Positions 1-64,000 of a DNA stretch of 64,000 nt are shown one piece after another (position 1 is the stretch's first letter; each line of letters opens with the position of its first letter). Origin of the DNA: Flavobacteriales bacterium (lineage in GTDB: Bacteria > Bacteroidota > Bacteroidia > Flavobacteriales_D > Crocinitomicaceae); contig CANMTO010000002.1 in assembly GCA_947500755.1 (NCBI GenBank), positions 62,001-126,000 on the forward strand, in the 5' to 3' direction. The translations under genes were made by a program, and so were the position numbers. The notes beneath the pieces are model-generated. The model saw only the letters and a program-made list of their open reading frames with translations, was not told the DNA's origin and made no database searches.

Positions 1-864
1 CCACGATTCGGAAATCCCACTGCTCGTTAAATCATATAGGGGATATGAAGCATTACATACTTTCGACAGTTCTGCATAGTGCACATCGCCCGAAATAAAA
101 ACCACGTGCTCCTTGCGCATGGATTCAATTAATTGGACCATACGTTCTTGCTCGAGCGGAAAATTAGCCCAAGTTTCATACCCATTATATTCTGTAGCAT
201 ATTGGGTAGAAGATCCGATAATCGTTACCGCCGACTTTACCTTTAACTGTTCCGCTAACCAGCTCCATTGATCCGCTCCCAACATGGTTGAATCCGCGTT
301 GAAACTTGGCAGATACAGCCGTTCATATGAATAATATGAATCGTTTTCTTCACTTTGCACATTAATTCGTTTCAATGAACTTCTAAAGGTTCTGGTATCG
401 AGTAAGATCAACTGAATTTTTTTCCCCCTATACCTAAAGAGGTACGATTGATAAATGCCTTGATGACTTAATAATTGTGTTAGATTTGGCGGTTTAAAAA
501 ATGAAGTAAACATGCGTTTTGAAGCTTCTTTCAAGGGGTAATATTTACCTACATCATCCATCCCGTAATCGTGATCATCCCATGTTGCATATAGGGGAAC
601 GCTACGCTTTAGTGCTTGAAAATTGGGATTGCATGCCAAGGCCTGATAGGCAGCGTTTATTCGCATCGAATCATAGGTATCCGCATAGATATTATCACCA
701 AGAAAGACAAATGCTTTGGGCGACTGAGCCGCAGCCTTACTTAACAACACAAGCTCTTTTTCCTGATGAAGACATGACCCAAAAGCCAAGTTAAATCCTT
801 GTCCGAATAATAATCCATCTTGAATTATCCAAATCAATAAAATCGTTATAATCGGTTGTTTCAT
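1..864 (-). CDS. PhoD-like metallophosphatase (alkaline phosphatase D family), 3' end beyond window
   Basis: Translating the minus strand from the ATG at 864 gives 288 codons without a stop to the window edge, so the C-terminus is missing. A hydrophobic N-terminus (residues about 4-20) looks like a signal peptide. PhoD-type metal-binding motifs follow in order: GSC at 29-31, LGDNIYAD near 55-62, WDDHDYG at 95-101, and SGDVHY near 258-263, followed by a TSSG segment typical of this family. Members are Ca/Fe-dependent phosphomonoesterases or phosphodiesterases acting outside the cytoplasm; the substrate is not readable from sequence. The start codon is only 28 bp from the divergent gene at 893. 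Family assignment is firm. Confidence 0.85.
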   Translation of the reverse strand, partial: MKQPIITILLIWIIQDGLLFGQGFNLAFGSCLHQEKELVLLSKAAAQSPKAFVFLGDNIYADTYDSMRINAAYQALACNPNFQALKRSVPLYATWDDHDYGMDDVGKYYPLKEASKRMFTSFFKPPNLTQLLSHQGIYQSYLFRYRGKKIQLILLDTRTFRSSLKRINVQSEENDSYYSYERLYLPSFNADSTMLGADQWSWLAEQLKVKSAVTIIGSSTQYATEYNGYETWANFPLEQERMVQLIESMRKEHVVFISGDVHYAELSKVCNASYPLYDLTSSGISESW

Positions 865-870
865 GCGCCA

Positions 871-878
871 TAAAATTA
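871..878 (-). promoter_or_regulatory. putative -7 box (TAATTTTA) for the PhoD-like gene
   Basis: The reverse strand reads TAATTTTA, one mismatch from the Bacteroidota -7 consensus TAnnTTTG, six bases before the ATG at 864. It lies back to back with a box for the opposite gene. Confidence 0.35.
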
Positions 879-879
879 G

Positions 880-887
880 TAGTTTTG
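880..887 (+). promoter_or_regulatory. putative -7 box (TAGTTTTG) for the gene at 893
   Basis: A perfect TAnnTTTG match ends five bases before the ATG at 893. It supports that ATG over the one at 863, which would lie upstream of the promoter. Confidence 0.45.
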
Positions 888-892
888 GGGGG

Positions 893-2032
893 ATGGCAAA
901 ACCCGGATTAAATTTCATTCATTTTGCGGCAGTTTTAGGATTGTTTGTGGTTTGTACAATGCTCTTGATCTTTTACAACGGACTAATACCCTTTGTGGCG
1001 ATTACGCTATTATTCTTCGGGGGAAGGTTGGGAATCAGAAAATTAACAGGACATGCCACCAAAGGACTAGGCCTGTTTAAAAATGTGTTTCTCGCACTCT
1101 TTTTTATCAGTGCTGGTTTCCTGTTGAGTATGCTTCGTTCTGAAACCAACTATGCATATTTACTCGATCGAACCCCATCACTAAATATACAAGAAGATGG
1201 AATTTGGACTCCACTTGATAACGCCAATAATATTGATCTCAGTGAAACCTATGCGAGTCCCAGCGTGCGAATCCATTCCATTAACATCAAACGAAATCAA
1301 CCTGGACTTGCAGGACGCTTACTCAATCTTACCATGTCACAGCGGGTAAATGTATTTACTTTTAATACTAGCAATGATTTTTATCTTGTCGCGGACCCGA
1401 CCCGAGATTTTGCTCCGCTTTCTGTCTCTGAAGCAAACGAACGCAAAGAAAGCAGCTTTTTAATCAATGCAAGCTTTTACGACCCTTCCAATCAGGCCTT
1501 GGGCGAAGTGATTTATTGCAGCCAACAATATCAATCCAAAAGCAGTTCTTCAGGCTATTTCAAAGTAATCGATGGAGTCCCACACGCGGGGCCTCGATCT
1601 ATTTTTGACCCCTATAAAAACGCTCCCCAGTATTCTTGTCAAGCACACCCTTCTACCATGAAAAACGGGGTGATTTTCGAATACATATTAAACAATTCCT
1701 TTCCAAAGTGGAGGCAACGCACCTATCGTAACCTGGTAGGGGAAAAAGCAGATGGCAGTATCGTGTTTATTGCTTCAGGCAACGGTGGCTTGTTGGATGT
1801 AAAGGAAATAACTCAACTCGCGAAACTGCTTGGAGTAAAGCACGCTACCCTATTTGATGCCGGAATAGCCTTGCAATACGCGTTCAAGAGTCCAGGTTAC
1901 TCGATGGAATTCGCTGCGTTCAACAATTATGTAGATGCCGGTACTTTTGTAGATAAGGTCGGGATGGAATTGTTTCGCAAGAATTTTATTCAACGATCAC
2001 CAATTTTTATCGGAATAACCTTAAAAGAATGA
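893..2032 (+). CDS. membrane-anchored phosphodiester glycosidase-like (NAGPA/DUF2233-type) protein
   Basis: 379 residues. Three hydrophobic segments occupy roughly residues 8-28, 31-44 and 63-81, so the protein is probably anchored by its N-terminus with the rest outside the cytoplasm. The soluble part has an IN-x-x-FYDP motif near 191-198 and a late block with SGNGG, an LAKLLGV helix and an LFDAG motif. This resembles the NAGPA/DUF2233 fold, in which an LG-x-x-x-A-x-x-LDGG block forms part of the active site. Enzymatic activity is inferred only. An in-frame ATG at 863 would overlap the start of the divergent gene; 893 is preferred because a -7 box lies between the two. The 3' end overlaps the next gene by 4 nt (ATGA). 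Confidence 0.6.
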   Translation: MAKPGLNFIHFAAVLGLFVVCTMLLIFYNGLIPFVAITLLFFGGRLGIRKLTGHATKGLGLFKNVFLALFFISAGFLLSMLRSETNYAYLLDRTPSLNIQEDGIWTPLDNANNIDLSETYASPSVRIHSINIKRNQPGLAGRLLNLTMSQRVNVFTFNTSNDFYLVADPTRDFAPLSVSEANERKESSFLINASFYDPSNQALGEVIYCSQQYQSKSSSSGYFKVIDGVPHAGPRSIFDPYKNAPQYSCQAHPSTMKNGVIFEYILNNSFPKWRQRTYRNLVGEKADGSIVFIASGNGGLLDVKEITQLAKLLGVKHATLFDAGIALQYAFKSPGYSMEFAAFNNYVDAGTFVDKVGMELFRKNFIQRSPIFIGITLKE

Positions 2033-2868
2033 AAAAAATCCTCTCATACGTCCTTGTATTTCTGAGCTATTCAATGGTAACAGGCCAAGAACGTGCCTTA
2101 GAAGTCAATCATCAAGAGGGGTTAAATAAAGCGAGACAAGGAGATTATATCGGTGCAATTGAATCGTTCACCAAAGCCATTGAAGTACTCCCATTGGATG
2201 CATATGCGTGGTATAATCGAGGTATGGCAAAAAATATGATCGGGGAATACGAAGACGCCATGAATGATTTCGGTACGTGTATTGGACTAAATCCGGCATA
2301 CGGAAAAGTATGGTTTAATCGTGGATTAACGAAAATGTACCTCGGTCGTTACGATGGCGCCATTGTTGATTTAACACAAGCCATCCAAATAGAAAGGGAA
2401 TATGCAACGGCTTACTACCATCGCGCCTACCTCTATGAGTTAAAAGGACTTTACGATTTTGCGTGCACCGATTACAGAAACGCACAATCTAAAGGCTTTG
2501 ATGTACCGCGAATTAAACTGAACGCATGTAATGATTCATCCTACTCAGGATTTGAGAAAAATCCGTTGCTCTTATTAACAGAAAAAAGTTCATCTACATG
2601 CTATGGAACCTCAAAAAAACATCCCATCCGTGTTGGTAATCAAGCAAATATGGAGCGCTATCTTCGCTTGCTGAGGTCACCCAAAGGAAGCTTCATTTAT
2701 TATACGGTAATTTCATCGGAAGCATTAAGTACCGTGAAAATCAGTTATTCGCAGCGTGGTAAAGAAAAAACTAAACTGCTTTATTTTGATTTAACGGTGT
2801 CAGATCACCCGAAATTGCTCAAGAGATTTTCTACGATTAAAGCGCCTAATGTGGAAAATCGTCCTTAA
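2029..2868 (+). CDS. secreted tetratricopeptide repeat (TPR) protein
   Basis: 279 residues beginning with a signal peptide (lysines, hydrophobic run, then TGQ near residue 19). Residues about 28-155 hold roughly three to four TPR units, each with the W/Y-x-x-R/G pattern and a closing A-x-x-x-x-D/L helix. TPR arrays mediate protein-protein contacts; the partner is unknown. The C-terminal 120 residues match no domain I recognise. The start overlaps the stop of the preceding gene (ATGA), so the two are probably translated together. The 3' end overlaps the convergent desaturase gene by 23 bp. Confidence 0.75.
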   Translation: MKKILSYVLVFLSYSMVTGQERALEVNHQEGLNKARQGDYIGAIESFTKAIEVLPLDAYAWYNRGMAKNMIGEYEDAMNDFGTCIGLNPAYGKVWFNRGLTKMYLGRYDGAIVDLTQAIQIEREYATAYYHRAYLYELKGLYDFACTDYRNAQSKGFDVPRIKLNACNDSSYSGFEKNPLLLLTEKSSSTCYGTSKKHPIRVGNQANMERYLRLLRSPKGSFIYYTVISSEALSTVKISYSQRGKEKTKLLYFDLTVSDHPKLLKRFSTIKAPNVENRP

Positions 2869-4318
2869 CCATACGCTCAATAATTTTTGCGCCACTGACC
2901 GCCAAGGGGATACCACCGCCTGGGTGCACTGTTACACCAGCAAAATACACCCCTTTTACTGAAGGCGCGTGATTCGGATGTCGATAAAACGCAGCTAAGG
3001 CGGAATTTGAGCTGTTTCCGTAAATAGACCCTCCTTTACCGTTGTAAACCTGCTGAAGCCTTAAAGGATCGTTGATATATTCAGTTTCGATGAAGGGTTC
3101 AATATCAAGCCCGAGGGCAGCAGAAAGTTTATTCAAAACATTCTTGCGGAGTTGTGCAACCAACGCTTTCCAATCTTGTCCAACGTTAATGGGTGCATTA
3201 ACCATTACAAACCAATTCTCACAGCCTAGCGGAGCATCAGAAGATTCCGCTTTAGAACTGATGTGCACATAAATACTTGGATCTTCCATCAGCGTTTTTG
3301 TGTCAAAAATCGCCTTAAACTCAGCTTGGTAATCCGTTGCAAAAAACATGTTGTGTACTCCCAAGTTGCTAAATTCTCGACTAATTCCCCAGTAGAAAAC
3401 GACCGCAGAAGATGATAATTCCTGATTTAATATCTTTTTTGGCCTTTTTACCGAAGGCATTAAGTGCTCATAGGTAAAGTGGGCATCTGCATTACTAACC
3501 ACAATTGACGCTGGAACAAGGGAATTATTTACCCGAACACCAACAACACGACCATTCGTTACTTCAATGGATTCTACAGGACTGTTCGTATGGAACATAA
3601 CCCCCAGAGAGCGCGCTGCCTCAGCTAAGCGTTGCGTAATGGAAACCATACCGCCTTTGGGGAAATAAATGCCTTCATTAAGCTCCAAATGAGCAATTAT
3701 ACTAAGTAATCCCGGAGTCTTATAGGGGTCGCTCCCATTGTAAGTGGCATACCGATTCATGAGTTGAATCGATTTTGGATGCTTGAAAAATCGTCTTGAA
3801 AACCCATTCATGGTAGTGAGCAAGCCATACTGAGGAATATGTAGAATCGCGGGAATTAAGTGTTTATTAAAAAGGTGAGCAAAGCGATGGAGCGTAGTCT
3901 CAATGAACACGGGTTTAAGTGCTTCATAGTTCTTTTTGAGACGCTTCAAATAGGCACGTACACGTTGCGGATTTTCATCAAACTCATTAGCTAATACCTT
4001 TATGGTTGCCTCGGTGCCCGTTGGCAAGGTGTATGACGTGCCGTCTGGGAAAAAATACCGAAAGGATTCGGGTAATGCATGATACTCAAAAGGCTTTTGA
4101 TCAATTCCAAGCGCGATGAGCGCTTCAATTAAATGAGGCTCGGTAAAAACCGATGGTCCCATGTCATAGCGATATCCGCTAAAATTTTGGGTATGAACCT
4201 TTCCACCGATAAATTCATTCTTCTCATAAACAGTAACTTTATTTCCCAATTTGGCCAACCGGATTGCTGCCGCTAAACCACCAACACCGCTTCCAATAAC
4301 GATTACTTCTTCTTTCAT
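2846..4318 (-). CDS. CrtI/CrtD-family carotenoid desaturase (FAD-dependent), CrtD-like
   Basis: 490 residues. The N-terminus has a Rossmann FAD/NAD motif (VIGSGVGGLAAAIRLA, about 6-21) and an EKNEFIGGK segment. It continues with GYRYDMGPSVFT, and the C-terminus has the HPGGGIPLAVSGAKI signature of phytoene desaturase-type enzymes. MGPSVFT is closer to 1-hydroxycarotenoid 3,4-desaturases (CrtD) than to the MGPSWYW form of Bacteroidota CrtI; this subtype call is from memory of the families. It probably helps make a membrane carotenoid. No crtB, crtI or crtZ lies nearby, so the gene is detached from any pathway cluster. It is divergent from HU and convergent with the TPR gene. Confidence 0.75.
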   Translation of the reverse strand: MKEEVIVIGSGVGGLAAAIRLAKLGNKVTVYEKNEFIGGKVHTQNFSGYRYDMGPSVFTEPHLIEALIALGIDQKPFEYHALPESFRYFFPDGTSYTLPTGTEATIKVLANEFDENPQRVRAYLKRLKKNYEALKPVFIETTLHRFAHLFNKHLIPAILHIPQYGLLTTMNGFSRRFFKHPKSIQLMNRYATYNGSDPYKTPGLLSIIAHLELNEGIYFPKGGMVSITQRLAEAARSLGVMFHTNSPVESIEVTNGRVVGVRVNNSLVPASIVVSNADAHFTYEHLMPSVKRPKKILNQELSSSAVVFYWGISREFSNLGVHNMFFATDYQAEFKAIFDTKTLMEDPSIYVHISSKAESSDAPLGCENWFVMVNAPINVGQDWKALVAQLRKNVLNKLSAALGLDIEPFIETEYINDPLRLQQVYNGKGGSIYGNSSNSALAAFYRHPNHAPSVKGVYFAGVTVHPGGGIPLAVSGAKIIERMVKDDFPH

Positions 4319-4447
4319 AACATGGTTTGGAACAACAAAAGAAGAAAACAGTTCATCTTTAATGCTACGTTTTCAACAAAAATATGGTTTTTTCAACATT
4401 TTATCAGATTTTTAAGGCCTTGCTGGTTTACGGGTAAGATATTCAGA

Positions 4448-4455
4448 TATATTTG
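4448..4455 (+). promoter_or_regulatory. -7 promoter box (TATATTTG) for the HU gene
   Basis: A perfect TAnnTTTG match about 41 nt before the HU ATG, which would give an A/T-rich leader of about 35 nt. That is longer than for most genes in this window. Confidence 0.55.
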
Positions 4456-4496
4456 TCCCGTTAAACGTTTTTATTAACCTTTTAAAAAAATTCATT

Positions 4497-4769
4497 ATGA
4501 ACAAAGCAGAACTAATCGACGCAATGGCAGCAAATGCTAATTTGTCAAAAGCTGATGCAAAAAGAGCGCTTGATGCATTTGTTGATGTTTCTACGGGAGC
4601 ATTGAAATCAGGAGACCGTATTTCTCTAGTAGGATTCGGATCTTTTTCAATTTCAGATCGTAAAGAGCGAAATGGAAGAAACCCTAAGACTGGAGCAGTT
4701 ATCAAAATTGCTGCTAAGAAATCAGTTCGCTTTAAAGCTGGTGCTGAATTAAGCGGAAAAGTAAACTAA
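4497..4769 (+). CDS. hup: HU family DNA-binding protein
   Basis: 90 residues, the usual length for HU. It opens MNKAELIDAMA, has a basic helix region, then GFGSFSISDRKERNGRNPKTG, the beta-arm sequence diagnostic of HU/IHF, and ends in a FKAG-x-x-L helix. HU bends and compacts DNA as a dimer in the nucleoid. The gene is monocistronic: its own -7 box lies 41 nt upstream and a strong terminator follows 20 nt after the stop. Confidence 0.95.
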   Translation: MNKAELIDAMAANANLSKADAKRALDAFVDVSTGALKSGDRISLVGFGSFSISDRKERNGRNPKTGAVIKIAAKKSVRFKAGAELSGKVN

Positions 4770-4789
4770 GAAAAGATTACTTTAAAATG

Positions 4790-4817
4790 AAAGGGAGCCT
4801 TTAGGTTCCCTTTTTTT
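4790..4817 (+). terminator. rho-independent terminator after HU
   Basis: AAAGGGAGCC pairs with GGTTCCCTTT around a four-base loop (one G-T wobble), followed by a T run. Confidence 0.85.
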
Positions 4818-4837
4818 GTGCGCGTATAATTATGTTT

Positions 4838-5815
4838 CTACTCCCTTATGATAGACTCAATAATCACCTGACCTGACGAGAAGTTCAAACACAGTAAGTA
4901 TTTCCCTGCATTCAACATGGACACATCAATAGCCTGCGTAAAGTTCGCCTCATAAATTTTTCTTCCATCCATAGAATAGATTTGATACGTTTTCACCTGA
5001 CTCAGCTGCTTACCATTCAGGTAAATTTTATCGCTGCTTGGGTTTGGAAAGAGTACTATTTCTTTCAACGCTGTCTGATTAATTCCTACCCCCTGGCATT
5101 CTCCCGGTTGAAAACTAGAAACACCGTAGTAACTAACTGCAATGCAAGAATTTTGATAAGTCACCGAATCGCAACCACACACAGGTTCGATTATACCTGG
5201 ACAGAGCACATTCAAATTAATTAAGGTCGAATCAATGCATTCTAAGCTTACTAAGGTGTCATTCATGCAAAAGCTATTGCAGGCGTACAAACTATTAAAG
5301 AAATAGCCGCTATAATCCATTCCATTGCTACCGATCATACTACATCCTGAAACGAAAAAACATGAATCATTTTGTCTGATCACGCCCAAGGCCATGGCAC
5401 ATGCACCAAAATCTACCCCCGATGGCACCTCCATACAGGTATCTAATGCTACGGGTTCACACGGACCTGGAGTCCATGAGGTAACACCTCCATAATAATA
5501 GGCCTCGCATTGATTGTTATAGGTCATGCTATCGCACCCACACACTGGATCAACAACGGTTGGACATAATACGGAAACATCAATTTGAGAAGGGTCGATG
5601 CAATTATTTTGATTGCAGGGCCCCGGTGTCCATGAGGTTACCCCACCGGACGTGGTAGCAATGCAGTCATTTGCATAAGTCACCCCATCACATCCGCACA
5701 CTGGATTGTATACCGCAGGACAAATTGCCATGGAATCAATCAAGGTTGAATCAATACACGGCTGTGCCAACGCATTAAAACTTACCAATAAAAATAAAGC
5801 TATTAATTTTCTCAT
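4838..5815 (-). CDS. secreted Kazal-domain (serine protease inhibitor-like) protein with T9SS sorting domain
   Basis: 325 residues. A signal peptide (MRKLIALFLLVSFNALAQ) supports the ATG at 5815. Three Kazal-like units, each with a C-x-x-x-x-PVCGCD-x-x-TY-x-x-x-C core, lie near residues 20-65, 70-118 and 190-240. A different Cys-rich insert separates units 2 and 3. The C-terminal 70 residues, starting VLFPNPSSDKIYL and ending with a beta strand, are a type A T9SS sorting domain, so the protein should be exported and placed on the cell surface. Kazal units inhibit serine proteases; the target is unknown. The start overlaps the stop of the upstream symporter gene (ATGA), an unexpected pairing. 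Confidence 0.82.
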   Translation of the reverse strand: MRKLIALFLLVSFNALAQPCIDSTLIDSMAICPAVYNPVCGCDGVTYANDCIATTSGGVTSWTPGPCNQNNCIDPSQIDVSVLCPTVVDPVCGCDSMTYNNQCEAYYYGGVTSWTPGPCEPVALDTCMEVPSGVDFGACAMALGVIRQNDSCFFVSGCSMIGSNGMDYSGYFFNSLYACNSFCMNDTLVSLECIDSTLINLNVLCPGIIEPVCGCDSVTYQNSCIAVSYYGVSSFQPGECQGVGINQTALKEIVLFPNPSSDKIYLNGKQLSQVKTYQIYSMDGRKIYEANFTQAIDVSMLNAGKYLLCLNFSSGQVIIESIIRE

Positions 5816-7194
5816 GCGTTTATGTGGTCTAATTCTCCTTCTGAACGTGCAATTACTGCGGTAGCAAGGCAATTCCCCAATACATTTACAGAGGTTCGAG
5901 CCATGTCCATCACAGCATCAATCCCCAAAATAACACTCGCCTTCTCAGGGTCTAAGCCCATGGATGCTACGGTTCCGGCCAAAATCACAAAGGATGCCCC
6001 TCGTACGCCTGCAACCCCTTTACTGGTAAGCATCAAGACCAAACAGATCGAAATCTGCTCGCCGATGCTTAAATTAATGCCAGACATTTGTGCGATGAAC
6101 ACGGACGCTAACGAAAGATACAAGGTAGTGCCATCCAAATTAAAACTGTATCCGGTAGGAATCACAAATCCAACAATGTGCTTAGGTATTCCAAAACGTT
6201 CCAAATTTTCCATGGCTTTAGGGAGTGCTGCTTCGCTACTCGCGGTTGCAAAAGCCAAAGAAACTGGCTCGGAAACTGCATTCAAGAATTTACGAATCGG
6301 AATTTTTGCTAATAAGGCAATGGGTAAAAGTACCGCTAGGATAAAGACCACTAAGGACGCATATAGGGTGCCAACCAACTTCATGAGCGACATTAAAACA
6401 TCCACACCAGATTTTGCCACGGTTGAAGCCAAAGCTCCAAATACCGCCAATGGAGCCAGATACATTACGATTTCTGTAAATTTAAACATCACTTCCGCCA
6501 AACTTTCATTCATGCGCAGCATGGTTAACTTATGCTGCTCATTTTTCACCATACCTAAACCTATGGCAAAAATCACGGAGAAAACAACGATTTGAAGTAC
6601 TGAATTTTCAGCAATAGATTTGGCGATATTCTCCGGAAAAATTTCAACAATGTGATCCTTATGTTCCGAACGTTGCGCTAATAATTCCGTGGATTTTTCT
6701 TTTACTTTTTGATTCACCTCGACACTCACCCCTTTTCCAGCTTGCGTAATATTAATGGCCATTAAACCAATAAACAAGGCCAAGGTGGTAACCACTTCAA
6801 AATATAGGATACTTTTTAACCCCATTCGACCCACTTGCTTCAGGTTACTGTGACCTGCAATACCGACCACCAAGGTGGCGAAGATTAAGGGGGCAACCAA
6901 GGTTTTTATGAGCCGAAGGAAAATCTTAGCTAAGCGTTCCATTTCCAAGGCGAACGCAGGGAAATCCATCCCTACCTCGATGCCTAACACCATCGCACTA
7001 AAAATCCAAAGCGACATCTTTTTACGGACAAAAGAAATCACAAAAAGCAGGAGAATTAACAGGAATCTAAGCGATTCAAACACTCCAACAGGCGCCGATG
7101 TTAAGTAGGCCGGAACAACAAAACCGGCTAATAGCAACCCGAAAATTATCAAATAAGCCCTTATGTTGGCCAAGCCTTTAATTGTATTCCACAT
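5812..7194 (-). CDS. dicarboxylate/amino acid:cation symporter (DAACS, GltP/DctA family)
   Basis: 460 residues with multiple hydrophobic helices. Family motifs include FIRLIKTLVAPLIFATLVVGI, a serine-rich FATASSEAALPKAMENLE hairpin and GYSFNLDGTTLY in helix 7, and a DAVMDMARTSVNVLGN helix 8 motif with the substrate- and sodium-binding residues. It imports C4-dicarboxylates or glutamate/aspartate with sodium or protons. The ATG at 7194 is chosen because a -7 box (TACCTTTA) ends four bases upstream; an ATG at 7230 would precede the promoter. The 3' end overlaps the Kazal gene by 4 nt. Confidence 0.9.
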   Translation of the reverse strand: MWNTIKGLANIRAYLIIFGLLLAGFVVPAYLTSAPVGVFESLRFLLILLLFVISFVRKKMSLWIFSAMVLGIEVGMDFPAFALEMERLAKIFLRLIKTLVAPLIFATLVVGIAGHSNLKQVGRMGLKSILYFEVVTTLALFIGLMAINITQAGKGVSVEVNQKVKEKSTELLAQRSEHKDHIVEIFPENIAKSIAENSVLQIVVFSVIFAIGLGMVKNEQHKLTMLRMNESLAEVMFKFTEIVMYLAPLAVFGALASTVAKSGVDVLMSLMKLVGTLYASLVVFILAVLLPIALLAKIPIRKFLNAVSEPVSLAFATASSEAALPKAMENLERFGIPKHIVGFVIPTGYSFNLDGTTLYLSLASVFIAQMSGINLSIGEQISICLVLMLTSKGVAGVRGASFVILAGTVASMGLDPEKASVILGIDAVMDMARTSVNVLGNCLATAVIARSEGELDHINA

Positions 7195-7198
7195 GTGG

Positions 7199-7206
7199 TA
7201 AAGGTA
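7199..7206 (-). promoter_or_regulatory. -7 box (TACCTTTA) for the symporter
   Basis: On the minus strand TACCTTTA is followed by CCAC and then the ATG at 7194, implying a leader of almost zero length. Confidence 0.5.
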
Positions 7207-7234
7207 AGGAATTCGAACTTTGATTCCCAATCCT

Positions 7235-7242
7235 TATCTTTG
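7235..7242 (+). promoter_or_regulatory. -7 box (TATCTTTG) for the carboxyltransferase gene
   Basis: A perfect TAnnTTTG match 14 nt before the ATG at 7257. It faces away from the symporter promoter 29 bp to the left. Confidence 0.6.
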
Positions 7243-7256
7243 CTTAAAAAATACCC

Positions 7257-8900
7257 ATGGCTATTTCAAACAAGGAATTGGAATTTAATTTCAACGAAGA
7301 CCGGATGCGACTTCGAATACGAAATTTACAGCAAGAATTGGAAAAAATATACCTTGGTGGAGGCAAAAAACGCATAGAAAAACTACACGAATCAGGTAAA
7401 CTCACCGCTCGCGAACGCATTGATTTATTGCTTGACCCAAATACAGATCGTGTTGAGATTGGTGCCATTGCGGGACATGGGATGTACAAAGAGCATGGTG
7501 GATGTCCGGGTGCAGGTGTAGTGGTAGTAATCGGGTATGTTTCTGGTAGGCAATGTATTATAGTGGCGAATGATGCCACTGTTAAAGCAGGCGCATGGTT
7601 TCCAATTACCGGCAAAAAGAACCTTCGCGCGCAAGAAATTGCCATGGAGAATCGCTTACCCATCATCTATCTTGTGGATTCAGCTGGGGTGTACTTACCC
7701 CTGCAAGATGAAATATTTCCAGACAAAGAACATTTCGGTCGAATCTTCCGGAACAACGCCATCATGAGCTCGGAAGGAATAGTACAAATTGCCGCCGTAA
7801 TGGGAAGCTGCGTGGCAGGAGGAGCATATTTGCCGATTATGTCGGATGAGAGTTTAATTGTCAATAAAACAGGAACCATTTTCTTAGCAGGCTCATACCT
7901 CGTAAAGGCTGCAATCGGAGAAAGTATTGATAATGAAACCTTAGGTGGGGCAACTACCCAAACTGAAGTTTCCGGAGTTTGTGATTATAATGTGGAATCA
8001 GACCAAGAATGCCTTGCTACCATCCGAGACTTAATGTCGCGCATTGGACAAACAGCACACGCGGGATACGACCGAATAGCTTCGGAAGAACCTTTAGAGC
8101 CTGCCCAAAAGCTGTATGGACTCATGCCAGATGAACGATCAAAACCATACAATACTAGAGAAATACTTAAGAGTTTGGTAGACGGCTCTACCTTCACCGA
8201 ATATAAAGCTGGATATGGTAAAACCATTCTCTGCGCCTACGCGCGCGTCGACGGATGGAGCGTTGGCATCGTGGCGAATAACCGTGAAATCGTGAAATCC
8301 GCGAAAGGGGAAATGCAAATGGGGGGCGTAATTTATTCGGATTCAGCAGACAAAGCGGCACGCTTTATTATGAACTGTAATCAAAAGGCGATTCCTTTAG
8401 TGTTTTTGCAAGATGTAACTGGTTTTATGGTAGGCTCAAAAAGTGAGCACGGAGGAATCATTAAAGACGGCGCTAAATTAGTGAATGCCATGGCAAACAG
8501 CGTGGTTCCTAAATTCACGGTCGTTATGGGAAACTCATACGGGGCAGGAAACTATGCCATGTGTGGAAAAGCCTATGACCCTCGATTGATTGTAGCGTGG
8601 CCCACGGCAGAAATTGCGGTGATGAGTGGCGCGGCTGCAGCAAAGACCTTGCTACAAATTGAAGTTGCTGGATTAAAAACCAAGGGGGAGGAAATCACCG
8701 AAGAGCGCGAAAAAGAACTTTTTAACCGCATTAAATCCCGCTACGACGAGCAAATATCACCGTATTACGCAGCAAGCCGGTTGTGGGTGGATGCCATCAT
8801 TGACCCCATCGAAACAAGAAAAGTGATTTCCATGGGCATATCCATGGCGAACCATTCAAAACCTACGAAGCGGTATAACGTTGGGGCGATACAGACGTGA
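7257..8900 (+). CDS. acyl-CoA carboxylase carboxyltransferase subunit (methylcrotonyl-CoA carboxylase beta-like)
   Basis: 547 residues, normal for the beta subunit of biotin-dependent acyl-CoA carboxylases. It has the two crotonase-like halves: N-half LTARERIDLLLD, GGCPGAGVVVVIGYVSGR, and a VDSAGVYLPLQDEIFPDKEHFGRIF-type block read in two parts; C-half DVTGFMVG and GNSYGAGNYAMCGKAYDPR. The FPDKEHFGRIF and GAGNYAMCG segments match methylcrotonyl-CoA carboxylase better than propionyl-CoA carboxylase, suggesting leucine catabolism. No biotin-carrying alpha subunit is adjacent. It has its own promoter. Confidence 0.85.
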   Translation: MAISNKELEFNFNEDRMRLRIRNLQQELEKIYLGGGKKRIEKLHESGKLTARERIDLLLDPNTDRVEIGAIAGHGMYKEHGGCPGAGVVVVIGYVSGRQCIIVANDATVKAGAWFPITGKKNLRAQEIAMENRLPIIYLVDSAGVYLPLQDEIFPDKEHFGRIFRNNAIMSSEGIVQIAAVMGSCVAGGAYLPIMSDESLIVNKTGTIFLAGSYLVKAAIGESIDNETLGGATTQTEVSGVCDYNVESDQECLATIRDLMSRIGQTAHAGYDRIASEEPLEPAQKLYGLMPDERSKPYNTREILKSLVDGSTFTEYKAGYGKTILCAYARVDGWSVGIVANNREIVKSAKGEMQMGGVIYSDSADKAARFIMNCNQKAIPLVFLQDVTGFMVGSKSEHGGIIKDGAKLVNAMANSVVPKFTVVMGNSYGAGNYAMCGKAYDPRLIVAWPTAEIAVMSGAAAAKTLLQIEVAGLKTKGEEITEEREKELFNRIKSRYDEQISPYYAASRLWVDAIIDPIETRKVISMGISMANHSKPTKRYNVGAIQT

Positions 8901-8933
8901 TGTGAATTGTAGGCAGGACGTGAGAATCAACAG

Positions 8934-9818
8934 CTAAGCACCAAAAGTTCCTACCTTTTTATAATTCACATAATTGGGATTGATTCCGATGAGGAGTAAC
9001 GCATCTTTTATGCGATCTTTCAACGTTCGTCGTTCCATTGAAATATCAGTGTTAAAACTCCAGTTCATTGCTTCAATACGTTCGCGCATTACCGAAGGAT
9101 GTTTGCCATTAAATCGTTTTACTTGAGTTAAGTGCTTTTCGTATTCAAAATGGTCTAGGGATGGGATGTTCGAAGCCATCCACTCATCGTCGTGCCAAAG
9201 CTTGTTGAAATTACGCTGTTTACGCTGCATCGCTTGAGGTTCTTTCACCCACCCATAATGGTGAATGTGTACCGGAAGAGCCACCACGTTAAGTTTCTCA
9301 TTATCTCCTTTTCGGAACCCTTGAGCATCTCGGTAGGAATAAATCTTCGACCTATTGCGTACTATTCGAATCTCATGTTTATACCACGAGTTGGATGCGC
9401 CAATAAAGTCGTATGATCCATAGAAGTGACGGTATTTGAATAAAAAACCATCCACGTTTTCGTCGTTCAAGTGGTGCTCCATGGCTTGGCGGATTAAGGA
9501 ATCCTGACCTTCCTCCAACACCTCGTCTCCTTGGATATAAAAACACCAGTCGCTATCCTGGGAAATAGCACTCAACGCCTTATTGGTTTCCAGGGCCAAG
9601 ACCTCCCCGTTCGCTCGCAGCGTATCGTCCCAAACCGTTTCGATAATACGGATTTTAGAACTTCCTATGCCCTGTATAAGTTCCAAGGTGGTGTCGTCTG
9701 AATGACCAACAGCAACGATAAACTCGTCACACAAGGGCAGCACAGAATGTATGGCCTCTCGAATCGGATAGTCATAAATTAAGGCATTTCGAATGAAGGT
9801 AAACCCAGTAACTTTCAC
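8934..9818 (-). CDS. family 2-type glycosyltransferase
   Basis: 294 residues from the GTG at 9818. The N-terminus VKVTGFTFIRNAL leads into a Rossmann-like half (CDEFIVAVGHSDDTT) and a YIQGDEVLEEG segment in place of a DxD motif, typical of the GT2-like proteins that Bacteroidota carry in glycan clusters. An upstream in-frame ATG at 9875 would add 19 residues unlike the conserved start. CACCTTTG lies just before the GTG, so GTG is preferred. The role may be in surface polysaccharide or glycoprotein assembly, but donor and acceptor are unknown. Confidence 0.75.
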   Translation of the reverse strand: MKVTGFTFIRNALIYDYPIREAIHSVLPLCDEFIVAVGHSDDTTLELIQGIGSSKIRIIETVWDDTLRANGEVLALETNKALSAISQDSDWCFYIQGDEVLEEGQDSLIRQAMEHHLNDENVDGFLFKYRHFYGSYDFIGASNSWYKHEIRIVRNRSKIYSYRDAQGFRKGDNEKLNVVALPVHIHHYGWVKEPQAMQRKQRNFNKLWHDDEWMASNIPSLDHFEYEKHLTQVKRFNGKHPSVMRERIEAMNWSFNTDISMERRTLKDRIKDALLLIGINPNYVNYKKVGTFGA

Positions 9819-9846
9819 AATGCAAAGGTGCACAATTTTCTGAGGA

Positions 9847-9978
9847 TTATGAAAACGACCTGAATAAGAGGCCACTTAATAAAAGCTCAAGCACGTTGAG
9901 GATATCACAGGGTTTGGGTTCAATGGCAGGATAAAACGTATCAATGGTGAATTCTGCAAGCTTGTAACGAAATGGCAT
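9847..9978 (-). CDS. possible 43-residue small protein upstream of the glycosyltransferase
   Basis: A complete minus-strand reading frame from ATG (9978) to TAA (9847). It encodes an ordinary-looking peptide beginning MPFRYKLAEFTIDTFYPAIE and ending with a leucine-rich hydrophobic stretch. It sits 28 nt before the glycosyltransferase GTG, in the only otherwise empty 200 bp here. No family recognised and no clear -7 box. It could be a real small protein, the remnant of a longer gene, or chance. Confidence 0.3.
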   Translation of the reverse strand: MPFRYKLAEFTIDTFYPAIEPKPCDILNVLELLLSGLLFRSFS

Positions 9979-9994
9979 AAAAGTGGTTATAACG

Positions 9995-10002
9995 TAGCTT
10001 TG
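9995..10002 (+). promoter_or_regulatory. -7 box (TAGCTTTG) for the VWA gene
   Basis: A perfect TAnnTTTG match 17 nt before the ATG at 10020. Confidence 0.6.
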
Positions 10003-10019
10003 CTTTCAATACTATTTTT

Positions 10020-11456
10020 ATGAAAAAATTCCTGCATATTGTTCTTTTCCTTCCACTTATTGGTCTTGGCCAATCAAAAAAAATTCAAGCCGGTATCAGC
10101 ACCAAAGACAGTTCAAAACTAAGTATTCTCGGGGTTTATCAAGATGATTTCCCTAATATATCTGTAGTTTTCCGTGCTGAGAAAAAAAATGGTAATCCAG
10201 TGTTTGGATTGAGCAAAAAAGATTTAACGGTTCTCGAGAATGAAGAGGAATGCCAAGTTATTTCCATTCGAGAACTCTCCAAACAAAAACCTATTAATAT
10301 TGGCATTGTGTTAGACCATTCAGGATCGATGGATTATGATGAAGTTCAATTACAGCGTTTAGGATATGATGTGTTCGATTTACTTAGGGATGCACAAGGA
10401 TTAATCGAATTCCCGAAGGGCTATGTTAAACCTATTACCTTAGCAAAGTCGGCACTTCTTGAATTTGTGGAATCTTTTAATTTCAAAAAAGACAACATTA
10501 GTGTGGTCGGATTCTCTTCAACAGTTGACCGCACCTTAGGACTTACAAACAACGTGGGAAAGATCAAGCGAAATATTCGAACCATGAAAACCGATGGGAC
10601 CACTGCATTTTATGATGCGATAATAGCTGGCTTGAACCAACTTAACGGTGCGGAAGGCATGAACGTCATTGTGGCCCTAACAGATGGAAACGACAACGCT
10701 TCTTACGCGAGCTTAGTCCAAACTATAAATGAAGCGAAACAAATGGATATCCCCGTCTACGTTGTTGGATTAGGTGATGTGAACCGAGCAATGCTAAGTC
10801 AAATTGCCACAGAAACTGGCGGACAATTTTTCTATGCGAATTCAGCTAAATCACTTCATGCTATTTATGAAAAAATAAGCGAAAAACTTCAATCCTTTTA
10901 TGATTTGATTTACCTCTCACCTAACCTATCCATGGGCTCTTGGGATCGTTCCTTGGAAATCTCATTTGTTAAAGAAGGGCAACACGTAGTAAGTGAAATC
11001 GAGCATTTCACAATTGATTCAACAGCGATAGCATATATTAAGCAAAAGAACTTAGAAGCTAAACAACGCGAAGAAGCAGCTAAAGCGGAAGAAGAAAAAG
11101 CAGAGGCAGAAGCTCAAGAAAACTTGATACGAAATAGCGGTATTGGCATAGCCGCGCTGTTAGTTACTGGTGGAATTATCTTTTATTTTTCTCGAAAAAA
11201 ATCCAAACCGCAAGTAGCGATTACTAAAGTTTATCCAAATCCAACGGCAAATAAGGTTAGCATTGAAATACAGAATAATAGAGCAATGGAAGGCAAACTA
11301 TATGTATTTGACATGCAGGGAAATCACGTATTACTTCAAGACATTGGTTCTAAGGCTGAAATTAACTTATCAGCTCTTGCTAATGGGACCTATTTATTAA
11401 GAGCAAGTTTTGATGACTGTCAAAGTGAATCGATACGAGTAGTGGTACAAAAATAA
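10020..11456 (+). CDS. VWA-domain protein with C-terminal transmembrane helix and T9SS sorting domain
   Basis: 478 residues. A signal peptide (about 1-18) is followed by a beta-rich region and a von Willebrand A domain. The MIDAS motif DHSGSM is at 99-104, with the later TDGTTAF threonine and the VALTDGND aspartate also present, so metal-dependent ligand binding is plausible. An Ala/Glu/Lys-rich coiled coil (about 345-372) precedes a hydrophobic helix (about 374-390) with a KK stop-transfer. A type A T9SS domain runs from VYPNPTANKVSIEI (about 404) to the C-terminus. A membrane helix just before a T9SS signal is unusual, since T9SS cargo normally passes freely through the periplasm. It has its own promoter. 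Confidence 0.82.
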   Translation: MKKFLHIVLFLPLIGLGQSKKIQAGISTKDSSKLSILGVYQDDFPNISVVFRAEKKNGNPVFGLSKKDLTVLENEEECQVISIRELSKQKPINIGIVLDHSGSMDYDEVQLQRLGYDVFDLLRDAQGLIEFPKGYVKPITLAKSALLEFVESFNFKKDNISVVGFSSTVDRTLGLTNNVGKIKRNIRTMKTDGTTAFYDAIIAGLNQLNGAEGMNVIVALTDGNDNASYASLVQTINEAKQMDIPVYVVGLGDVNRAMLSQIATETGGQFFYANSAKSLHAIYEKISEKLQSFYDLIYLSPNLSMGSWDRSLEISFVKEGQHVVSEIEHFTIDSTAIAYIKQKNLEAKQREEAAKAEEEKAEAEAQENLIRNSGIGIAALLVTGGIIFYFSRKKSKPQVAITKVYPNPTANKVSIEIQNNRAMEGKLYVFDMQGNHVLLQDIGSKAEINLSALANGTYLLRASFDDCQSESIRVVVQK

Positions 11457-11590
11457 TAGGCGGAGTTGAATGGATGATGATTTTTAAAAGCCACTTGATT
11501 TAACGTATTCAAATGAACTCAGAAAATTTGATTTTTATTGTAAATTCCCTTGTGTAATTAGGCAAGAACGCGGAATTATTTATGCATCCC

Positions 11591-12268
11591 TTACTCCTCG
11601 TCCCACCCGGTATTCGAACTTTTCTTGCCATTAAAGTAACGGGAGTATCCAAAACCAATAATCAAGTACGAAGATAATTTATTGAGTTCAGCGGTGGAAT
11701 GGCCTAAATCTGAGTTGATGCCAATGTCCCAAGGCTTGTAACCAAAACCATAGAACGCATAGCCAATGGTTAATCGAAACGAGGCGTTCACGTCAGCGGC
11801 TAAGCAAATACCTAGGTTCGGCTCAATGTATGCCGCTTGTTTCGCATTATAGGTGATTCCCATTGATTTTAGCGTGTCGGTAACAAAAGCACTTTGAACA
11901 ATCCCCATCTTTACCCCAATATCAGTAGCCAGGCTCGGTGTCCAGAATTTTTCATGACCCAACTTAATAAAAGCAGCACCGTTGTGCATTCCTCCACTTA
12001 CTTTCTGATTGATCCGAAACTGATTGATGTTGAAATAGGAATAATGTACCCCCGCCCCAAACATTAGCCCCGATCGCAGGGTATATTGGTACATTGGCGA
12101 TACATAAATCACGCCCTGCATGATGTTTCTAAAGGGCGCATTGGCAAATCCGTTAGGTAAACCCAGTTCGAATACAAATGAGTCATCGATTTCCATATCT
12201 TGAGCGCTTGACTTGAAATGAATGCATGCACTCATTACCACAAACATTATCAAAATTCTTTTTTTCAT
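11591..12268 (-). CDS. outer-membrane beta-barrel protein, function unknown
   Basis: 225 residues with a signal peptide (MKKRILIMFVVMSACIHFKS, ending near AQD). Alternating aromatic/polar strands include YQYTLRSGLMFGAGVHYSYF and LIIGFGYSRYF, the pattern of a small eight-to-ten-strand outer-membrane barrel. No enzymatic motif seen. The gene lies 11 bp downstream of the flippase. A TAACTTTA box inside the flippase 3' end suggests it may also be transcribed separately. Confidence 0.55.
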   Translation of the reverse strand: MKKRILIMFVVMSACIHFKSSAQDMEIDDSFVFELGLPNGFANAPFRNIMQGVIYVSPMYQYTLRSGLMFGAGVHYSYFNINQFRINQKVSGGMHNGAAFIKLGHEKFWTPSLATDIGVKMGIVQSAFVTDTLKSMGITYNAKQAAYIEPNLGICLAADVNASFRLTIGYAFYGFGYKPWDIGINSDLGHSTAELNKLSSYLIIGFGYSRYFNGKKSSNTGWDEE

Positions 12269-12274
12269 GTGCCT

Positions 12275-12282
12275 TAAAGTTA
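12275..12282 (-). promoter_or_regulatory. possible -7 box (TAACTTTA) for the barrel protein
   Basis: On the minus strand this box precedes the ATG at 12268 by six bases and overlaps the last codon of the upstream flippase gene. Confidence 0.35.
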
Positions 12283-13800
12283 CAATTTTAAATACCGTCT
12301 TTTAATATTTTCTATAAAACTCCTGGCATATCCTGCAGCCTCTGGTTCCAAATTAAAGCGCAGTACTGGAACAACAAATCCAATGAATACCAACGCTTCA
12401 ATGCACCCTATACGCAAAAGCTTGTAAATCGTTGTGGATTCGGCCGAAAAGGGAAAAATTTGGATTGCCACATAATAAACGGCGAGCACACTTAAAAAAA
12501 CCAACAAAGGTTTTAGATGGCCCCAATGAAATGGATTTAGTCGGTAAGCCCAATAAATATACATCGAGCGAGCCACATTGTAAAACACAAAAATGAACCC
12601 AGTGGCGAATCCAACCCCAGCAATACCATAATGGGGAATTAGGAGCCTATTTAACCCATAAATTCCAAGGCATAGAAAAACCGTAAACAAGAGGTCATAT
12701 TTGTACTTTCGTGAGGTTGCAAATATAATCCCATTCAATCCGCAATACATATCCACCATCCTTCCCAATAACAAGAAAAACAATACGGGAATTCCTGCAC
12801 TGAATTCCGGCTTTAGAAAGGAAAAGAGTTCGTGCACGGGCAACCACAGGCCAAGAAACGAGAGCAAACCAATGAACAAACCTGCTCCACTCGATTTTTG
12901 ATAGATTTCTTGAAGCCCTTTCATGTCTTTTTCTTTCCAAAGTTTCGCAACAATGGGAGAACTCACTCGCGTCATAGCACGGAAAGGAATTAATACTGCA
13001 CTGGTTACTTGAACCATCGTGGTATATATTCCGGTTGCCGCTAACCCAATCATTCCGCCGATCATAACCGCATCCATCGTAACCACCACCATCGTTGCTA
13101 AGGTGTTCACGTACGAAAAGGCACTAAATGAAAGTAGGATTCTGCGGAATCGTTTCGGAATGGTAATGTGTTTCAAGGAATAATGCAGCTCTTTATAATA
13201 GATTAAATACCCCGCCAAAGCCAAGGCTGGAAGTAAATTACTTACCATAAGTGCCGTTAAAAAAGATTCGAATGAAATAAGTTTTAATGCATATACCGCC
13301 AACAATAGCGTAGTAACTACTCTAAGCCCAATGTCTTGTAAAAAAACTGGTAATAGGTTTTTAAAGAGTCCCCGCATGTGATTTTCGAAGAGCATGAAGA
13401 AAACGTTACCAATACCAACAGGGATTACCCACCATGCATAGCGATTAAATAAAGGCGATTTCTCATGAAAATACGCTCCGATTTCTGCCTTGAATACCCA
13501 ATATAAAGAAGTGAAAATTAAAATTCCAAGGCAAACCAATAAGACGTTGAACAACAAAAATCCATAGTGTTTTTTGGCTTCATTTCGAAAAAAGGGAAAG
13601 AAGCGCCAAGTTACATAGATACTGCCTAAGTTGCTTAATTGAGCAAAGAGTAATCCAGTGGTGGTCAGTAAATTAACCAAGCCGATTTCAATCGTAGATA
13701 AAAATATAATAAATAGGAAAGCCTTGTTGATATAGCCAAGAACCAATCCTATATAAGAGATTAGTGTAGTTCGTAAAGCATCTTTCTTTACAACACCCAT
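12280..13800 (-). CDS. oligosaccharide flippase / polysaccharide biosynthesis (MOP superfamily) membrane protein
   Basis: 506 residues with about 12-14 hydrophobic helices spread along the whole length. The N-terminal GLVLGYINKAFLFIIFLST and the mid-protein DAVMIGGMIGLAATGIYTTM resemble Wzx/RfbX-type lipid-linked oligosaccharide flippases, where glycine-rich helices and a D-x-x-MIG motif recur. It probably flips lipid-linked glycan across the inner membrane, but no glycosyltransferase cluster surrounds it. It starts 1 bp after the stop of carB on the same strand, so the two are likely co-transcribed. Confidence 0.78.
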   Translation of the reverse strand: MGVVKKDALRTTLISYIGLVLGYINKAFLFIIFLSTIEIGLVNLLTTTGLLFAQLSNLGSIYVTWRFFPFFRNEAKKHYGFLLFNVLLVCLGILIFTSLYWVFKAEIGAYFHEKSPLFNRYAWWVIPVGIGNVFFMLFENHMRGLFKNLLPVFLQDIGLRVVTTLLLAVYALKLISFESFLTALMVSNLLPALALAGYLIYYKELHYSLKHITIPKRFRRILLSFSAFSYVNTLATMVVVTMDAVMIGGMIGLAATGIYTTMVQVTSAVLIPFRAMTRVSSPIVAKLWKEKDMKGLQEIYQKSSGAGLFIGLLSFLGLWLPVHELFSFLKPEFSAGIPVLFFLLLGRMVDMYCGLNGIIFATSRKYKYDLLFTVFLCLGIYGLNRLLIPHYGIAGVGFATGFIFVFYNVARSMYIYWAYRLNPFHWGHLKPLLVFLSVLAVYYVAIQIFPFSAESTTIYKLLRIGCIEALVFIGFVVPVLRFNLEPEAAGYARSFIENIKRRYLKL

Positions 13801-13801
13801 C

Positions 13802-16618
13802 TTATTTGGAAAGGTGCATATTCCGCATGGAATACACCTTGGTAAAGAACGGATCCTTTAGGTCTTTAATAAACCGAATCGCTTCCCCAGTAGATTTCAT
13901 TTCTGGACCAAGTTCCTTTTTTATATCTGGAAATTTCTCATAAGAGAATACCGGAATTTTAATTGCATACCCCTCTTTTCGTGGATTGAAATTAAAGTCT
14001 TTAACTTTCTTCTCTCCGAGCATAACCTTTGTTGCATAATTCACATAGGGCTCATCATAAGCTTTCGCGATAAACGGAACTGTTCTAGAAGCACGTGGAT
14101 TAGCTTCAATCACATACACCTTATCGTCTTTGATGGCAAATTGTATATTAATTAAACCTACCGTACGCAGTTCAACCGCTATTTTCTTGGTGATGTCTTC
14201 AATTTGTGTCATCACAAAATCACCTAAATTATACGGAGGCAATACCGCATAGGAATCTCCGGAGTGAATCCCTGCGGGCTCAATGTGCTGCATGATACCA
14301 ATAATATATACGTCCTCACCGTCGCATATTGCATCTGCTTCTGCTTCAATCGCACCTCCCAAGAAATGATCTAACAAAATTTGATTGCTTCCCATCTCAT
14401 TGATTATATCTACCACATGATGTTCAAGCTCATCTTTATTAATGACGATTTTCATTTTCTGGCCACCAAGTACGTAGCTCGGACGAACTAACAAAGGAAA
14501 TCCTAATTCATCAGCCAACTCAAGTGCCTGTTCCGCACTTTCTACCACTCCATATTGAGGAAACGGGATATTGTGCTGTTCCAGTAATTTGGAGAAACGT
14601 CCCCTATCCTCTGCTAAATCCAAAGCATCAAAGCTCGTTCCTAAAATTTTAATCCCATATCGATGCAATTTCTCTGCTAATTTAAGGGCCGTTTGTCCCC
14701 CTAACTGCACGATTACCCCCTCGGGTTTTTCATGCTGTATGATGTCGTAAATATGTTCCCAAAATACCGGCTCAAAATACAATTTATCCGCCGTATCAAA
14801 ATCCGTGGAAACGGTTTCAGGATTGCAGTTAATCATGATCGTTTCATATCCGCACTCACGAGCTGCCAACACCCCATGAACGCAGGAGTAATCGAATTCT
14901 ATTCCTTGGCCTATGCGGTTAGGACCAGAGCCTAAAACCACCACTTTTTTACGATCGCTAACTACACTTTCATTTTCAAACTCAAAGGTGGAATAATAGT
15001 ATGGGGTTTGGGCTTCAAATTCTGCAGCGCAGGTGTCCACGATTTTGTACACGCGTTGAATTCCTAATTCCGCACGCTTGGCATATACTTCAGATTCCAA
15101 GCAACGCAATAGATGTGCAACTTGTCGATCTGCATAGCCTTTTTGCTTGGCTTCAAACAGCAAGTCCCGTGAAATATTTTCAATGGAATATTGCTCCATT
15201 CTACGCTCAAGCTTGATCAAGTCTTCAATTTGTCTTAAAAACCATATATCGATTTTAGTTTTCTCTACAATGGTTTTAAACGGAATGCCTAATTTGATGG
15301 CATCGTAAATGTGAAATAAGCGATTCCAACTCGGTTTTTCTAGGCTATTTAAAATTTCATTTTGATTCGTTAATTCCTTGCCATCTGCCCCTAAACCATT
15401 TCTATTAATCTCAAGAGATTGACAGGCCTTTTGCAGCGCCTCTTGGAACGATCGTCCGATAGCCATAACCTCACCTACCGACTTCATTTGTAAGCCTAAT
15501 TCTCGGTTTGTACCTGGAAATTTATTAAAATTCCAACGCGGGATTTTTACAATTACATAGTCTAAGGTTGGTTCAAATAAGGCTGAAGTAGTCTTAGTGA
15601 TTTGATTTTGAAGTTCATCCAAATGATATCCAATGGCTAATTTCGCAGCGATTTTCGCAATGGGATACCCCGTTGCCTTAGAGGCTAACGCCGAAGATCG
15701 GGATACTCGTGGATTAATTTCAATCGCAATGATATCCTCATGATTATCCGGGGAAACGGCAAATTGTACGTTGCATCCACCAGCAAAATTACCGATGGAA
15801 CGCATCATATTAATGGCCATATTTCGCATTTTCTGAAACGTAGTATCGGAAAGGGTCATCGCAGGCGCCACCGTGATCGAGTCTCCGGTATGAATCCCCA
15901 TGGGATCAAAATTCTCGATGGAACAAATAATCACCACATTATCGTTGGCATCACGCAACAACTCTAATTCGTATTCCTTCCAACCAATAAGTGCTTTATC
16001 AATCATTACCTCATGGATTGGAGATAATTGCAGTCCGCGCTCCAACAGGTTATCAAATTGATCTGGCTTATACAAGATTGAAGCCCCAGAACCCCCTAAG
16101 GTATAACTCGGACGGATGCAGAGGGGAAATCCAAATTCTTGTGCAATCTCTTTTCCCTCAAGAAAGGATTTAGCCGTCTTCTGTGGCGCCATAGGCACCC
16201 CAATTTCGTACATTAAATTTCGAAATGCCTCCCTGTTCTCTGTGATTTCAATGGCTTTAATGTCCACACCAATAATTCGCACGCCATGTTCCTTCCAAAT
16301 CCCAAGTTCGTCGCACTCAATGCACAGATTCAAGGCTGTTTGTCCTCCCATGGTCGGCAAGACGGCATCGATGTTATGTTTGGAAAGAATGTCAAGAATA
16401 CTATCGGTTTCCAAGGGCAATAAATACACATTATCTGCCACCACTTTATCAGTCATGATGGTAGCTGGATTCGAATTTATCAAGGTTACTTCAATCCCCT
16501 CCTCGCGCAGCGAACGAGCGGCTTGAGAACCGGAGTAATCAAATTCACAAGCTTGTCCAATCACAATTGGACCAGAACCGATAATTAAAACAGATGAAAT
16601 GGAGGTGTCTTTTGGCAT
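13802..16618 (-). CDS. carB: carbamoyl-phosphate synthase large subunit, lacking the C-terminal MGS domain
   Basis: 938 residues against about 1070 in Escherichia coli. Both ATP-grasp halves are present: N-half GQACEFDYSGSQAARSLREE and GGQTALNL; C-half GSGPNRIGQGIEFDYS and GGQTALKLAEKL. The chain ends at FTKVYSMRNMHLSK, just where the allosteric MGS-like domain would begin. It makes carbamoyl phosphate from bicarbonate, ATP and glutamine-derived ammonia for arginine and pyrimidine synthesis, with the small subunit CarA, which is not in the window. The clean ending suggests a lineage trait, as I recall for flavobacteria, rather than a broken gene. Confidence 0.95.
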   Translation of the reverse strand: MPKDTSISSVLIIGSGPIVIGQACEFDYSGSQAARSLREEGIEVTLINSNPATIMTDKVVADNVYLLPLETDSILDILSKHNIDAVLPTMGGQTALNLCIECDELGIWKEHGVRIIGVDIKAIEITENREAFRNLMYEIGVPMAPQKTAKSFLEGKEIAQEFGFPLCIRPSYTLGGSGASILYKPDQFDNLLERGLQLSPIHEVMIDKALIGWKEYELELLRDANDNVVIICSIENFDPMGIHTGDSITVAPAMTLSDTTFQKMRNMAINMMRSIGNFAGGCNVQFAVSPDNHEDIIAIEINPRVSRSSALASKATGYPIAKIAAKLAIGYHLDELQNQITKTTSALFEPTLDYVIVKIPRWNFNKFPGTNRELGLQMKSVGEVMAIGRSFQEALQKACQSLEINRNGLGADGKELTNQNEILNSLEKPSWNRLFHIYDAIKLGIPFKTIVEKTKIDIWFLRQIEDLIKLERRMEQYSIENISRDLLFEAKQKGYADRQVAHLLRCLESEVYAKRAELGIQRVYKIVDTCAAEFEAQTPYYYSTFEFENESVVSDRKKVVVLGSGPNRIGQGIEFDYSCVHGVLAARECGYETIMINCNPETVSTDFDTADKLYFEPVFWEHIYDIIQHEKPEGVIVQLGGQTALKLAEKLHRYGIKILGTSFDALDLAEDRGRFSKLLEQHNIPFPQYGVVESAEQALELADELGFPLLVRPSYVLGGQKMKIVINKDELEHHVVDIINEMGSNQILLDHFLGGAIEAEADAICDGEDVYIIGIMQHIEPAGIHSGDSYAVLPPYNLGDFVMTQIEDITKKIAVELRTVGLINIQFAIKDDKVYVIEANPRASRTVPFIAKAYDEPYVNYATKVMLGEKKVKDFNFNPRKEGYAIKIPVFSYEKFPDIKKELGPEMKSTGEAIRFIKDLKDPFFTKVYSMRNMHLSK

Positions 16619-16760
16619 GTTTACAATTTAATCTTACGACCGTATAAATTGTGGACAAAATTAGCTTAAAAACTAGCACGAAGAATCATTTCATATCAGG
16701 TAATTTTTACACAATTCCACTAAAAATGTTAATAGCTGCATTACCCTGTGAAGAAAATCC

Positions 16761-16768
16761 TATTTTTG
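16761..16768 (+). promoter_or_regulatory. -7 box (TATTTTTG) for the DUF4159 gene
   Basis: A perfect match ending eight bases before the ATG at 16777. It decides against the much earlier in-frame ATG at 16651. Confidence 0.55.
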
Positions 16769-16776
16769 TTGCACCC

Positions 16777-17430
16777 ATGAAGACAGCCATTACATTTTCC
16801 TTGATTCTAATAAGTTGGGTATTGCTTGGGCAAACACAAAGCAGCCATAAGTTAGCCGTATTAAAATACAACGGCGGGGGAGATTATTACGCAAACCCTA
16901 CTGCCCTACCCAATCTTGTTCAATTCTGCAATCAGAACATCGGAACCCAGATCGCAAAGGAAGTCCCCTACGTGGATGTCGGCAGTAAAGATATTTTCTT
17001 ATATCCGTTTGTGCACATGACTGGACATGGAAATGTGGTCTTTTCACGCGCTGAAGTTTCTAATCTAAGAACCTATCTGCTTGGAGGCGGGTTTTTACAC
17101 ATTGACGACAATTACGGCATGGATGAATACGTTCGAACGGAAATTAAAAAGATTTTCCCTGAACATGATTTACAGGAAATACCGTCAACCCATGAAATTT
17201 TCTCTGTAAAATTCAAACTGAATGGATTACCAAAAATTCATGAACACGACGGTAAACGCCCACAAGCTTTTGGAATCTTTCATGAAGAACGTTTAGTGCT
17301 ATTGTATACGTATGAAACAGATTTGAGTGATGGTTGGGAAGATCAACGCGTCCACAACGATCCGGACGACAAACGTCAACAGGCCTTGAAGATGGGTGCG
17401 AATATTTTGTACTATGTTTACACACGTTAG
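16777..17430 (+). CDS. DUF4159 domain protein, exported
   Basis: 217 residues. The ATG at 16777 gives a signal peptide (MKTAITFSLILISWVLLGQ) directly before the domain. The body carries LKYNGGGDYYANP, YPFVHMTGHGNV, a GGGFLHIDDNYG motif and a C-terminal KMGANILYYVYTR, all hallmarks of the DUF4159 family, which has a glutamine-amidotransferase-like fold. The family often occurs near DUF58/VWA/MoxR genes in Bacteroidota, but here it stands alone, divergent from carB. Biochemical role unknown. Confidence 0.82.
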   Translation: MKTAITFSLILISWVLLGQTQSSHKLAVLKYNGGGDYYANPTALPNLVQFCNQNIGTQIAKEVPYVDVGSKDIFLYPFVHMTGHGNVVFSRAEVSNLRTYLLGGGFLHIDDNYGMDEYVRTEIKKIFPEHDLQEIPSTHEIFSVKFKLNGLPKIHEHDGKRPQAFGIFHEERLVLLYTYETDLSDGWEDQRVHNDPDDKRQQALKMGANILYYVYTR

Positions 17431-17465
17431 CACATAAATACCCGCATTTTAATAAACGCTTATCA

Positions 17466-17499
17466 ACAAAAAAAGCACCCCTCAACCGAAGGATGCTTA
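17466..17499 (-). terminator. rho-independent terminator for the PPIase-NADK operon
   Basis: On the minus strand AAGCATCC pairs with GGGGTGCTT around a loop, followed by seven T. It lies about 25 nt beyond the stop at 17525 and reads for the minus-strand operon. Confidence 0.75.
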
Positions 17500-17524
17500 T
17501 TCATTTAAACATTACTTTACTTAT

Positions 17525-18637
17525 TTAATGCTTGTGGTCGTGTCCATCATGTTCATTATGCTCTTCGATAACTGGTGTTTTTTGTGGTGCCTCTAAATTA
17601 ACCATTTCAATTTCAAAAACTAAGTCAGAGAATCCGGGCATTCTTGGATTTCCTTGAGCTCCGTATGCCAAGCGATATGGAATATATAATTTGGCTTTTC
17701 CTCCTTTACCAATGAGCTTTAACCCTTCTTCAAAGCCAGGAATCATCCGTTGAACTTGATAATTGAAATCCATTGGCACGTTACGGTCATAGGATGCATC
17801 AAATTTCTCTCCGGTAGCAAAGAACGTTCCTCTGTAATGCAAGGACATCTTCGATCCCATTTCTCCTTTGTAGGCTTCACCTGGATTTTGAATCACATAA
17901 ATTAAGCCACTGGCTGTTTGTGTTAACCCGGCGCTTTTATCTTGAGCAGAAACGCGTTTTTTGAAATCTGCGTTGTAATCTGCATCACTCATTGTCGCAA
18001 TTTTAGCAAATGCTGCTTGTTTTGCTTTTTCCGCTTCTATTAATTTCAAATATTTTCCATCGAACGCAGTTTGACCATTAAAGGCTTGTGCAGCCTTACC
18101 TACTCGAATAATTGTTACGCTGTTCATTACATCATTTTGCGCAATTGCGTTCACCACATCCTGACCTTGAACCACTTTACCGAACACGGTATGTTTTCCG
18201 TCTAACCATGGTGTCGCTTTGTGGGTGATGAAAAACTGACTTCCGTTGGTGTTTGGTCCGGAATTAGCCATGGAAAGAATTCCGGGGGTAAAATGTTTTA
18301 ATGACGTATCAATTTCATCGAAGAACTTATATCCGGGACCGCCCGATCCATTTCCTGCTGGGTCCCCTCCCTGTATCATAAAATCAGCAATCACGCGATG
18401 AAACATTAATCCATTGAAAAAAGGTTTCGTTACTTTGGTGGTATCTACACTTAACTTCCCTTCGGCTAATCCAACAAAATTCCCAACAGTCATTGGGACT
18501 TTCTGATAGTACAATTGGCAGATAATGTCGCCTTTTGATGTATTAAACTTTACATAAAGACCATCAGCCAATTTTGGAGTTTGTGCTTGAACCAAAAAGG
18601 TCAAGGCTAAAGATGCTAATAAAAATATACGCTTCAT
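17525..18637 (-). CDS. exported peptidyl-prolyl isomerase: cyclophilin-FKBP fusion with His-rich tail
   Basis: 370 residues. A signal peptide ([19 protein letters not shown]) supports the ATG at 18637 over an upstream TTG. Residues about 22-190 are a cyclophilin ([41 protein letters not shown]). A linker leads to an FKBP domain (about 240-350; [45 protein letters not shown]). The last 15 residues hold five His among Glu and Asp and could bind metal. The two isomerase folds are unrelated yet joined in one chain. It starts 1 bp after the stop of a second FKBP gene, so both probably serve envelope protein folding. Confidence 0.88.
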
Positions 18638-18638
18638 A

Positions 18639-19331
18639 TTATTCAAAACTTAATAATTCAACTTCAAAAACTAAACAAGAATACGGAGCAATAACGGGTG
18701 TTGGAGAAGATGACCCGTAGGCTAGTTCTTGAGGAATGAAAAACTTATATTTCGCTCCTTTCGACATTAACTGTACACCTTCTGTCCATCCCGGAATTAC
18801 CTGATTCAAGGGAAACTCAATCGGTTCGCCTCGTTCCACCGAACTATCAAATACTATGCCTTCAATCGTAGTACCGTGATAATGCACCTTTACGGTAGAT
18901 TCCGCGGTTGGATGCACTCCATCTCCTTCTTTCATTACTTGATATTGCAAACCACTGGCGGTGGTAACTACTCCTTGTTTTTTACCATTATCTGCAAGAA
19001 ACTTATCGCCAGCCACTTTGTACACTTCGCTTTTCTTGTCTTCCTCTGCTTGTTTATTCATTGCTTTTTCTTGGAAATACATCGACAACACCATGTCGGT
19101 ACTGTCTTGGCAAACTAAGCGTCCTTTAGCCACTGCATCTCTAAATCCTTGAATAATCAATTCGAAATTCGCCTCGCTCATTTCTTTGCCTAGGCTGTTT
19201 CCGATATTAACTCCCATCAAATAGGAAACGGAATCTATTTGGTTTTTCAAAACTACTTTCTTTGCTTTCTTTTGCGCAAGGGCAGTAAACCCGAACAGGA
19301 CAGCGCCTGTTAACATGATTATTTTTTTCAT
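18639..19331 (-). CDS. exported FKBP-type peptidyl-prolyl isomerase
   Basis: 230 residues. A signal peptide ([20 protein letters not shown]) is followed by the FKBP N-terminal dimerisation-type region ([13 protein letters not shown], about 34-46). A C-terminal FKBP catalytic domain carries [32 protein letters not shown] and [10 protein letters not shown]. Mip/FkpA-like enzymes accelerate proline isomerisation in periplasmic proteins. It sits 3 bp downstream of NAD kinase and 1 bp upstream of the cyclophilin-FKBP fusion, forming one operon. Confidence 0.9.
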
Positions 19332-19334
19332 ATG

Positions 19335-20216
19335 TTAATTTCTATTATCAACTCCCCAATACATTTTATTGCGAATGGTATCTAAGAAGTTTGTATGTTC
19401 AAATTTAATCACATTAATTAGAAACTCAGCCTTAGTTACGCGGATTTCTTCGCCTTGTTTAATATTTTTTGTGACACCATCTAAACTTACTAAGCATGTT
19501 CGGTCGCGGCTCTCTAGGATTAAATCAATCGACATATGATCTGGAACTACCACTGGGCGTACATTTAAATTATGTGCAGCGATTGGTGTAATGATGTGTA
19601 CTTGACATCCCGGTGTAATAATCGGACCTCCGCAACTTAGGTTGTACCCTGTTGATCCCGTTGGGGTGGAAACAATCAAACCATCAGCCCAATAAGAATT
19701 CAGGTATTTACCATCCAATTTTGCATGCACCGTAATCATGGAAGAAGTATCTTTTTTTGAAATCGTCAATTCATTTAAGGCGAAGTTCTCTAAGCCAAAC
19801 AACTCATCTTGGGTTCTTACCCGAATCAAGGATCTTTTCTGAAATTCATATTTCTTGTCCTCCAACAGTTGAAACGTTTCGCCAATGGCCTCTTTTGAGA
19901 TGTTTGACAAGAACCCTAACCTACCTGTATTAATCCCAAGAATCGGAACACCAGAATCGCGCACAAAACGCACCGCTCGGAGGAATGAGCCATCACCCCC
20001 AAGACAAATCATATAGTCGATGCCTTTTTTAAAATCTTGATCGTTCACATAGGTTGTGCACGGCAATGAAAAATCATATTTTGATATTAGGTGGGCGAGC
20101 ATATCCTGTTCCATGACTACGTTCCAACCACGTTTTTCACACTCAGCATGTACTTGATATACATAGTCAAGGCTTTGTCTTGTGAATTTCATCCCGTAAA
20201 TTGCTATGTGCTTCAT
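19335..20216 (-). CDS. nadK: NAD kinase
   Basis: 293 residues, the usual length. GGDGSFLRA at 73-81 is the catalytic/ATP motif, followed by GINTGRLGFL and the NE motif in NFALNELTI. A GSTGYNLSCGGPI block completes the NAD-binding site. It phosphorylates NAD to NADP in the cytoplasm. The start overlaps the stop of the CBS-domain gene by one base, and two isomerase genes follow on the same strand. Confidence 0.96.
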   Translation of the reverse strand: MKHIAIYGMKFTRQSLDYVYQVHAECEKRGWNVVMEQDMLAHLISKYDFSLPCTTYVNDQDFKKGIDYMICLGGDGSFLRAVRFVRDSGVPILGINTGRLGFLSNISKEAIGETFQLLEDKKYEFQKRSLIRVRTQDELFGLENFALNELTISKKDTSSMITVHAKLDGKYLNSYWADGLIVSTPTGSTGYNLSCGGPIITPGCQVHIITPIAAHNLNVRPVVVPDHMSIDLILESRDRTCLVSLDGVTKNIKQGEEIRVTKAEFLINVIKFEHTNFLDTIRNKMYWGVDNRN

Positions 20217-20878
20217 TAGAATTTCATAAAGTTCATAAGGGCATCGAATCGCTGACGCAAGTCCTCTTCGGCAGCTTTATCCTGGTAGGCCGCCTTCACC
20301 TGATAATCATAGCGCTCAAAGGTTCGAATGATGGACGTCAAATTTGACGTATTAATTTTTAAGGTTACTTCAGTATGGGTAGATTCTTCGTTCGAAGTAA
20401 TGTATGAACTTAGAATTTTAGCGTTATTGCTTTCCACAATTTGAGCAATTTGGGCAAGGCTGTAATCTACTTGATTCATCTCAAGCACCAAGATGCCTCC
20501 ATGCTCCTTCATGCTTCCAAAATTCGACAGAACGGACATAATTCCATAGACAGAAATACATCCAAGATACTCATCATTATCGTTCAAAACCGGAAGAACT
20601 GAAAGTTTCTCGGAAGACATTTTCAGGAGTATATCGTACACGTGTGCATTTTGATTTACAAATGGGCGCGGTAAATGGTCAAATAAATGATCCAAGTCCG
20701 ATTCCAGATTTAAGTGATCAAGAACCGCAGATTCAGATACCACGCCAACAAAATTGCCATTTTTCAATACAGGCAGGTGGCTAACCTTGAATTCATCCAT
20801 CCAAAGCATGACTTTTTCACCCGAATCTGTATGCAATAAGGGAGGAATTTCTTCAGAAAGGATTTCTAACGCGCGCAT
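20216..20878 (-). CDS. CBS-domain protein with C-terminal ACT-like region
   Basis: 220 residues. Two CBS motifs fill about residues 1-125 (VSHLPVLKNGNFVGVVSE and LSVLPVLNDNDEYLGCISV). A region near 130-200 (LVLEMNQVDYSLAQIAQIVE) resembles an ACT fold. CBS pairs commonly bind adenine nucleotides. The gene overlaps nadK by one base and is divergent from pdxJ, so a role in sensing nucleotide or cofactor level is possible but inferred. A weak box (TACCTTAG) precedes the start. Confidence 0.75.
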   Translation of the reverse strand: MRALEILSEEIPPLLHTDSGEKVMLWMDEFKVSHLPVLKNGNFVGVVSESAVLDHLNLESDLDHLFDHLPRPFVNQNAHVYDILLKMSSEKLSVLPVLNDNDEYLGCISVYGIMSVLSNFGSMKEHGGILVLEMNQVDYSLAQIAQIVESNNAKILSSYITSNEESTHTEVTLKINTSNLTSIIRTFERYDYQVKAAYQDKAAEEDLRQRFDALMNFMKF

Positions 20879-20916
20879 AACCGGGAGCTAAGGTATGGAA
20901 TTCCGTATAGAGTTTG

Positions 20917-20924
20917 TAATTTTG
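20917..20924 (+). promoter_or_regulatory. -7 box (TAATTTTG) for pdxJ
   Basis: A perfect match 12 nt before the GTG at 20937, and downstream of the alternative ATG at 20895, which therefore would not be in the transcript. Confidence 0.6.
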
Positions 20925-20936
20925 ACCAAAAATCAG

Positions 20937-21647
20937 GTGACGAAACTCAGCGTAAACATTAATAAAATTGCAACCATCCGCAATGCTCGCGGCGGTCAAA
21001 CTCCTAATGTAGTTCAATTTGCTATTGATTGTCAGACCTTTGGCGCGGATGGCATCACGGTTCACCCGCGACCAGACGAGCGTCACATCACATACAGAGA
21101 CACCTTAGAGATTTCTGAGGTCATTACCACTGAATTTAACATTGAGGGATACCCCGATGCACGATATTTCGAGATACTAAAAAAAACCAAGCCAGCACAA
21201 GCAACCCTAGTGCCTGATGGTCCGATGGTACTAACCTCTAACGCGGGATGGGATGTAAAAGCGAATGAAACGGCGCTCCTCAGATGGATCGATGAAATTA
21301 AAAGCTTGGGAATTCGATGCTCCTTATTTATGGAACCGGATCACGAGCAAATTGAGCTTGCGGCTAAACTTGGTGTGGATCGAATTGAATTCTATACGGG
21401 TCCGTATGCAGAACAATTCTCTTTAAACCCAGACTGCATAAAACCCTATGTGGATGCATGTAGGTTTGCTGTGGAATGTGGACTAGAAATCAATGCAGGC
21501 CACGATTTGAGCCTTGAGAATTTGAGGTACTTTAAGCAAAAGATGCCAAGATTAGACGAAGTTTCGATTGGACACGCGTTAATATCCGACGCGCTTTATT
21601 ACGGAATCGAAAACACCATCCACCTATATAAACGCTGTTTAGACTAA
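20937..21647 (+). CDS. pdxJ: pyridoxine 5'-phosphate synthase
   Basis: 236 residues from a GTG start. The canonical N-terminus TKLSVNINKIATIRNARGG begins directly after it, and a -7 box lies between this GTG and the upstream ATG. Diagnostic segments include GADGITVHPRPDERHI, LVPDGPMVLTSNAGWD, FMEPDHEQIELA and GLEINAGHDLSLENL. It condenses 1-deoxyxylulose 5-phosphate with 3-amino-2-oxopropyl phosphate in the DXP-dependent vitamin B6 pathway. The stop overlaps the stop of the convergent MscS gene by 4 bp. Confidence 0.95.
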   Translation: MTKLSVNINKIATIRNARGGQTPNVVQFAIDCQTFGADGITVHPRPDERHITYRDTLEISEVITTEFNIEGYPDARYFEILKKTKPAQATLVPDGPMVLTSNAGWDVKANETALLRWIDEIKSLGIRCSLFMEPDHEQIELAAKLGVDRIEFYTGPYAEQFSLNPDCIKPYVDACRFAVECGLEINAGHDLSLENLRYFKQKMPRLDEVSIGHALISDALYYGIENTIHLYKRCLD

Positions 21648-22762
21648 GCTTTATTGATTATTGTACGCGTTGGGTAGGCAAAATGCACCTTATGTTCCCT
21701 AAAAAGTCGGTCAATTTCGAAGCGGATTTCAGACTTATAATTTCCTATATCCCAGCTGTTTTCTGCCCAAAAAACGAGTTCCATTTCGATGCCATTTTCA
21801 GAAAAATTCGACATTCGAACAATCACAGGTTCTTCCCTACTTACAATCGGATGGCCAAGAGCGGCAGTTTTTAATAATTCTGTAGCTAAAACCGTATTGC
21901 TACCATATTCTACCAAGGCGTGAATAGTGAACATAGACAAAGACGAGCTATGGCTCCAATTTTCTACTTGCTGTTGTGTTAAATGTGTATTCGGAATAAT
22001 GAGTACATTTCCTTCTTTCGTTTGAATTTGGGTTGTTCTGAAGCTGATTTTAATAATACGAGCAACAAAATTATAGGCACCTTTTTGAGAATTCGCTTGA
22101 GCTTTAGCATCAATTTCCACGATATCACCCACCTTAATATTACCTTCTAAGAGTAACACGATTCCTGCAATCGTATCTTTAAAAACATCCTGCAAGCCCA
22201 AACCAATACCGACCAAAAGTCCAACAGAACCTGATAATATTAACGTAATGTTCAATCCCAGAACATTAAAAGATAGTAATACTGCAACCGTATTAATTAT
22301 ATAACGAGCAATCTGCACATAGACGTACTCTACACCCGGATCATAGGATGTTTTAAGACTATGTTTTTTACCAATGTATAATTTATAGACACTTGACGCG
22401 ATTTTAGCAGAGAAGAAAATTACTGCCACTAACAGTACATTGTAAAGTGTAATTTTCAATGAACCTATGTGGACTAAATTATAGTTAATGAACTCATCAA
22501 AGGTAATACCCCGATTGTTGAATCTAAAACTTAATACACCAAAGTATAAAGCAATTAAATACACACTTTGAGTAAATAATTTAAAATAGGTTTCTCTTCT
22601 TCCTTCAAGATGAATGTTATTACTTTTAAATTGTTTTTTGAGAAATCTTGAAAGTAGGCGACGAAGCACAAAAGCCGATAAGAATATAATGGAAAGAAAC
22701 ACTAAATTCCAAATACAAATATTGAAAGGGCCGATTTTGAATAAGGTGGTACTTAACATCAT
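21644..22762 (-). CDS. MscS-family mechanosensitive ion channel
   Basis: 372 residues. Four hydrophobic segments precede the conserved pore helix and MscS middle domain. The pore region reads SGSVGLLVGIGLGLQDVFKD with the glycine/alanine-rich packing typical of TM3, followed by IAGIVLLLEGNIKVGDIVEID. The rest is the beta domain (IIPNTHLTQQQVENWSHSS) and a C-terminal alpha/beta domain. Such channels open on membrane tension to release solutes on osmotic downshock. The start overlaps the dnaG stop (ATGA). Confidence 0.9.
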   Translation of the reverse strand: MMLSTTLFKIGPFNICIWNLVFLSIIFLSAFVLRRLLSRFLKKQFKSNNIHLEGRRETYFKLFTQSVYLIALYFGVLSFRFNNRGITFDEFINYNLVHIGSLKITLYNVLLVAVIFFSAKIASSVYKLYIGKKHSLKTSYDPGVEYVYVQIARYIINTVAVLLSFNVLGLNITLILSGSVGLLVGIGLGLQDVFKDTIAGIVLLLEGNIKVGDIVEIDAKAQANSQKGAYNFVARIIKISFRTTQIQTKEGNVLIIPNTHLTQQQVENWSHSSSLSMFTIHALVEYGSNTVLATELLKTAALGHPIVSREEPVIVRMSNFSENGIEMELVFWAENSWDIGNYKSEIRFEIDRLFREHKVHFAYPTRTIINKA

Positions 22763-24705
22763 TTAATAATAATTCTTCCTAGTTTTTCAGAAAACGTTTG
22801 CTTAATTTTTTCATAGGCCATTTGCTCTGCCAAAATTTCCATTTGCTCTTGTTGAGATAAATGATCCGCGGCTAATTGACTACGTAAATGCTCAATATGC
22901 GCTGTAATCTTTGACTGCTTGAAACTGTAAATGGCGTAAAACATGGTCCCCAACAAATCGGAATCCTCTTGTTTGGTATAAATCCGATACTCTGATGCCC
23001 ATTTTGGACTCAACTCCTCGTCAATACCAATGAGTTCAGCGGTTAAGCGTTGAACCTCGGGGTTGCTGGACTTTAAAAAATAGTTGTAGGTGTACAGAAT
23101 ACCTTCTGCTACACCATCGGTTATTTCTCCGAAAATCTCGTAGCAGGTTTTATTGGTAAAACTTAAATCATCGATCGTTAATTCTTGAATTACTAATTCA
23201 TTGACACTGACTTGGATTTTTTCACCGTTTGGATCTAAGACCACTTCTTTGTTACCGAATTTGAGCATCAACCGAATCAGCTCCTTTTCTACCATTGCAT
23301 CGTCTACCTCATACTTGACAAGCAGTGAGTTTGGCTTATTCGGTGAAGAGGTGATTACATCTTTTACCCAGGGCTCCCCCACTTCATCGGCAAATTTACC
23401 TGCACGAAGTTTCGTTATTTCCTGGGCGATCATGGTTTCGGTTAATTCGTAGGTAGCGGCTATTTTTTTGGCGTAAATCGTTCTTGTAATCGAATCGGGA
23501 ATCAAAGAGATGGAATATACGATGTCTTTAATCAACTTCGCCTTTTGTAGGGGGTCGTTTTCAGTTCCTTTAAGCAACAATCCCGCTTTGAAAGAGATAA
23601 AATCTTGTCGGTGTGATTCAAGAAACTCTGTTAATTCATCCGTTGTACTTTTTTTAGCAAAAGAATCTGGATCTTCTCCCTCGGGAAAAAGCACCACTTT
23701 AACGTTGAGCCCTTCTTCTAAAATCAAATCTATCCCCCTGAAGGATGCTTTGATCCCTGCAGCATCTCCATCATAAAGAATGGTGATGTTCTTGGTGTAA
23801 CGTGAAATAAGTCGAATTTGCTCCTTCGTGAGCGAGGTCCCAGAACTCGATACCGCATGTTGAATTCCTGCTTGATGCATGCTTATTACATCTGTATATC
23901 CTTCACATAGTAAGCATTCATCCTTTTTGATAATTTCGCCTTTCGCGAAGTACAAGCCGTATAAAATTTCGCTCTTGTTATATACGGAACTCTCTGGGGA
24001 ATTGAAGTACTTGGCAACTTTTTTATCGGAGAGCAAGGTTCTTCCACCGAATCCGAGCACACGTCCTGAAATACTGTGTATAGGAAAGATTACTCGACCT
24101 TTAAAAAAGTCAAACTTCCGGCCCTCCCGTTCTTTACTTAAACCGACGTTGTCCAAATAATCAAATTTGAATCCTTTAGCCAACGCAGCTTTGGTTAAAT
24201 CACTTCCAGTATTTTTGCAATACCCCAATTGGAATCTAGTAATGATTTCCGGAGTAAACCCACGTTCCACGAAATAAGAAAGTCCGACACTCTTGCCTTC
24301 ATCTGACTGGTGGAGGGTATCCATGAAATGATTCTTAGCAAATTCATTGATGATAAACAAGCTATCTTTTTCATTGGCGGCCGCCAGTTGTTCCGCGGAC
24401 AATTCCTCCTCCTTGGGTAATTCAATATTATATTTATCCGCCAACCATCGCAAGGCTTCAGGATAGGAAAAGTGTTCCTTCTCCATTAAAAAATTAACAA
24501 CATTACCTCCCTTACTCGTGGAGAAACACTTGAAAATCTGTTTTGCCGGAGAAACTACGAACGAAGGGGTTTTTTCGGAAGTAAAAGGACTCAATCCCTT
24601 AAGATTACTCCCTGCTCGCTTGAGTTGAACAAACTCACCAACCACCTCTTCAATTTGAGCAGTTTGTATTATTTGGTCTACAATATGCGCGGGAATTCTA
24701 CTCAT
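22759..24705 (-). CDS. dnaG: DNA primase with degenerate zinc-binding domain
   Basis: 648 residues from the ATG at 24705 (MSRIPAHIVDQIIQ); an upstream extension to 24795 would run deep into the preceding gene. The N-terminal domain aligns with the CHC2 zinc ribbon, but the ligands read S39, T42, C60 and T63 where C, H, C, C are expected, so it cannot bind zinc in the usual way. The catalytic domain is intact: FGGRTL, the TOPRIM motif CEGYTDV and ILYDGDAAG. It synthesises replication primers. It is in an operon with a MORN-like lipoprotein upstream (8 bp overlap) and MscS downstream (4 bp overlap). Confidence 0.95.
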   Translation of the reverse strand: MSRIPAHIVDQIIQTAQIEEVVGEFVQLKRAGSNLKGLSPFTSEKTPSFVVSPAKQIFKCFSTSKGGNVVNFLMEKEHFSYPEALRWLADKYNIELPKEEELSAEQLAAANEKDSLFIINEFAKNHFMDTLHQSDEGKSVGLSYFVERGFTPEIITRFQLGYCKNTGSDLTKAALAKGFKFDYLDNVGLSKEREGRKFDFFKGRVIFPIHSISGRVLGFGGRTLLSDKKVAKYFNSPESSVYNKSEILYGLYFAKGEIIKKDECLLCEGYTDVISMHQAGIQHAVSSSGTSLTKEQIRLISRYTKNITILYDGDAAGIKASFRGIDLILEEGLNVKVVLFPEGEDPDSFAKKSTTDELTEFLESHRQDFISFKAGLLLKGTENDPLQKAKLIKDIVYSISLIPDSITRTIYAKKIAATYELTETMIAQEITKLRAGKFADEVGEPWVKDVITSSPNKPNSLLVKYEVDDAMVEKELIRLMLKFGNKEVVLDPNGEKIQVSVNELVIQELTIDDLSFTNKTCYEIFGEITDGVAEGILYTYNYFLKSSNPEVQRLTAELIGIDEELSPKWASEYRIYTKQEDSDLLGTMFYAIYSFKQSKITAHIEHLRSQLAADHLSQQEQMEILAEQMAYEKIKQTFSEKLGRIIIK

Positions 24706-25099
24706 TAGGGAATCCGTAATCTTTTTCGTTGAGTACCTTGCCTTTTTTGTCGAAGGTAGTCCAAATGCCGACCATCGCATCGTTGCGATACTCACCCCGA
24801 TAATGTAATGCGCCGTTTGGATATTTCACCACACTAAATCCCTCTCGTTTTCCATGATCATACACCGAAGTAGACAACTCGTTTCCTTCCGGGGAAAAGA
24901 AAACCCATTGACCATCACGGTTTCCTTTTTTATCAATGGCCCCTTGAAATTTAAGTTGTTTTTTTCCGGGATACCATTCGGAATACACCCCGTATTTCAC
25001 TTCAATTAATTGTTCGCTTGCACTTGGCTTTTTTGGTGCTTTATCAGTGGAGCAAGCCACCAAAAAAATGCACATTAGGATTTGAAAAGAAACTCTCAT
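24698..25099 (-). CDS. lipoprotein with MORN-like (YwqK-type) repeats
   Basis: 133 residues. A signal peptide ends in the lipobox LVAC (Cys 16), so the protein should be lipidated. The mature part contains repeated G-x-W/Y-x-x-Y/F and Y-x-x-G elements (EWYPGKKQLKFQGAIDKKG, KYPNGALHYRGEYRN), like MORN-variant repeats of the YwqK family. The function is unknown; despite some database naming there is no adjacent toxin. It overlaps the polyprenyl synthase gene by 4 nt upstream and dnaG by 8 nt downstream. Confidence 0.7.
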   Translation of the reverse strand: MRVSFQILMCIFLVACSTDKAPKKPSASEQLIEVKYGVYSEWYPGKKQLKFQGAIDKKGNRDGQWVFFSPEGNELSTSVYDHGKREGFSVVKYPNGALHYRGEYRNDAMVGIWTTFDKKGKVLNEKDYGFPNE

Positions 25100-26064
25100 T
25101 TTGTACGATTCATGGTATATTCAACAAGACCTATTAAGGCAGATTTAGCTTCATTATCAGGGAATTCTGCTAACAATGATTTTGCTTCCTCCCCCAAGGC
25201 TCGCATACGTCGTTCTGTATATTCTATTCCATTATTGCGTTTTACCAGCTCAATGGCTTTGCGAATGTACGGTTCGCTATCGTTGTGATTTTTAAAAATA
25301 TTTCTTAATTCGGATGCATCTACCTTGCTCGCCTGATTTAAGGTGTAAATAATTGGCAAGGTCATTTTTTGTTCGCGAATGTCGTTTCCGGTAGGTTTAC
25401 CAATATCTGCAGCGCTACCAAAATCAAAAATATCATCCTTCAACTGAAAGGCAAGCCCCACTTTTTCCCCAAATAGCCTCATCGCATCGCGGTGATCAGT
25501 ACCTCCCGATGCCAAGTAACCCGCTTCACAGCAGGTAGCAATTAAAGAAGCTGTTTTCTTGCGTATGACTTCAAAATAAACCTCTTCCGTGATATCAAGT
25601 TTTCTGGCCTTTTCTATTTGTAACAATTCACCTTCGGACATTTCACGAACAGAACGCGCAATAATGGCGAGCAAATCGGTATTTTGTTTCTCAATGGAAA
25701 GTAATAAAATTCGCGATAACATATAATCTCCAACCAGCACAGCGATTTTGTTTTTCCAAAGGGCATTCACAGAAAAATAGCCTCTTCGTTCATTGGCATC
25801 GTCTACCACATCGTCGTGCACCAAGGTCGCGGTATGTAAGAGCTCTACTAGGGCTGCCGCATCGAATGCTTTCGCATTGGTATCACTAAACATTTTACAG
25901 GATAAAAAGACAAAAAGCGGACGAATCTGCTTTCCTTTTCGTTTGACTAAGTAATGTGTTACTTTATCCAATAATGGCACATCTGACTTCATTGTTGAAG
26001 CAAAGAATTTCTCAAATTCTGCTAGTTCCTGTTCAACCGGTGCAATTATTTCTTCAACGCGCAT
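25096..26064 (-). CDS. polyprenyl (isoprenyl) diphosphate synthase
   Basis: 322 residues. The first aspartate-rich motif is in LVHDDVVDDA and the second in FQLKDDIFDFG, with GKQIRPLF and a GDYMLS segment, matching long-chain trans-prenyltransferases of the IspA/IspB type. The short residues before the first motif suggest a long product, as used for the menaquinone side chain. That would fit the ubiE gene at 52931, but the chain length is inferred. It is the first gene of an operon with the lipoprotein, dnaG and MscS. Confidence 0.9.
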   Translation of the reverse strand: MRVEEIIAPVEQELAEFEKFFASTMKSDVPLLDKVTHYLVKRKGKQIRPLFVFLSCKMFSDTNAKAFDAAALVELLHTATLVHDDVVDDANERRGYFSVNALWKNKIAVLVGDYMLSRILLLSIEKQNTDLLAIIARSVREMSEGELLQIEKARKLDITEEVYFEVIRKKTASLIATCCEAGYLASGGTDHRDAMRLFGEKVGLAFQLKDDIFDFGSAADIGKPTGNDIREQKMTLPIIYTLNQASKVDASELRNIFKNHNDSEPYIRKAIELVKRNNGIEYTERRMRALGEEAKSLLAEFPDNEAKSALIGLVEYTMNRTK

Positions 26065-26071
26065 GATGCTA

Positions 26072-26079
26072 CAAAGGTA
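26072..26079 (-). promoter_or_regulatory. -7 box (TACCTTTG) for the polyprenyl synthase-dnaG operon
   Basis: On the minus strand a perfect match ends seven bases before the ATG at 26064. Confidence 0.6.
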
Positions 26080-26100
26080 AGAAAAGGAAATAGGTGACTG

Positions 26101-27009
26101 TCATAACAACGATTGCCTTTTCAACAAATATCGGGTTAGGACCTCCCGATAGCCGTCCTCAATCGCCAGAGGCACAAAATCCACCGCTAAATCGCCGCAC
26201 TTCAGTTTTAATGCGCCCAGTCCTTTATCATACCGATCCATGTATTTATTCTTAAACTCATTAGGCAGGATCCGCAACTCTTCACCAGATTCCATATCCA
26301 CCAGAATATACGGCCTGTTCTCCAACTCAAAATCCTGTTCAATTCGCCGACTAAACAAGTGGAATACCACTACCTCATGGCGTTGGTGTTTTAAATGGCT
26401 CAAGGCATTCATAAAATCATCCTCATCCTCTCCAGACGACCATAAATCCGTAAACACCATAACCATACCGCGCTTCGGAATACTTTGAGCAACTTCGTTA
26501 AGGGCCTTCGCAATGTGCGTGAATGAATTTTTGGTTGGGGAATACGCTTCAAAAAACTTTTCCAATTCAGCGTAAACATAGCGCTGATGCATCGGCGATG
26601 ATTTTGCTGCCGTATGAAGCATAAGTGTTTCGTGAAACAGACTTATGCCGTAGGCGTCTCGTTGACGCTTTAAAAGCTCTATGAGGCTTACCACTGCATA
26701 TATAGCAAAAGACAATTTATTGTCGCGTTGATCTACCGGAAAATACATCGATGGAGAGCAGTCTATTACCATTTGGCAGCGCAAATTAGTTTCCTCCTCA
26801 TACTTTTTCGTGTACAAACGATCGGTTCGCCCAAATAATTTCCAATCGATATGCCGTGTAGATTCTCCTTGATTATATATTCTGTGCTCCGCAAATTCTA
26901 CGGAAAACCCGTGCAACGGGCTTTTGTGCATTCCTGTAATAAATCCTTCGACCACTTGTTTCGCAAGCAACTCTAAATTCCCGAACTCCACTAATTTAGA
27001 ACGATCCAT
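26101..27009 (-). CDS. DUF58 domain protein (VWA-like)
   Basis: 302 residues. Near the N-terminus is the DUF58 signature (HRIYNQGESTRHIDWKLFG, with RTDRLYTKKYEEE following). A VWA-like MIDAS appears in VIDCSPSM, and MVMVFTDLWS later. DUF58 proteins usually accompany MoxR ATPases and VWA membrane proteins; none of these is adjacent, so the gene is either isolated or its partners lie elsewhere. No transmembrane helix is seen. Role unknown. The 36-bp gap to the polyprenyl synthase contains that gene's promoter. Confidence 0.82.
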   Translation of the reverse strand: MDRSKLVEFGNLELLAKQVVEGFITGMHKSPLHGFSVEFAEHRIYNQGESTRHIDWKLFGRTDRLYTKKYEEETNLRCQMVIDCSPSMYFPVDQRDNKLSFAIYAVVSLIELLKRQRDAYGISLFHETLMLHTAAKSSPMHQRYVYAELEKFFEAYSPTKNSFTHIAKALNEVAQSIPKRGMVMVFTDLWSSGEDEDDFMNALSHLKHQRHEVVVFHLFSRRIEQDFELENRPYILVDMESGEELRILPNEFKNKYMDRYDKGLGALKLKCGDLAVDFVPLAIEDGYREVLTRYLLKRQSLL

Positions 27010-27046
27010 GGGTGATTTTAAGCGAAAATACTAAAAATAAATGGGC

Positions 27047-27054
27047 TACCTTTG
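27047..27054 (+). promoter_or_regulatory. -7 box (TACCTTTG) for the large T9SS protein
   Basis: A perfect match about 53 nt before the ATG at 27108, giving one of the longer leaders in this window; the last 30 bases of that leader are very A/T-rich. Confidence 0.5.
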
Positions 27055-27107
27055 GCAAGCAACTTATGCTTAGCTTGTGACGTCTAAAAATTATTAAAAT
27101 TTATATC

Positions 27108-29576
27108 ATGAAAAAAATACTACTCTTATTGGTTGTTGCCTTCTGTTCATTGCAACTTAACGCCCAAAATGGGTATGTGCTTACAGGACTCAATTTGATG
27201 CCAAATACGGTGACTACCCGATGTGATACCGCAGTAACTGTTTCATACTGGGCTCAATCCGCCGCAAATAATGCACAATCTTCCGCCAACCTCCCATTTA
27301 TTTTAACCGGAAACAATTTCGTTTCTTCACAATTTCAATTTAATATTAGTTGGGGTGACGGCACAAGTAACACCTACAATGGTGGAGTTTCAAGCACCGG
27401 AACATCAATTCCATTAAATCCTCCACCTGCCCACACGTATCCAGGCCCTGGAACATATACCTTAATTACATACGTAATAAACTTTGCTAATCAAACCAGT
27501 GCTATTGACACGGTTCTACTTACGCTTGGTTCGTGTTCGCTTCCTGTTTACTCCATGGTTCAAGTGGATTGCAATAATGATGGAGTTATAGATTCGACAT
27601 TAAACAATTCTGGAATCCCATTGGTCATTACTGGCTCTGGTCAAAGCTATACAGGAATTACACAAAATAACTATTATTTATTCACTGGCATTGAACCCGG
27701 TCTTTATACCTTAGGTATTGACCCTGCGTGGCTTGCAGCAAATAATTATACCATTGATAACATACAAGGTCCACCATCATTAGTTGCGGGCGCAGGTGCT
27801 CAAACCATCATTATAACCTTGAATTGTGGTAACGGAGGAAATCAAACCGCAACCATGTGTGTTGGCGGACAAGTCTACTGCGATCAAGACAATAATGGTC
27901 AATTTAGTAATGGAGATATTCCAATAGTCAATGCACCAATTACCATCAATTACGGCGCTGGGTCTACCATTGTTTACACCAACCAACAAGGGACCTACAG
28001 CACGAATTATTTGGCTCTTCTTGGTGGCATTGCGACGGTTTCGCTAAATAGCAATTGGTTAGCTCAACACGTCTACAGTGCAGCGAATCAGATTGATACG
28101 ATTTCAAACATAATTTGTGTGGCCGGCGCAGTATCGGCTACATCCTCATTCCCAATTCAATGCGGTCAAAACCCTGGTAATCCAACATGTTATTCTGGCT
28201 TTGTTTTCTGTGATGCAAACAACAACGGCATCATGGATAACAATGAACTTCCCATGACTTTTGCGCCTGTTGTATTATCTAATGCGCAAGGAGCAAATGC
28301 AAATACCGTTACGGTATACACAGACTCACTCGGTTACTTCACGTATTGTGGTCAATTTGGGAATGGGCAATATGTTCTAGCTTCTATTCCATCAAATTAT
28401 TTAAATTATCTTGGATACAGTGTTAATTTCAATTTCGTTACCCTTATTGTTAACCAAGCTGCAGGAATGTTGCCAGTGAATTGTGGAGGGAACGGAGGAA
28501 ACGCTTGTGCAGACCTTTGGACAACGGTTACTCCTTGGTATGGTTATTACCAAAACACCACCGCACACATTCGCTTGAATTGGGGCAATTATGGTCCTAC
28601 CGCCCCAGGAACCTATACACTCACGCTTACCTTTCCTGCGGGTGTAACGGTGAATACCGCCACCATAAACAACCCTGGTTACAGCATTGCTGGAAATACC
28701 ATTACTTGGAATTTAAATAGCGCGTTAAGTAGTTTTTCTAGCAACGATCTTATATTATTCTCAATTCCTGGTGGATTGATTAACGGCGCAAACCACTACT
28801 TCACCAGTACAATTACAGCCACTGGAAACATCCAAGATTGTAACGCTCAGAACAACAACGGTAATTTATTACAAATCCTAGGAAACAGCTATGATCCAAA
28901 TGATAAAAACGTTGCCCGACCCGAATTTTATAATAGTGGGTTATTTGGTTCGACAGAAATTGAAACAGGTGTAGACGACATACTTACCTACACGATTCGC
29001 TTTCAAAACACCGGAACTGCACCTGCACAGAATATTGTAGTGGTAGATACACTTGATTCGGACTTAGACTTATCTACCTTTGCCTTGGTTAGCAGCAGTC
29101 ATGCGGTAGAATTGGTGAACATGGGCAACGGCGTTATGCATTTCGAATTCAATGGCATTTGGTTACCAGATTCTACATCGAATGAACCGTTAAGTCACGG
29201 ACAGTTTACCTATCGAATTAGAGAAAATGCAGGAAATCCGATATTTAGTGAAATCACAAATACTGCGTATATCTATTTTGATTGGAACGCACCAATCATT
29301 ACAAATACTACGTACAATGTGAATGTTTGGATTGAAGGAATTGATGAGGCATCTGATTTATTCAAGGTGTTCCCGAATCCAACAACGGATGTGGTAACCA
29401 TAGAATCTAGTGAAGGATTTAATTATACAGTTTATGATTTAAATGGAAGAGCAATGATTCAAGGGAAAGGGAATAACATCGAAACTATTTCGCTACAATA
29501 CTTGATGAATGGTCAGTACATTCTATCATTAAACACTGGGAATTCGACTAGAAACCTGAAGGTGACGAAGTTATAA
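27108..29576 (+). CDS. large secreted repeat protein with SdrD-like B units and T9SS sorting domain
   Basis: 822 residues. A signal peptide (MKKILLLLVVAFCSLQLNAQ) is followed by a PKD-like region (WGDGTSNTY, HTYPGPGTYTL). Three SdrD/Cna-B-like units carry acidic loops: DCNNDGVIDS, CDQDNNGQFSNGDIP and CDANNNGIMDNNELP, which look like calcium-binding DxDxDG loops. A DUF11-like domain with YDPNDKN and DDILTYTIRFQNTGTAPAQN follows. The C-terminal 80 residues (VFPNPTTDVVTIESS) are a type A T9SS domain. It is probably a surface adhesin or matrix protein. A strong terminator follows. Confidence 0.85.
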   Translation: MKKILLLLVVAFCSLQLNAQNGYVLTGLNLMPNTVTTRCDTAVTVSYWAQSAANNAQSSANLPFILTGNNFVSSQFQFNISWGDGTSNTYNGGVSSTGTSIPLNPPPAHTYPGPGTYTLITYVINFANQTSAIDTVLLTLGSCSLPVYSMVQVDCNNDGVIDSTLNNSGIPLVITGSGQSYTGITQNNYYLFTGIEPGLYTLGIDPAWLAANNYTIDNIQGPPSLVAGAGAQTIIITLNCGNGGNQTATMCVGGQVYCDQDNNGQFSNGDIPIVNAPITINYGAGSTIVYTNQQGTYSTNYLALLGGIATVSLNSNWLAQHVYSAANQIDTISNIICVAGAVSATSSFPIQCGQNPGNPTCYSGFVFCDANNNGIMDNNELPMTFAPVVLSNAQGANANTVTVYTDSLGYFTYCGQFGNGQYVLASIPSNYLNYLGYSVNFNFVTLIVNQAAGMLPVNCGGNGGNACADLWTTVTPWYGYYQNTTAHIRLNWGNYGPTAPGTYTLTLTFPAGVTVNTATINNPGYSIAGNTITWNLNSALSSFSSNDLILFSIPGGLINGANHYFTSTITATGNIQDCNAQNNNGNLLQILGNSYDPNDKNVARPEFYNSGLFGSTEIETGVDDILTYTIRFQNTGTAPAQNIVVVDTLDSDLDLSTFALVSSSHAVELVNMGNGVMHFEFNGIWLPDSTSNEPLSHGQFTYRIRENAGNPIFSEITNTAYIYFDWNAPIITNTTYNVNVWIEGIDEASDLFKVFPNPTTDVVTIESSEGFNYTVYDLNGRAMIQGKGNNIETISLQYLMNGQYILSLNTGNSTRNLKVTKL

Positions 29577-29601
29577 ATCAACACCTTTTGATTAATTTTT
29601 T

Positions 29602-29624
29602 AAAAGGCCTTCGGGCCTTTTTTT
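29602..29624 (+). terminator. rho-independent terminator with UUCG tetraloop
   Basis: AAAAGGCC-TTCG-GGCCTTTTTTT: a perfect stem with the stable UUCG loop, between the T9SS gene and the convergent SUI1 gene. The A run on the other side makes it bidirectional. Confidence 0.9.
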
Positions 29625-29973
29625 AGTTTCCGCCTTTCTGTTTTGTTTGAGAATATCCAGCTGCAATGAGGATGTCGTATACTTTCTGCTTTAACTTCCC
29701 TTGAATAAGAATTTCACCATCTTTAGCCGAACCACCTACCCCACACTTTGACTTGAGCAATTTCCCGAGCTCTTTTAAATCCTCATCCGAACCTACAAAA
29801 CCTTCTACCAGGGTAACCTCCTTACCGGCACGCTGTTTTCGGTCAATAGAAACATACAAGCGTTGTTGGCTTGGAGCTAAGGTATCTACTTGCTCATCCG
29901 AAGCTTCTTGATAATTAAAATTGGGGTTTGTGGAATAAACCACATTCACGCGATTATTATTTTTCTTACTCAT
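29623..29973 (-). CDS. SUI1/eIF1-like translation initiation factor (YciH family)
   Basis: 116 residues. The C-terminal 80 residues form the SUI1 fold: RLYVSIDRKQRAGKEVTLVEGF, then LKELGKLLKSKCGVGGSAKDG and EILIQGKLKQKVYDIL. Bacterial YciH/SUI1 proteins are eIF1 homologues that influence start-codon selection, though this is poorly understood. It follows the TonB-type receptor gene by 4 bp on the same strand. Such a factor is of interest in a genome where many mRNAs appear nearly leaderless. Confidence 0.9.
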   Translation of the reverse strand: MSKKNNNRVNVVYSTNPNFNYQEASDEQVDTLAPSQQRLYVSIDRKQRAGKEVTLVEGFVGSDEDLKELGKLLKSKCGVGGSAKDGEILIQGKLKQKVYDILIAAGYSQTKQKGGN

Positions 29974-29977
29974 AACA

Positions 29978-32440
29978 CTACATATCTGAAGGGCCAGAAT
30001 CTTGTCCTGACTTTGGTTTTGTCATTTCAAGTTTACCAAATTTATACGTCACATTAATATAAAACCTACGTGTTAACCATTTAAACTCAATGTCTTGACT
30101 AATGGTTGGCTGTCGTAAATAGGCGTAAAACCCTTGTCGATTAAGCACATCTGTAACCTTACACCCTAGGGTCCAATGTTCACCTAAGCGTTTATCAAAG
30201 GCCGCATCAATTGCGCCTCTTCGTTGTGCTGTTCCTAGAATTGTTACGCGCGGAGCCACATAATTTACATTAAGCTGAACCGTCGCTGTTTTTTTCCAAA
30301 AATCAACAGAAGTGTTCAATTTAACATTCCCGTTAAATCCTGAACGATTCCAGCTAGATACGTCAGTTATATATTTTATGAAATTCACATTCGATGATAA
30401 GGTTGAACGAAACCAGGCGGTTGGTTTGTAACTCACAACGAATTCAGTTCCCACGCTGTGGGAAGTATTTAAATTGATAAAGGTCTGTACTGAGGCATTG
30501 TTTTCACTGAATTGTCTCACCCTTGAAATCATATCCGTAGTTCGGCGATAAAAAAGACTGGCTGAGAAATTCAACTTTTTAGCCTCTCTGCTGTAACTAA
30601 AATCATACGAATCAATAAACTCTGGTTGCAAATAGGGATTCCCGCGCTGTAAATTTAGGGGGTCGGCATACGAAGTAAACGGATTTAAATCAGAACTCGA
30701 TGCCCGTGTGATTCTACGGCTGTAACTCAAGCCCAATTCGCTACCTTGTTTGATAGTGTAGCGAATGTGTGCGGAAGGGAAAAAATTGAAATAATCATTT
30801 ACAATTCGTAGGGTATCCGAAACCAAGTCAGGAATTTGATATGCCTGTTCCAACCTTACCCCTGCTTGATATTTAAATTTCTTGTATTGATGCGCAACAA
30901 TTCCATAAACGCTAAAAATTTGTTCGTCGTAATTGTACAAGAAATTAGAAAGTGTATCCTCTAGAAATACATTTGAAACGGAATCCATTGTTTCAGAATA
31001 GGTATCTACTACTTGATGACGCACTATACCCTTGGCACCAAATTCTGTTCGAATAGATTGGTCAGGCCAAAGATATACCCCATCCGCCTGAAGCGTTGAA
31101 ACACGAGATGATTCTTGATTCGAAAGTCTTTGTCTGAGGGGTGCAATCATCGACAGCAAGACAGTATCTAAGGTATATTGATACTGGTCATAAAACCCTT
31201 CAATGGCATCGGTTCCCATCGAGTGTGTTGCATCTGCTGTTAGATAGCCCCGATTGCTTTTCAAGTTTTGTCGAAAATTCAAATTAAAATCAATGTTCTT
31301 TTGATTGCTTGGATCATAAGAAACACGCTGCCATAAACTGGTGGCATACAAGGATCCAAGTGCGTCTTCACTATATCGGGTATTCCATAAATCTCCCGTC
31401 CGATCACGTTGTCCCATAGACGCAGTGGAAGAAAAGGCAATGCTTCGGTTATGCTTCAAGGTCCAATCAAACCCCATCCTTGCGGTGTGCCCAGCGTTTA
31501 AATCGGTTCCGAGCCTGTTCTGATCTAGTATGACTACAGAATCATTTGCTAAGGTTTGACGACTATATAAATAATTGTTTCGATATCCATCCAAATAGCG
31601 CCCATTATAAGAAGCAAAGGCATTAAACGATGCGTTTCGATAACTAAAGGAAATACTTTCATCAGCCACGTTTCCTCCATTCAGATTCCCGCTGCCCACG
31701 TTCGCTGTGATCAATCCATTAAATCCTTTGAGTTTGTTCTTTTTAAGTACAATGTTAATTATCCCTGAACTACCATCCGGATCATATTTTGCGGAAGGAT
31801 TGGTTACTATTTCTATCCGTTCAATTGAACCCGCCGGCAAGGCATCTAGTAAGGTTTTACCATTTGAACCTGTAAGAGAACTAGGTTTACCATCAATCAA
31901 AATATTCACAGAACCCTCACCGCGTAATAAGATTCTACCATCTTGATCCAAATCGATGGAGGGCAAATTCTTTAACACATCATTCGCTGTACCTCCACGC
32001 AAGGTCAAATCTTGAGCAACATTATATACCTTTTTATCGATACCGCTTCTGAGGATGTCTTGTTTTCCTTGAACGATGATCTCATCAACGATGCGCTGGT
32101 TATTGACCGTTAAGTTGTTTTCGCCAAGATTCACCACACGAAGCTCCTTCGTTGGTATAATTTGATTAATCCACAAGGTGTCATAGCCAGCAAAAGTAGC
32201 TTGTAAAATCAGGGGAGCAAACGGTAGATTTTCCAAATTAAATTTTCCCTCACTATCGGTAAACTGTCCGGAAACGATAGAACTATCTTTAGCTAATAGC
32301 ACTTTTATCTTCACATATTCTAAGGCTTTTTTTGCATTTTGATCCACCACTTTACCCAACACAATCCCTTCTCCTTGAATGCGTTGCGAAAACATATGAA
32401 GTGAAAAAACAACAAATAACCCCCCAAATAGTATCTTCAT
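29978..32440 (-). CDS. TonB-dependent receptor-like outer-membrane protein with CarboxypepD_reg domain
   Basis: 820 residues from the ATG at 32440, which has a -7 box five bases upstream and opens a signal peptide (MKILFGGLFVVFSLHMFSQ). Residues about 22-105 are a carboxypeptidase regulatory-like beta sandwich (GKVVDQNAKKALEYVKIKV). A plug domain follows (NLPSIDLDQDGRILLRG, IERIEIVTNPSAKYDPDGS). The remaining 600 residues are a beta barrel with many aromatic strands (PDQSIRTEFGAKGIV, FYINVTYKFGKL). No SusD partner is adjacent. Substrate unknown. It is followed by SUI1 after 4 bp. Confidence 0.85.
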   Translation of the reverse strand: MKILFGGLFVVFSLHMFSQRIQGEGIVLGKVVDQNAKKALEYVKIKVLLAKDSSIVSGQFTDSEGKFNLENLPFAPLILQATFAGYDTLWINQIIPTKELRVVNLGENNLTVNNQRIVDEIIVQGKQDILRSGIDKKVYNVAQDLTLRGGTANDVLKNLPSIDLDQDGRILLRGEGSVNILIDGKPSSLTGSNGKTLLDALPAGSIERIEIVTNPSAKYDPDGSSGIINIVLKKNKLKGFNGLITANVGSGNLNGGNVADESISFSYRNASFNAFASYNGRYLDGYRNNYLYSRQTLANDSVVILDQNRLGTDLNAGHTARMGFDWTLKHNRSIAFSSTASMGQRDRTGDLWNTRYSEDALGSLYATSLWQRVSYDPSNQKNIDFNLNFRQNLKSNRGYLTADATHSMGTDAIEGFYDQYQYTLDTVLLSMIAPLRQRLSNQESSRVSTLQADGVYLWPDQSIRTEFGAKGIVRHQVVDTYSETMDSVSNVFLEDTLSNFLYNYDEQIFSVYGIVAHQYKKFKYQAGVRLEQAYQIPDLVSDTLRIVNDYFNFFPSAHIRYTIKQGSELGLSYSRRITRASSSDLNPFTSYADPLNLQRGNPYLQPEFIDSYDFSYSREAKKLNFSASLFYRRTTDMISRVRQFSENNASVQTFINLNTSHSVGTEFVVSYKPTAWFRSTLSSNVNFIKYITDVSSWNRSGFNGNVKLNTSVDFWKKTATVQLNVNYVAPRVTILGTAQRRGAIDAAFDKRLGEHWTLGCKVTDVLNRQGFYAYLRQPTISQDIEFKWLTRRFYINVTYKFGKLEMTKPKSGQDSGPSDM

Positions 32441-32445
32441 AGGGT

Positions 32446-32453
32446 CAAAGGTA
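32446..32453 (-). promoter_or_regulatory. -7 box (TACCTTTG) for the receptor gene
   Basis: A perfect match on the minus strand, five bases before the ATG at 32440; it excludes the upstream ATG at 32464. Confidence 0.6.
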
Positions 32454-32583
32454 ACACATTGCAAAAGATTTTATAGATACTGGGCACTTGACTAGAAAGA
32501 AACAATTTCTTTTATTTCTTGTTTTTAACAATTCTTAGTGAATGAAAAAAGTGTCGGGAGTTGCTTTTAATCGATACTTAGTG

Positions 32584-32591
32584 TATTTTTG
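32584..32591 (+). promoter_or_regulatory. -7 box (TATTTTTG) for the zwf-pgl-edd operon
   Basis: A perfect match 21 nt before the zwf ATG. Confidence 0.55.
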
Positions 32592-32612
32592 ACACATACC
32601 ACAATATAACCC

Positions 32613-34091
32613 ATGGGTAAAAAACTACCAGATTCAGAGAGATTTAGCAAATTTAACATTATCGTATTCGGCGGTGATGGGGATTTGGCCTTAAGAAAAA
32701 TATATCCTGCCATATTTCATCGCATGTTGGACGGGCAAATAGAAGATCAATTTAATGTGGTCGGGATCATCAGAAAAGAAGTAGATCGAAAAACACTAGA
32801 TGCCAAGGTTCGACAATTCCTCTTTACCACTGACGATCAACCTGCTACCGACCTTCATTGGGAAACATTCAATTCAAAAATAGCTTGGATAAAGGCTGAA
32901 AAACCGGACATTGCATCATACAAGGAATTAACTTCTTTTTTAGAGCAACACGATACCTACCAACGTATTTTCTATTTCTCTACCCCATCTGCTGCTTTCG
33001 GTCCGATTTCGCAAACACTAAAAGCGTGTGGACTCATTAATGAGCGAAGTAAGGTTGTTTTAGAAAAACCGTTAGGAAACAGCCTAGAATCATCCAAACA
33101 AATCAATGAACAAATCACACAGGCATTTGATGAACACCAGGTATATCGAATTGATCATTATTTAGGTAAGGAAACCGTTCAAAATTTAATGGTACTTCGA
33201 TTTGCCAATAATCTTTTTCAACGCACGTGGGACTCCATTAGTATCGACAACATACAAATTACCGTTTCTGAAAGTTTAGGAGTTGAGCAGCGAGCCGATT
33301 ATTATGATAACAGCGGTGCATTATTGGATATGGTTCAAAATCACCTGTTGCAACTGCTTTGTCTAGTAGCGATGGAGCCGCCTCATATCATTGAAGCCGA
33401 CGAGGTACGCAATGAAAAGCTTAAGGTACTCAAAGCCCTTCGTCCAATGACCAAACAAGCAGCGCTTACTGATACCGTGAAAGGACAATATACGCGTGGC
33501 AATGTACAAGGCGAGCAGGTGAGTTCATATTTAGAGGACATCGGGAAATATAATTCCAAAACGGAAACCTTTGTAGCGCTCAAAACTTACATAGACAACT
33601 TCCGATGGAAGAATGTACCATTCTATTTACGCACCGGAAAACGAATGAAAAAACGGTACTCCGAAATTGTAATTAATTTCAAGGAAATCGCTCACAATAT
33701 TTTTCCTTCAAAAGAAAAACTTAACAACAACAAGCTTATTATTCGCCTGCAACCGGAGGAACGCATCGAGCTTGTTCAAATGACTAAAGTACCGGGGCCG
33801 GGAGGCTATCGATACAAGCCTATTGCACTCAAATTGGATTATATGGATTCGTTCAAGGAACGTTTACCAGAAGCCTACGAGCGCTTATTAATGGACGTAA
33901 TCCGTGGAAATCAAACCTTGTTCATGCGTCAAGATGAGTTGCAAGCGGCATGGCAATGGATAGAGACTGTAACAGATAGTTGGAAACAAAGCAATCAACC
34001 CAATGTACTTTATGAAGCTGGCACTTGGGGTCCGGGCGATTTAATTCTAGAAAAAGGTGCCACTTGGATAACAAAATCATGGAAAGACTAA
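32613..34091 (+). CDS. zwf: glucose-6-phosphate 1-dehydrogenase
   Basis: 492 residues, normal length. The N-terminal NADP motif reads FGGDGDLALRK, and the catalytic segment RIDHYLGKETVQN is intact with the proton-relay His. KNVPFYLRTGKRM and the later GPGGYRYKPIAL belong to the C-terminal domain. It oxidises glucose 6-phosphate to 6-phosphogluconolactone, making NADPH. It is the first gene of a three-gene run; the 3' end overlaps pgl by 13 nt. Confidence 0.96.
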   Translation: MGKKLPDSERFSKFNIIVFGGDGDLALRKIYPAIFHRMLDGQIEDQFNVVGIIRKEVDRKTLDAKVRQFLFTTDDQPATDLHWETFNSKIAWIKAEKPDIASYKELTSFLEQHDTYQRIFYFSTPSAAFGPISQTLKACGLINERSKVVLEKPLGNSLESSKQINEQITQAFDEHQVYRIDHYLGKETVQNLMVLRFANNLFQRTWDSISIDNIQITVSESLGVEQRADYYDNSGALLDMVQNHLLQLLCLVAMEPPHIIEADEVRNEKLKVLKALRPMTKQAALTDTVKGQYTRGNVQGEQVSSYLEDIGKYNSKTETFVALKTYIDNFRWKNVPFYLRTGKRMKKRYSEIVINFKEIAHNIFPSKEKLNNNKLIIRLQPEERIELVQMTKVPGPGGYRYKPIALKLDYMDSFKERLPEAYERLLMDVIRGNQTLFMRQDELQAAWQWIETVTDSWKQSNQPNVLYEAGTWGPGDLILEKGATWITKSWKD

Positions 34092-34741
34092 TTTCATTTG
34101 CTTCGAGAGAGGAAGCATTTACACGTCTTGCTCAACGGATTTCAGAATTGATCAGTAAGGCGCATGAAACCAGAGGAAGCGCTACCGTCTTATTGTCTGG
34201 TGGAAGCACTCCGATGCCTGTTTACGAAAAGTTATCCCTATCAAACGTAGATTTTTCCAGCATTGAATTTGGCTTAGTGGACGACCGCTTTGTTCCTGTG
34301 AATGACCCCGCATCTAATGAGGGCGTAATTCGGAACATTTTTAAAAATCAAGCAGATTTCACCCTCGAACCTATGGTCGGAAACCCAATGGATTATGCCC
34401 AAAGCATTGCGCAATGCCATCAAACATATCTTAAATTTGTCCACGGCGATGTAATTTTACTAGGAATGGGTGGTGACGGCCACTTTGCTTCGTTATTCCC
34501 AAATGACGGGCACTCCACCGAAGGCTTACTAGCATCGGAAGCTTGCTGCTTGGGAACAAACGCACCGAGCCATCCCACAAAGCGTATTTCCACTAATTTA
34601 GCGTTCATTAAAACCATTGAACACCGTATTTTACTAATAACAGGAAAAGATAAACTAGAAAAACTTAAGGCATCATCAACAGAAAGAACCCCAATTTCTT
34701 ATATTGTCAATAACCTGACAGAAATATATTACGCCCCATGA
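34079..34741 (+). CDS. pgl: 6-phosphogluconolactonase
   Basis: 220 residues from the ATG at 34079, which aligns the N-terminus (MERLISFASREEAF) with the family. Motifs are LLSGGSTPMPVYEKL, LVDDRFVPVNDPASNEG and ILLGMGGDGHFASLFP. It hydrolyses 6-phosphogluconolactone to 6-phosphogluconate. It overlaps zwf by 13 nt upstream and edd by 4 nt downstream (ATGA), so translation of the three enzymes is tightly coupled. Confidence 0.95.
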   Translation: MERLISFASREEAFTRLAQRISELISKAHETRGSATVLLSGGSTPMPVYEKLSLSNVDFSSIEFGLVDDRFVPVNDPASNEGVIRNIFKNQADFTLEPMVGNPMDYAQSIAQCHQTYLKFVHGDVILLGMGGDGHFASLFPNDGHSTEGLLASEACCLGTNAPSHPTKRISTNLAFIKTIEHRILLITGKDKLEKLKASSTERTPISYIVNNLTEIYYAP

Positions 34742-36537
34742 AGTTGAATTCTACCATTGAAGCAATAACTGCACGAATAATTGCCCGAAGTGCAGAAACT
34801 CGGAGCTTGTATTTGAAACAAATGCAACAGGCTCGGATAGATGGAGTTGCACGTTCGGCCATGAGCTGTGGTAATTTAGCACATGCCTATGCAGGATGTA
34901 GCTCCCAGGACAAAGGAGCCTTGGCTGAAAATGAACTGAAAAATATAGGAATCATTACTTCCTACAACGACATACTTTCAGCCCACAAGGTGTATGAAGA
35001 TTATCCTAAGCAAATCCGTACCTACGCTACTGCTCATTATGCAGTTGCACAAGTAGCGGGAGCGGTTCCAGCCATGTGCGACGGAGTAACCCAAGGTCAA
35101 GACGGCATGGACCTTTCCCTTTTTTCAAGGGATGTGGTTGCCATGGCGACCATTGTTGGTTTATCACACAATGTATTTGACGCGGTGCTCTGCCTTGGAA
35201 TCTGCGACAAAATTGTTCCAGGCTTATTGATGGGAAGTCTTCGCTTTGGCCATTTGCCAACCGTTTTTGTCCCTGGGGGACCTATGCCAAGCGGGATATC
35301 TAATGAAGAAAAATCAAACATACGACAATTATATGCAGAGGGAAAAATCGGACGTGATGAATTATTAAAAGGGGAATCAGATTCCTATCATTCCCCAGGA
35401 ACCTGCACCTTTTATGGTACCGCAAACAGTAATCAAATGCTCATGGAGATCATGGGACTTCAATTACCCGGATCCAGTTTTGTTAATCCAGGCACAGAAT
35501 TACGTAATCTACTCACTGAAGAAGCTGTACGTGTGGTTGCTGAAAATGCACGAAATGGTTCAAATTTATTGATGGATATCGTCTCAGAAAAAACGATGGT
35601 CAATGGCATTATTGGCTTATTGGCAACGGGTGGGTCAACGAATCACACCATCCATTTAATTGCGATGGCTCGAGCTGCCGGAATAATTATTAATTGGGAT
35701 GACATGTCAGATCTTTCAGCAGTGATTCCATTAATTACTCGGATGTATCCAAATGGTGCCGCAGATGTAAATCACTTCCATGCCTCCGGAGGAATGGGCT
35801 TTGTGATACACACCTTACTAACGCATGGATTATTGCATGAAGAGGTAACCACCATCCTTGGAAAAGGCCTCTCAACCTATACACAAGAACCCTACATTGT
35901 TTCCAATACCTTAGCCTGGAGAAACGGAGCTAAGGAATCACTGAATGACTCCATTATACGAGATGCAAGCAATCCTTTTTCCATGGATGGCGGAATTAAG
36001 ATCATTCGGGGAAATCTTGGACGCAGTGTGGTAAAAACCGCAGCAGTTGCCACTGAGCACCTTATCATTGAGGCACCCGCCATTGTATTCAACGAACAGC
36101 AGGAGTTAATTACGGCATTCAAAAACAATGAATTGAATAAAGATTTCATCGCTGTGCTTCCTTTTCAAGGTCCTGCACACAAAGGAATGCCAGAATTACA
36201 TCAACTCACTCCTACCCTGACGATTTTACAAAAGAAAGGATTTCGTGTGGCTTTAGTCACCGACGGTCGTATGAGTGGAGCCTCTGGTAAAGTTCCTGCA
36301 GCAATCCACATGAGTCCTGAAGCAAGCAAAGGAGGTTCCATTGGAAAAATTAAAACCGGTGATTTACTCACGTTGAACTGTGTAGAGGGTACCCTAACGT
36401 GTCATGATTCAGATTTTGCGCTACGCGCTACAGTTACCAAAGAAAGTACAGATCAGGTTGGCTTAGGTCGTGAGTTATTTGGTCTATTTAGACGTCAAGT
36501 AACTGATTCTGAGGAAGGTGCATGCACCCTGTTTTAA
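34738..36537 (+). CDS. edd: phosphogluconate dehydratase (Entner-Doudoroff)
   Basis: 599 residues, the expected size. Iron-sulfur ligand segments are present: MSCGNLAHAYAG, CDGVTQGQDGMDLSLFSRD and LCLGICDKIVPG, as is the C-terminal TDGRMSGASGKVPAAIH. The Edd (rather than IlvD) assignment rests on length, PGTCTFYGTANSNQMLMEI and its position after zwf-pgl. It dehydrates 6-phosphogluconate to KDPG. The expected next enzyme, KDPG aldolase (eda), is not in the window. The stop shares a palindromic TTAA with the stop of the convergent TerC gene. Confidence 0.93.
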   Translation: MKLNSTIEAITARIIARSAETRSLYLKQMQQARIDGVARSAMSCGNLAHAYAGCSSQDKGALAENELKNIGIITSYNDILSAHKVYEDYPKQIRTYATAHYAVAQVAGAVPAMCDGVTQGQDGMDLSLFSRDVVAMATIVGLSHNVFDAVLCLGICDKIVPGLLMGSLRFGHLPTVFVPGGPMPSGISNEEKSNIRQLYAEGKIGRDELLKGESDSYHSPGTCTFYGTANSNQMLMEIMGLQLPGSSFVNPGTELRNLLTEEAVRVVAENARNGSNLLMDIVSEKTMVNGIIGLLATGGSTNHTIHLIAMARAAGIIINWDDMSDLSAVIPLITRMYPNGAADVNHFHASGGMGFVIHTLLTHGLLHEEVTTILGKGLSTYTQEPYIVSNTLAWRNGAKESLNDSIIRDASNPFSMDGGIKIIRGNLGRSVVKTAAVATEHLIIEAPAIVFNEQQELITAFKNNELNKDFIAVLPFQGPAHKGMPELHQLTPTLTILQKKGFRVALVTDGRMSGASGKVPAAIHMSPEASKGGSIGKIKTGDLLTLNCVEGTLTCHDSDFALRATVTKESTDQVGLGRELFGLFRRQVTDSEEGACTLF

Positions 36538-37523
36538 TCGGCTGTACGAACAGAAATAATAACCGAAACAAGCAAGGTTCCAAGAATCACTCCTAATGAA
36601 ACGATGGTTTCAATGTGATATACAGGTGCAATTAGCATTTTTAACCCAATAAAGGCGAGAATTACGGAAATACCATATTTTAATTTCTCGAATTTATCCA
36701 TTGAATTCGCCAATAAGAAATACATAGAACGCAAGCCGAAAATTGCGAAAATATTCGAAGTATATAGAATGAGTGGATCATCTGGAGCAATTGAAAAAAT
36801 AGCTGGAATGGAATCAATCGCAAAAATCAAGTCGGTTGTTTCCACAATAAAAAGCACCATGAATAAGCGTGTAAGGAAAACTTTACCATTTCGTTTAATC
36901 CAAAAAGAATCGGATGAATCTTTAGTCAAAACGCGGAAGTTCTTTCGAACAAATCGGGCACCAAACGAGTTATTAAAGTCTTTATTCTCGTCATCCTCTG
37001 CGGAGAATAAGGATTTAATCCCCCCATATAAGAGCATGATTCCAAAAATAGTCATGATGAAATTGATTCGATGAAACCCTTCCCCTCCTACCTGATCTGG
37101 ACCTAAGGTAAATTTCCAAAATGCCGGAAGATAGGTAATCTTGATTAACCAAGTTCCAGCAAAAATAAAGATCGCACGAAGTGCCATTGCTCCCAATATA
37201 CCCCACAGTAAAATCTTATGCTGAGCCTTTCCTGTAACCTTGAAGTATTTAAATACCATTAAAAACACAAAGAGATTATCAACAGACAAGGACTGTTCAA
37301 TCCAATAGGCCGATTGAAATTGTGAAAATTTCTCAAAGCCTTTTTCATAAAAAACAAACCCGCTAAATGCCATGGCAGTCAAGATCCAAATAGCCGTCCA
37401 ACGTATTGAATTCTTCGTGGAGACCTCATGTTCTTTAAGCTTAAAGAGTGAGCGAATATCGAACGTTAATAACAGCGTAACAACGACGGTAAACACTACA
37501 AGAATTATTTGATTTTGATTCAT
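36534..37523 (-). CDS. TerC/Alx-family integral membrane protein
   Basis: 329 residues, about nine hydrophobic helices. Conserved charged residues of the family occur inside helices: SAYWIEQSLSVDNLFVFLMVF (acidic D/N motif, split across residues about 72-92) and FIVETTDLIFAIDSIPAIF (about 223-241). These proteins are proposed to move metal ions such as manganese, or to act in tellurite or alkaline response; the exact substrate here is not evident. It has its own promoter and is divergent from the ElaA-like gene. Confidence 0.9.
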   Translation of the reverse strand: MNQNQIILVVFTVVVTLLLTFDIRSLFKLKEHEVSTKNSIRWTAIWILTAMAFSGFVFYEKGFEKFSQFQSAYWIEQSLSVDNLFVFLMVFKYFKVTGKAQHKILLWGILGAMALRAIFIFAGTWLIKITYLPAFWKFTLGPDQVGGEGFHRINFIMTIFGIMLLYGGIKSLFSAEDDENKDFNNSFGARFVRKNFRVLTKDSSDSFWIKRNGKVFLTRLFMVLFIVETTDLIFAIDSIPAIFSIAPDDPLILYTSNIFAIFGLRSMYFLLANSMDKFEKLKYGISVILAFIGLKMLIAPVYHIETIVSLGVILGTLLVSVIISVRTAD

Positions 37524-37529
37524 CTACGG

Positions 37530-37537
37530 CAAATGTA
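37530..37537 (-). promoter_or_regulatory. -7 box (TACATTTG) for the TerC gene
   Basis: A perfect match on the minus strand, six bases before the ATG at 37523. Confidence 0.55.
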
Positions 37538-37570
37538 ATGCGAAAAGTGGTGCTCTAGTAAAAATCTAGC

Positions 37571-37578
37571 TAAATTTG
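37571..37578 (+). promoter_or_regulatory. -7 box (TAAATTTG) for the ElaA-like gene
   Basis: A perfect match only three bases (AGG) before the ATG at 37582, so the mRNA is probably leaderless, or starts within a few bases of the ATG. Confidence 0.5.
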
Positions 37579-37581
37579 AGG

Positions 37582-38043
37582 ATGATCCAAAGATTTACAT
37601 ATCGATTTGATGAATTATCGCCTGCTCAGCTTTATCAAATTTTAGCCTTACGAAGTGAAGTTTTTGTCGTGGAACAACAATGTATTTATCAAGACCTTGA
37701 CAACCTTGACCAACAGGCCATTCATTTGCTTGGTGTAGACGACTCAAACAACCTGGTTTCCTATGCCCGCATACTCACACCTGGTGTTGTTTATCCGGAA
37801 TACGCAATCGGTAGGGTAATTGTAGCGCAATCCCACCGAGGAACGGGTGAAGGACACAAGCTCATGAATTACTGCATGGAAGTGATTGAATCAATGGCTG
37901 GAAAAGTTCCAATTCGTATTTCTGCGCAGGCTCATCTTGAAAAATTTTATAAAACACATCGTTTTAAATTTACCGGAAAGTCCTATTTAGAAGACGGTAT
38001 CCCACATGTAGAAATGATTTATTATCCTAATTTAGCACCATGA
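37582..38043 (+). CDS. ElaA-like GNAT N-acetyltransferase
   Basis: 153 residues from the ATG at 37582; the TTG two codons upstream lies inside the -7 box. The sequence ELSPAQLYQILALRSEVFVVEQQC is the ElaA N-terminal signature (read in two parts around residue 20). RVIVAQSHRGTGEGHKLM contains the acetyl-CoA motif A. The family acetylates small molecules or proteins; substrate unknown. Its stop overlaps the start of the M13 peptidase gene by 4 nt (ATGA). Confidence 0.85.
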   Translation: MIQRFTYRFDELSPAQLYQILALRSEVFVVEQQCIYQDLDNLDQQAIHLLGVDDSNNLVSYARILTPGVVYPEYAIGRVIVAQSHRGTGEGHKLMNYCMEVIESMAGKVPIRISAQAHLEKFYKTHRFKFTGKSYLEDGIPHVEMIYYPNLAP

Positions 38044-40079
38044 ACAAAATAGCAGCATTATCAATAGGAGCATTAATCCTTGCAAGTTGTTCCACCACAA
38101 AGACAACTACGCAGACACAAAATCATGCTTATAAAACCGTTTCTACGGAATTAATGGATAAAGCGGTGAATCCAAGCGAGGACTTCTTTATGTTTTGTAA
38201 TGGGACATGGGTAAAGAACACCGTGATTCCGGCCACAGAATCGCGCTGGGGAAGTTTCAATGAACTAGAAAAATCCAACAATGAAAAGCTAAGCAAAATC
38301 CTTGAAGAATGTGCAGCCCAACCGGGGGAAGTTGGCACCCAAAGTCAAATTCTTGGGGCTTATTATGCCAGTCTTGTGAACATGAAGCAACGGGATGCCC
38401 TAGGTATTTCAGCTATACAATCTGAATTATCGTTAATTAACGAATTAAAACGTAAAGATTTGCTTGTTGAAATTATCGCCAGCCATCACCGTGACGGAAT
38501 AGGAAGTGCCTTCGGCTACGGGGTAGGTCAAGATTTAAAAGAAGTAGATAAAAACATAAGTTATTTAGGGCAAGGCGGTATTGGTTTACCTAACCGAGAT
38601 TATTACACCGAAGCGAACAAAAAGGATATATTAAAGGCGTATCAAGCGCATATTGGAAAGATCTTTATTATGGCTGGGAGCTCGGAAGAAACCGCCTTAG
38701 ACGCTTCCGCAAGTATTGTGAAATTCGAAACGAAATTAGCAGAAGCCATGCTTACGCCAGCTAAAATGAGGATTCCTGAATTGACTTACAATAAAATGGC
38801 TTTTAGCCTTGTAATCAAGTCTTTCGGAACCTTTGACTTCCGCTATTACTTATCTAAAATTGGGGCACAAACCCCTGACAGCATCATTGTATCTAATCCT
38901 GATTTTATTAAAACCTTGGCTGGGTGTATTGAAACGGAATCGCTACAAACCTGGAAGTATTACCTGCAATGGAATGTATTAAATCAATATGCGGGACATC
39001 TTAATCAAGCCTTTATTGATCAAAATTTTGACTTTTATGGAAGGACCTTAAAAGGCAAAAAAGAACAAAAACCACTGAATGAATATGCCATAGAAGAAAT
39101 TACGAATTTAGAAATCGGGGAATTACTCGGTAAAGCCTTTGTAGGAAAATATTATTCAGCGGAGGCGCAAAAACGTGTGAATGAATTGGTTGACAACCTA
39201 TTGATTGTTTTTCGTGATCGAATTGCAAAATTGGAGTGGATGACTCCCACGACTAAAAAACAAGCACGTAATAAATTAGACTCTATAGGGCGAAAACTAG
39301 GATTTCCCGAACAGTGGGAAGATTACTCCTCCCTTTCTTTTAATCCTGAAGATTATATTGGTAATATAAAATTGATGGCCCGTTATTCCAATCAGAAGAA
39401 TCTTGCAGAATTGAATAAACCCGTAGATAAGGAAAAATGGGGAATGCCCGCACACATGGTTAATGCGTATTACCACCCGCTGTTAAATGAAATCGCCTTC
39501 CCGGCAGGAATTATGCAAGCCCCATTTTTTGATGTCAAATCTGAAGATGCCGTGAATTACGGGCGCATAGGAATGGTTATCGGACATGAATTCACGCATG
39601 GATTTGATGACATGGGTTCTAAATTCGCAGCGGATGGTAGCTTCACCAACTGGTGGACAGAAGAAGACCGAAAGGCATTTGAACAGCGAACCGCACTTTT
39701 GGGAGAAACTTTTGCCAGTTTTTGCCCGATGGAAGGCAATTGCGTCAACGCTGAACTTACCATGGGAGAGAACATAGCAGATTTGGGTGGATTAACGATG
39801 GCTTATTACGCGTACAGACTAACCGATGAATTTAAAATGAATGAAGTGCGCGAAGGTTTTACACCCGCACAGCGGTTCTTTATCGCTTACGGTCAATTAT
39901 GGAAAATTAAGTATACCGATGCTGAGATGAAAAACCGTTTGGCTACCGACTCTCACTCCCCTGGTATGTATCGGGTAAATGGCCCATTAAAAAACTGTCC
40001 AGAATTCTTCGAAGCGTTCGGTATCACTGAAGGAAAAAACATGCGCAACTCGAAAGAAAAAATATCCAAAATCTGGTAA
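38040..40079 (+). CDS. M13-family zinc metallopeptidase, lipoprotein
   Basis: 679 residues. A signal peptide ends in a lipobox (LILASC, Cys 16), so it is membrane-attached outside the cytoplasm. Zinc motif HEFTH at 516-520, third ligand in GENIADLGG, and NAYYHPLLNEIAFPAG upstream are diagnostic for the neprilysin/PepO family. It cleaves oligopeptides, probably in the periplasm. It is coupled to the ElaA-like gene by a 4-nt overlap and followed after 30 bp by a LURP-one-like gene. Confidence 0.93.
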   Translation: MNKIAALSIGALILASCSTTKTTTQTQNHAYKTVSTELMDKAVNPSEDFFMFCNGTWVKNTVIPATESRWGSFNELEKSNNEKLSKILEECAAQPGEVGTQSQILGAYYASLVNMKQRDALGISAIQSELSLINELKRKDLLVEIIASHHRDGIGSAFGYGVGQDLKEVDKNISYLGQGGIGLPNRDYYTEANKKDILKAYQAHIGKIFIMAGSSEETALDASASIVKFETKLAEAMLTPAKMRIPELTYNKMAFSLVIKSFGTFDFRYYLSKIGAQTPDSIIVSNPDFIKTLAGCIETESLQTWKYYLQWNVLNQYAGHLNQAFIDQNFDFYGRTLKGKKEQKPLNEYAIEEITNLEIGELLGKAFVGKYYSAEAQKRVNELVDNLLIVFRDRIAKLEWMTPTTKKQARNKLDSIGRKLGFPEQWEDYSSLSFNPEDYIGNIKLMARYSNQKNLAELNKPVDKEKWGMPAHMVNAYYHPLLNEIAFPAGIMQAPFFDVKSEDAVNYGRIGMVIGHEFTHGFDDMGSKFAADGSFTNWWTEEDRKAFEQRTALLGETFASFCPMEGNCVNAELTMGENIADLGGLTMAYYAYRLTDEFKMNEVREGFTPAQRFFIAYGQLWKIKYTDAEMKNRLATDSHSPGMYRVNGPLKNCPEFFEAFGITEGKNMRNSKEKISKIW

Positions 40080-40109
40080 TAACTTTTATTAACCTCTAAA
40101 TTATAGCTT

Positions 40110-40703
40110 ATGTCCTTTGAATTTCCCCTATCGTTTAAATTTAAAATTGGCACCTTATCGAATGATTTCGTAATTACGGATTCACAAAATAATACGGTCA
40201 GTTATGTTCGCCAAAAAATGTTCAAATTAAAAGAGGACATTATGTGCTACAGCAACGAATCAAAACAAACGCTGTTATATCGAATAAAGGCGAATAAATG
40301 GCTAGATTTTTCTGCTACCTATTCCTTTTTTAATGGTGAGGATAAAGAACTCGGTAAAGTAGCACGTAAAGGAGCCGTTTCTTTATGGAAGGCGACCTAT
40401 GTTGTGTTGAACGCAGAAAACACCAATGAATTCACGATACGTGAAGAAAAGCCTTGGGTTAAAGTATTGGATGCCTTGGTTTCTCAAATTCCAATCGTTG
40501 GGATTTTTACCGGCTATATGCTCAACCCAAGTTACCTGGTAACCAACGAACAAAATGAACCCATAATGAGGTTTAAAAAAGACAGTTCATTTTTTGGTAG
40601 AAAATTCTCTTTACATGAATTAAAAGAGGTTGACGAAAATGCTCAAGAGCGCATCGTACTTAGCTTAATGATGATGATATTATTGGAGCGACGAAGAGGA
40701 TAA
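40110..40703 (+). CDS. LURP-one/scramblase-like (tubby C2 fold) protein, tentative
   Basis: 197 residues without a signal peptide. Repeating beta-strand pairs such as FKFKIGTLSNDFVITDSQNN, VSYVRQKMFKLKEDIMCYSN and LDFSATYSFFNGEDKELGKV resemble the LURP-one/phospholipid scramblase-like beta barrel, with GKVARKGAVSLWKATYVV as a typical segment. A hydrophobic stretch (IPIVGIFTGYMLNPSYLV) could be the central helix. Function unknown; the family assignment is by pattern only. It ends before a strong bidirectional terminator. Confidence 0.55.
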   Translation: MSFEFPLSFKFKIGTLSNDFVITDSQNNTVSYVRQKMFKLKEDIMCYSNESKQTLLYRIKANKWLDFSATYSFFNGEDKELGKVARKGAVSLWKATYVVLNAENTNEFTIREEKPWVKVLDALVSQIPIVGIFTGYMLNPSYLVTNEQNEPIMRFKKDSSFFGRKFSLHELKEVDENAQERIVLSLMMMILLERRRG

Positions 40704-40718
40704 ATTCTATTTCAAATA

Positions 40719-40746
40719 AAAAAGGCCGCACATTGCGGCCTTTTTT
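40719..40746 (+). terminator. bidirectional terminator
   Basis: An A run, GCCGC, a five-base loop, GCGGC and a T run lie between convergent genes. The flanking A and T runs let it act on both strands. Confidence 0.85.
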
Positions 40747-40764
40747 ATGAAGTTTACTTCTCTA

Positions 40765-42354
40765 TTAGTCTGCAAGATCATATCCTTGATAGGATTTATC
40801 CTTGTAAAGCGTAGCTGCTTTTTGAACCACTTCATTTAACTCGTTAAAGATTTGATACGATTCACTATAACCGAAAAGGTCTTGTGCTATATTTGATTTA
40901 ATCCGAATGCGTATCGCCTTTCCACTGATGTCATAAGCCTGTTGGTCGAACGTTAATTTAGAGTCTTCCTTCAATACATAGCTAAAAAACCCTTCCATGA
41001 ACAAAGCATCTGTATTAAAATTCGAAATGAATGCCTTAACATCCGGGTACTTTTTCTTTAATTGTTCACGGTTTGTATTCACAAATTCTAAACTATATGA
41101 ATTCACATGCCCCCCACGAATCAGGTTGCTGTAATAATCTGTTATATCTGTAGTATCTAAAGCGACAAAAACATCAGGCATAATTCCACCGCCACCGTAT
41201 ACCAAGCGATTTTTAATCATGGTGTAAAACTTCAAAGAATCCGGCAATTTAACAGAGTCAGCATGCTGAAATTCCCCATTTAAATAGCGTTGCGTAAGGT
41301 CTTTGCGATAAGTCTCTACGTCTTGATATGGTTTTTGAATAAATCGTCCTGTAGGCGTGAAATATCGCGCTATAGTTAATCTTAATTCACTTCCGTCAGC
41401 CAATGGCGTTGGACGTTGAACGAGGCCTTTACCAAAAGTTCTTCTGCCAACAACTAAGCCACGATCCCAATCTTGAATTGCTCCGGAAACAATTTCACTC
41501 GCTGAGGCCGTATATTCATCGGTTAATACGATCAAGCCGCCCTCTTCCCAAAGTCCTTTTTTACTTGCACTCAAGTTACTACGCGGCTGTGCACGCCCTA
41601 TTGAATAAACCAATAATTTATTTCCCGAGATAAATTCATCAGCAACTCCCCTTGCCGCATCAAGGAGCCCTCCCCCATTTCCTTGTAAATCGAAAATTAG
41701 GTTTTTCATTCCTTTTGATTTTAAATCTTTGAGTGCTAGTTGAATTTCCTCAACGGTAGTTCGTGAAAAGCTATTGAGTTTAATATACCCTATCTCTTTA
41801 TCAATCATATACGCGGCATCCACCGAATAAATTGGAATTTTATCACGTGTGATGTTAAAGCTTAATTCGTCATGCTTTTTGCGAAGTACTTTAACTTGCA
41901 CCTTAGAACCCAGCTCCCCCATTAATTTCGTACGGACCTCATTGTTTTTCAAACCAATACCCGCTATAGAATTTCCATCAACCGCAACAATTTGATCGCC
42001 CGCTAATAAACCCAACTTTTCACTTGGCCCACCGGGAATGGTAGCAACCACCATTAAGGTATCTTTAACGATTTGAAATCGAATGCCGATACCAACAAAA
42101 CTACCATTAATCTGAGATTGTGCTTCTTGTGCTTCTTCAGCAGGAATGTATGTGGAATGGGGGTCTAACTCTTCAAGCATGGCTACAATGGCAGTCTCTG
42201 TTAATTTTTTAGCATTTACAGGGTCTACGTAATTACGCTCTATGTGCTGTATAATCTCTTGAAATTTATAGCTGGTCGATACACTTTGAGGGTCAATTTG
42301 CGCATTGTAAATAAACGAAAAGCAAGTGATAGAAGTAATTATAATAGTTCGCAT
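40765..42354 (-). CDS. S41-family C-terminal processing peptidase (Ctp)
   Basis: 529 residues from the ATG at 42354, which opens a signal peptide (MRTIIITSITCFSFIYNAQ). An N-terminal helical region with LDPHSTYIPAEEAQEA is followed by a PDZ domain (IGIRFQIVKDTLMVVATIPGG, GDQIVAVDGNSIAGIGL). The catalytic core has LIFDLQGNGGG, the nucleophile in YTASASEIVSGAI and the lysine in RRTFGKGLVQ. It cleaves proteins at C-terminal ends in the periplasm. A TATTTTTG box lies upstream, giving a leader of about 25 nt. Confidence 0.93.
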   Translation of the reverse strand: MRTIIITSITCFSFIYNAQIDPQSVSTSYKFQEIIQHIERNYVDPVNAKKLTETAIVAMLEELDPHSTYIPAEEAQEAQSQINGSFVGIGIRFQIVKDTLMVVATIPGGPSEKLGLLAGDQIVAVDGNSIAGIGLKNNEVRTKLMGELGSKVQVKVLRKKHDELSFNITRDKIPIYSVDAAYMIDKEIGYIKLNSFSRTTVEEIQLALKDLKSKGMKNLIFDLQGNGGGLLDAARGVADEFISGNKLLVYSIGRAQPRSNLSASKKGLWEEGGLIVLTDEYTASASEIVSGAIQDWDRGLVVGRRTFGKGLVQRPTPLADGSELRLTIARYFTPTGRFIQKPYQDVETYRKDLTQRYLNGEFQHADSVKLPDSLKFYTMIKNRLVYGGGGIMPDVFVALDTTDITDYYSNLIRGGHVNSYSLEFVNTNREQLKKKYPDVKAFISNFNTDALFMEGFFSYVLKEDSKLTFDQQAYDISGKAIRIRIKSNIAQDLFGYSESYQIFNELNEVVQKAATLYKDKSYQGYDLAD

Positions 42355-42384
42355 GGTATTTAATATATGTTGAAACGGTAGCCT

Positions 42385-42392
42385 CAAAAATA
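42385..42392 (-). promoter_or_regulatory. -7 box (TATTTTTG) for the Ctp gene
   Basis: A perfect TAnnTTTG on the minus strand, 30 nt before the ATG at 42354. The ATG at 42387 would overlap the box. Confidence 0.5.
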
Positions 42393-42587
42393 GTAACAGT
42401 TTGAAATTATTCCCCTCTTTTTATTCGGTCTATTCAAATTTTAGGTTTTATTGGCGTTTTATTTAATTTCATCGAACAATAAGTTCACGAGATGTCTCAT
42501 AAAAAAAATCGCGTTTTTTTTTATCACCATGCAATTTTACTTTAAATTCGTGCGTCATTAGACCGCTAAACCATTTAAAAAGTACCT

Positions 42588-44981
42588 ATGAACTCTTTCA
42601 AATTACTTCTAAGCTCTATTTCAATTTGTCTTTCATTCTTAACGTTCGCCCAACCTGCGGCTTGTTTTAATGCTGATTTTGAAGACAACTCATTTACCAA
42701 TTGGAATGGATTTTATGGGTCATGTTGTGCTATTAATACGCCAAACCAAGGATTTACCAATCAACACCAAATTATGGTTGGTCCAGGGAATGATGCAATG
42801 GTAGCTCAATGTGCAACATTATCAATCGTTCCTCCGGGAGAGAATTTTTCTGCCATGGTTGGTGATTATACGGGTACCGGAGCACAAGCTGCGCGTTTAC
42901 AATATACGTTCTCCATCACGCCACAATCAAACATGATCATCGTTAAATACGCGGTTGTCCTTGAAGATCCTGGGCACGGTATAGCCTCTCAGCCTCGATT
43001 TGAAGCACAACTTTATGATGCAGCAGGTACCCCGTTACCATGTACCTTTTATCAAGTTGCTGCAGGAAATGGTGTGCCTGGATTTCAAAACTGTGGTTCT
43101 TACCGTTGGAAAGATTGGACAACCTTTGGGGTAGATGTAACTGCTTATATGGGTCAAACTGTCACCCTTGATGTAGCAACGGGTGATTGCTCGTTGAGTG
43201 GCCACTGGGGATATGCCTACGTAAGTGCTTCATGCACCTCTTTAGACTTATCCGCATTCTATTGTCAGAACGGCGCCAACAATACGGCTACCCTTACAGC
43301 ACCAAACGGTTTCGCGAATTATGTATGGACCAATGCCGTGACAAACGCCCAATTAGCAACAGGACAAATTGCTACGGTGAATATACAAGGTGTTGACACG
43401 GTAAATTGCACAATCACCTCAGCCAACGGGTGCATCGCCACGCTAACCACAGCTGTACTTCCTGCAGAGGTTATTGGCTCCATTGTAGACAGCAATGTTT
43501 GTGCGGGTTATTCAACGATGCTTTTGAATAACACCTCGTATACTAATGCCGCGCCTGATTCAATTTTTTGGAGTGCTTCTGACGGTTATACGTCGAACGA
43601 TACTACCTTTAACCACGTCTTTCCAGGACCTGGCTCTTACACTGTTGAAATGATAGTAACCAATACTGCAAATTGTGTCGACACTGTTAATACCGTAGTT
43701 GAGGTTTATGAAAACCCAGTAGCCGGTTTTGGGTTCGACGATGTTTGCTTGGGTCAAACCGCTATTTTTGAAGCCACAAGTTCTTTATTAGGCGGCGATA
43801 CCATAACTAACTATTGGTATGTTAACAACGATACCTTGGTAGGCGATACCGTGATAGTTAATTTTAATGGACCCAATAACTATTTAGTTTCTCTATTGGC
43901 AATGACGCAAAACGGATGTATCGATACCGTGTCACAAAGCTTTACCGTGTTCAATAATCCTACTGCCAATTTCGCGGTCGTAGAGTCGTGTATTGATCAG
44001 GCAGTACAGTTTAACAATACAACCACAGGAATATCAAATTCAACGACTTTTGAGTGGATGTACAACAACCAAATCTTGGATACGTCCGTTGATTTCTCCT
44101 ATATCTTTAATACGCCCGGTACTCACAATATCTCGTTAATAGCTACCGACTCGTTCTCCGCAGTTGTTCAATGTGACGACACGATTAGTACTTCGTTCTT
44201 CGTGCACGATTACCCGACCTATTCTTACCTTGCTGATACCATTCAATGTGAAGACGTTCCTTTTGTTGTAAATAGTTTCCCGTTAATTTCTACCAATGAA
44301 CCAATTTCATACACTTGGGATATTAACGGTGTTCAAGAAGATACTACGATCAACTTTAATACAGTAATTGCTACCCCTGGAGTTTATCAGTTTACGTATA
44401 CCGTTACGTCTGATTTCGGATGTGAAGTGGATACTACGTTTGACATGTACATCATGGCCACACCGATTCCTCCTGTACTTAGTTTCAATATTCCTGAATG
44501 TCCTGGTGACCCATTCTTTCTAAGCGCAACAGCAGAAGCCAATTCAACCATTGCATGGTCAGGCCCAAACAATTTTAACTCTACCCTATTTGATGTGACT
44601 TTCCCATTAGACGAAAGCGGTATGGGAATTTACACCGCGTTTGTCACTTCAGAATATGGTTGTATCTCCGATACCTCTCAAATAGATGCTACCATCACCT
44701 ACATTATGAGCTTTAATGATTTTGACTTTCCGAATGTTGTATCTGCCAATGAAGATGGCACAAATGATTTCTTGGATTTAAAATCTTATTTCATGACCTG
44801 TGATGAATTTACCTTATACATCTTCAACCGTTGGGGCAACTTGGTTTTTGAACAAGGACAAAACACTGCGTTCTTCCGAGGGCAAGACGCGAATGGGAAT
44901 GATTTAGAAGATGGGGTATATTCATACAAGCTAATCTTCGAAAACTACGAGAAACACGGATTTATCCATGTAGTTAGATAA
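42588..44981 (+). CDS. PKD-repeat surface protein with type B T9SS (gliding-motility C-terminal) domain
   Basis: 797 residues. A signal peptide (to about residue 22) is followed by an acidic, Cys-containing N-terminal region. Several PKD/Ig-like repeats follow, with FPGPGSYTVEMIVTNT, FNTPGTHNISLIATDSF and TPGVYQFTYTVTSDFGC as their final strands. The last 85 residues (FPNVVSANEDGTNDFLDL, YIFNRWGNLVFEQ, DGVYSYKL) are the CHU_C/type B sorting domain, which uses SprF-type partners in known systems. It is a probable adhesin. The preceding 200 bp has no perfect -7 box; TAAATTCG near 42544 is the nearest. Confidence 0.87.
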   Translation: MNSFKLLLSSISICLSFLTFAQPAACFNADFEDNSFTNWNGFYGSCCAINTPNQGFTNQHQIMVGPGNDAMVAQCATLSIVPPGENFSAMVGDYTGTGAQAARLQYTFSITPQSNMIIVKYAVVLEDPGHGIASQPRFEAQLYDAAGTPLPCTFYQVAAGNGVPGFQNCGSYRWKDWTTFGVDVTAYMGQTVTLDVATGDCSLSGHWGYAYVSASCTSLDLSAFYCQNGANNTATLTAPNGFANYVWTNAVTNAQLATGQIATVNIQGVDTVNCTITSANGCIATLTTAVLPAEVIGSIVDSNVCAGYSTMLLNNTSYTNAAPDSIFWSASDGYTSNDTTFNHVFPGPGSYTVEMIVTNTANCVDTVNTVVEVYENPVAGFGFDDVCLGQTAIFEATSSLLGGDTITNYWYVNNDTLVGDTVIVNFNGPNNYLVSLLAMTQNGCIDTVSQSFTVFNNPTANFAVVESCIDQAVQFNNTTTGISNSTTFEWMYNNQILDTSVDFSYIFNTPGTHNISLIATDSFSAVVQCDDTISTSFFVHDYPTYSYLADTIQCEDVPFVVNSFPLISTNEPISYTWDINGVQEDTTINFNTVIATPGVYQFTYTVTSDFGCEVDTTFDMYIMATPIPPVLSFNIPECPGDPFFLSATAEANSTIAWSGPNNFNSTLFDVTFPLDESGMGIYTAFVTSEYGCISDTSQIDATITYIMSFNDFDFPNVVSANEDGTNDFLDLKSYFMTCDEFTLYIFNRWGNLVFEQGQNTAFFRGQDANGNDLEDGVYSYKLIFENYEKHGFIHVVR

Positions 44982-45001
44982 ACGTATCCAACTCTTAAAT
45001 T

Positions 45002-45032
45002 AAAAAAGGCAGAATTACTTCTGCCTTTTTTT
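45002..45032 (+). terminator. rho-independent terminator
   Basis: AAGGCAGAA-TTAC-TTCTGCCTT with an A run before and a long T run after; bidirectional between convergent genes. Confidence 0.9.
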
Positions 45033-45060
45033 TTATCGAAAATCTTAGACTTAATGTCTC

Positions 45061-45585
45061 TTAAAACAATTGTTGAAACTCCGCTTTCAATGCGTCTATC
45101 GCTATTTCGGAAGGCAGGGGATTTATTTCCGCGGATAAGGTAATAACTGCGGCTGCAAGATCATTGGATGAAGCTTCAACGCCTAATTGAGATGCTGCCA
45201 CATTAATTAGTTTGACTGTTTCTTCTTTTGCATTTTTAAGCAAATTCCAGGCGTTTGATGAAATGAACATCTGCTGCGCCACGTTATGATCGTATTCATC
45301 TCGAATCGCTTTCAAAACCAAGGTCTGCAAAACAAGTGCATTCATATTCGGCTGGTTCATACGCAGGACAATTGACGAGGGATGAATTCGTTCCATATAA
45401 AGAATAACACGTTGATACGCCTCCATGCGATGTGTAATAAAAAACTCTTGGCGTTGCTTTTTCAATTCCCCCTGAAGCATTATGGACTCATTGAAATTTA
45501 ATTTCTTGAGGAAATGTTGTACAATAATCACAAGGGCAATGGTGAAAGCTACAGCGACAATCGCTAAGGCAAAAATTTCATTCAT
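45061..45585 (-). CDS. conserved hypothetical protein with N-terminal membrane helix
   Basis: 174 residues. An N-terminal hydrophobic helix (ALAIVAVAFTIALVIIVQHF) is followed by a charged, helix-rich cytoplasmic part with regular heptad-like spacing (LQGELKKQRQEFFITHRMEA) and a leucine-rich C-terminal half. I recall similar small proteins across flavobacteria but know no function. It has its own -7 box (TATATTTG) 18 nt before the ATG and a shared terminator. Confidence 0.6.
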   Translation of the reverse strand: MNEIFALAIVAVAFTIALVIIVQHFLKKLNFNESIMLQGELKKQRQEFFITHRMEAYQRVILYMERIHPSSIVLRMNQPNMNALVLQTLVLKAIRDEYDHNVAQQMFISSNAWNLLKNAKEETVKLINVAASQLGVEASSNDLAAAVITLSAEINPLPSEIAIDALKAEFQQLF

Positions 45586-45603
45586 AAGTTAATCTTTTTT
45601 TGG

Positions 45604-45611
45604 CAAATATA
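45604..45611 (-). promoter_or_regulatory. -7 box (TATATTTG) for the hypothetical protein
   Basis: A perfect match on the minus strand, 18 nt before the ATG at 45585. Confidence 0.55.
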
Positions 45612-45686
45612 CTTTTTCTTTAACGCTACAAATGAACGAGTAGGCAGAGAATTAAGTTACATCGGAAACAATATCAATGAAAACAC

Positions 45687-45694
45687 TATTTTTA
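45687..45694 (+). promoter_or_regulatory. -7 box (TATTTTTA) for the sodium symporter
   Basis: TATTTTTA is followed by CCTG and the ATG at 45699, implying an almost leaderless mRNA. Confidence 0.45.
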
Positions 45695-45698
45695 CCTG

Positions 45699-47156
45699 AT
45701 GAAAGATTACATCCTACTGGGGGTATTATTCCTTTATTTTATCATATTGCTTGCCATTTCTTGGTTTACATCAAGAAATGCCACAACGAACAGCTTTTTT
45801 TCAGGAGATAAAAAAAGTGCCTGGTATCTTGTCGCATTCGGAATGATCGGAACCTCCTTATCCGGAGTCACCTTTGTTTCCGTTCCCGGTAAGGTGCTTT
45901 CAAGCGGATGGCATTATTATCAATTGGTGCTTGGCTTTTTCATTGGCTATTTTGTCGTGGCATATGTCCTTTTACCCATTTATTATCGATTAAAGCTTAC
46001 CTCGATATACACGTACCTCGAACACCGCCTCGGACTCAATGCCTACCAATGGGGTGCTGGATATTTTATTCTTTCAAGAACACTTGGAGCTACGGTTAGA
46101 CTTTATTTGGTTATTAATGTGCTGCAACTGTTCATCTTTGATAAACTTGGAATTCCTTTTTGGCTAAGTACACTAACCATAATCTTAATGATTGTTGCCT
46201 ACACCCTCAAAGGAGGTGTAAAAACGATTGTTTGGACTGATACACTCCAAACCACCTTCATGCTATTGGCATTAATCGTTTGTATCTTTTCCATTCAAAG
46301 TAAATTAAACTTGGGCTGGAACGATATTATCAACACCATGAGTTCGAACAAGCTGATGGGCTTATGGGAAACCAATTGGCTAAAAGGTGATTACTTCTTA
46401 AAACATATTATTGGTGGTGCATTTATTACAATCGCTATGACTGGATTGGATCAAGAAATGATGCAAAAAAATATCAGTGTAAAATCATTGAAGGATGCTC
46501 AAAAAAATATGGTCGTCTTTAGCATTACGCTTCTTGCTATTAATGCCTTATTCTTATTACTTGGAGGGGTTCTTTCTTTATACATTGGCCAACTGGGAAT
46601 AGAAGTAGCCCCAGATGATTTATTTCCTTACGTCGTTCAAAACTACCTTCCTTTCGGTGTTTTTGTAATTTTTATAGTGGGCTTAATCTCTGCCCTATTT
46701 CCCTCCGTTGATGGAGCAATAACCGCACTCACTGCCTCGTTTTGCATTGACGTCATTGGGTTTAATCGTAAGAACTTTGAAGAGGAAAAAAAGAAGCGCG
46801 TTAAACGATGGATTCATTTAAGTTTTGCCGTGTTATTTATGATTCTTGTATTTTTATTCAAATGGTTAGATAATAAAAGTATTGTTGACCTAATTTTTGA
46901 TATCGCAGGATATACGTATGGTCCACTCCTAGGATTATTTGCATTTGGAATCCTTACAAAAAGACAATTAATCCATCCGAAAATAGTCGTTATAAGCTTA
47001 GTTTCTCCCCTGCTCTGCTATCTACTAAAAACCTATTCCTCTTCCCTGTTAGGTTCGTATCAAATCGGAAATGAACTTTTAATCTTGAACGGAACCATTA
47101 CGTTTATCCTATTATTTATTTTCAGTAAAACCAAGCATCATGTCGCTACGCATTAA
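45699..47156 (+). CDS. sodium:solute symporter (SSS family)
   Basis: 485 residues with about 13 hydrophobic helices. N-terminal WFTSRNATTNSFFSGDKKSAW and GMIGTSLSGVTFVSVPG match the first helices of the SSS fold. ATNSFF and GTSLSGVTF hold the sodium-site serines and threonines. Substrate (sugar, sialic acid, amino acid or other) cannot be told. The 3' end overlaps the GlmU-like gene by 17 nt, suggesting a link to amino-sugar metabolism, but that is inference. Confidence 0.9.
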   Translation: MKDYILLGVLFLYFIILLAISWFTSRNATTNSFFSGDKKSAWYLVAFGMIGTSLSGVTFVSVPGKVLSSGWHYYQLVLGFFIGYFVVAYVLLPIYYRLKLTSIYTYLEHRLGLNAYQWGAGYFILSRTLGATVRLYLVINVLQLFIFDKLGIPFWLSTLTIILMIVAYTLKGGVKTIVWTDTLQTTFMLLALIVCIFSIQSKLNLGWNDIINTMSSNKLMGLWETNWLKGDYFLKHIIGGAFITIAMTGLDQEMMQKNISVKSLKDAQKNMVVFSITLLAINALFLLLGGVLSLYIGQLGIEVAPDDLFPYVVQNYLPFGVFVIFIVGLISALFPSVDGAITALTASFCIDVIGFNRKNFEEEKKKRVKRWIHLSFAVLFMILVFLFKWLDNKSIVDLIFDIAGYTYGPLLGLFAFGILTKRQLIHPKIVVISLVSPLLCYLLKTYSSSLLGSYQIGNELLILNGTITFILLFIFSKTKHHVATH

Positions 47157-48288
47157 TCTGAATGATCGTTCATCTCACCTTAAGTTAGCACCTCATTCAC
47201 TGACTAAACCTTCTGGGTTCTTAAGGTGTGGAATGCTAACAAACGAGGAACGGTATAAGCTGCTGAGCCCTGAAATACAGGTCGGATTCCTTACTGCCAC
47301 TTATTTAGAAGCGCACTTCCCCTCATTGAATCAAGCGATTGATGTAAATGCAAGCATTATTCCTACCCCTGATTTCATTCGTGCACTGAACGCTTTAAAT
47401 GCGAATGAATACTTAAGCTACAAGGGAGAAATCCTCGCTACTTTTGGTGAATCAGACAAAGAAATAGCATATACAGGGACACCTATAATTCAGGTAATCA
47501 ATCGATGGGATTTATTTAAATTGAATGGACAGGTACTTGCATTGGATTTTGACTTAATGACTTCCCACAATAAATCTCAAGCGCTCCCATCTACATGCAC
47601 GCTCATTGGAAATCCAGACTTACTCTTTATTGAGGAGGGGGCGATTGTTCAAGCCGTAACATTGAACGTTACCAGTGGTCCTATATACATCGGAGTAAAT
47701 TCCGAGATCATGGAGGGTTCATTGATTCGTGGACCTTTCGCACTTTGCGAATACGGACAAGTGAAAATGGGAGCTAAAATTTATGGTGCAACAACGATTG
47801 GCCCTTATTGTAAAGTGGGTGGGGAAATTAACAATGTCATTTTCGAAGGATATGCTAATAAATCCCACGATGGATTTCTTGGGAATGGATATATTGGTTC
47901 TTGGTGCAATATTGGGGCTGACACCAATGCATCGAACCTCATGAATAATTACGGCATCGTTGATGTGCATGACTATGATACCGGCAAAACAACCTCCTCT
48001 GGAGAACAATTCGTTGGTTTGCACATGGGAGATCATTCAAAATGTGGGATTAACACGATGTTTAATACAGGGACCGCACTTGGTGTAGGATGTAATGTTT
48101 ACGGTCCGGGCTTCTTCAAAAAGCACATTCCTTCTTTCAGTTTTGGTGAGCCTACACGCCTATTCCCGTATCGCTTGGATAAGGCATTGGAAGGCATTGA
48201 AAGCATGATGTCGCGCCGTGGAAAAACCTTATCCGAAAGTGAATTGACTATCCTCAATCACATTCATACCAACCGAGAATCATTTTAA
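47140..48288 (+). CDS. alternative bacterial GlmU-like sugar nucleotidyl/acetyltransferase
   Basis: 382 residues. The N-terminal LAPHSLTKPSGFLRCGMLTNEER resembles the P-x-T-x-P-x-x-x-R-x-G-ILT-x-x-E start of the Bacteroidota GlmU-like family (read in two parts). The C-terminal half is a left-handed beta helix with hexapeptide repeats (PIYIGVNSEIMEGSLIRG, CKVGGEINNVIFEGYANKSH, LGNGYIGSWCNIGADT). Such proteins are annotated as UDP-GlcNAc diphosphorylase/glucosamine-1-phosphate acetyltransferase, which would make UDP-GlcNAc. Overlap with the symporter and with the convergent M14 gene (9 bp) is seen. Confidence 0.8.
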   Translation: MSLRINLNDRSSHLKLAPHSLTKPSGFLRCGMLTNEERYKLLSPEIQVGFLTATYLEAHFPSLNQAIDVNASIIPTPDFIRALNALNANEYLSYKGEILATFGESDKEIAYTGTPIIQVINRWDLFKLNGQVLALDFDLMTSHNKSQALPSTCTLIGNPDLLFIEEGAIVQAVTLNVTSGPIYIGVNSEIMEGSLIRGPFALCEYGQVKMGAKIYGATTIGPYCKVGGEINNVIFEGYANKSHDGFLGNGYIGSWCNIGADTNASNLMNNYGIVDVHDYDTGKTTSSGEQFVGLHMGDHSKCGINTMFNTGTALGVGCNVYGPGFFKKHIPSFSFGEPTRLFPYRLDKALEGIESMMSRRGKTLSESELTILNHIHTNRESF

Positions 48289-49992
48289 TTCATACACGGG
48301 CAACAGCATGTAACTTGGCTCAAAGTAGGCACTATGCTGATAAATATAGTATAGCTGCTGCCATTCTGAATTGGCAAATTCTTTATCTGCCACCTTTTTA
48401 GCTTCGTATTCTTGACGTAATTCAGGATTAGCCTGTAAAATACTTCGCAATTTTTCCACAAATACGTAATTCGAAAAGTACTCTTTTTCTTGAAGGTAGG
48501 AATCAAAATAATTCCATGTAAAATAAGAGTCTTCACACATGGGCTGCAATACGGCATGCAGAAATAAAGATCCGTTTTGATTGGTTGGAATAAGCACATC
48601 ACCCGGACGAAAATTTATGTTCATGGAAACTTTTTCAATCGCCTTGTTGGGATGTAAATAGTGTCCTTCATACGGCTTAGAAATTGCATCAAAGGAACGG
48701 ACAACTTGTGCATTCACGTTCAGTATTTTTTCTTGATTCAACACTTCGAACAAGATATTATTCGCTTTAAGTTGATCTATTATCCGATGCTCTTGTCCAC
48801 GAATAATGTAGAACTGAGGAATTTCAACAGAATCTATGGGAACATAGGTTCGAAAGAAGGGAATCGACTTTTGATAAGGCAAGTTGCGATCATAGGTCAA
48901 ATGAGATAGTCCCGTGATATCGTTTGTATCTTGCACCGCCGTAAACCCTTTAAATTGTATTGAATCAGCGGCAGAAGTCCTGGAATAATTGAATCTAAAA
49001 TACCGCTGACTCCCCTCCCACTCATGCGCTTTTTCTCGAGCCAATTCAATTTGAGACGCATGATCAACAGTCCATTTCACCAATTCATTCATAAAGTCAT
49101 GCGTGGCTTTAACCCGATTTGGAAAGGGCTTGAGCATATGCGTTTCTACTGTAAAAGAGATCACATTAAACAAGGAAGCGTATCCCATAGCATAACGTGG
49201 AAGATCATTAAATTGATAGATCCCTGAGTCAGGTGTTTCTTTTACTGATTCCACATAAGGAAACAAATCCCACTTCGATTTTTTTAATGCCTGCGTTAAT
49301 TGTGGCAGCATCGAACCATATATTAGTTTTCTTAATGAAGGCGCGATTCGTTCACGTAAGGATGAGATATACGTTAAGGTATATTGATAGTCCGCCCCAT
49401 TGGATACGTGATTATCCACAAACACATCCGGATTCAAGGCATGGAAAATCTTAGCAAACGTACGTGCGTTTTCGCTATCCATTTTGGTGAAGTCACGATT
49501 CAGATCCAGGTTTTGGGCATTCCCTCGAAACCCATAAAGCTCAGGTCCGTTCTGGTTCGCCCTACTCGTAGCGCTTCGGGTTAACATACCCCCGACATTA
49601 TATGCAGGAATAAAAGCCACCACTGGGTCATTCGGATTAATACTGTCCAAACGAATATAGTTTTCCGTATAAATCAAGCACGCATTTATACCATCGGGTT
49701 CACCCGGATGAATTGCATTATTAAAGAGTAGTGTTGTCCCTTTTTTTGCTTTCAAGAATGTAGCCGATGAATCTTCAGCACCGTTTAATATACATACATA
49801 TAGTGGCAGGCCGGGAACATCAGATGGACCCATATTGTATAAACTAACCAACGGACTTTCTTTATCCATTCGTTTAAGTTCATCAATTAAGCGATAATAA
49901 TCCGGGGAGGTATTTCCGGTCCATTTTGATTGTGCCCGCAAACTCAACCCCGTGCTTATTATGATAAGTAAAGAAAAAACAACTCTCATCAT
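48280..49992 (-). CDS. M14-family zinc carboxypeptidase-like protein, exported
   Basis: 570 residues starting MMRVVFSLLIIISTGLSLRAQ, a signal peptide; the box TACCTTTA four bases upstream supports 49992 (or the next ATG at 49989). Zinc motif H-x-x-E is seen in NNAIHPGEPDG, and the third ligand is probably in VDNHVSNGADYQY. GLPLYVC and a LNRDFTKMDSENAR segment are typical of the family. The 200-residue C-terminal region is unassigned. It probably trims peptides in the periplasm. It is divergent from trmD. Confidence 0.87.
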   Translation of the reverse strand: MMRVVFSLLIIISTGLSLRAQSKWTGNTSPDYYRLIDELKRMDKESPLVSLYNMGPSDVPGLPLYVCILNGAEDSSATFLKAKKGTTLLFNNAIHPGEPDGINACLIYTENYIRLDSINPNDPVVAFIPAYNVGGMLTRSATSRANQNGPELYGFRGNAQNLDLNRDFTKMDSENARTFAKIFHALNPDVFVDNHVSNGADYQYTLTYISSLRERIAPSLRKLIYGSMLPQLTQALKKSKWDLFPYVESVKETPDSGIYQFNDLPRYAMGYASLFNVISFTVETHMLKPFPNRVKATHDFMNELVKWTVDHASQIELAREKAHEWEGSQRYFRFNYSRTSAADSIQFKGFTAVQDTNDITGLSHLTYDRNLPYQKSIPFFRTYVPIDSVEIPQFYIIRGQEHRIIDQLKANNILFEVLNQEKILNVNAQVVRSFDAISKPYEGHYLHPNKAIEKVSMNINFRPGDVLIPTNQNGSLFLHAVLQPMCEDSYFTWNYFDSYLQEKEYFSNYVFVEKLRSILQANPELRQEYEAKKVADKEFANSEWQQLYYIYQHSAYFEPSYMLLPVYELK

Positions 49993-49996
49993 AAGG

Positions 49997-50004
49997 TAAA
50001 GGTA
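49997..50004 (-). promoter_or_regulatory. -7 box (TACCTTTA) for the M14 peptidase
   Basis: On the minus strand TACCTTTA-CCTT precedes the first of two adjacent ATGs. Confidence 0.5.
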
Positions 50005-50034
50005 GCACATGCAAACGAATTGACGGGTATTTCC

Positions 50035-50042
50035 TACCTTTG
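50035..50042 (+). promoter_or_regulatory. -7 box (TACCTTTG) for trmD
   Basis: A perfect match followed by AAC and the ATG at 50046, only three bases away. Confidence 0.6.
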
Positions 50043-50045
50043 AAC

Positions 50046-50720
50046 ATGCGAATTGATATCCTTACGATTTTGCCCAAACTTTTTGATGGACCATTTTCGG
50101 ATTCCATCCTAAAACGTGCCCAAGAAAAGGGTCGTGTATACATACATTTGCACAATATCAGGGATTATTCAACCGATAAGCATAAAAATGTGGACGATTA
50201 TCAATACGGAGGCGGCGCCGGAATGGTAATGCGTATTGAACCGATCGCAGCATGTATAGATCAACTCAAAGCGGAACGCACCTATGATGAAATCATCTAC
50301 ATGACTCCTGATGGCGAACTCTTAGAACAAGGTACGTCCAATCAACTTTCATTAAAAGGAAATCTAATGATCTTGTGTGGACATTATAAAGGCGTAGATG
50401 ATCGAATTAGACAACACTACATCACTAAAGAAATTTCTATTGGGTCGTATGTGCTATCTGGCGGAGAACTTGCTGCTGCAGTATTAGTAGATTCTATCAT
50501 TAGATTGATTCCAGGGGTATTAAACGACGAAACCTCGGCCTTAACAGACAGTTTTCAAGACCAATTACTTTCTCCTCCAGTGTACACTAGACCACCGGTT
50601 TACAAAGGTTGGAGTGTCCCCGATGTATTACTCAGCGGAAATTCTCAAGAAATTGACCGATGGAGAGAAGATCAAGCGCTTGAACGTACAAAATCCAGAA
50701 GGCCTGATTTATTGGATTAA
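50046..50720 (+). CDS. trmD: tRNA (guanine-N1)-methyltransferase
   Basis: 224 residues from the ATG at 50046; the TTG at 50040 lies inside the -7 box. Trefoil-knot motifs are clear: [27 protein letters not shown] and [13 protein letters not shown]. The C-terminal [19 protein letters not shown] and [12 protein letters not shown] are diagnostic. It methylates G37 of tRNAs using S-adenosylmethionine to prevent frameshifting. It is not in the usual rpsP-rimM-trmD-rplS operon. Confidence 0.96.
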
Positions 50721-50739
50721 CGGATACGATCATAATTCG

Positions 50740-50747
50740 TAACTTTG
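50740..50747 (+). promoter_or_regulatory. -7 box (TAACTTTG) for the aminotransferase operon
   Basis: A perfect match followed by CAGT and the ATG at 50752. Confidence 0.6.
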
Positions 50748-50751
50748 CAGT

Positions 50752-51948
50752 ATGATTGAACTCTCTGAACGATTAAACGCCATGGAAGAGTCAGCGACGC
50801 TGGCAATGGCACGGTTAAGTCGCGAATTAAAAGCGCAAGGAAAAGACATCATTTCATTGTCTTTAGGTGAACCGGATTTTAACACACCCCAGTTCATTAA
50901 GGACGCAGCGGTGGTTGGTATAGAACAAAATTTTACCACTTATACTCCGGTGTCTGGTTATGATGATCTCCGCGAGCGGATTTCTCACAAATTCATGCGC
51001 GATAATGGACTGAACTATCCAAAGGAACAAATTGTAGTTTCTACCGGTGCAAAACAATCGATTGCCAACGTAGTATTGAGTTTAATTAATCCGGGGGATG
51101 AAGTAATAATACCAGCACCATATTGGGTTTCATACATTGAAATCGTTAAAATGGCCGGCGGAATCCCAGTGGTAATTCATGCAGGAATTGAGCAAGATTT
51201 TAAAATTAATGCCGGGCAATTCGAGGCAGTAATTACCTCAAAAACCAGGTTATTTATTTTCTCCTCGCCATGTAATCCCACAGGTTCTGTATACACCAAA
51301 GAAGAATTGCGCGGGTTGGCTGATGTTTTAGTGAAGCATCCCGATCTTGTAGCCTTATCGGATGAGATTTACGAGCATATTCGGTTTGAAGGTGAACACG
51401 CAAGCTTAGCCCAATTTTCAGAAATATTCGACCAGGTGGTGACCGTAAATGGCGTGTCCAAAGCATGGGCAATGACGGGTTGGCGACTAGGGTATATTGG
51501 CGCAAGTAAACAAATTGCAGATGCGTGTAATAAAATTCAAGGGCAATTTACATCAGGAACAAGTTCCATAACACAGCGCGCAGCAATTGCAGCGATGGAT
51601 GCTGACCCAAGCGTATTGAAAGAAATGGTAGAAACGTTTCACAAACGACGGGACTTGGTACTTTCCTATTTGAATAAAATCCCTGATGTTAAATGCAACG
51701 TACCAACAGGAGCTTTTTATTTATTTCCGGATGTATCCGCTTATTTTGGATCAAAAGATGGAGACCAATTAATTAAAGATGGCGATGACTTGTGCATGTA
51801 TTTATTGCGTGAAGGAAACATTGCGCTAGTAGACGGCAAAGGATTCGGAGCGCCAAATTGCATCCGTATAAGTTATGCTGCATCCGAAGAACTGCTCATC
51901 AAAGCAATGGAACGTTTAACAGCAGCCTTAGCCAAATTAAGTCGATGA
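50752..51948 (+). CDS. class I/II pyridoxal-phosphate aminotransferase (aspartate aminotransferase-like)
   Basis: 398 residues. PLP lysine in VNGVSKAWAMTGWRLGY; other markers are SLGEPDFNTPQF, STGAKQSIANVV, FSSPCNPTGSVYT and the C-terminal IRISYAAS. These match the fold type I aspartate/aromatic group found in thermophilic and Bacteroidota AspC. It is the first gene of a run of closely spaced genes; the stop overlaps the kinase gene by 4 nt (ATGA). Confidence 0.92.
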   Translation: MIELSERLNAMEESATLAMARLSRELKAQGKDIISLSLGEPDFNTPQFIKDAAVVGIEQNFTTYTPVSGYDDLRERISHKFMRDNGLNYPKEQIVVSTGAKQSIANVVLSLINPGDEVIIPAPYWVSYIEIVKMAGGIPVVIHAGIEQDFKINAGQFEAVITSKTRLFIFSSPCNPTGSVYTKEELRGLADVLVKHPDLVALSDEIYEHIRFEGEHASLAQFSEIFDQVVTVNGVSKAWAMTGWRLGYIGASKQIADACNKIQGQFTSGTSSITQRAAIAAMDADPSVLKEMVETFHKRRDLVLSYLNKIPDVKCNVPTGAFYLFPDVSAYFGSKDGDQLIKDGDDLCMYLLREGNIALVDGKGFGAPNCIRISYAASEELLIKAMERLTAALAKLSR

Positions 51949-52934
51949 ATTTAGAGGCGATATTCGATTCCTTTAATGCCATGAAGGTTGCCATTGTTGG
52001 TGACGTTATGATTGACTCCTATGTGATGGGCAAAGTTCACCGCATGAGTCCGGAGGCTCCGGTTCCTGTATTGCTACTTGACAAAGAAGAGCATCGTTTA
52101 GGTGGCGCAGCAAATGTAGCACTGAATTTAAAAGCACTGGGCGCCGAAGTTTACCTGTGTTCGGTCATTGGAACAGATACCGCAGCAAAGAAATTCCAGC
52201 ACCTCTTAACAGAAGCAAAGATTCAAAATCAAGAAATTATTCAATCGGAAGACAGAAAAACTACGGTAAAAACAAGGGTTTTGTCGGGAACACAACACGT
52301 ATTACGCATAGATCAAGAAGATACGAGTGACTTAAGTAGAAGCTTGGAAGACGCCTTAATTCAGGCTACAAAACGTCGAATTGATTTGGGAATTGATGCC
52401 TTAATCTTTGAAGATTACAACAAAGGGGTACTTACCCATCGCGTCATTACAGAACTTATTGTCTATGCGCAGGAAAAGGGAGTAAAAACTACGGTGGACC
52501 CTAAGAAAGATAATTTTCTAAGTTATCGAGGCGTGAACTTATTCAAGCCAAACCTCAAGGAAATAAAAGAAGGGCTTGATGTAAACATCGATGTCGTTAA
52601 CAACCCTCATTCAATTGTTGACGGAGCAAAACAATTACGCGATAAACTCAATCACGAATTAACCCTTATCACACTTTCTGAACATGGGGTATTTGTAGAG
52701 AACGGTACCACTTGGAAAATCATTCCGGCGCATTTGAGAGAAATTACCGATGTAAGTGGCGCCGGTGATACGGTTATTGCTGTTGCCACCTTGTGTTTAA
52801 TTGCCGGATTATCCCCTGCTGAAATCGCTTCAATAGCAAATTTATCCGGTGGTTTAGTGTGCGAACACTCAGGCGTTGTAAGTGTTGATAAAGTAGCGCT
52901 ATTGAATGAAGCCCAAAAATTAGTAGATCCATGA
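51945..52934 (+). CDS. D-glycero-beta-D-manno-heptose-7-phosphate kinase (HldE/RfaE kinase-domain type)
   Basis: 329 residues from the ATG at 51945 (ATGA overlap with the aminotransferase). It is a PfkB-family sugar kinase with [29 protein letters not shown] (diagnostic of RfaE; read in two parts near residues 15-43), [17 protein letters not shown] and the catalytic GAGDTVIA. Only the kinase half is present; the nucleotidyltransferase half of HldE is absent, so a separate RfaE2 is expected elsewhere. It makes heptose 1,7-bisphosphate for the LPS inner core. The stop overlaps ubiE by 4 nt. Confidence 0.9.
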
Positions 52935-53656
52935 GTGAGATTGTAAAACCGTATAATTCTGATAAATCAAAAAAAGAAGAGGTCGCACAGATGTTTAATA
53001 ACATTTCAGCGCGTTACGATTTTTTAAATCATTTTTTATCCTTGGGTATTGATCACATTTGGCGTAGAAAAGCAGTTAACAAATTACGTGAGATTCAACC
53101 TAAACGCATCTTAGACTTAGCTACTGGAACCGGAGATTTTGCGATTGCCTTGTTGAAACTTAATCCAACTCAAATCATAGGAATGGATATCTCTTCGGGT
53201 ATGCTTGACGTTGGAAAAAACAAAATGAAGGCAAAACAGGTAAGCCATATCATTGACATGCAACTGGGAGACTCTGAAAACATGCCTTTTGAGGACGCTT
53301 ATTTTGATGCGATTACGGTAGGATTTGGCGTTAGAAACTATGAGCATTTAGAAAAAGGACTTACCGAAATGCTTCGGGTAACTCGAAGTGGTGGCAAAAT
53401 TGTAATCTTAGAATTTTCTAAACCAAAACGTTTTCCGATTAAACAAGCGTTTGGGTTTTACTCCAGATTTATTATTCCATTTTTCGGAAAGCGCATTTCA
53501 AAAGATGAAAAAGCATACGCCTATCTTCCTGAAAGTGTTGCTGCATTTCCTGAGGGTAAGGCTTTTACTGATATTTTAAGTAACCTGGGCTATAAACAGG
53601 TAGATGCAAGCTTGGTGAGTGGTGGTATTGCTACGATTTATACGGGCATCAAGTAA
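52931..53656 (+). CDS. ubiE: demethylmenaquinone methyltransferase
   Basis: 241 residues, right for UbiE/MenG. Signature segments: [29 protein letters not shown] (in two parts, residues about 19-47), [14 protein letters not shown], the SAM-binding [12 protein letters not shown], and [13 protein letters not shown] with VILEFSKP. It performs the last step of menaquinone synthesis using SAM. The gene is tightly packed after the heptose kinase and is followed by porT, an order I recall as conserved in flavobacteria. Confidence 0.95.
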
Positions 53657-53670
53657 TGCAACTTATCCGA

Positions 53671-53678
53671 TACTTTTG
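53671..53678 (+). promoter_or_regulatory. -7 box (TACTTTTG) for porT
   Basis: A perfect match in the 35-bp gap after ubiE, 13 nt before the porT ATG, so porT may have its own promoter in addition to readthrough. Confidence 0.45.
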
Positions 53679-53691
53679 CGTTTCTTAACCG

Positions 53692-54405
53692 ATGTCATCA
53701 AAATACATTTTACTTGCGTTTTTCATACCCATGGTTTTGTTTGGACAAAAGTTCAAGCAGGAGCGGTATAAAAATTTCGACCGCAGGTTGTTTCATTTTG
53801 GATTCATGCTTGGATTTAATTCGTCGGATTTCACCTTATATCCAGTTCAAAACGCCTACGAGCAATTCAAGATTTTGAATGTGCAAAATGACGCCCAACC
53901 GGGTGGACAACTCGGTATATTGACTACCATGCGCTTAGGCACTCCCATGATTCGATTGCGTTTTATTCCAACCATTTCATTTTTGGAACGATCCATTAAA
54001 TATACCTTCGAAGACACCACCGTCAAGTTCGGTTATCGCATTGAAGATGAGCGCGTAAACTCAACGAACTTAGACTTCCCATTCATGTTGCAATTCAGGA
54101 CGAAACGCTTGAATAATTTCGCGGCTTATTGTTTAATTGGCGGACAATATTCGATTGATTTACAGTCTCAAGAAAAAGCGTCACAAAACTTTATAGATCC
54201 ATTTATAAAAATAAAACGCTATGATTGGCAAGGACAAGTGGGCGGTGGTCTCGAATTCTTTGCACCCTACTTTAAATTTGGTATGGAGTTAAAATTCACA
54301 CATGGATTCAGTAACGTATTCGTGAAAGACAACACCTACATTGCCGCGCCTATTCAAACCTTATACAACAGAGGCTGGGTATTTTCAATAATCTTTGAAG
54401 GGTAA
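53692..54405 (+). CDS. porT: PorT-family outer-membrane protein (type IX secretion)
   Basis: 237 residues. A signal peptide (to about residue 19, MVLFGQ) is followed by a barrel-type sequence. LFHFGFMLGFNSSDFTLYP, GGQLGILTTMRLGTPMIRL and a closing GWVFSIIFEG are typical of PorT/SprT, required for T9SS export in Porphyromonas and Flavobacterium. Position right after ubiE supports the call. The length, the G-x-x-x-G strand ends and the presence of T9SS cargo in this window fit. The stop overlaps the following start by one base (TAATG). Confidence 0.85.
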   Translation: MSSKYILLAFFIPMVLFGQKFKQERYKNFDRRLFHFGFMLGFNSSDFTLYPVQNAYEQFKILNVQNDAQPGGQLGILTTMRLGTPMIRLRFIPTISFLERSIKYTFEDTTVKFGYRIEDERVNSTNLDFPFMLQFRTKRLNNFAAYCLIGGQYSIDLQSQEKASQNFIDPFIKIKRYDWQGQVGGGLEFFAPYFKFGMELKFTHGFSNVFVKDNTYIAAPIQTLYNRGWVFSIIFEG

Positions 54406-55931
54406 TGGAAGTAGTTTCCTTTGTGTGTAGTCCAGAAGAAGCGAAAGATTGGAGTGCAATCAAGCGAATCATTGAGAAACAAACGGGAAAAACGTATGAG
54501 TACATTCGTTGGAAAAAGCGCAGCATTGATGCGCGTTCTCGTCAAATTAAAATCAACGCCACATTTGAATGTTCCAATACTCCGCTACCCGACCGCATTC
54601 GAACCTTTACATTTCATAAGGTACATCATTCCCCTGAAGTTCATATCATTGGGGCTGGTCCAGCGGGATTATTTGCTGCATTAAAAGCCTTAATGCGTGG
54701 TCTAAAACCCGTTGTTTTTGAACGAGGCAAGGATGTTAAAGCGCGCCGGAGGGATTTAGCTCGAATTGCACGCGAACAAATAATTAATGAAGAATCTAAT
54801 TATTGTTTTGGAGAAGGCGGTGCAGGAACCTATTCTGACGGCAAATTGTATACCCGATCGAAAAAGCGCGGTGAGGTGGATTTAGTACTCGAACTTTTAG
54901 TGTATTTCGGGGCGGACGAAGATATTCTTGTTGAGGCGCATCCGCACATTGGAACGAATAAACTGCCTAAAATCATTGAGAATATTCGGAACTTCATTAT
55001 TGAACAGGGCGGCGAGATTCACTTTGAATCTAAATTAACCGGGATAACAAGAACTGATAACAAAATCAGTCACTTGGAGATCAACCATGGTGAACAGACA
55101 CCCATAAAACAGGTAATATTAGCTACAGGTCATTCTGCGAGAGATATTTTTTATTTGTTGCATCAAACGGGAATTAAAGTCTTGGCAAAACCCTTTGCCT
55201 TGGGGGTGCGCGTTGAACATACACAAGCCTTGATTGACCAAATGCAATATCACGGGCGATTAAACGACGAATATCTAGCTCCGGCTTCTTACAGTTTGGT
55301 AGAGCAAATCGATGGACGCGGTGTTTACTCCTTTTGCATGTGTCCGGGGGGTATCATTGCACCTTGCGCTACATCAAATGGCGAAGTCGTAACCAACGGA
55401 TGGTCACCGTCTAAACGCAACAATCCCTATTCGAATTCAGGAATTGTAGTTTCCATTGACCCAACTGATTTTGAAAACCCTGAGGATCCGTTTGTTTGCT
55501 TAACATTCCAACAAGAAGTTGAGAAATTATGCCACGACGCTACAGGAAATAATCAAAAAGTTCCTGCACAGCGTTTACTGGACTTTGTTGAAGGGCGAAA
55601 ATCAAAAGATTTTCCACGTTCTAGTTATACACCGGGAATAGAAAGTGTTCGACTCGACGAAGTATTACCGCCCCTTGTGGCCAAACGTCTACAGAAGGCA
55701 TTTCAGGCCTTTGACAAGAAAATGCCTGGGTTTCTTACCAACGATGCCGTAGTGCATGCACCGGAATCGAGAACTTCCTCACCTGTTCTGATTCCTCGGG
55801 ACAAAGAACGGATGCATCACGTGGAAATCATTAATCTTTACCCGTGTGCAGAGGGGGCAGGATACGCTGGAGGAATTGTGTCAGCAGCGATTGATGGGAT
55901 GAAATGTGTAGAGGCTTCCTCTAAACGATAG
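54405..55931 (+). CDS. FAD-dependent dehydrogenase (COG2509-like)
   Basis: 508 residues. An N-terminal basic region (EKQTGKTYEYIRWKKRSIDA) precedes the Rossmann motif IIGAGPAGLFAALKALMRGL (about 84-103). FGEGGAGTYSDGKLYTR and a C-terminal PCAEGAGYAGGIVSAAIDGM complete the FAD site and match the COG2509 'uncharacterised FAD-dependent dehydrogenase' group. The substrate is unknown. It is the last gene of the run that began at 50752, and ends 21 bp before the convergent GldL/M-like gene with no visible terminator between. Confidence 0.85.
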   Translation: MEVVSFVCSPEEAKDWSAIKRIIEKQTGKTYEYIRWKKRSIDARSRQIKINATFECSNTPLPDRIRTFTFHKVHHSPEVHIIGAGPAGLFAALKALMRGLKPVVFERGKDVKARRRDLARIAREQIINEESNYCFGEGGAGTYSDGKLYTRSKKRGEVDLVLELLVYFGADEDILVEAHPHIGTNKLPKIIENIRNFIIEQGGEIHFESKLTGITRTDNKISHLEINHGEQTPIKQVILATGHSARDIFYLLHQTGIKVLAKPFALGVRVEHTQALIDQMQYHGRLNDEYLAPASYSLVEQIDGRGVYSFCMCPGGIIAPCATSNGEVVTNGWSPSKRNNPYSNSGIVVSIDPTDFENPEDPFVCLTFQQEVEKLCHDATGNNQKVPAQRLLDFVEGRKSKDFPRSSYTPGIESVRLDEVLPPLVAKRLQKAFQAFDKKMPGFLTNDAVVHAPESRTSSPVLIPRDKERMHHVEIINLYPCAEGAGYAGGIVSAAIDGMKCVEASSKR

Positions 55932-55952
55932 AAAATTGAATACAAAATCAAA

Positions 55953-57377
55953 CTATCTATTGGCAATCATTGAAATGGCCTTATTTCTTCCTTCAATTAT
56001 CTCGAGTTGTAACTTAGATAAATTATTCAATACTGAAATTAAAGACTCCCCACCGAATTCCTTTTCAACCCAATGGCTATTGTAGTCGCCCATATTATAT
56101 TTTTCAGGCTTATACATACTTGCGTACAAATCAAGCAGTTTAGTTACATCCTTCGGATTTACAATCTGACCTGAATTCGTAAGCAATTTTTCAAATTCTT
56201 GAATTCGTAATACAGAAGAATTGTTTTCTAAACTAATTTTAAAATTGGTAGTGTTGTTTGAATACGTACCACAAATTTCAACCAATTTATCTCTATAATC
56301 ATTAAAACCCATCCATATCGTTCTGTAAGCTTTTGATTGTTGGTGTGTATTTTCATCAAATGGTCCCAAAACCCTCCAACTCACTTCCCTATTTGACTGA
56401 TACATAATAGCATTAGCATTCAATTTAGCAGGTAATAGCGGATTATTATCATTGTATTTTACCCACAACAAACTATTAAAATCATTAACTCTTACATTAT
56501 TGTTAACCGCCTCACCAGCCTCCTTCAAAAGTAACAACTTTAAATCATCGATATTCTTGATTAGATCTTGCGCTAATCCATCGACATCATCGATTGCTTT
56601 TAATTTTGATTTTACTAATCCATCTCCAGCGCTGTCAACAGCACCTTTTGTAAGTTCAATTTGCATCAAATCACCAACATAAATCTTATTAACCATTTCA
56701 TCATGTAAAACAACTTGTTGGGATAACATTGAATCGGTAATTTTTATTTTATTATTATTCGCAATGAGTAACATCGAAAAAAGGGGAATTAAAACAATCG
56801 GAATAGATTTATCTGATATGCCAAACAACCCTCTTCGTTGATCCACATCACTCATAAAATAAGCCACAAATGAAATTACGAAAGAGATACTTCCAACGAA
56901 CATAAGTTCATTTACCCCTGGCCAATGCATTAAAAAGAAAAGAAAATAAATTGCAAGAATTGAAACACCAACATTTAAAAAAACATTGATGAACGAATGC
57001 GTAGAACTGCGGAATGCCACAGACCTTATAAAAAAGATAATTGATATGAAGGTTATGGAAAAAATCAACATTTCGTTACAAAATGGCCAGTGCATAATTT
57101 TGAATAAAAACCCTTGAATCATAATGGATAATAACAAATGGAATGTAATGGTGAAAAATTTAGAAAATCCTTTGATTGACGAATCTTTTCGAAAACCAAT
57201 TATTAAACTTGAAATACTTAAACCTAACATTCCTAAAATCAACATCTCATTGCATCCTGGATAATGGGATACTTTCATTCCGTAACCCGCAACAGTAACA
57301 ATCATAGAGAGGTAAATCAAATAATCTCCAATGTTATTTCGTGTCATTTTTTTTTCAATTACTAATTTTTCATTCAT
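55953..57377 (-). CDS. three tandem GldL-like transmembrane hairpins joined to a GldM-like periplasmic region
   Basis: 474 residues from the ATG at 57377; an upstream TTG is weak. Residues about 17-62, 72-118 and 130-175 form three repeated pairs of membrane helices. Each pair has the same motif after its first helix: K35-VSHYPGCNEML, K93-IMHWPFCNEML and F148-LMHWPGVNELM. This is like the K-I-x-HWPG of GldL, the T9SS/gliding motor stator. A seventh helix (about 191-206) leads to a soluble part ending WVEKEFGGESLISVLNNL, SKLQLEIIEGRNKA, like the end of the first GldM domain. GldL's TM2 glutamate after the motif is not evident. Likely a composite motor relative or paralogue; function inferred. 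Confidence 0.7.
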   Translation of the reverse strand: MNEKLVIEKKMTRNNIGDYLIYLSMIVTVAGYGMKVSHYPGCNEMLILGMLGLSISSLIIGFRKDSSIKGFSKFFTITFHLLLSIMIQGFLFKIMHWPFCNEMLIFSITFISIIFFIRSVAFRSSTHSFINVFLNVGVSILAIYFLFFLMHWPGVNELMFVGSISFVISFVAYFMSDVDQRRGLFGISDKSIPIVLIPLFSMLLIANNNKIKITDSMLSQQVVLHDEMVNKIYVGDLMQIELTKGAVDSAGDGLVKSKLKAIDDVDGLAQDLIKNIDDLKLLLLKEAGEAVNNNVRVNDFNSLLWVKYNDNNPLLPAKLNANAIMYQSNREVSWRVLGPFDENTHQQSKAYRTIWMGFNDYRDKLVEICGTYSNNTTNFKISLENNSSVLRIQEFEKLLTNSGQIVNPKDVTKLLDLYASMYKPEKYNMGDYNSHWVEKEFGGESLISVLNNLSKLQLEIIEGRNKAISMIANR

Positions 57378-57658
57378 AATCTCAGTTCTATTTAATTCAA
57401 CATTTTTTTTATAAAAATACAAATTAAATGGAAAAATTAAGAATTAAAAATTATTAGTTGTAGCAAGTGATTTTCATTTTTACATGCATAGTTTCTATAA
57501 AAAACATTCAAATCAAATCTTTTATGGTTGAAAGTGACCCTATACTCGAACTGTAAGTAGGCAAGTATTCAAATCGAAACAATTAATATCAAAAGAAATT
57601 AATCGCTAAATTAAACTAAAGGAAAGTTCTCCGGTACATATTTCCCTACCTTTACCCC
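57378..57658. other. A/T-rich intergenic region between divergent GldL/M-like gene and mnmA
   Basis: 281 bp with no reading frame I would support. It holds the mnmA -7 box at its right end. On the minus strand TAATTTG and TATTTTTA fragments near 57412-57427 could serve the GldL/M-like gene, without a clear consensus match. I see no inverted repeat or RNA gene in it. Confidence 0.6.
57647..57654 (+). promoter_or_regulatory. -7 box (TACCTTTA) for mnmA
   Basis: TACCTTTA is followed by CCCC and the ATG at 57659, the same layout as the box for the symporter at 7194. Confidence 0.5.
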
Positions 57659-58837
57659 ATGAAACGCGTGGTTGTTGGTCTTTCTGGTGGGGTGGATTCC
57701 AGTGTGGCTGCTTACCTTTTAATTCAACAAGGCTACGAGGTCATTGGCATGTTCATGCGCAATTGGCACGATGAAACGGTTACCCTTTCCAACGACTGTC
57801 CGTGGATTGATGATGCGAACGATGCCTTACTTGTTGCGCAACACCTTGGCATTCCCTTTCAAGTGGTGGATTTAAGTGCGCAATACAAAGACCGTATCGT
57901 AGATTACATGTTTCGCGAATACGAAGCCGGCAGAACGCCCAATCCCGATGTACTCTGCAACCGTGAGATTAAATTCGATGTATTTTTAAAGGAAGCCCTT
58001 GCCCTTGGCGCAGACTATGTAGCCACCGGACACTATTGCCGTAAGCTCATTCATGAAGATGGAACCCATGGGTTATTGAGTGGGCTCGACGGGAACAAAG
58101 ACCAGAGTTATTTCCTTTGTCAAGTGAGTCAGGAGCAACTTCAACGTGCCCTCTTCCCTATTGGCGACTTAACCAAGGCTCAAGTGAGAGAACTAGCAAG
58201 CGAACAAGGATTACTCACCGCAGAAAAAAAAGACTCTCAGGGTTTATGTTTTGTGGGAAAAATCAGTCTACCCACCTTTCTACAACAACAATTAGCCACT
58301 AAGCCTGGACCGATTATAGAAATTCCTAGCACGCTTCCACAATACGAAAGCTATCAAACGATACCGCATGACTTAGCGCATGTTGTAGAATTAGCAAGGC
58401 CCTTTACTTACGAAGCCTTCATGGGTAAGCAAGTTGCCACACACCAAGGCGCGCACTATTACACCATCGGACAACGCAAAGGCTTGCATATCGGCGGACG
58501 ACCAGAACCAAGTTTTGTACTGGCAACCGATACGCAAACGAATGTGATTTATTCAGGGCAAACCGATGAACACCCGGGACTATATCGACGAGCACTCCAA
58601 CTAAGTTCCAATGAAATCAATTGGATTCAGCCCATTCCAGAAGAATCGCTGGAAAAAGGGATTTCTTGTTCCATTCGAATTCGTTACCGTCAAGCGCTGC
58701 AAGAAGGAACCTTAATTAAAAAAGAAGGAATCTTGTATATATTATTTGAAAAACCTCAACGAGGAATTACGCCCGGACAGTTTGCGGCCTGGTATCAGAA
58801 CGATGAGCTGATTGGCTCTGGGATCATTGCGGAGTGA
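57659..58837 (+). CDS. mnmA: tRNA-specific 2-thiouridylase
   Basis: 392 residues. N-terminal PP-loop [18 protein letters not shown], catalytic cysteines in [12 protein letters not shown] and [11 protein letters not shown], and ATGHYCRK between them are diagnostic. A small acidic insertion ([12 protein letters not shown]) follows the NWHD segment. It adds sulfur to U34 of Lys, Glu and Gln tRNAs. The gene looks somewhat richer in G and C than the A/T-rich region to its left; this is a visual impression, not computed. A pair of palindromic repeats follows. Confidence 0.95.
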
Positions 58838-58857
58838 TTACCGGAGAAGAAAAGGTG

Positions 58858-58877
58858 CGACTCCGATGGAGTCGGTT
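58858..58877 (+). repeat. palindromic repeat copy 1
   Basis: CGACTCCGATGGAGTCGGTT: a 7-bp perfect inverted repeat (CGACTCC/GGAGTCG) around GAT. An identical 20-bp copy lies 53 bp downstream. Confidence 0.8.
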
Positions 58878-58910
58878 TAGATACGGATAAGTGTTGCCCG
58901 TTATTATATT

Positions 58911-58930
58911 CGACTCCGATGGAGTCGGTT
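58911..58930 (+). repeat. palindromic repeat copy 2
   Basis: An exact second copy of the 20-bp unit at 58858, in the same orientation. Both lie in the mnmA 3' intergenic region, where they may form hairpins. Confidence 0.8.
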
Positions 58931-58954
58931 CGAGGATAGAAATCAATTCGGGTG

Positions 58955-59149
58955 TTAATTCATGCACATCGAAAAGAAAATCGTTTGCTCCATTTCGGAA
59001 GCGCCGTTGTCTTTTTTGATTTGATCCATCAGGTTAGCTACTTCAAAAATCGACATCGTCGACTTGGTTCCTTGCTCACGGTGTACGGAAAGTTTCAATT
59101 TAGCTTCGCGTACTACTTTACTTCTAAGACTTTGTTGATATTGTGCCAT
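58955..59149 (-). CDS. small hypothetical protein
   Basis: 64 residues from the ATG at 59149 (a longer start at 59185 is possible). Charged, helix-rich sequence (QYQQSLRSKVVREAKLKLSV, EVANLMDQIKKDN), no signal peptide or membrane helix, and no family recognised. It lies between the palindromic repeats and the nuclease gene, with no clear -7 box. The composition looks protein-like, so it is kept with modest confidence. Confidence 0.45.
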   Translation of the reverse strand: MAQYQQSLRSKVVREAKLKLSVHREQGTKSTMSIFEVANLMDQIKKDNGASEMEQTIFFSMCMN

Positions 59150-59229
59150 GGTTAAAATTTTGTAACGATGGCATCTTACGGACAATCTGTAACGAGGTTA
59201 CAAAAATGATTAATCTAACGAATCACACC

Positions 59230-60195
59230 CTACGGTTTATGCTGATAACAAAACCCATCGGCGTCTCCCGTCATTCGCTTACATCGCGCACCTGCTTTGG
59301 TGATTCCATTACATTGAGTTTGTAATGACCCCGGTTGCGTTGGAGTACTTGGATTCGGTGAAGGGGAATTAATTATTTTCCAAGTCCAGCAAGGAATACA
59401 CACTTCCTTCTCAAACGCATTTTCCCTTGAATCCGGGAGCTTATTAAAGAAATCGATCCCTGTTTCTTGCTCCACTTGATCTACCGATACCGCAAAGTTT
59501 TCTAGGGGCTCTTTACTTGCTTCATTGGGCATTAAAAAACCAATCGCCTTGGCGTCACCACCGGTATTATCCAAGATTACTTTATAATAGTATTTCGGAA
59601 TCGACACTCCGTTCGGACCCATTTGAACAAGTCCATCCTTTAGTACAGGACCAGTAACCACATAAATGCTGTCGTATGCCTTAGCCCAGGTGCGCACTTG
59701 CTCTTCTAACATTTTCCAGATCCCACGATTGAACCCAGGAACTTGCGGACTCATATTACTGAAGTAAAACGATTCAGCCATGGCTTGCTGTGACCAACCC
59801 ATATCCGCTGCAGGCGCTAAATGCCCGCGGTCATACCCTGATTTCAAATAATCCCCTACCGTAGCAGTTCCTGTAGAAACCGCAGGATCAGGGATGAAAT
59901 CATCGGTTCGTTCAAATGCTTTTTCCGTTTCCTTTTTAGTCAATTCATACCCAATCCAAAAGGCTTGTTCATGTTTCTCAGAATACTGAAACGCATAGCC
60001 CAAATGCTTAATTACGGGTATATTTCCTTTCATTAACGGAAGCTCTAAGGCATCAGGATTTATTGAATCTGGAGGAAGCGCGTTCGAACTTACCCGCTCC
60101 ATTCTTGAGTTTATTGTCGAGTCAATCGAACAAAACGAATAGGCGACCAAAACAAATGCACCTAGAAACAATATTACTAACCAACGTTTTTTCAT
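59230..60195 (-). CDS. exported DNA/RNA non-specific endonuclease with C-terminal Cys/His module
   Basis: 321 residues. An N-terminal hydrophobic segment (WLVILFLGAFVLVAYSFCS) is an uncleaved anchor or signal. The nuclease core has the catalytic DRGH motif (SGYDRGHLAPAADM) and the metal-site asparagine in FNRGIWKMLE. After a Pro/Ser-rich linker, the last 27 residues (CNGITKAGARCKRMTGDADG, then FCYQH) form a compact C-x8-C-x11-C-x2-H module that could bind zinc. It probably degrades extracellular nucleic acid. It directly follows the GNAT gene with no gap. Confidence 0.88.
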   Translation of the reverse strand: MKKRWLVILFLGAFVLVAYSFCSIDSTINSRMERVSSNALPPDSINPDALELPLMKGNIPVIKHLGYAFQYSEKHEQAFWIGYELTKKETEKAFERTDDFIPDPAVSTGTATVGDYLKSGYDRGHLAPAADMGWSQQAMAESFYFSNMSPQVPGFNRGIWKMLEEQVRTWAKAYDSIYVVTGPVLKDGLVQMGPNGVSIPKYYYKVILDNTGGDAKAIGFLMPNEASKEPLENFAVSVDQVEQETGIDFFNKLPDSRENAFEKEVCIPCWTWKIINSPSPNPSTPTQPGSLQTQCNGITKAGARCKRMTGDADGFCYQHKP

Positions 60196-60633
60196 CTACC
60201 TAATTTTTCCTTTATCTAACAAATGTATGAAATGAAATCCTTTGGGAGAGAATCCTTGGTTATAAAAGAACTTGTGCGCTTTGAAATTTGTAGTATAGGA
60301 ATCTAAGGCCATCATATTACACCCGAGGGTTTTAGCTTTTTCTTCGAGATAATCGACGATCATCTTACCCACTCCCTTACTTCTTATTTTTTCTGAGACA
60401 ATAATGTTGTCAATTTCAAGGTATTTCCCACACCATAATTTATTCCCAATCCATACTCCTGAAAGACCCAAACAACGTTCATTTTCCAACACAACCACCT
60501 GCGTGTAATTGTGCTGAACCATGAAAGTAAGCTCATTTATATATTCTTCCCGCGTTAACGATGGGTATAATTCAGTGAGCACCTCATAGGTCGCCATCAT
60601 CTCCTCAACAGTGGTTAATTCAATTACTTTCAT
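60196..60633 (-). CDS. GNAT N-acetyltransferase
   Basis: 145 residues, a complete GNAT domain. IDNIIVSEKIRSKGVGKMIV carries the acetyl-CoA loop (R-x-x-G-x-G), and ALDSYTTNFKAHKFFYNQGF is the C-terminal motif. Substrate unknown. It sits 1 bp after the stop of the S9 peptidase and abuts the nuclease gene, so the three are probably one transcript. Confidence 0.85.
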   Translation of the reverse strand: MKVIELTTVEEMMATYEVLTELYPSLTREEYINELTFMVQHNYTQVVVLENERCLGLSGVWIGNKLWCGKYLEIDNIIVSEKIRSKGVGKMIVDYLEEKAKTLGCNMMALDSYTTNFKAHKFFYNQGFSPKGFHFIHLLDKGKIR

Positions 60634-60634
60634 C

Positions 60635-62971
60635 TTACTTTTTAATCAAATTCTTTTGAAATAATTCATAAATCCTTCGGTACTCATCATACCATGAATA
60701 TGCTTCTTGAAATCCATGCGCTTCTACTGGGTAAGCCGCTAATTCCCAGTTGGTTTTACCCAATTCAATGAGTCGTTGTTGGAGACGCACAATGTCTTGA
60801 AACTGGACGTTATCATCCACCATTCCATGCAACATTAATAAGGGTTTATTCAATCCTTCGGCATAATAAATCGGTGAACTCTTTTTATATGCGATTGGAT
60901 CCGTTTCTGGGTAATTTAATATGTTGCTGGTGTATTCGTGGTTGTAATGCGCCCAGTCGGTAACCGAACGTAAGGCTGCGCCACATGCAAAGGCATCCGG
61001 ATGTTGGAACAAGCTCATCAAGGTGACAAATCCGCCATAGGATCCACCATATATACCTACCCTGTTGGTATCGATGCTTAAGGAAGCAAGGTAGTTTTTA
61101 GCGTCAATAAAATCTTGCACATCTCGTCCCCCCATGTGTCGGTACACTGCGGTACGATAAGCTCGTCCATACCCTGCACTGGCTCGATAATCAACATCCA
61201 AGACCGTATACCCTTGATCGACCAATAGGTTATGAAACATATACTCTCGGTAATAATGACTCCACCAAGCGTGCGCATTCTGCAAATACCCCGCACCGTG
61301 AACAAACAAGACCGCCGCTCCATTCTTTTTAGCAGCCGTTGGTTGATAAAGACGCGCATACACATTGATTCCGTCACTGGCCTTGAAGGTGATGTATTCA
61401 GGCGTTCTCCACGGATAGGCACTGAATTTAGGAGATTGCGCCTTGGTAAGTTGAATTGCGGGCTTATCCATGCCACCAATAAATAACTCCCACGGAGCAT
61501 TCGCGGTAGCATTCAAATAAGCAAATTGTTGCTCATTTGGTGAAATGGTCAAGTCTTTAAACCCTCCGGATGTATTGGATATTACTGGAACCAACTTTCG
61601 ATGTATTCGATGAAGCCAAGCGCCTTGAAGCGCCCTCGGGTTATTTGCATTATGAACAATAAAATAACGCAAGCCGTCTTTGCTTAGCATCACTTCGCTT
61701 ATTTCGAAGCCTTGCCCCCCCGGATACACAAGTTCTTTCTTTTTGGAAGACAGATTCAGCTCATACAATTGCGAAAACCCATTTTCTTCGGATTGAAAAT
61801 AAATTAGCTCTTCATGTTGAACGAATCCAAGGATTCCGGCTGACATATTCCATTCATTAATGCCTGGCCCTCCAATCCATGCCTCGTCATGCTGATGCTC
61901 TAATTCAGTGATTTCTCCGCTCAATAAGTTTACTGAAACAATCCATCGGTCTTTGTTATCCGCTGCGCGAACATCAAGCAATGCCAGGGGTTTATTAGCC
62001 GAAAATACAGGATCATGCACAAAGAGTGGGCGATCTTTTTGAAAGAACATCCCCCCTACTGTATCCATATAACTTGGTTTCTTGCGAATATCGGATAGCG
62101 AAGAAAAACTGAGGGTCAACATGGTATCCTTATCCAATGCATGAAGATACATCTGTTGGTTTGGCTCATTTTCACTGACCTTGGACCGCGCCTCCATGGA
62201 ACGAACATATCCTGAGGCTGTAATGAACTGTGGAACTAGGGTGCTCTGCCCCTCACCTGCCTCCTCCGTTCGTATAAAAACCACACGATTTATGGGGTCT
62301 AAATAGCGGCCTGAGATCGCGCCAAATCCTGCAGGAAGATCGGTTTCTTTAACGACCTCAAACGGAGATTTATCGTTTTTTTTATCCGATGGTTGTTGAT
62401 CTCGGATGTACTCAAACAAAGCGGACTGCTGTTTTTGCAAAAGCGTTGAATCCTTCGATGTTGCTTTTTTGGGTTCAACATATCGGGTTAATTGAGTCAA
62501 TTTTTGCATTCCTGAAGCATTAAAGGACAAGGCATAAAAATCTCCGTTTATGCGCAAGCTAGCTTCCGAGGCTGAATACCGATTAATGTCGGAAATGAAT
62601 TGGTCGGTTTGAAATAAAATGGTGGACTTAAGGGTTTTTCGATCCGTAAGTACCAGGCTATGTTCAAGTAAGGATAGTTGATTCGGAAAGTTAGCTTGTC
62701 GCGAGTCATACCCGACAAAGGCTGCCATTTCAATTTCTGTTATTGGAGAAAGCACACCCGTTTTGACGATATAACGGTAGGGTTCAGATTCTTCTTTACC
62801 GTCCTTATTCCAACGAAAATAAACCGCTGAACCGTCTAAATTCCATTGCGGAGCCTCGGGCCAGTACCCTGTAAAGTCCTGTCCTTTCATGATTTCTTTA
62901 AGATCTAACGTAGGTTGTGCAAGGAGGAGTCCATTTAGCAGACAGAAGAAAACAAGCAAGCGGCGCATCAT
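60635..62971 (-). CDS. S9-family prolyl oligopeptidase-like peptidase, exported
   Basis: 778 residues from the ATG at 62971, which opens a signal peptide (MMRRLLVFFCLLNGLLLAQ); an ATG at 62986 is also in frame. An N-terminal beta-propeller-like region (about 30-530) leads to an alpha/beta hydrolase with the nucleophile in GIYGGSYGGF, aspartate in GMVDDNV and histidine in EAHGF. DPP4/acylaminoacyl peptidases of this kind remove dipeptides or N-terminal residues in the periplasm. First gene of the peptidase-GNAT-nuclease run. Confidence 0.9.
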   Translation of the reverse strand: MMRRLLVFFCLLNGLLLAQPTLDLKEIMKGQDFTGYWPEAPQWNLDGSAVYFRWNKDGKEESEPYRYIVKTGVLSPITEIEMAAFVGYDSRQANFPNQLSLLEHSLVLTDRKTLKSTILFQTDQFISDINRYSASEASLRINGDFYALSFNASGMQKLTQLTRYVEPKKATSKDSTLLQKQQSALFEYIRDQQPSDKKNDKSPFEVVKETDLPAGFGAISGRYLDPINRVVFIRTEEAGEGQSTLVPQFITASGYVRSMEARSKVSENEPNQQMYLHALDKDTMLTLSFSSLSDIRKKPSYMDTVGGMFFQKDRPLFVHDPVFSANKPLALLDVRAADNKDRWIVSVNLLSGEITELEHQHDEAWIGGPGINEWNMSAGILGFVQHEELIYFQSEENGFSQLYELNLSSKKKELVYPGGQGFEISEVMLSKDGLRYFIVHNANNPRALQGAWLHRIHRKLVPVISNTSGGFKDLTISPNEQQFAYLNATANAPWELFIGGMDKPAIQLTKAQSPKFSAYPWRTPEYITFKASDGINVYARLYQPTAAKKNGAAVLFVHGAGYLQNAHAWWSHYYREYMFHNLLVDQGYTVLDVDYRASAGYGRAYRTAVYRHMGGRDVQDFIDAKNYLASLSIDTNRVGIYGGSYGGFVTLMSLFQHPDAFACGAALRSVTDWAHYNHEYTSNILNYPETDPIAYKKSSPIYYAEGLNKPLLMLHGMVDDNVQFQDIVRLQQRLIELGKTNWELAAYPVEAHGFQEAYSWYDEYRRIYELFQKNLIKK

Positions 62972-62985
62972 GAATAATTTTTGCA

Positions 62986-62993
62986 TAAAAATA
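62986..62993 (-). promoter_or_regulatory. putative -7 box (TATTTTTA) for the S9 peptidase
   Basis: On the minus strand this box is 14 nt before the ATG at 62971 and touches the alternative ATG at 62986. Confidence 0.35.
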
Positions 62994-63006
62994 GCCACAA
63001 ATGGCG

Positions 63007-63014
63007 TAATTTCG
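63007..63014 (+). promoter_or_regulatory. putative -7 box (TAATTTCG) for the FkbM gene
   Basis: One mismatch from TAnnTTTG; CAGGG and the ATG at 63020 follow. It excludes the upstream ATG at 62981. Confidence 0.4.
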
Positions 63015-63019
63015 CAGGG

Positions 63020-63787
63020 ATGATAGTTCGAATCAAAAAGATCCTTTATCGAATCCTACCAACCTCGCTGTACTTGGCATGCATGCAGCGTGGGTTCTTT
63101 ATTTTATTTGACCTTGGGATGCTTAAATCGGATGAACGGTTTAAATATCATTATGCGACAAAAAAATTAATCAAGGAAGGAGATATTGTGCTCGATATTG
63201 GGGCAAACCTTGGATATTTCTCCAAACTTTTCGCTCGAAAAAACACTAAAGGAACACTTTATTCTATTGAGCCTATACCCATGTTTTTCAATCGATTGAA
63301 GGCAATACTCTCCGCCTATTCGCAAGTTAAACTTATTCATGCGGCACTGGGCGCAAGCCATGGGATTTTACACATGGTGATGCCTGTTCAACAAGGGGTG
63401 TTGCGTACTGGATTGCCTCATGTGATTTCTGAAGAAGAGGCTAAATTGAACCCTGACCACCTCACGGTTCCTGTACAATCAGCCCAAGAGTTTTTATCTA
63501 ACTTGCCCCAATTAGATTACATAAAGTGCGACATAGAAGGGTACGAATGGACGGTATTTTCGAGCATTGGAATGGAACTAAACCGTTTACGTCCGCTGGT
63601 GCAAATCGAAATTTCAGAGCGTTATATAACCGAGTTTTGTGAGTTTTTTAAGGGCTTGGATTACGTGCAGTGTGGCTTGTACGATGGTAAACTCATCGAA
63701 GAACACGGGAAGCAACGCGTTACCTCAGACTTCTTGTTTATTCCGTTGGAGAAGAAAGACCATATATTTTCTACCTTTAATTCATGA
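63020..63787 (+). CDS. FkbM-family SAM-dependent methyltransferase
   Basis: 255 residues from the ATG at 63020. The SAM motif GDIVLDIGANLGYFSKLF (about 54-71), YSIEPIPMFFNRL and IKCDIEGYEW are diagnostic of FkbM-type enzymes, which O-methylate sugars or polyketides. The target is probably a surface glycan, by context with the glycosyltransferases elsewhere; this is inference. The stop overlaps the following lipoprotein gene by 4 nt (ATGA). Confidence 0.87.
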   Translation: MIVRIKKILYRILPTSLYLACMQRGFFILFDLGMLKSDERFKYHYATKKLIKEGDIVLDIGANLGYFSKLFARKNTKGTLYSIEPIPMFFNRLKAILSAYSQVKLIHAALGASHGILHMVMPVQQGVLRTGLPHVISEEEAKLNPDHLTVPVQSAQEFLSNLPQLDYIKCDIEGYEWTVFSSIGMELNRLRPLVQIEISERYITEFCEFFKGLDYVQCGLYDGKLIEEHGKQRVTSDFLFIPLEKKDHIFSTFNS

Positions 63788-64000
63788 AATCAATAACCGT
63801 ATTTCTTTTTAGCATTTCCATTGTGTTGTTATTTGGTTGCAACAAAGGAGCCGGAACATTTATCTTAGAAGGCATGATTACCGATGTATCATTTAACCAA
63901 CCCTTAGCAGGCGCAGCAGTGGAACTATACGGAATTAGCGGCGGAAATAACCAATATGCCTTGGTGGCAAGTACCGTAACAGGTGAAGACGGTAGATACT
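63784..64000 (+). CDS. lipoprotein with carboxypeptidase regulatory-like domain, cut by window end
   Basis: 72 codons reach the window edge without a stop. A signal peptide ends in LLFGC (Cys 19), a lipobox. The mature part has LEGMITDVSFNQPLAGAAVE, the opening strands of a CarboxypepD_reg/CNA-B-like sandwich, with TVTGEDGRY following. ATGA overlap with the methyltransferase suggests co-translation. Confidence 0.7.
   Translation, partial: MKSITVFLFSISIVLLFGCNKGAGTFILEGMITDVSFNQPLAGAAVELYGISGGNNQYALVASTVTGEDGRY

Follow-up and report, generated by a model that had tools for sequence, protein, structure and literature searches.

The window, as we call the whole 64,000-nucleotide stretch analyzed here, carries on its minus strand a gene in which GldL-like hairpins and a GldM-like part are fused in one chain. 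The fusion gene, its parts and its neighbors are given below, the helix limits of the hairpins being taken from a full-length structure model of low confidence (pLDDT 48.7). H+15 is the position 15 residues past the loop histidine.

55953..57377, minus strand: fusion gene, 474 aa, ATG at 57377, stop codon at 55953-55955
57189..57332, minus strand: GldL-like hairpin 1, residues 16-63, loop KVSHYPGCNEM, Leu at H+15
57015..57167, minus strand: GldL-like hairpin 2, residues 71-121, loop KIMHWPFCNEM, Ile at H+15
56838..56996, minus strand: GldL-like hairpin 3, residues 128-180, loop FLMHWPGVNEL with the Lys lost, Phe at H+15
56760..56813, minus strand: seventh hydrophobic helix, positioned like the transmembrane helix of GldM (alignments and low-confidence model)
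55956..56759, minus strand: soluble part homologous to GldM domain 1 (hhalign, tblastn)
53692..54405, plus strand: porT/sprT of the type IX secretion system (T9SS) (NCBIfam T9SS_PorT_SprT, 153.4 bits, cut-off 125)
54405..55931, plus strand: FAD-dependent dehydrogenase-like gene (name by reading), left border of a variable slot
57659..58837, plus strand: mnmA-like gene (name by reading), right border of the variable slot

An alternative upstream TTG start would extend the product to 489 aa. One gene lies between porT/sprT and the fusion gene, of which porT/sprT is at most a possible companion. No partner gene of the GldM D3-D4 type is present among the frames adjoining the fusion gene, unlike in the related genomes G030 and G488 described below.

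The first-pass annotation of this DNA, made from the letters alone, had described three two-helix units with the pattern K/F-x-x-H-[WY]-P-x-x-N-E-[ML], the third without the lysine. Both statements are confirmed by the loops, since K and H of the K-x-x-H loop occur together in 2 of the 3 repeats (1 and 2) and repeat 3 has F and H in FLMHWPGVNEL. The repeats score 25.6, 43.7 and 23.7 bits with an HMM of 24 ordinary GldL hairpins (from 25 GldLs, one dropped for its short start). The best shuffled versions of repeats 1, 2 and 3 reached 6.5, 6.3 and 7.2 bits in 1000 shuffles each, of which 968, 1000 and 991 gave any score, and the top score among the other 212 of the window's 213 open frames was 3.1 bits. 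Comparison of the N-terminal repeats with GldL profiles, which the annotation had proposed, also gave a match to Pfam GldL_N (PF22827, cut-off 24), with 35.8 bits for the window protein and 30.5 bits in the genome search. The NCBIfam GldL equivalog TIGR03513 was missed (27.2 bits, cut-off 68.3). The window repeats share with GldL/PorL the two-helix hairpin with a K-x-x-H-[WY]-P loop. They differ in that three hairpins stand in tandem, the glutamate of the second transmembrane helix (TM2) is absent in all of them, no long soluble C-terminus follows the hairpin and the gene is outside gldKLMN.

This TM2 glutamate, E49 in F. johnsoniae, is strictly conserved and essential according to the sections consulted of two papers (PMC8986121, PMC9127263), and both E49Q and E49D abolish secretion (PMC9127263, same sections). 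Glu is found at H+15 in 25/25 unique ordinary GldLs, which were picked by a motif requiring K/R at H-3, so that their Lys count is not independent of the selection while their Glu count is. An acid at H+15 is found in none of 60 hairpin-like segments from 23 other proteins (a few of these segments, from three proteins of ~900 aa, are without KxxH), and it is also missing in 8/8 further hairpins from L136, L137 and L138. In the window protein no acid occurs within TM2 from H+9 to H+22 in any repeat; the glutamate that had been annotated as not evident is absent from all three, with L, I and F at its site. A few relatives carry an acid at a different TM2 position (L043 hairpin 1 at H+13; L044, L048 and L049 at H+22; also L054), and in these a shifted proton site would be possible. 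In alignment A1, which holds 23 hairpins of eight proteins, the Lys at H-3 is kept in 16, the His in 19 and the loop Glu (N-E-M/L) in 10; the window protein has the loop Glu in 3/3 repeats. On the GldM side, Arg9 is present in 29/29 GldMs. The RQKM start was seen in none of the 11 aligned fusions, although their junctions align only loosely and residues 181-182 of the window protein are an RR pair.

Profiles of three fusions (window protein, L036 and L039) and of 13 GldMs were aligned by hhalign over 262 columns with a probability of 100 and an E value of 1.5e-41. The similarity starts inside the seventh helix and runs to the end of domain 1 (D1), where the window protein stops; D2-D4 are absent. 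The seventh helix and GldM-like soluble part of the earlier description therefore stand, but not its confinement of the likeness to the last 45 residues, as nearly the whole of D1 is covered. When searched by tblastn against 60 relatives, the C-terminal part matched GldM-length frames at 21-34% identity. The best match (7.6e-36, residues 196-474) is to a frame at a contig end, and many other matched frames of GldM length adjoin gldL. The comparison with GldM that had been suggested for the C-terminal part was thus positive by both methods. Pfam GldM_1st (PF12081, cut-off 25) was missed by the window protein (15.3 bits), L048 (15.8 bits), L137 (13.5 bits) and L138 (17.6 bits), and passed by L036 (30 bits), L041 (55.3 bits) and L136 (51.8 bits), the last three exceeding the cut-offs of both GldL_N and GldM_1st. 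A profile of three fusion D1s searched against PDB sequences gave two chance matches and no GldM. Pfam GldL_N, the hairpin HMM and hhalign agree with the first reading of the protein as stator-like (GldL-like) and rotor-like (GldM-like) parts in one chain. Like GldM/PorM, the window protein has a helix followed by domain 1; unlike them, it is without D2-D4 and the RQKM/Arg9 start and is fused behind hairpins. Assignment as plain GldL or GldM was rejected: TIGR03513 is missed, the Glu, Arg9 and D2-D4 are absent and the gene lies outside gldKLMN.

The structure models are poor, the model of helix plus D1 (pLDDT 43.4) as well as the full-length one. With the full-length model, Foldseek gave no match at E < 0.001, PorL (7sat_D) ranking 22nd with a probability of 0.96 and E 1.9, and VIA-align placed GldL (7sax_D) 19th, below unrelated helical proteins (Z 7.6, 55 aligned, rmsd 1.9). 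With the D1 model, the top Foldseek match was PorM (7cmg_B; probability 1.00, E 0.12), GldM 6ys8 ranked 7th and 10th, and again nothing reached E < 0.001. The PorM match leans on GldM itself, because two of the three rows in the alignment behind the D1 model are GldM.

The surroundings of the gene were compared mainly in one genome pair, the genome of the window (G000) and G025. The flanking products are 87% (mnmA), 92% (FAD dehydrogenase) and 94-98% (others, two over partial length) identical in amino acids, and the slot protein of G025, of 402 aa, is 22% identical to the window fusion. Scored per 100 bases, the DNA flanking the slot is for the most part 72-99% identical, with a single value of 60%, and that within the slot 41-58%. 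Judged by this pair, the fusion gene occupies a hypervariable slot. A mobile element was rejected, since neither the 72,556 plasmid records nor the 50,697 phage records searched gave a match to the fusion protein, as was a known defense system (0/5 proteins given match PADLOC).

A separate gldKLMN, which the first annotation had suggested looking for, is present in the genome: four consecutive frames on contig C60 form a gldKLMN-type operon, the fusion being on C2. The first frame is presumably gldK-like (name by reading). The resident gldL scores 223 bits with TIGR03513, and the resident gldM 179.1 bits with TIGR03517, just below the cut-off of 180. The resident GldM also matches Pfam GldM_1st (42.3 bits) and GldM_2nd (37.9 bits) and gives no match to Pfam GldM_4th; gldN was assigned through similarity to a Pfam GldN protein. 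The window D1 is closer to the GldM of G025 (33.5%) than to the resident GldM (21.9%), which gives no sign that it pairs with the latter. The resident GldN is a mosaic relative to that of G025, with 90-100% identity at the C-terminal end and 12-25% in the middle. The motor genes of close relatives and the slot look like exchanged alleles, as far as such comparisons tell. We also recorded the identities of whole motor proteins. The resident GldM (L035) is 32% identical to that of G025 (L037) and 44% to that of G007 (L064), and the GldN 51% and 53%, respectively; GldL is 68% and GldK 93-95% identical between G000 and G007, GldK not being on the G025 contig. In some genomes from other genera of the same family, two GldM-like genes are found a few kilobases apart (G437:C7, G430:C28, G362:C2, G452:C13).

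The same architecture, which was to be looked for in other Bacteroidota, recurs in the same genus. Fusions with a GldM-like D1, that is, those also matching the GldM profile, were found in at least 6 of the 37 same-genus genomes within the 60 relatives (G000, G004, G020, G023, G025 and G030). A second survey, of 200 family genomes, gave at least 8 of 46 same-genus genomes among the matches listed, down to about E 2e-50 (G000, G004, G020, G025, G030, G488, G496 and G525); G488, G496 and G525 count by spanning the profile of alignment A1 instead, an alignment that includes 8 of the proteins its search recovers. The best candidates per genome were scored in the family and phylum searches, and among 296 phylum genomes full-span matches came only from G000 and G020, both of this genus. 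The two-hairpin kind was matched in 7 of the 296, several partially, again with the best candidates per genome. Other builds occur as well. L038 (second gene of G025) and L043 (G007) have 402 aa, three hairpins and a shorter C-terminal part that gave no significant GldM match. Three-hairpin proteins of ~260 aa without D1 are present in the genus. The order also has differently built proteins with two or three hairpins, among them L059, which passes GldM_1st (49.1 bits, cut-off 25) and scores 27.8 bits with GldL_N. In one close pair of full fusions, L036 and L039, dN/dS is ~0.24 (hairpins 0.37, D1 0.17), and this pair is under purifying selection.

In a D1 tree of 21 GldMs and 7 other rows, from which L038 and L043 were left out, the fusion D1 of G030 is sister to its own GldM (support 100/99; 68% identity). 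G012 has a 427-aa lipoprotein-like protein made of D1-D2 without hairpins (L047:4744-6027), and this is sister to the G012 GldM (100/100). These two sister pairs indicate that a local gldM donated pieces at least twice, with the lipoprotein counted. The label, G012 lipoprotein included, needs 4 changes on the tree, at least 3 by the starred branches. A single clade of the window protein, L036, L039 and L041 was marginally rejected (AU p 0.04, with long branches and a program warning). Hairpin fusions likely arose more than once according to this tree; the case of G030 could also be due to conversion of its D1 by the resident gldM.

In G488 the chain (L136) is 755 aa long and combines hairpins with nearly all of GldM, scoring 24.7 bits with GldL_N, 51.8 bits with GldM_1st and 46.1 bits with GldM_2nd; a GldM HMM matches it from position 18 to 575 of the model with 602 bits. 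The next same-strand genes in G030 and G488 encode one protein of 725/729 aa and two of 196-201 aa, with signal-peptide-like starts as judged by eye. The 196-201-aa proteins match the D3-D4 part of GldM only. The 725/729-aa proteins (L041:6432-8609, L136:3388-5577) share a module of ~90 residues with the G030 GldN (E 3.1e-8) and gave no match to an HMM of 9 GldNs (best -0.4 bits). These D3-D4 genes, together with the sister position of the G030 D1 to its own GldM, suggest a link between the fusions and the GldM machinery. Frames of ~190-235 aa that match GldM D3-D4 only were also noted, one or two per genome, in G004, G005, G006, G015, G020, G021, G024, G025 and G030.

Few rotary motors are known to run on protons, and GldLM is one of them; how its function depends on the 5:2 numbers of ring and shaft and on the proton path is a question on which the fusion bears. 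We give an even chance to the reading that the window protein is a motor-dead, single-chain paralogue of GldL and GldM, likely acting on the resident motor as a partner, brake or decoy. At the level of residues, the motor-dead build shows in the GldL TM2 Glu missing from all repeats and in the missing RQKM/Arg9 of GldM; the role as partner, strut, brake or decoy is the step that we infer with least certainty. As in GldL and GldM, the N-terminus would be cytoplasmic and the C-terminal domain periplasmic. Two chains would pair via the GldM-type domain, and the dimer is predicted to have two helices at its center within a ring of six hairpins, unlike the GldL5-GldM2 arrangement. Because such a fusion could not be driven by protons in the manner of GldL, it would work by taking a GldM-like position, from which it could bind to the ring or to other parts of the resident T9SS/gliding machinery. 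Bound there, it may be a passive strut, a brake or a decoy, possibly as a defense against an attacker of the motor. In the 5:2 rotary motors MotAB and ExbBD, a membrane ring likewise surrounds two helices that bear periplasmic domains, a likeness that holds through GldLM homology; ring and shaft are separate chains in those motors, whereas the window protein has three hairpins and one shaft helix in one chain and lacks the motor carboxylate (PMC9389320, sections consulted). Hexameric forms of ExbBD are reported in the same sections.

The first-pass annotation had suggested that the protein drives a different periplasmic machine, or else is a regulatory or degenerate form. The drive finds no support, as L, I and F stand at the Glu site and RQKM/Arg9 is gone. 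A regulatory form fits better and a degenerate one less well, because the L036/L039 pair is under purifying selection and fusions recur in the genus.

As an unlikely alternative, the protein may sense the proton-motive force or the envelope, its inactive motor parts having turned into a signal transducer. In favor of this, two proteins (L057:4679-5872 and L059:5110-6360) have two Glu-less hairpins set between an N-terminal soluble domain and a soluble C-terminal part, and a PadR-like gene stands beside the first (TIGR03433, 71.7 bits, below the cut-off of 101.8) and, by reading only, beside the second. However, both are distant relatives, the inspection of neighbors for a regulator covered these two of six proteins of the kind, and the window protein has neither a cytoplasmic output domain nor a regulator among its adjoining frames.

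We consider it improbable that the fusion is an active, independent motor that moves a periplasmic machine of its own by means of another ion or of other residues, such as the Glu in the N-E-M/L loop. The window protein does keep the loop Glu in 3/3 and the Lys in 2/3 repeats, the D3-D4-like proteins downstream in G030 and G488 could bear a load, and G488 keeps D1-D4. Yet the window protein has no acid from H+9 to H+22 in any repeat, the loop Glu is kept in fewer than half of the A1 hairpins, and in GldL E49D, like E49Q, abolishes secretion in the consulted sections of PMC9127263.

Decay of a functionless gldL/gldM duplicate is more doubtful still. It would account for the missing motor residues, the restriction to a minority of surveyed genomes and the long branch in the D1 tree, but the frames are open, dN/dS is 0.24 in the one close pair, the same build recurs in several genomes, and most A1 hairpins retain the Lys and His counted above. 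Chance resemblance of the hairpins or of the GldM part, for which only the sub-threshold GldM_1st score and the PDB search without GldM could speak, was rejected as barely credible on the strength of the shuffle controls, the hhalign E value and the three relatives that pass both Pfam cut-offs.

Beyond the reading as a motor-dead paralogue, we tentatively consider a wider possibility, a second trans-envelope apparatus that is modular, resembles GldLM and has the fusions at its core; it would be passive or energized in another way. Ring and shaft would be one chain (3:1, or 6:2 in the dimer) exchanged between genomes as a hypervariable cassette, some lineages would co-encode partners with GldM D3-D4 and the GldN module, and the apparatus may block, divert or tune the forces on the resident motor. 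As a natural single chain with a fixed 3:1 ratio and no residue to carry protons, the fusion sets build apart from power and lends itself to expression and structure determination. Searches of the open-access literature (subscription papers and preprints lay mostly outside it) turned up no report of a GldL-GldM fusion. A role in tuning or blocking the resident motor would make the fusion a type of T9SS/gliding regulator that we did not find described in that literature. The variability of the slot, like the strong differences between motor genes, may be the trace of an arms race around the motor.

As a separate observation, nine IMG/VR viral contigs (L098-L106, some of them near-duplicates) encode a GldL-like protein of 175-181 aa, for example at L098:3643-4176. 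It has one hairpin, keeps the TM2 Glu and lies among replication-type genes (names by reading). The L098 protein scores 98.3 bits with GldL_N and 116.5 bits with TIGR03513 (cut-off 68.3), and the phage record MT839621 matches the viral protein weakly (25%, 4e-7). From these features, the protein looks like a phage-encoded GldL.
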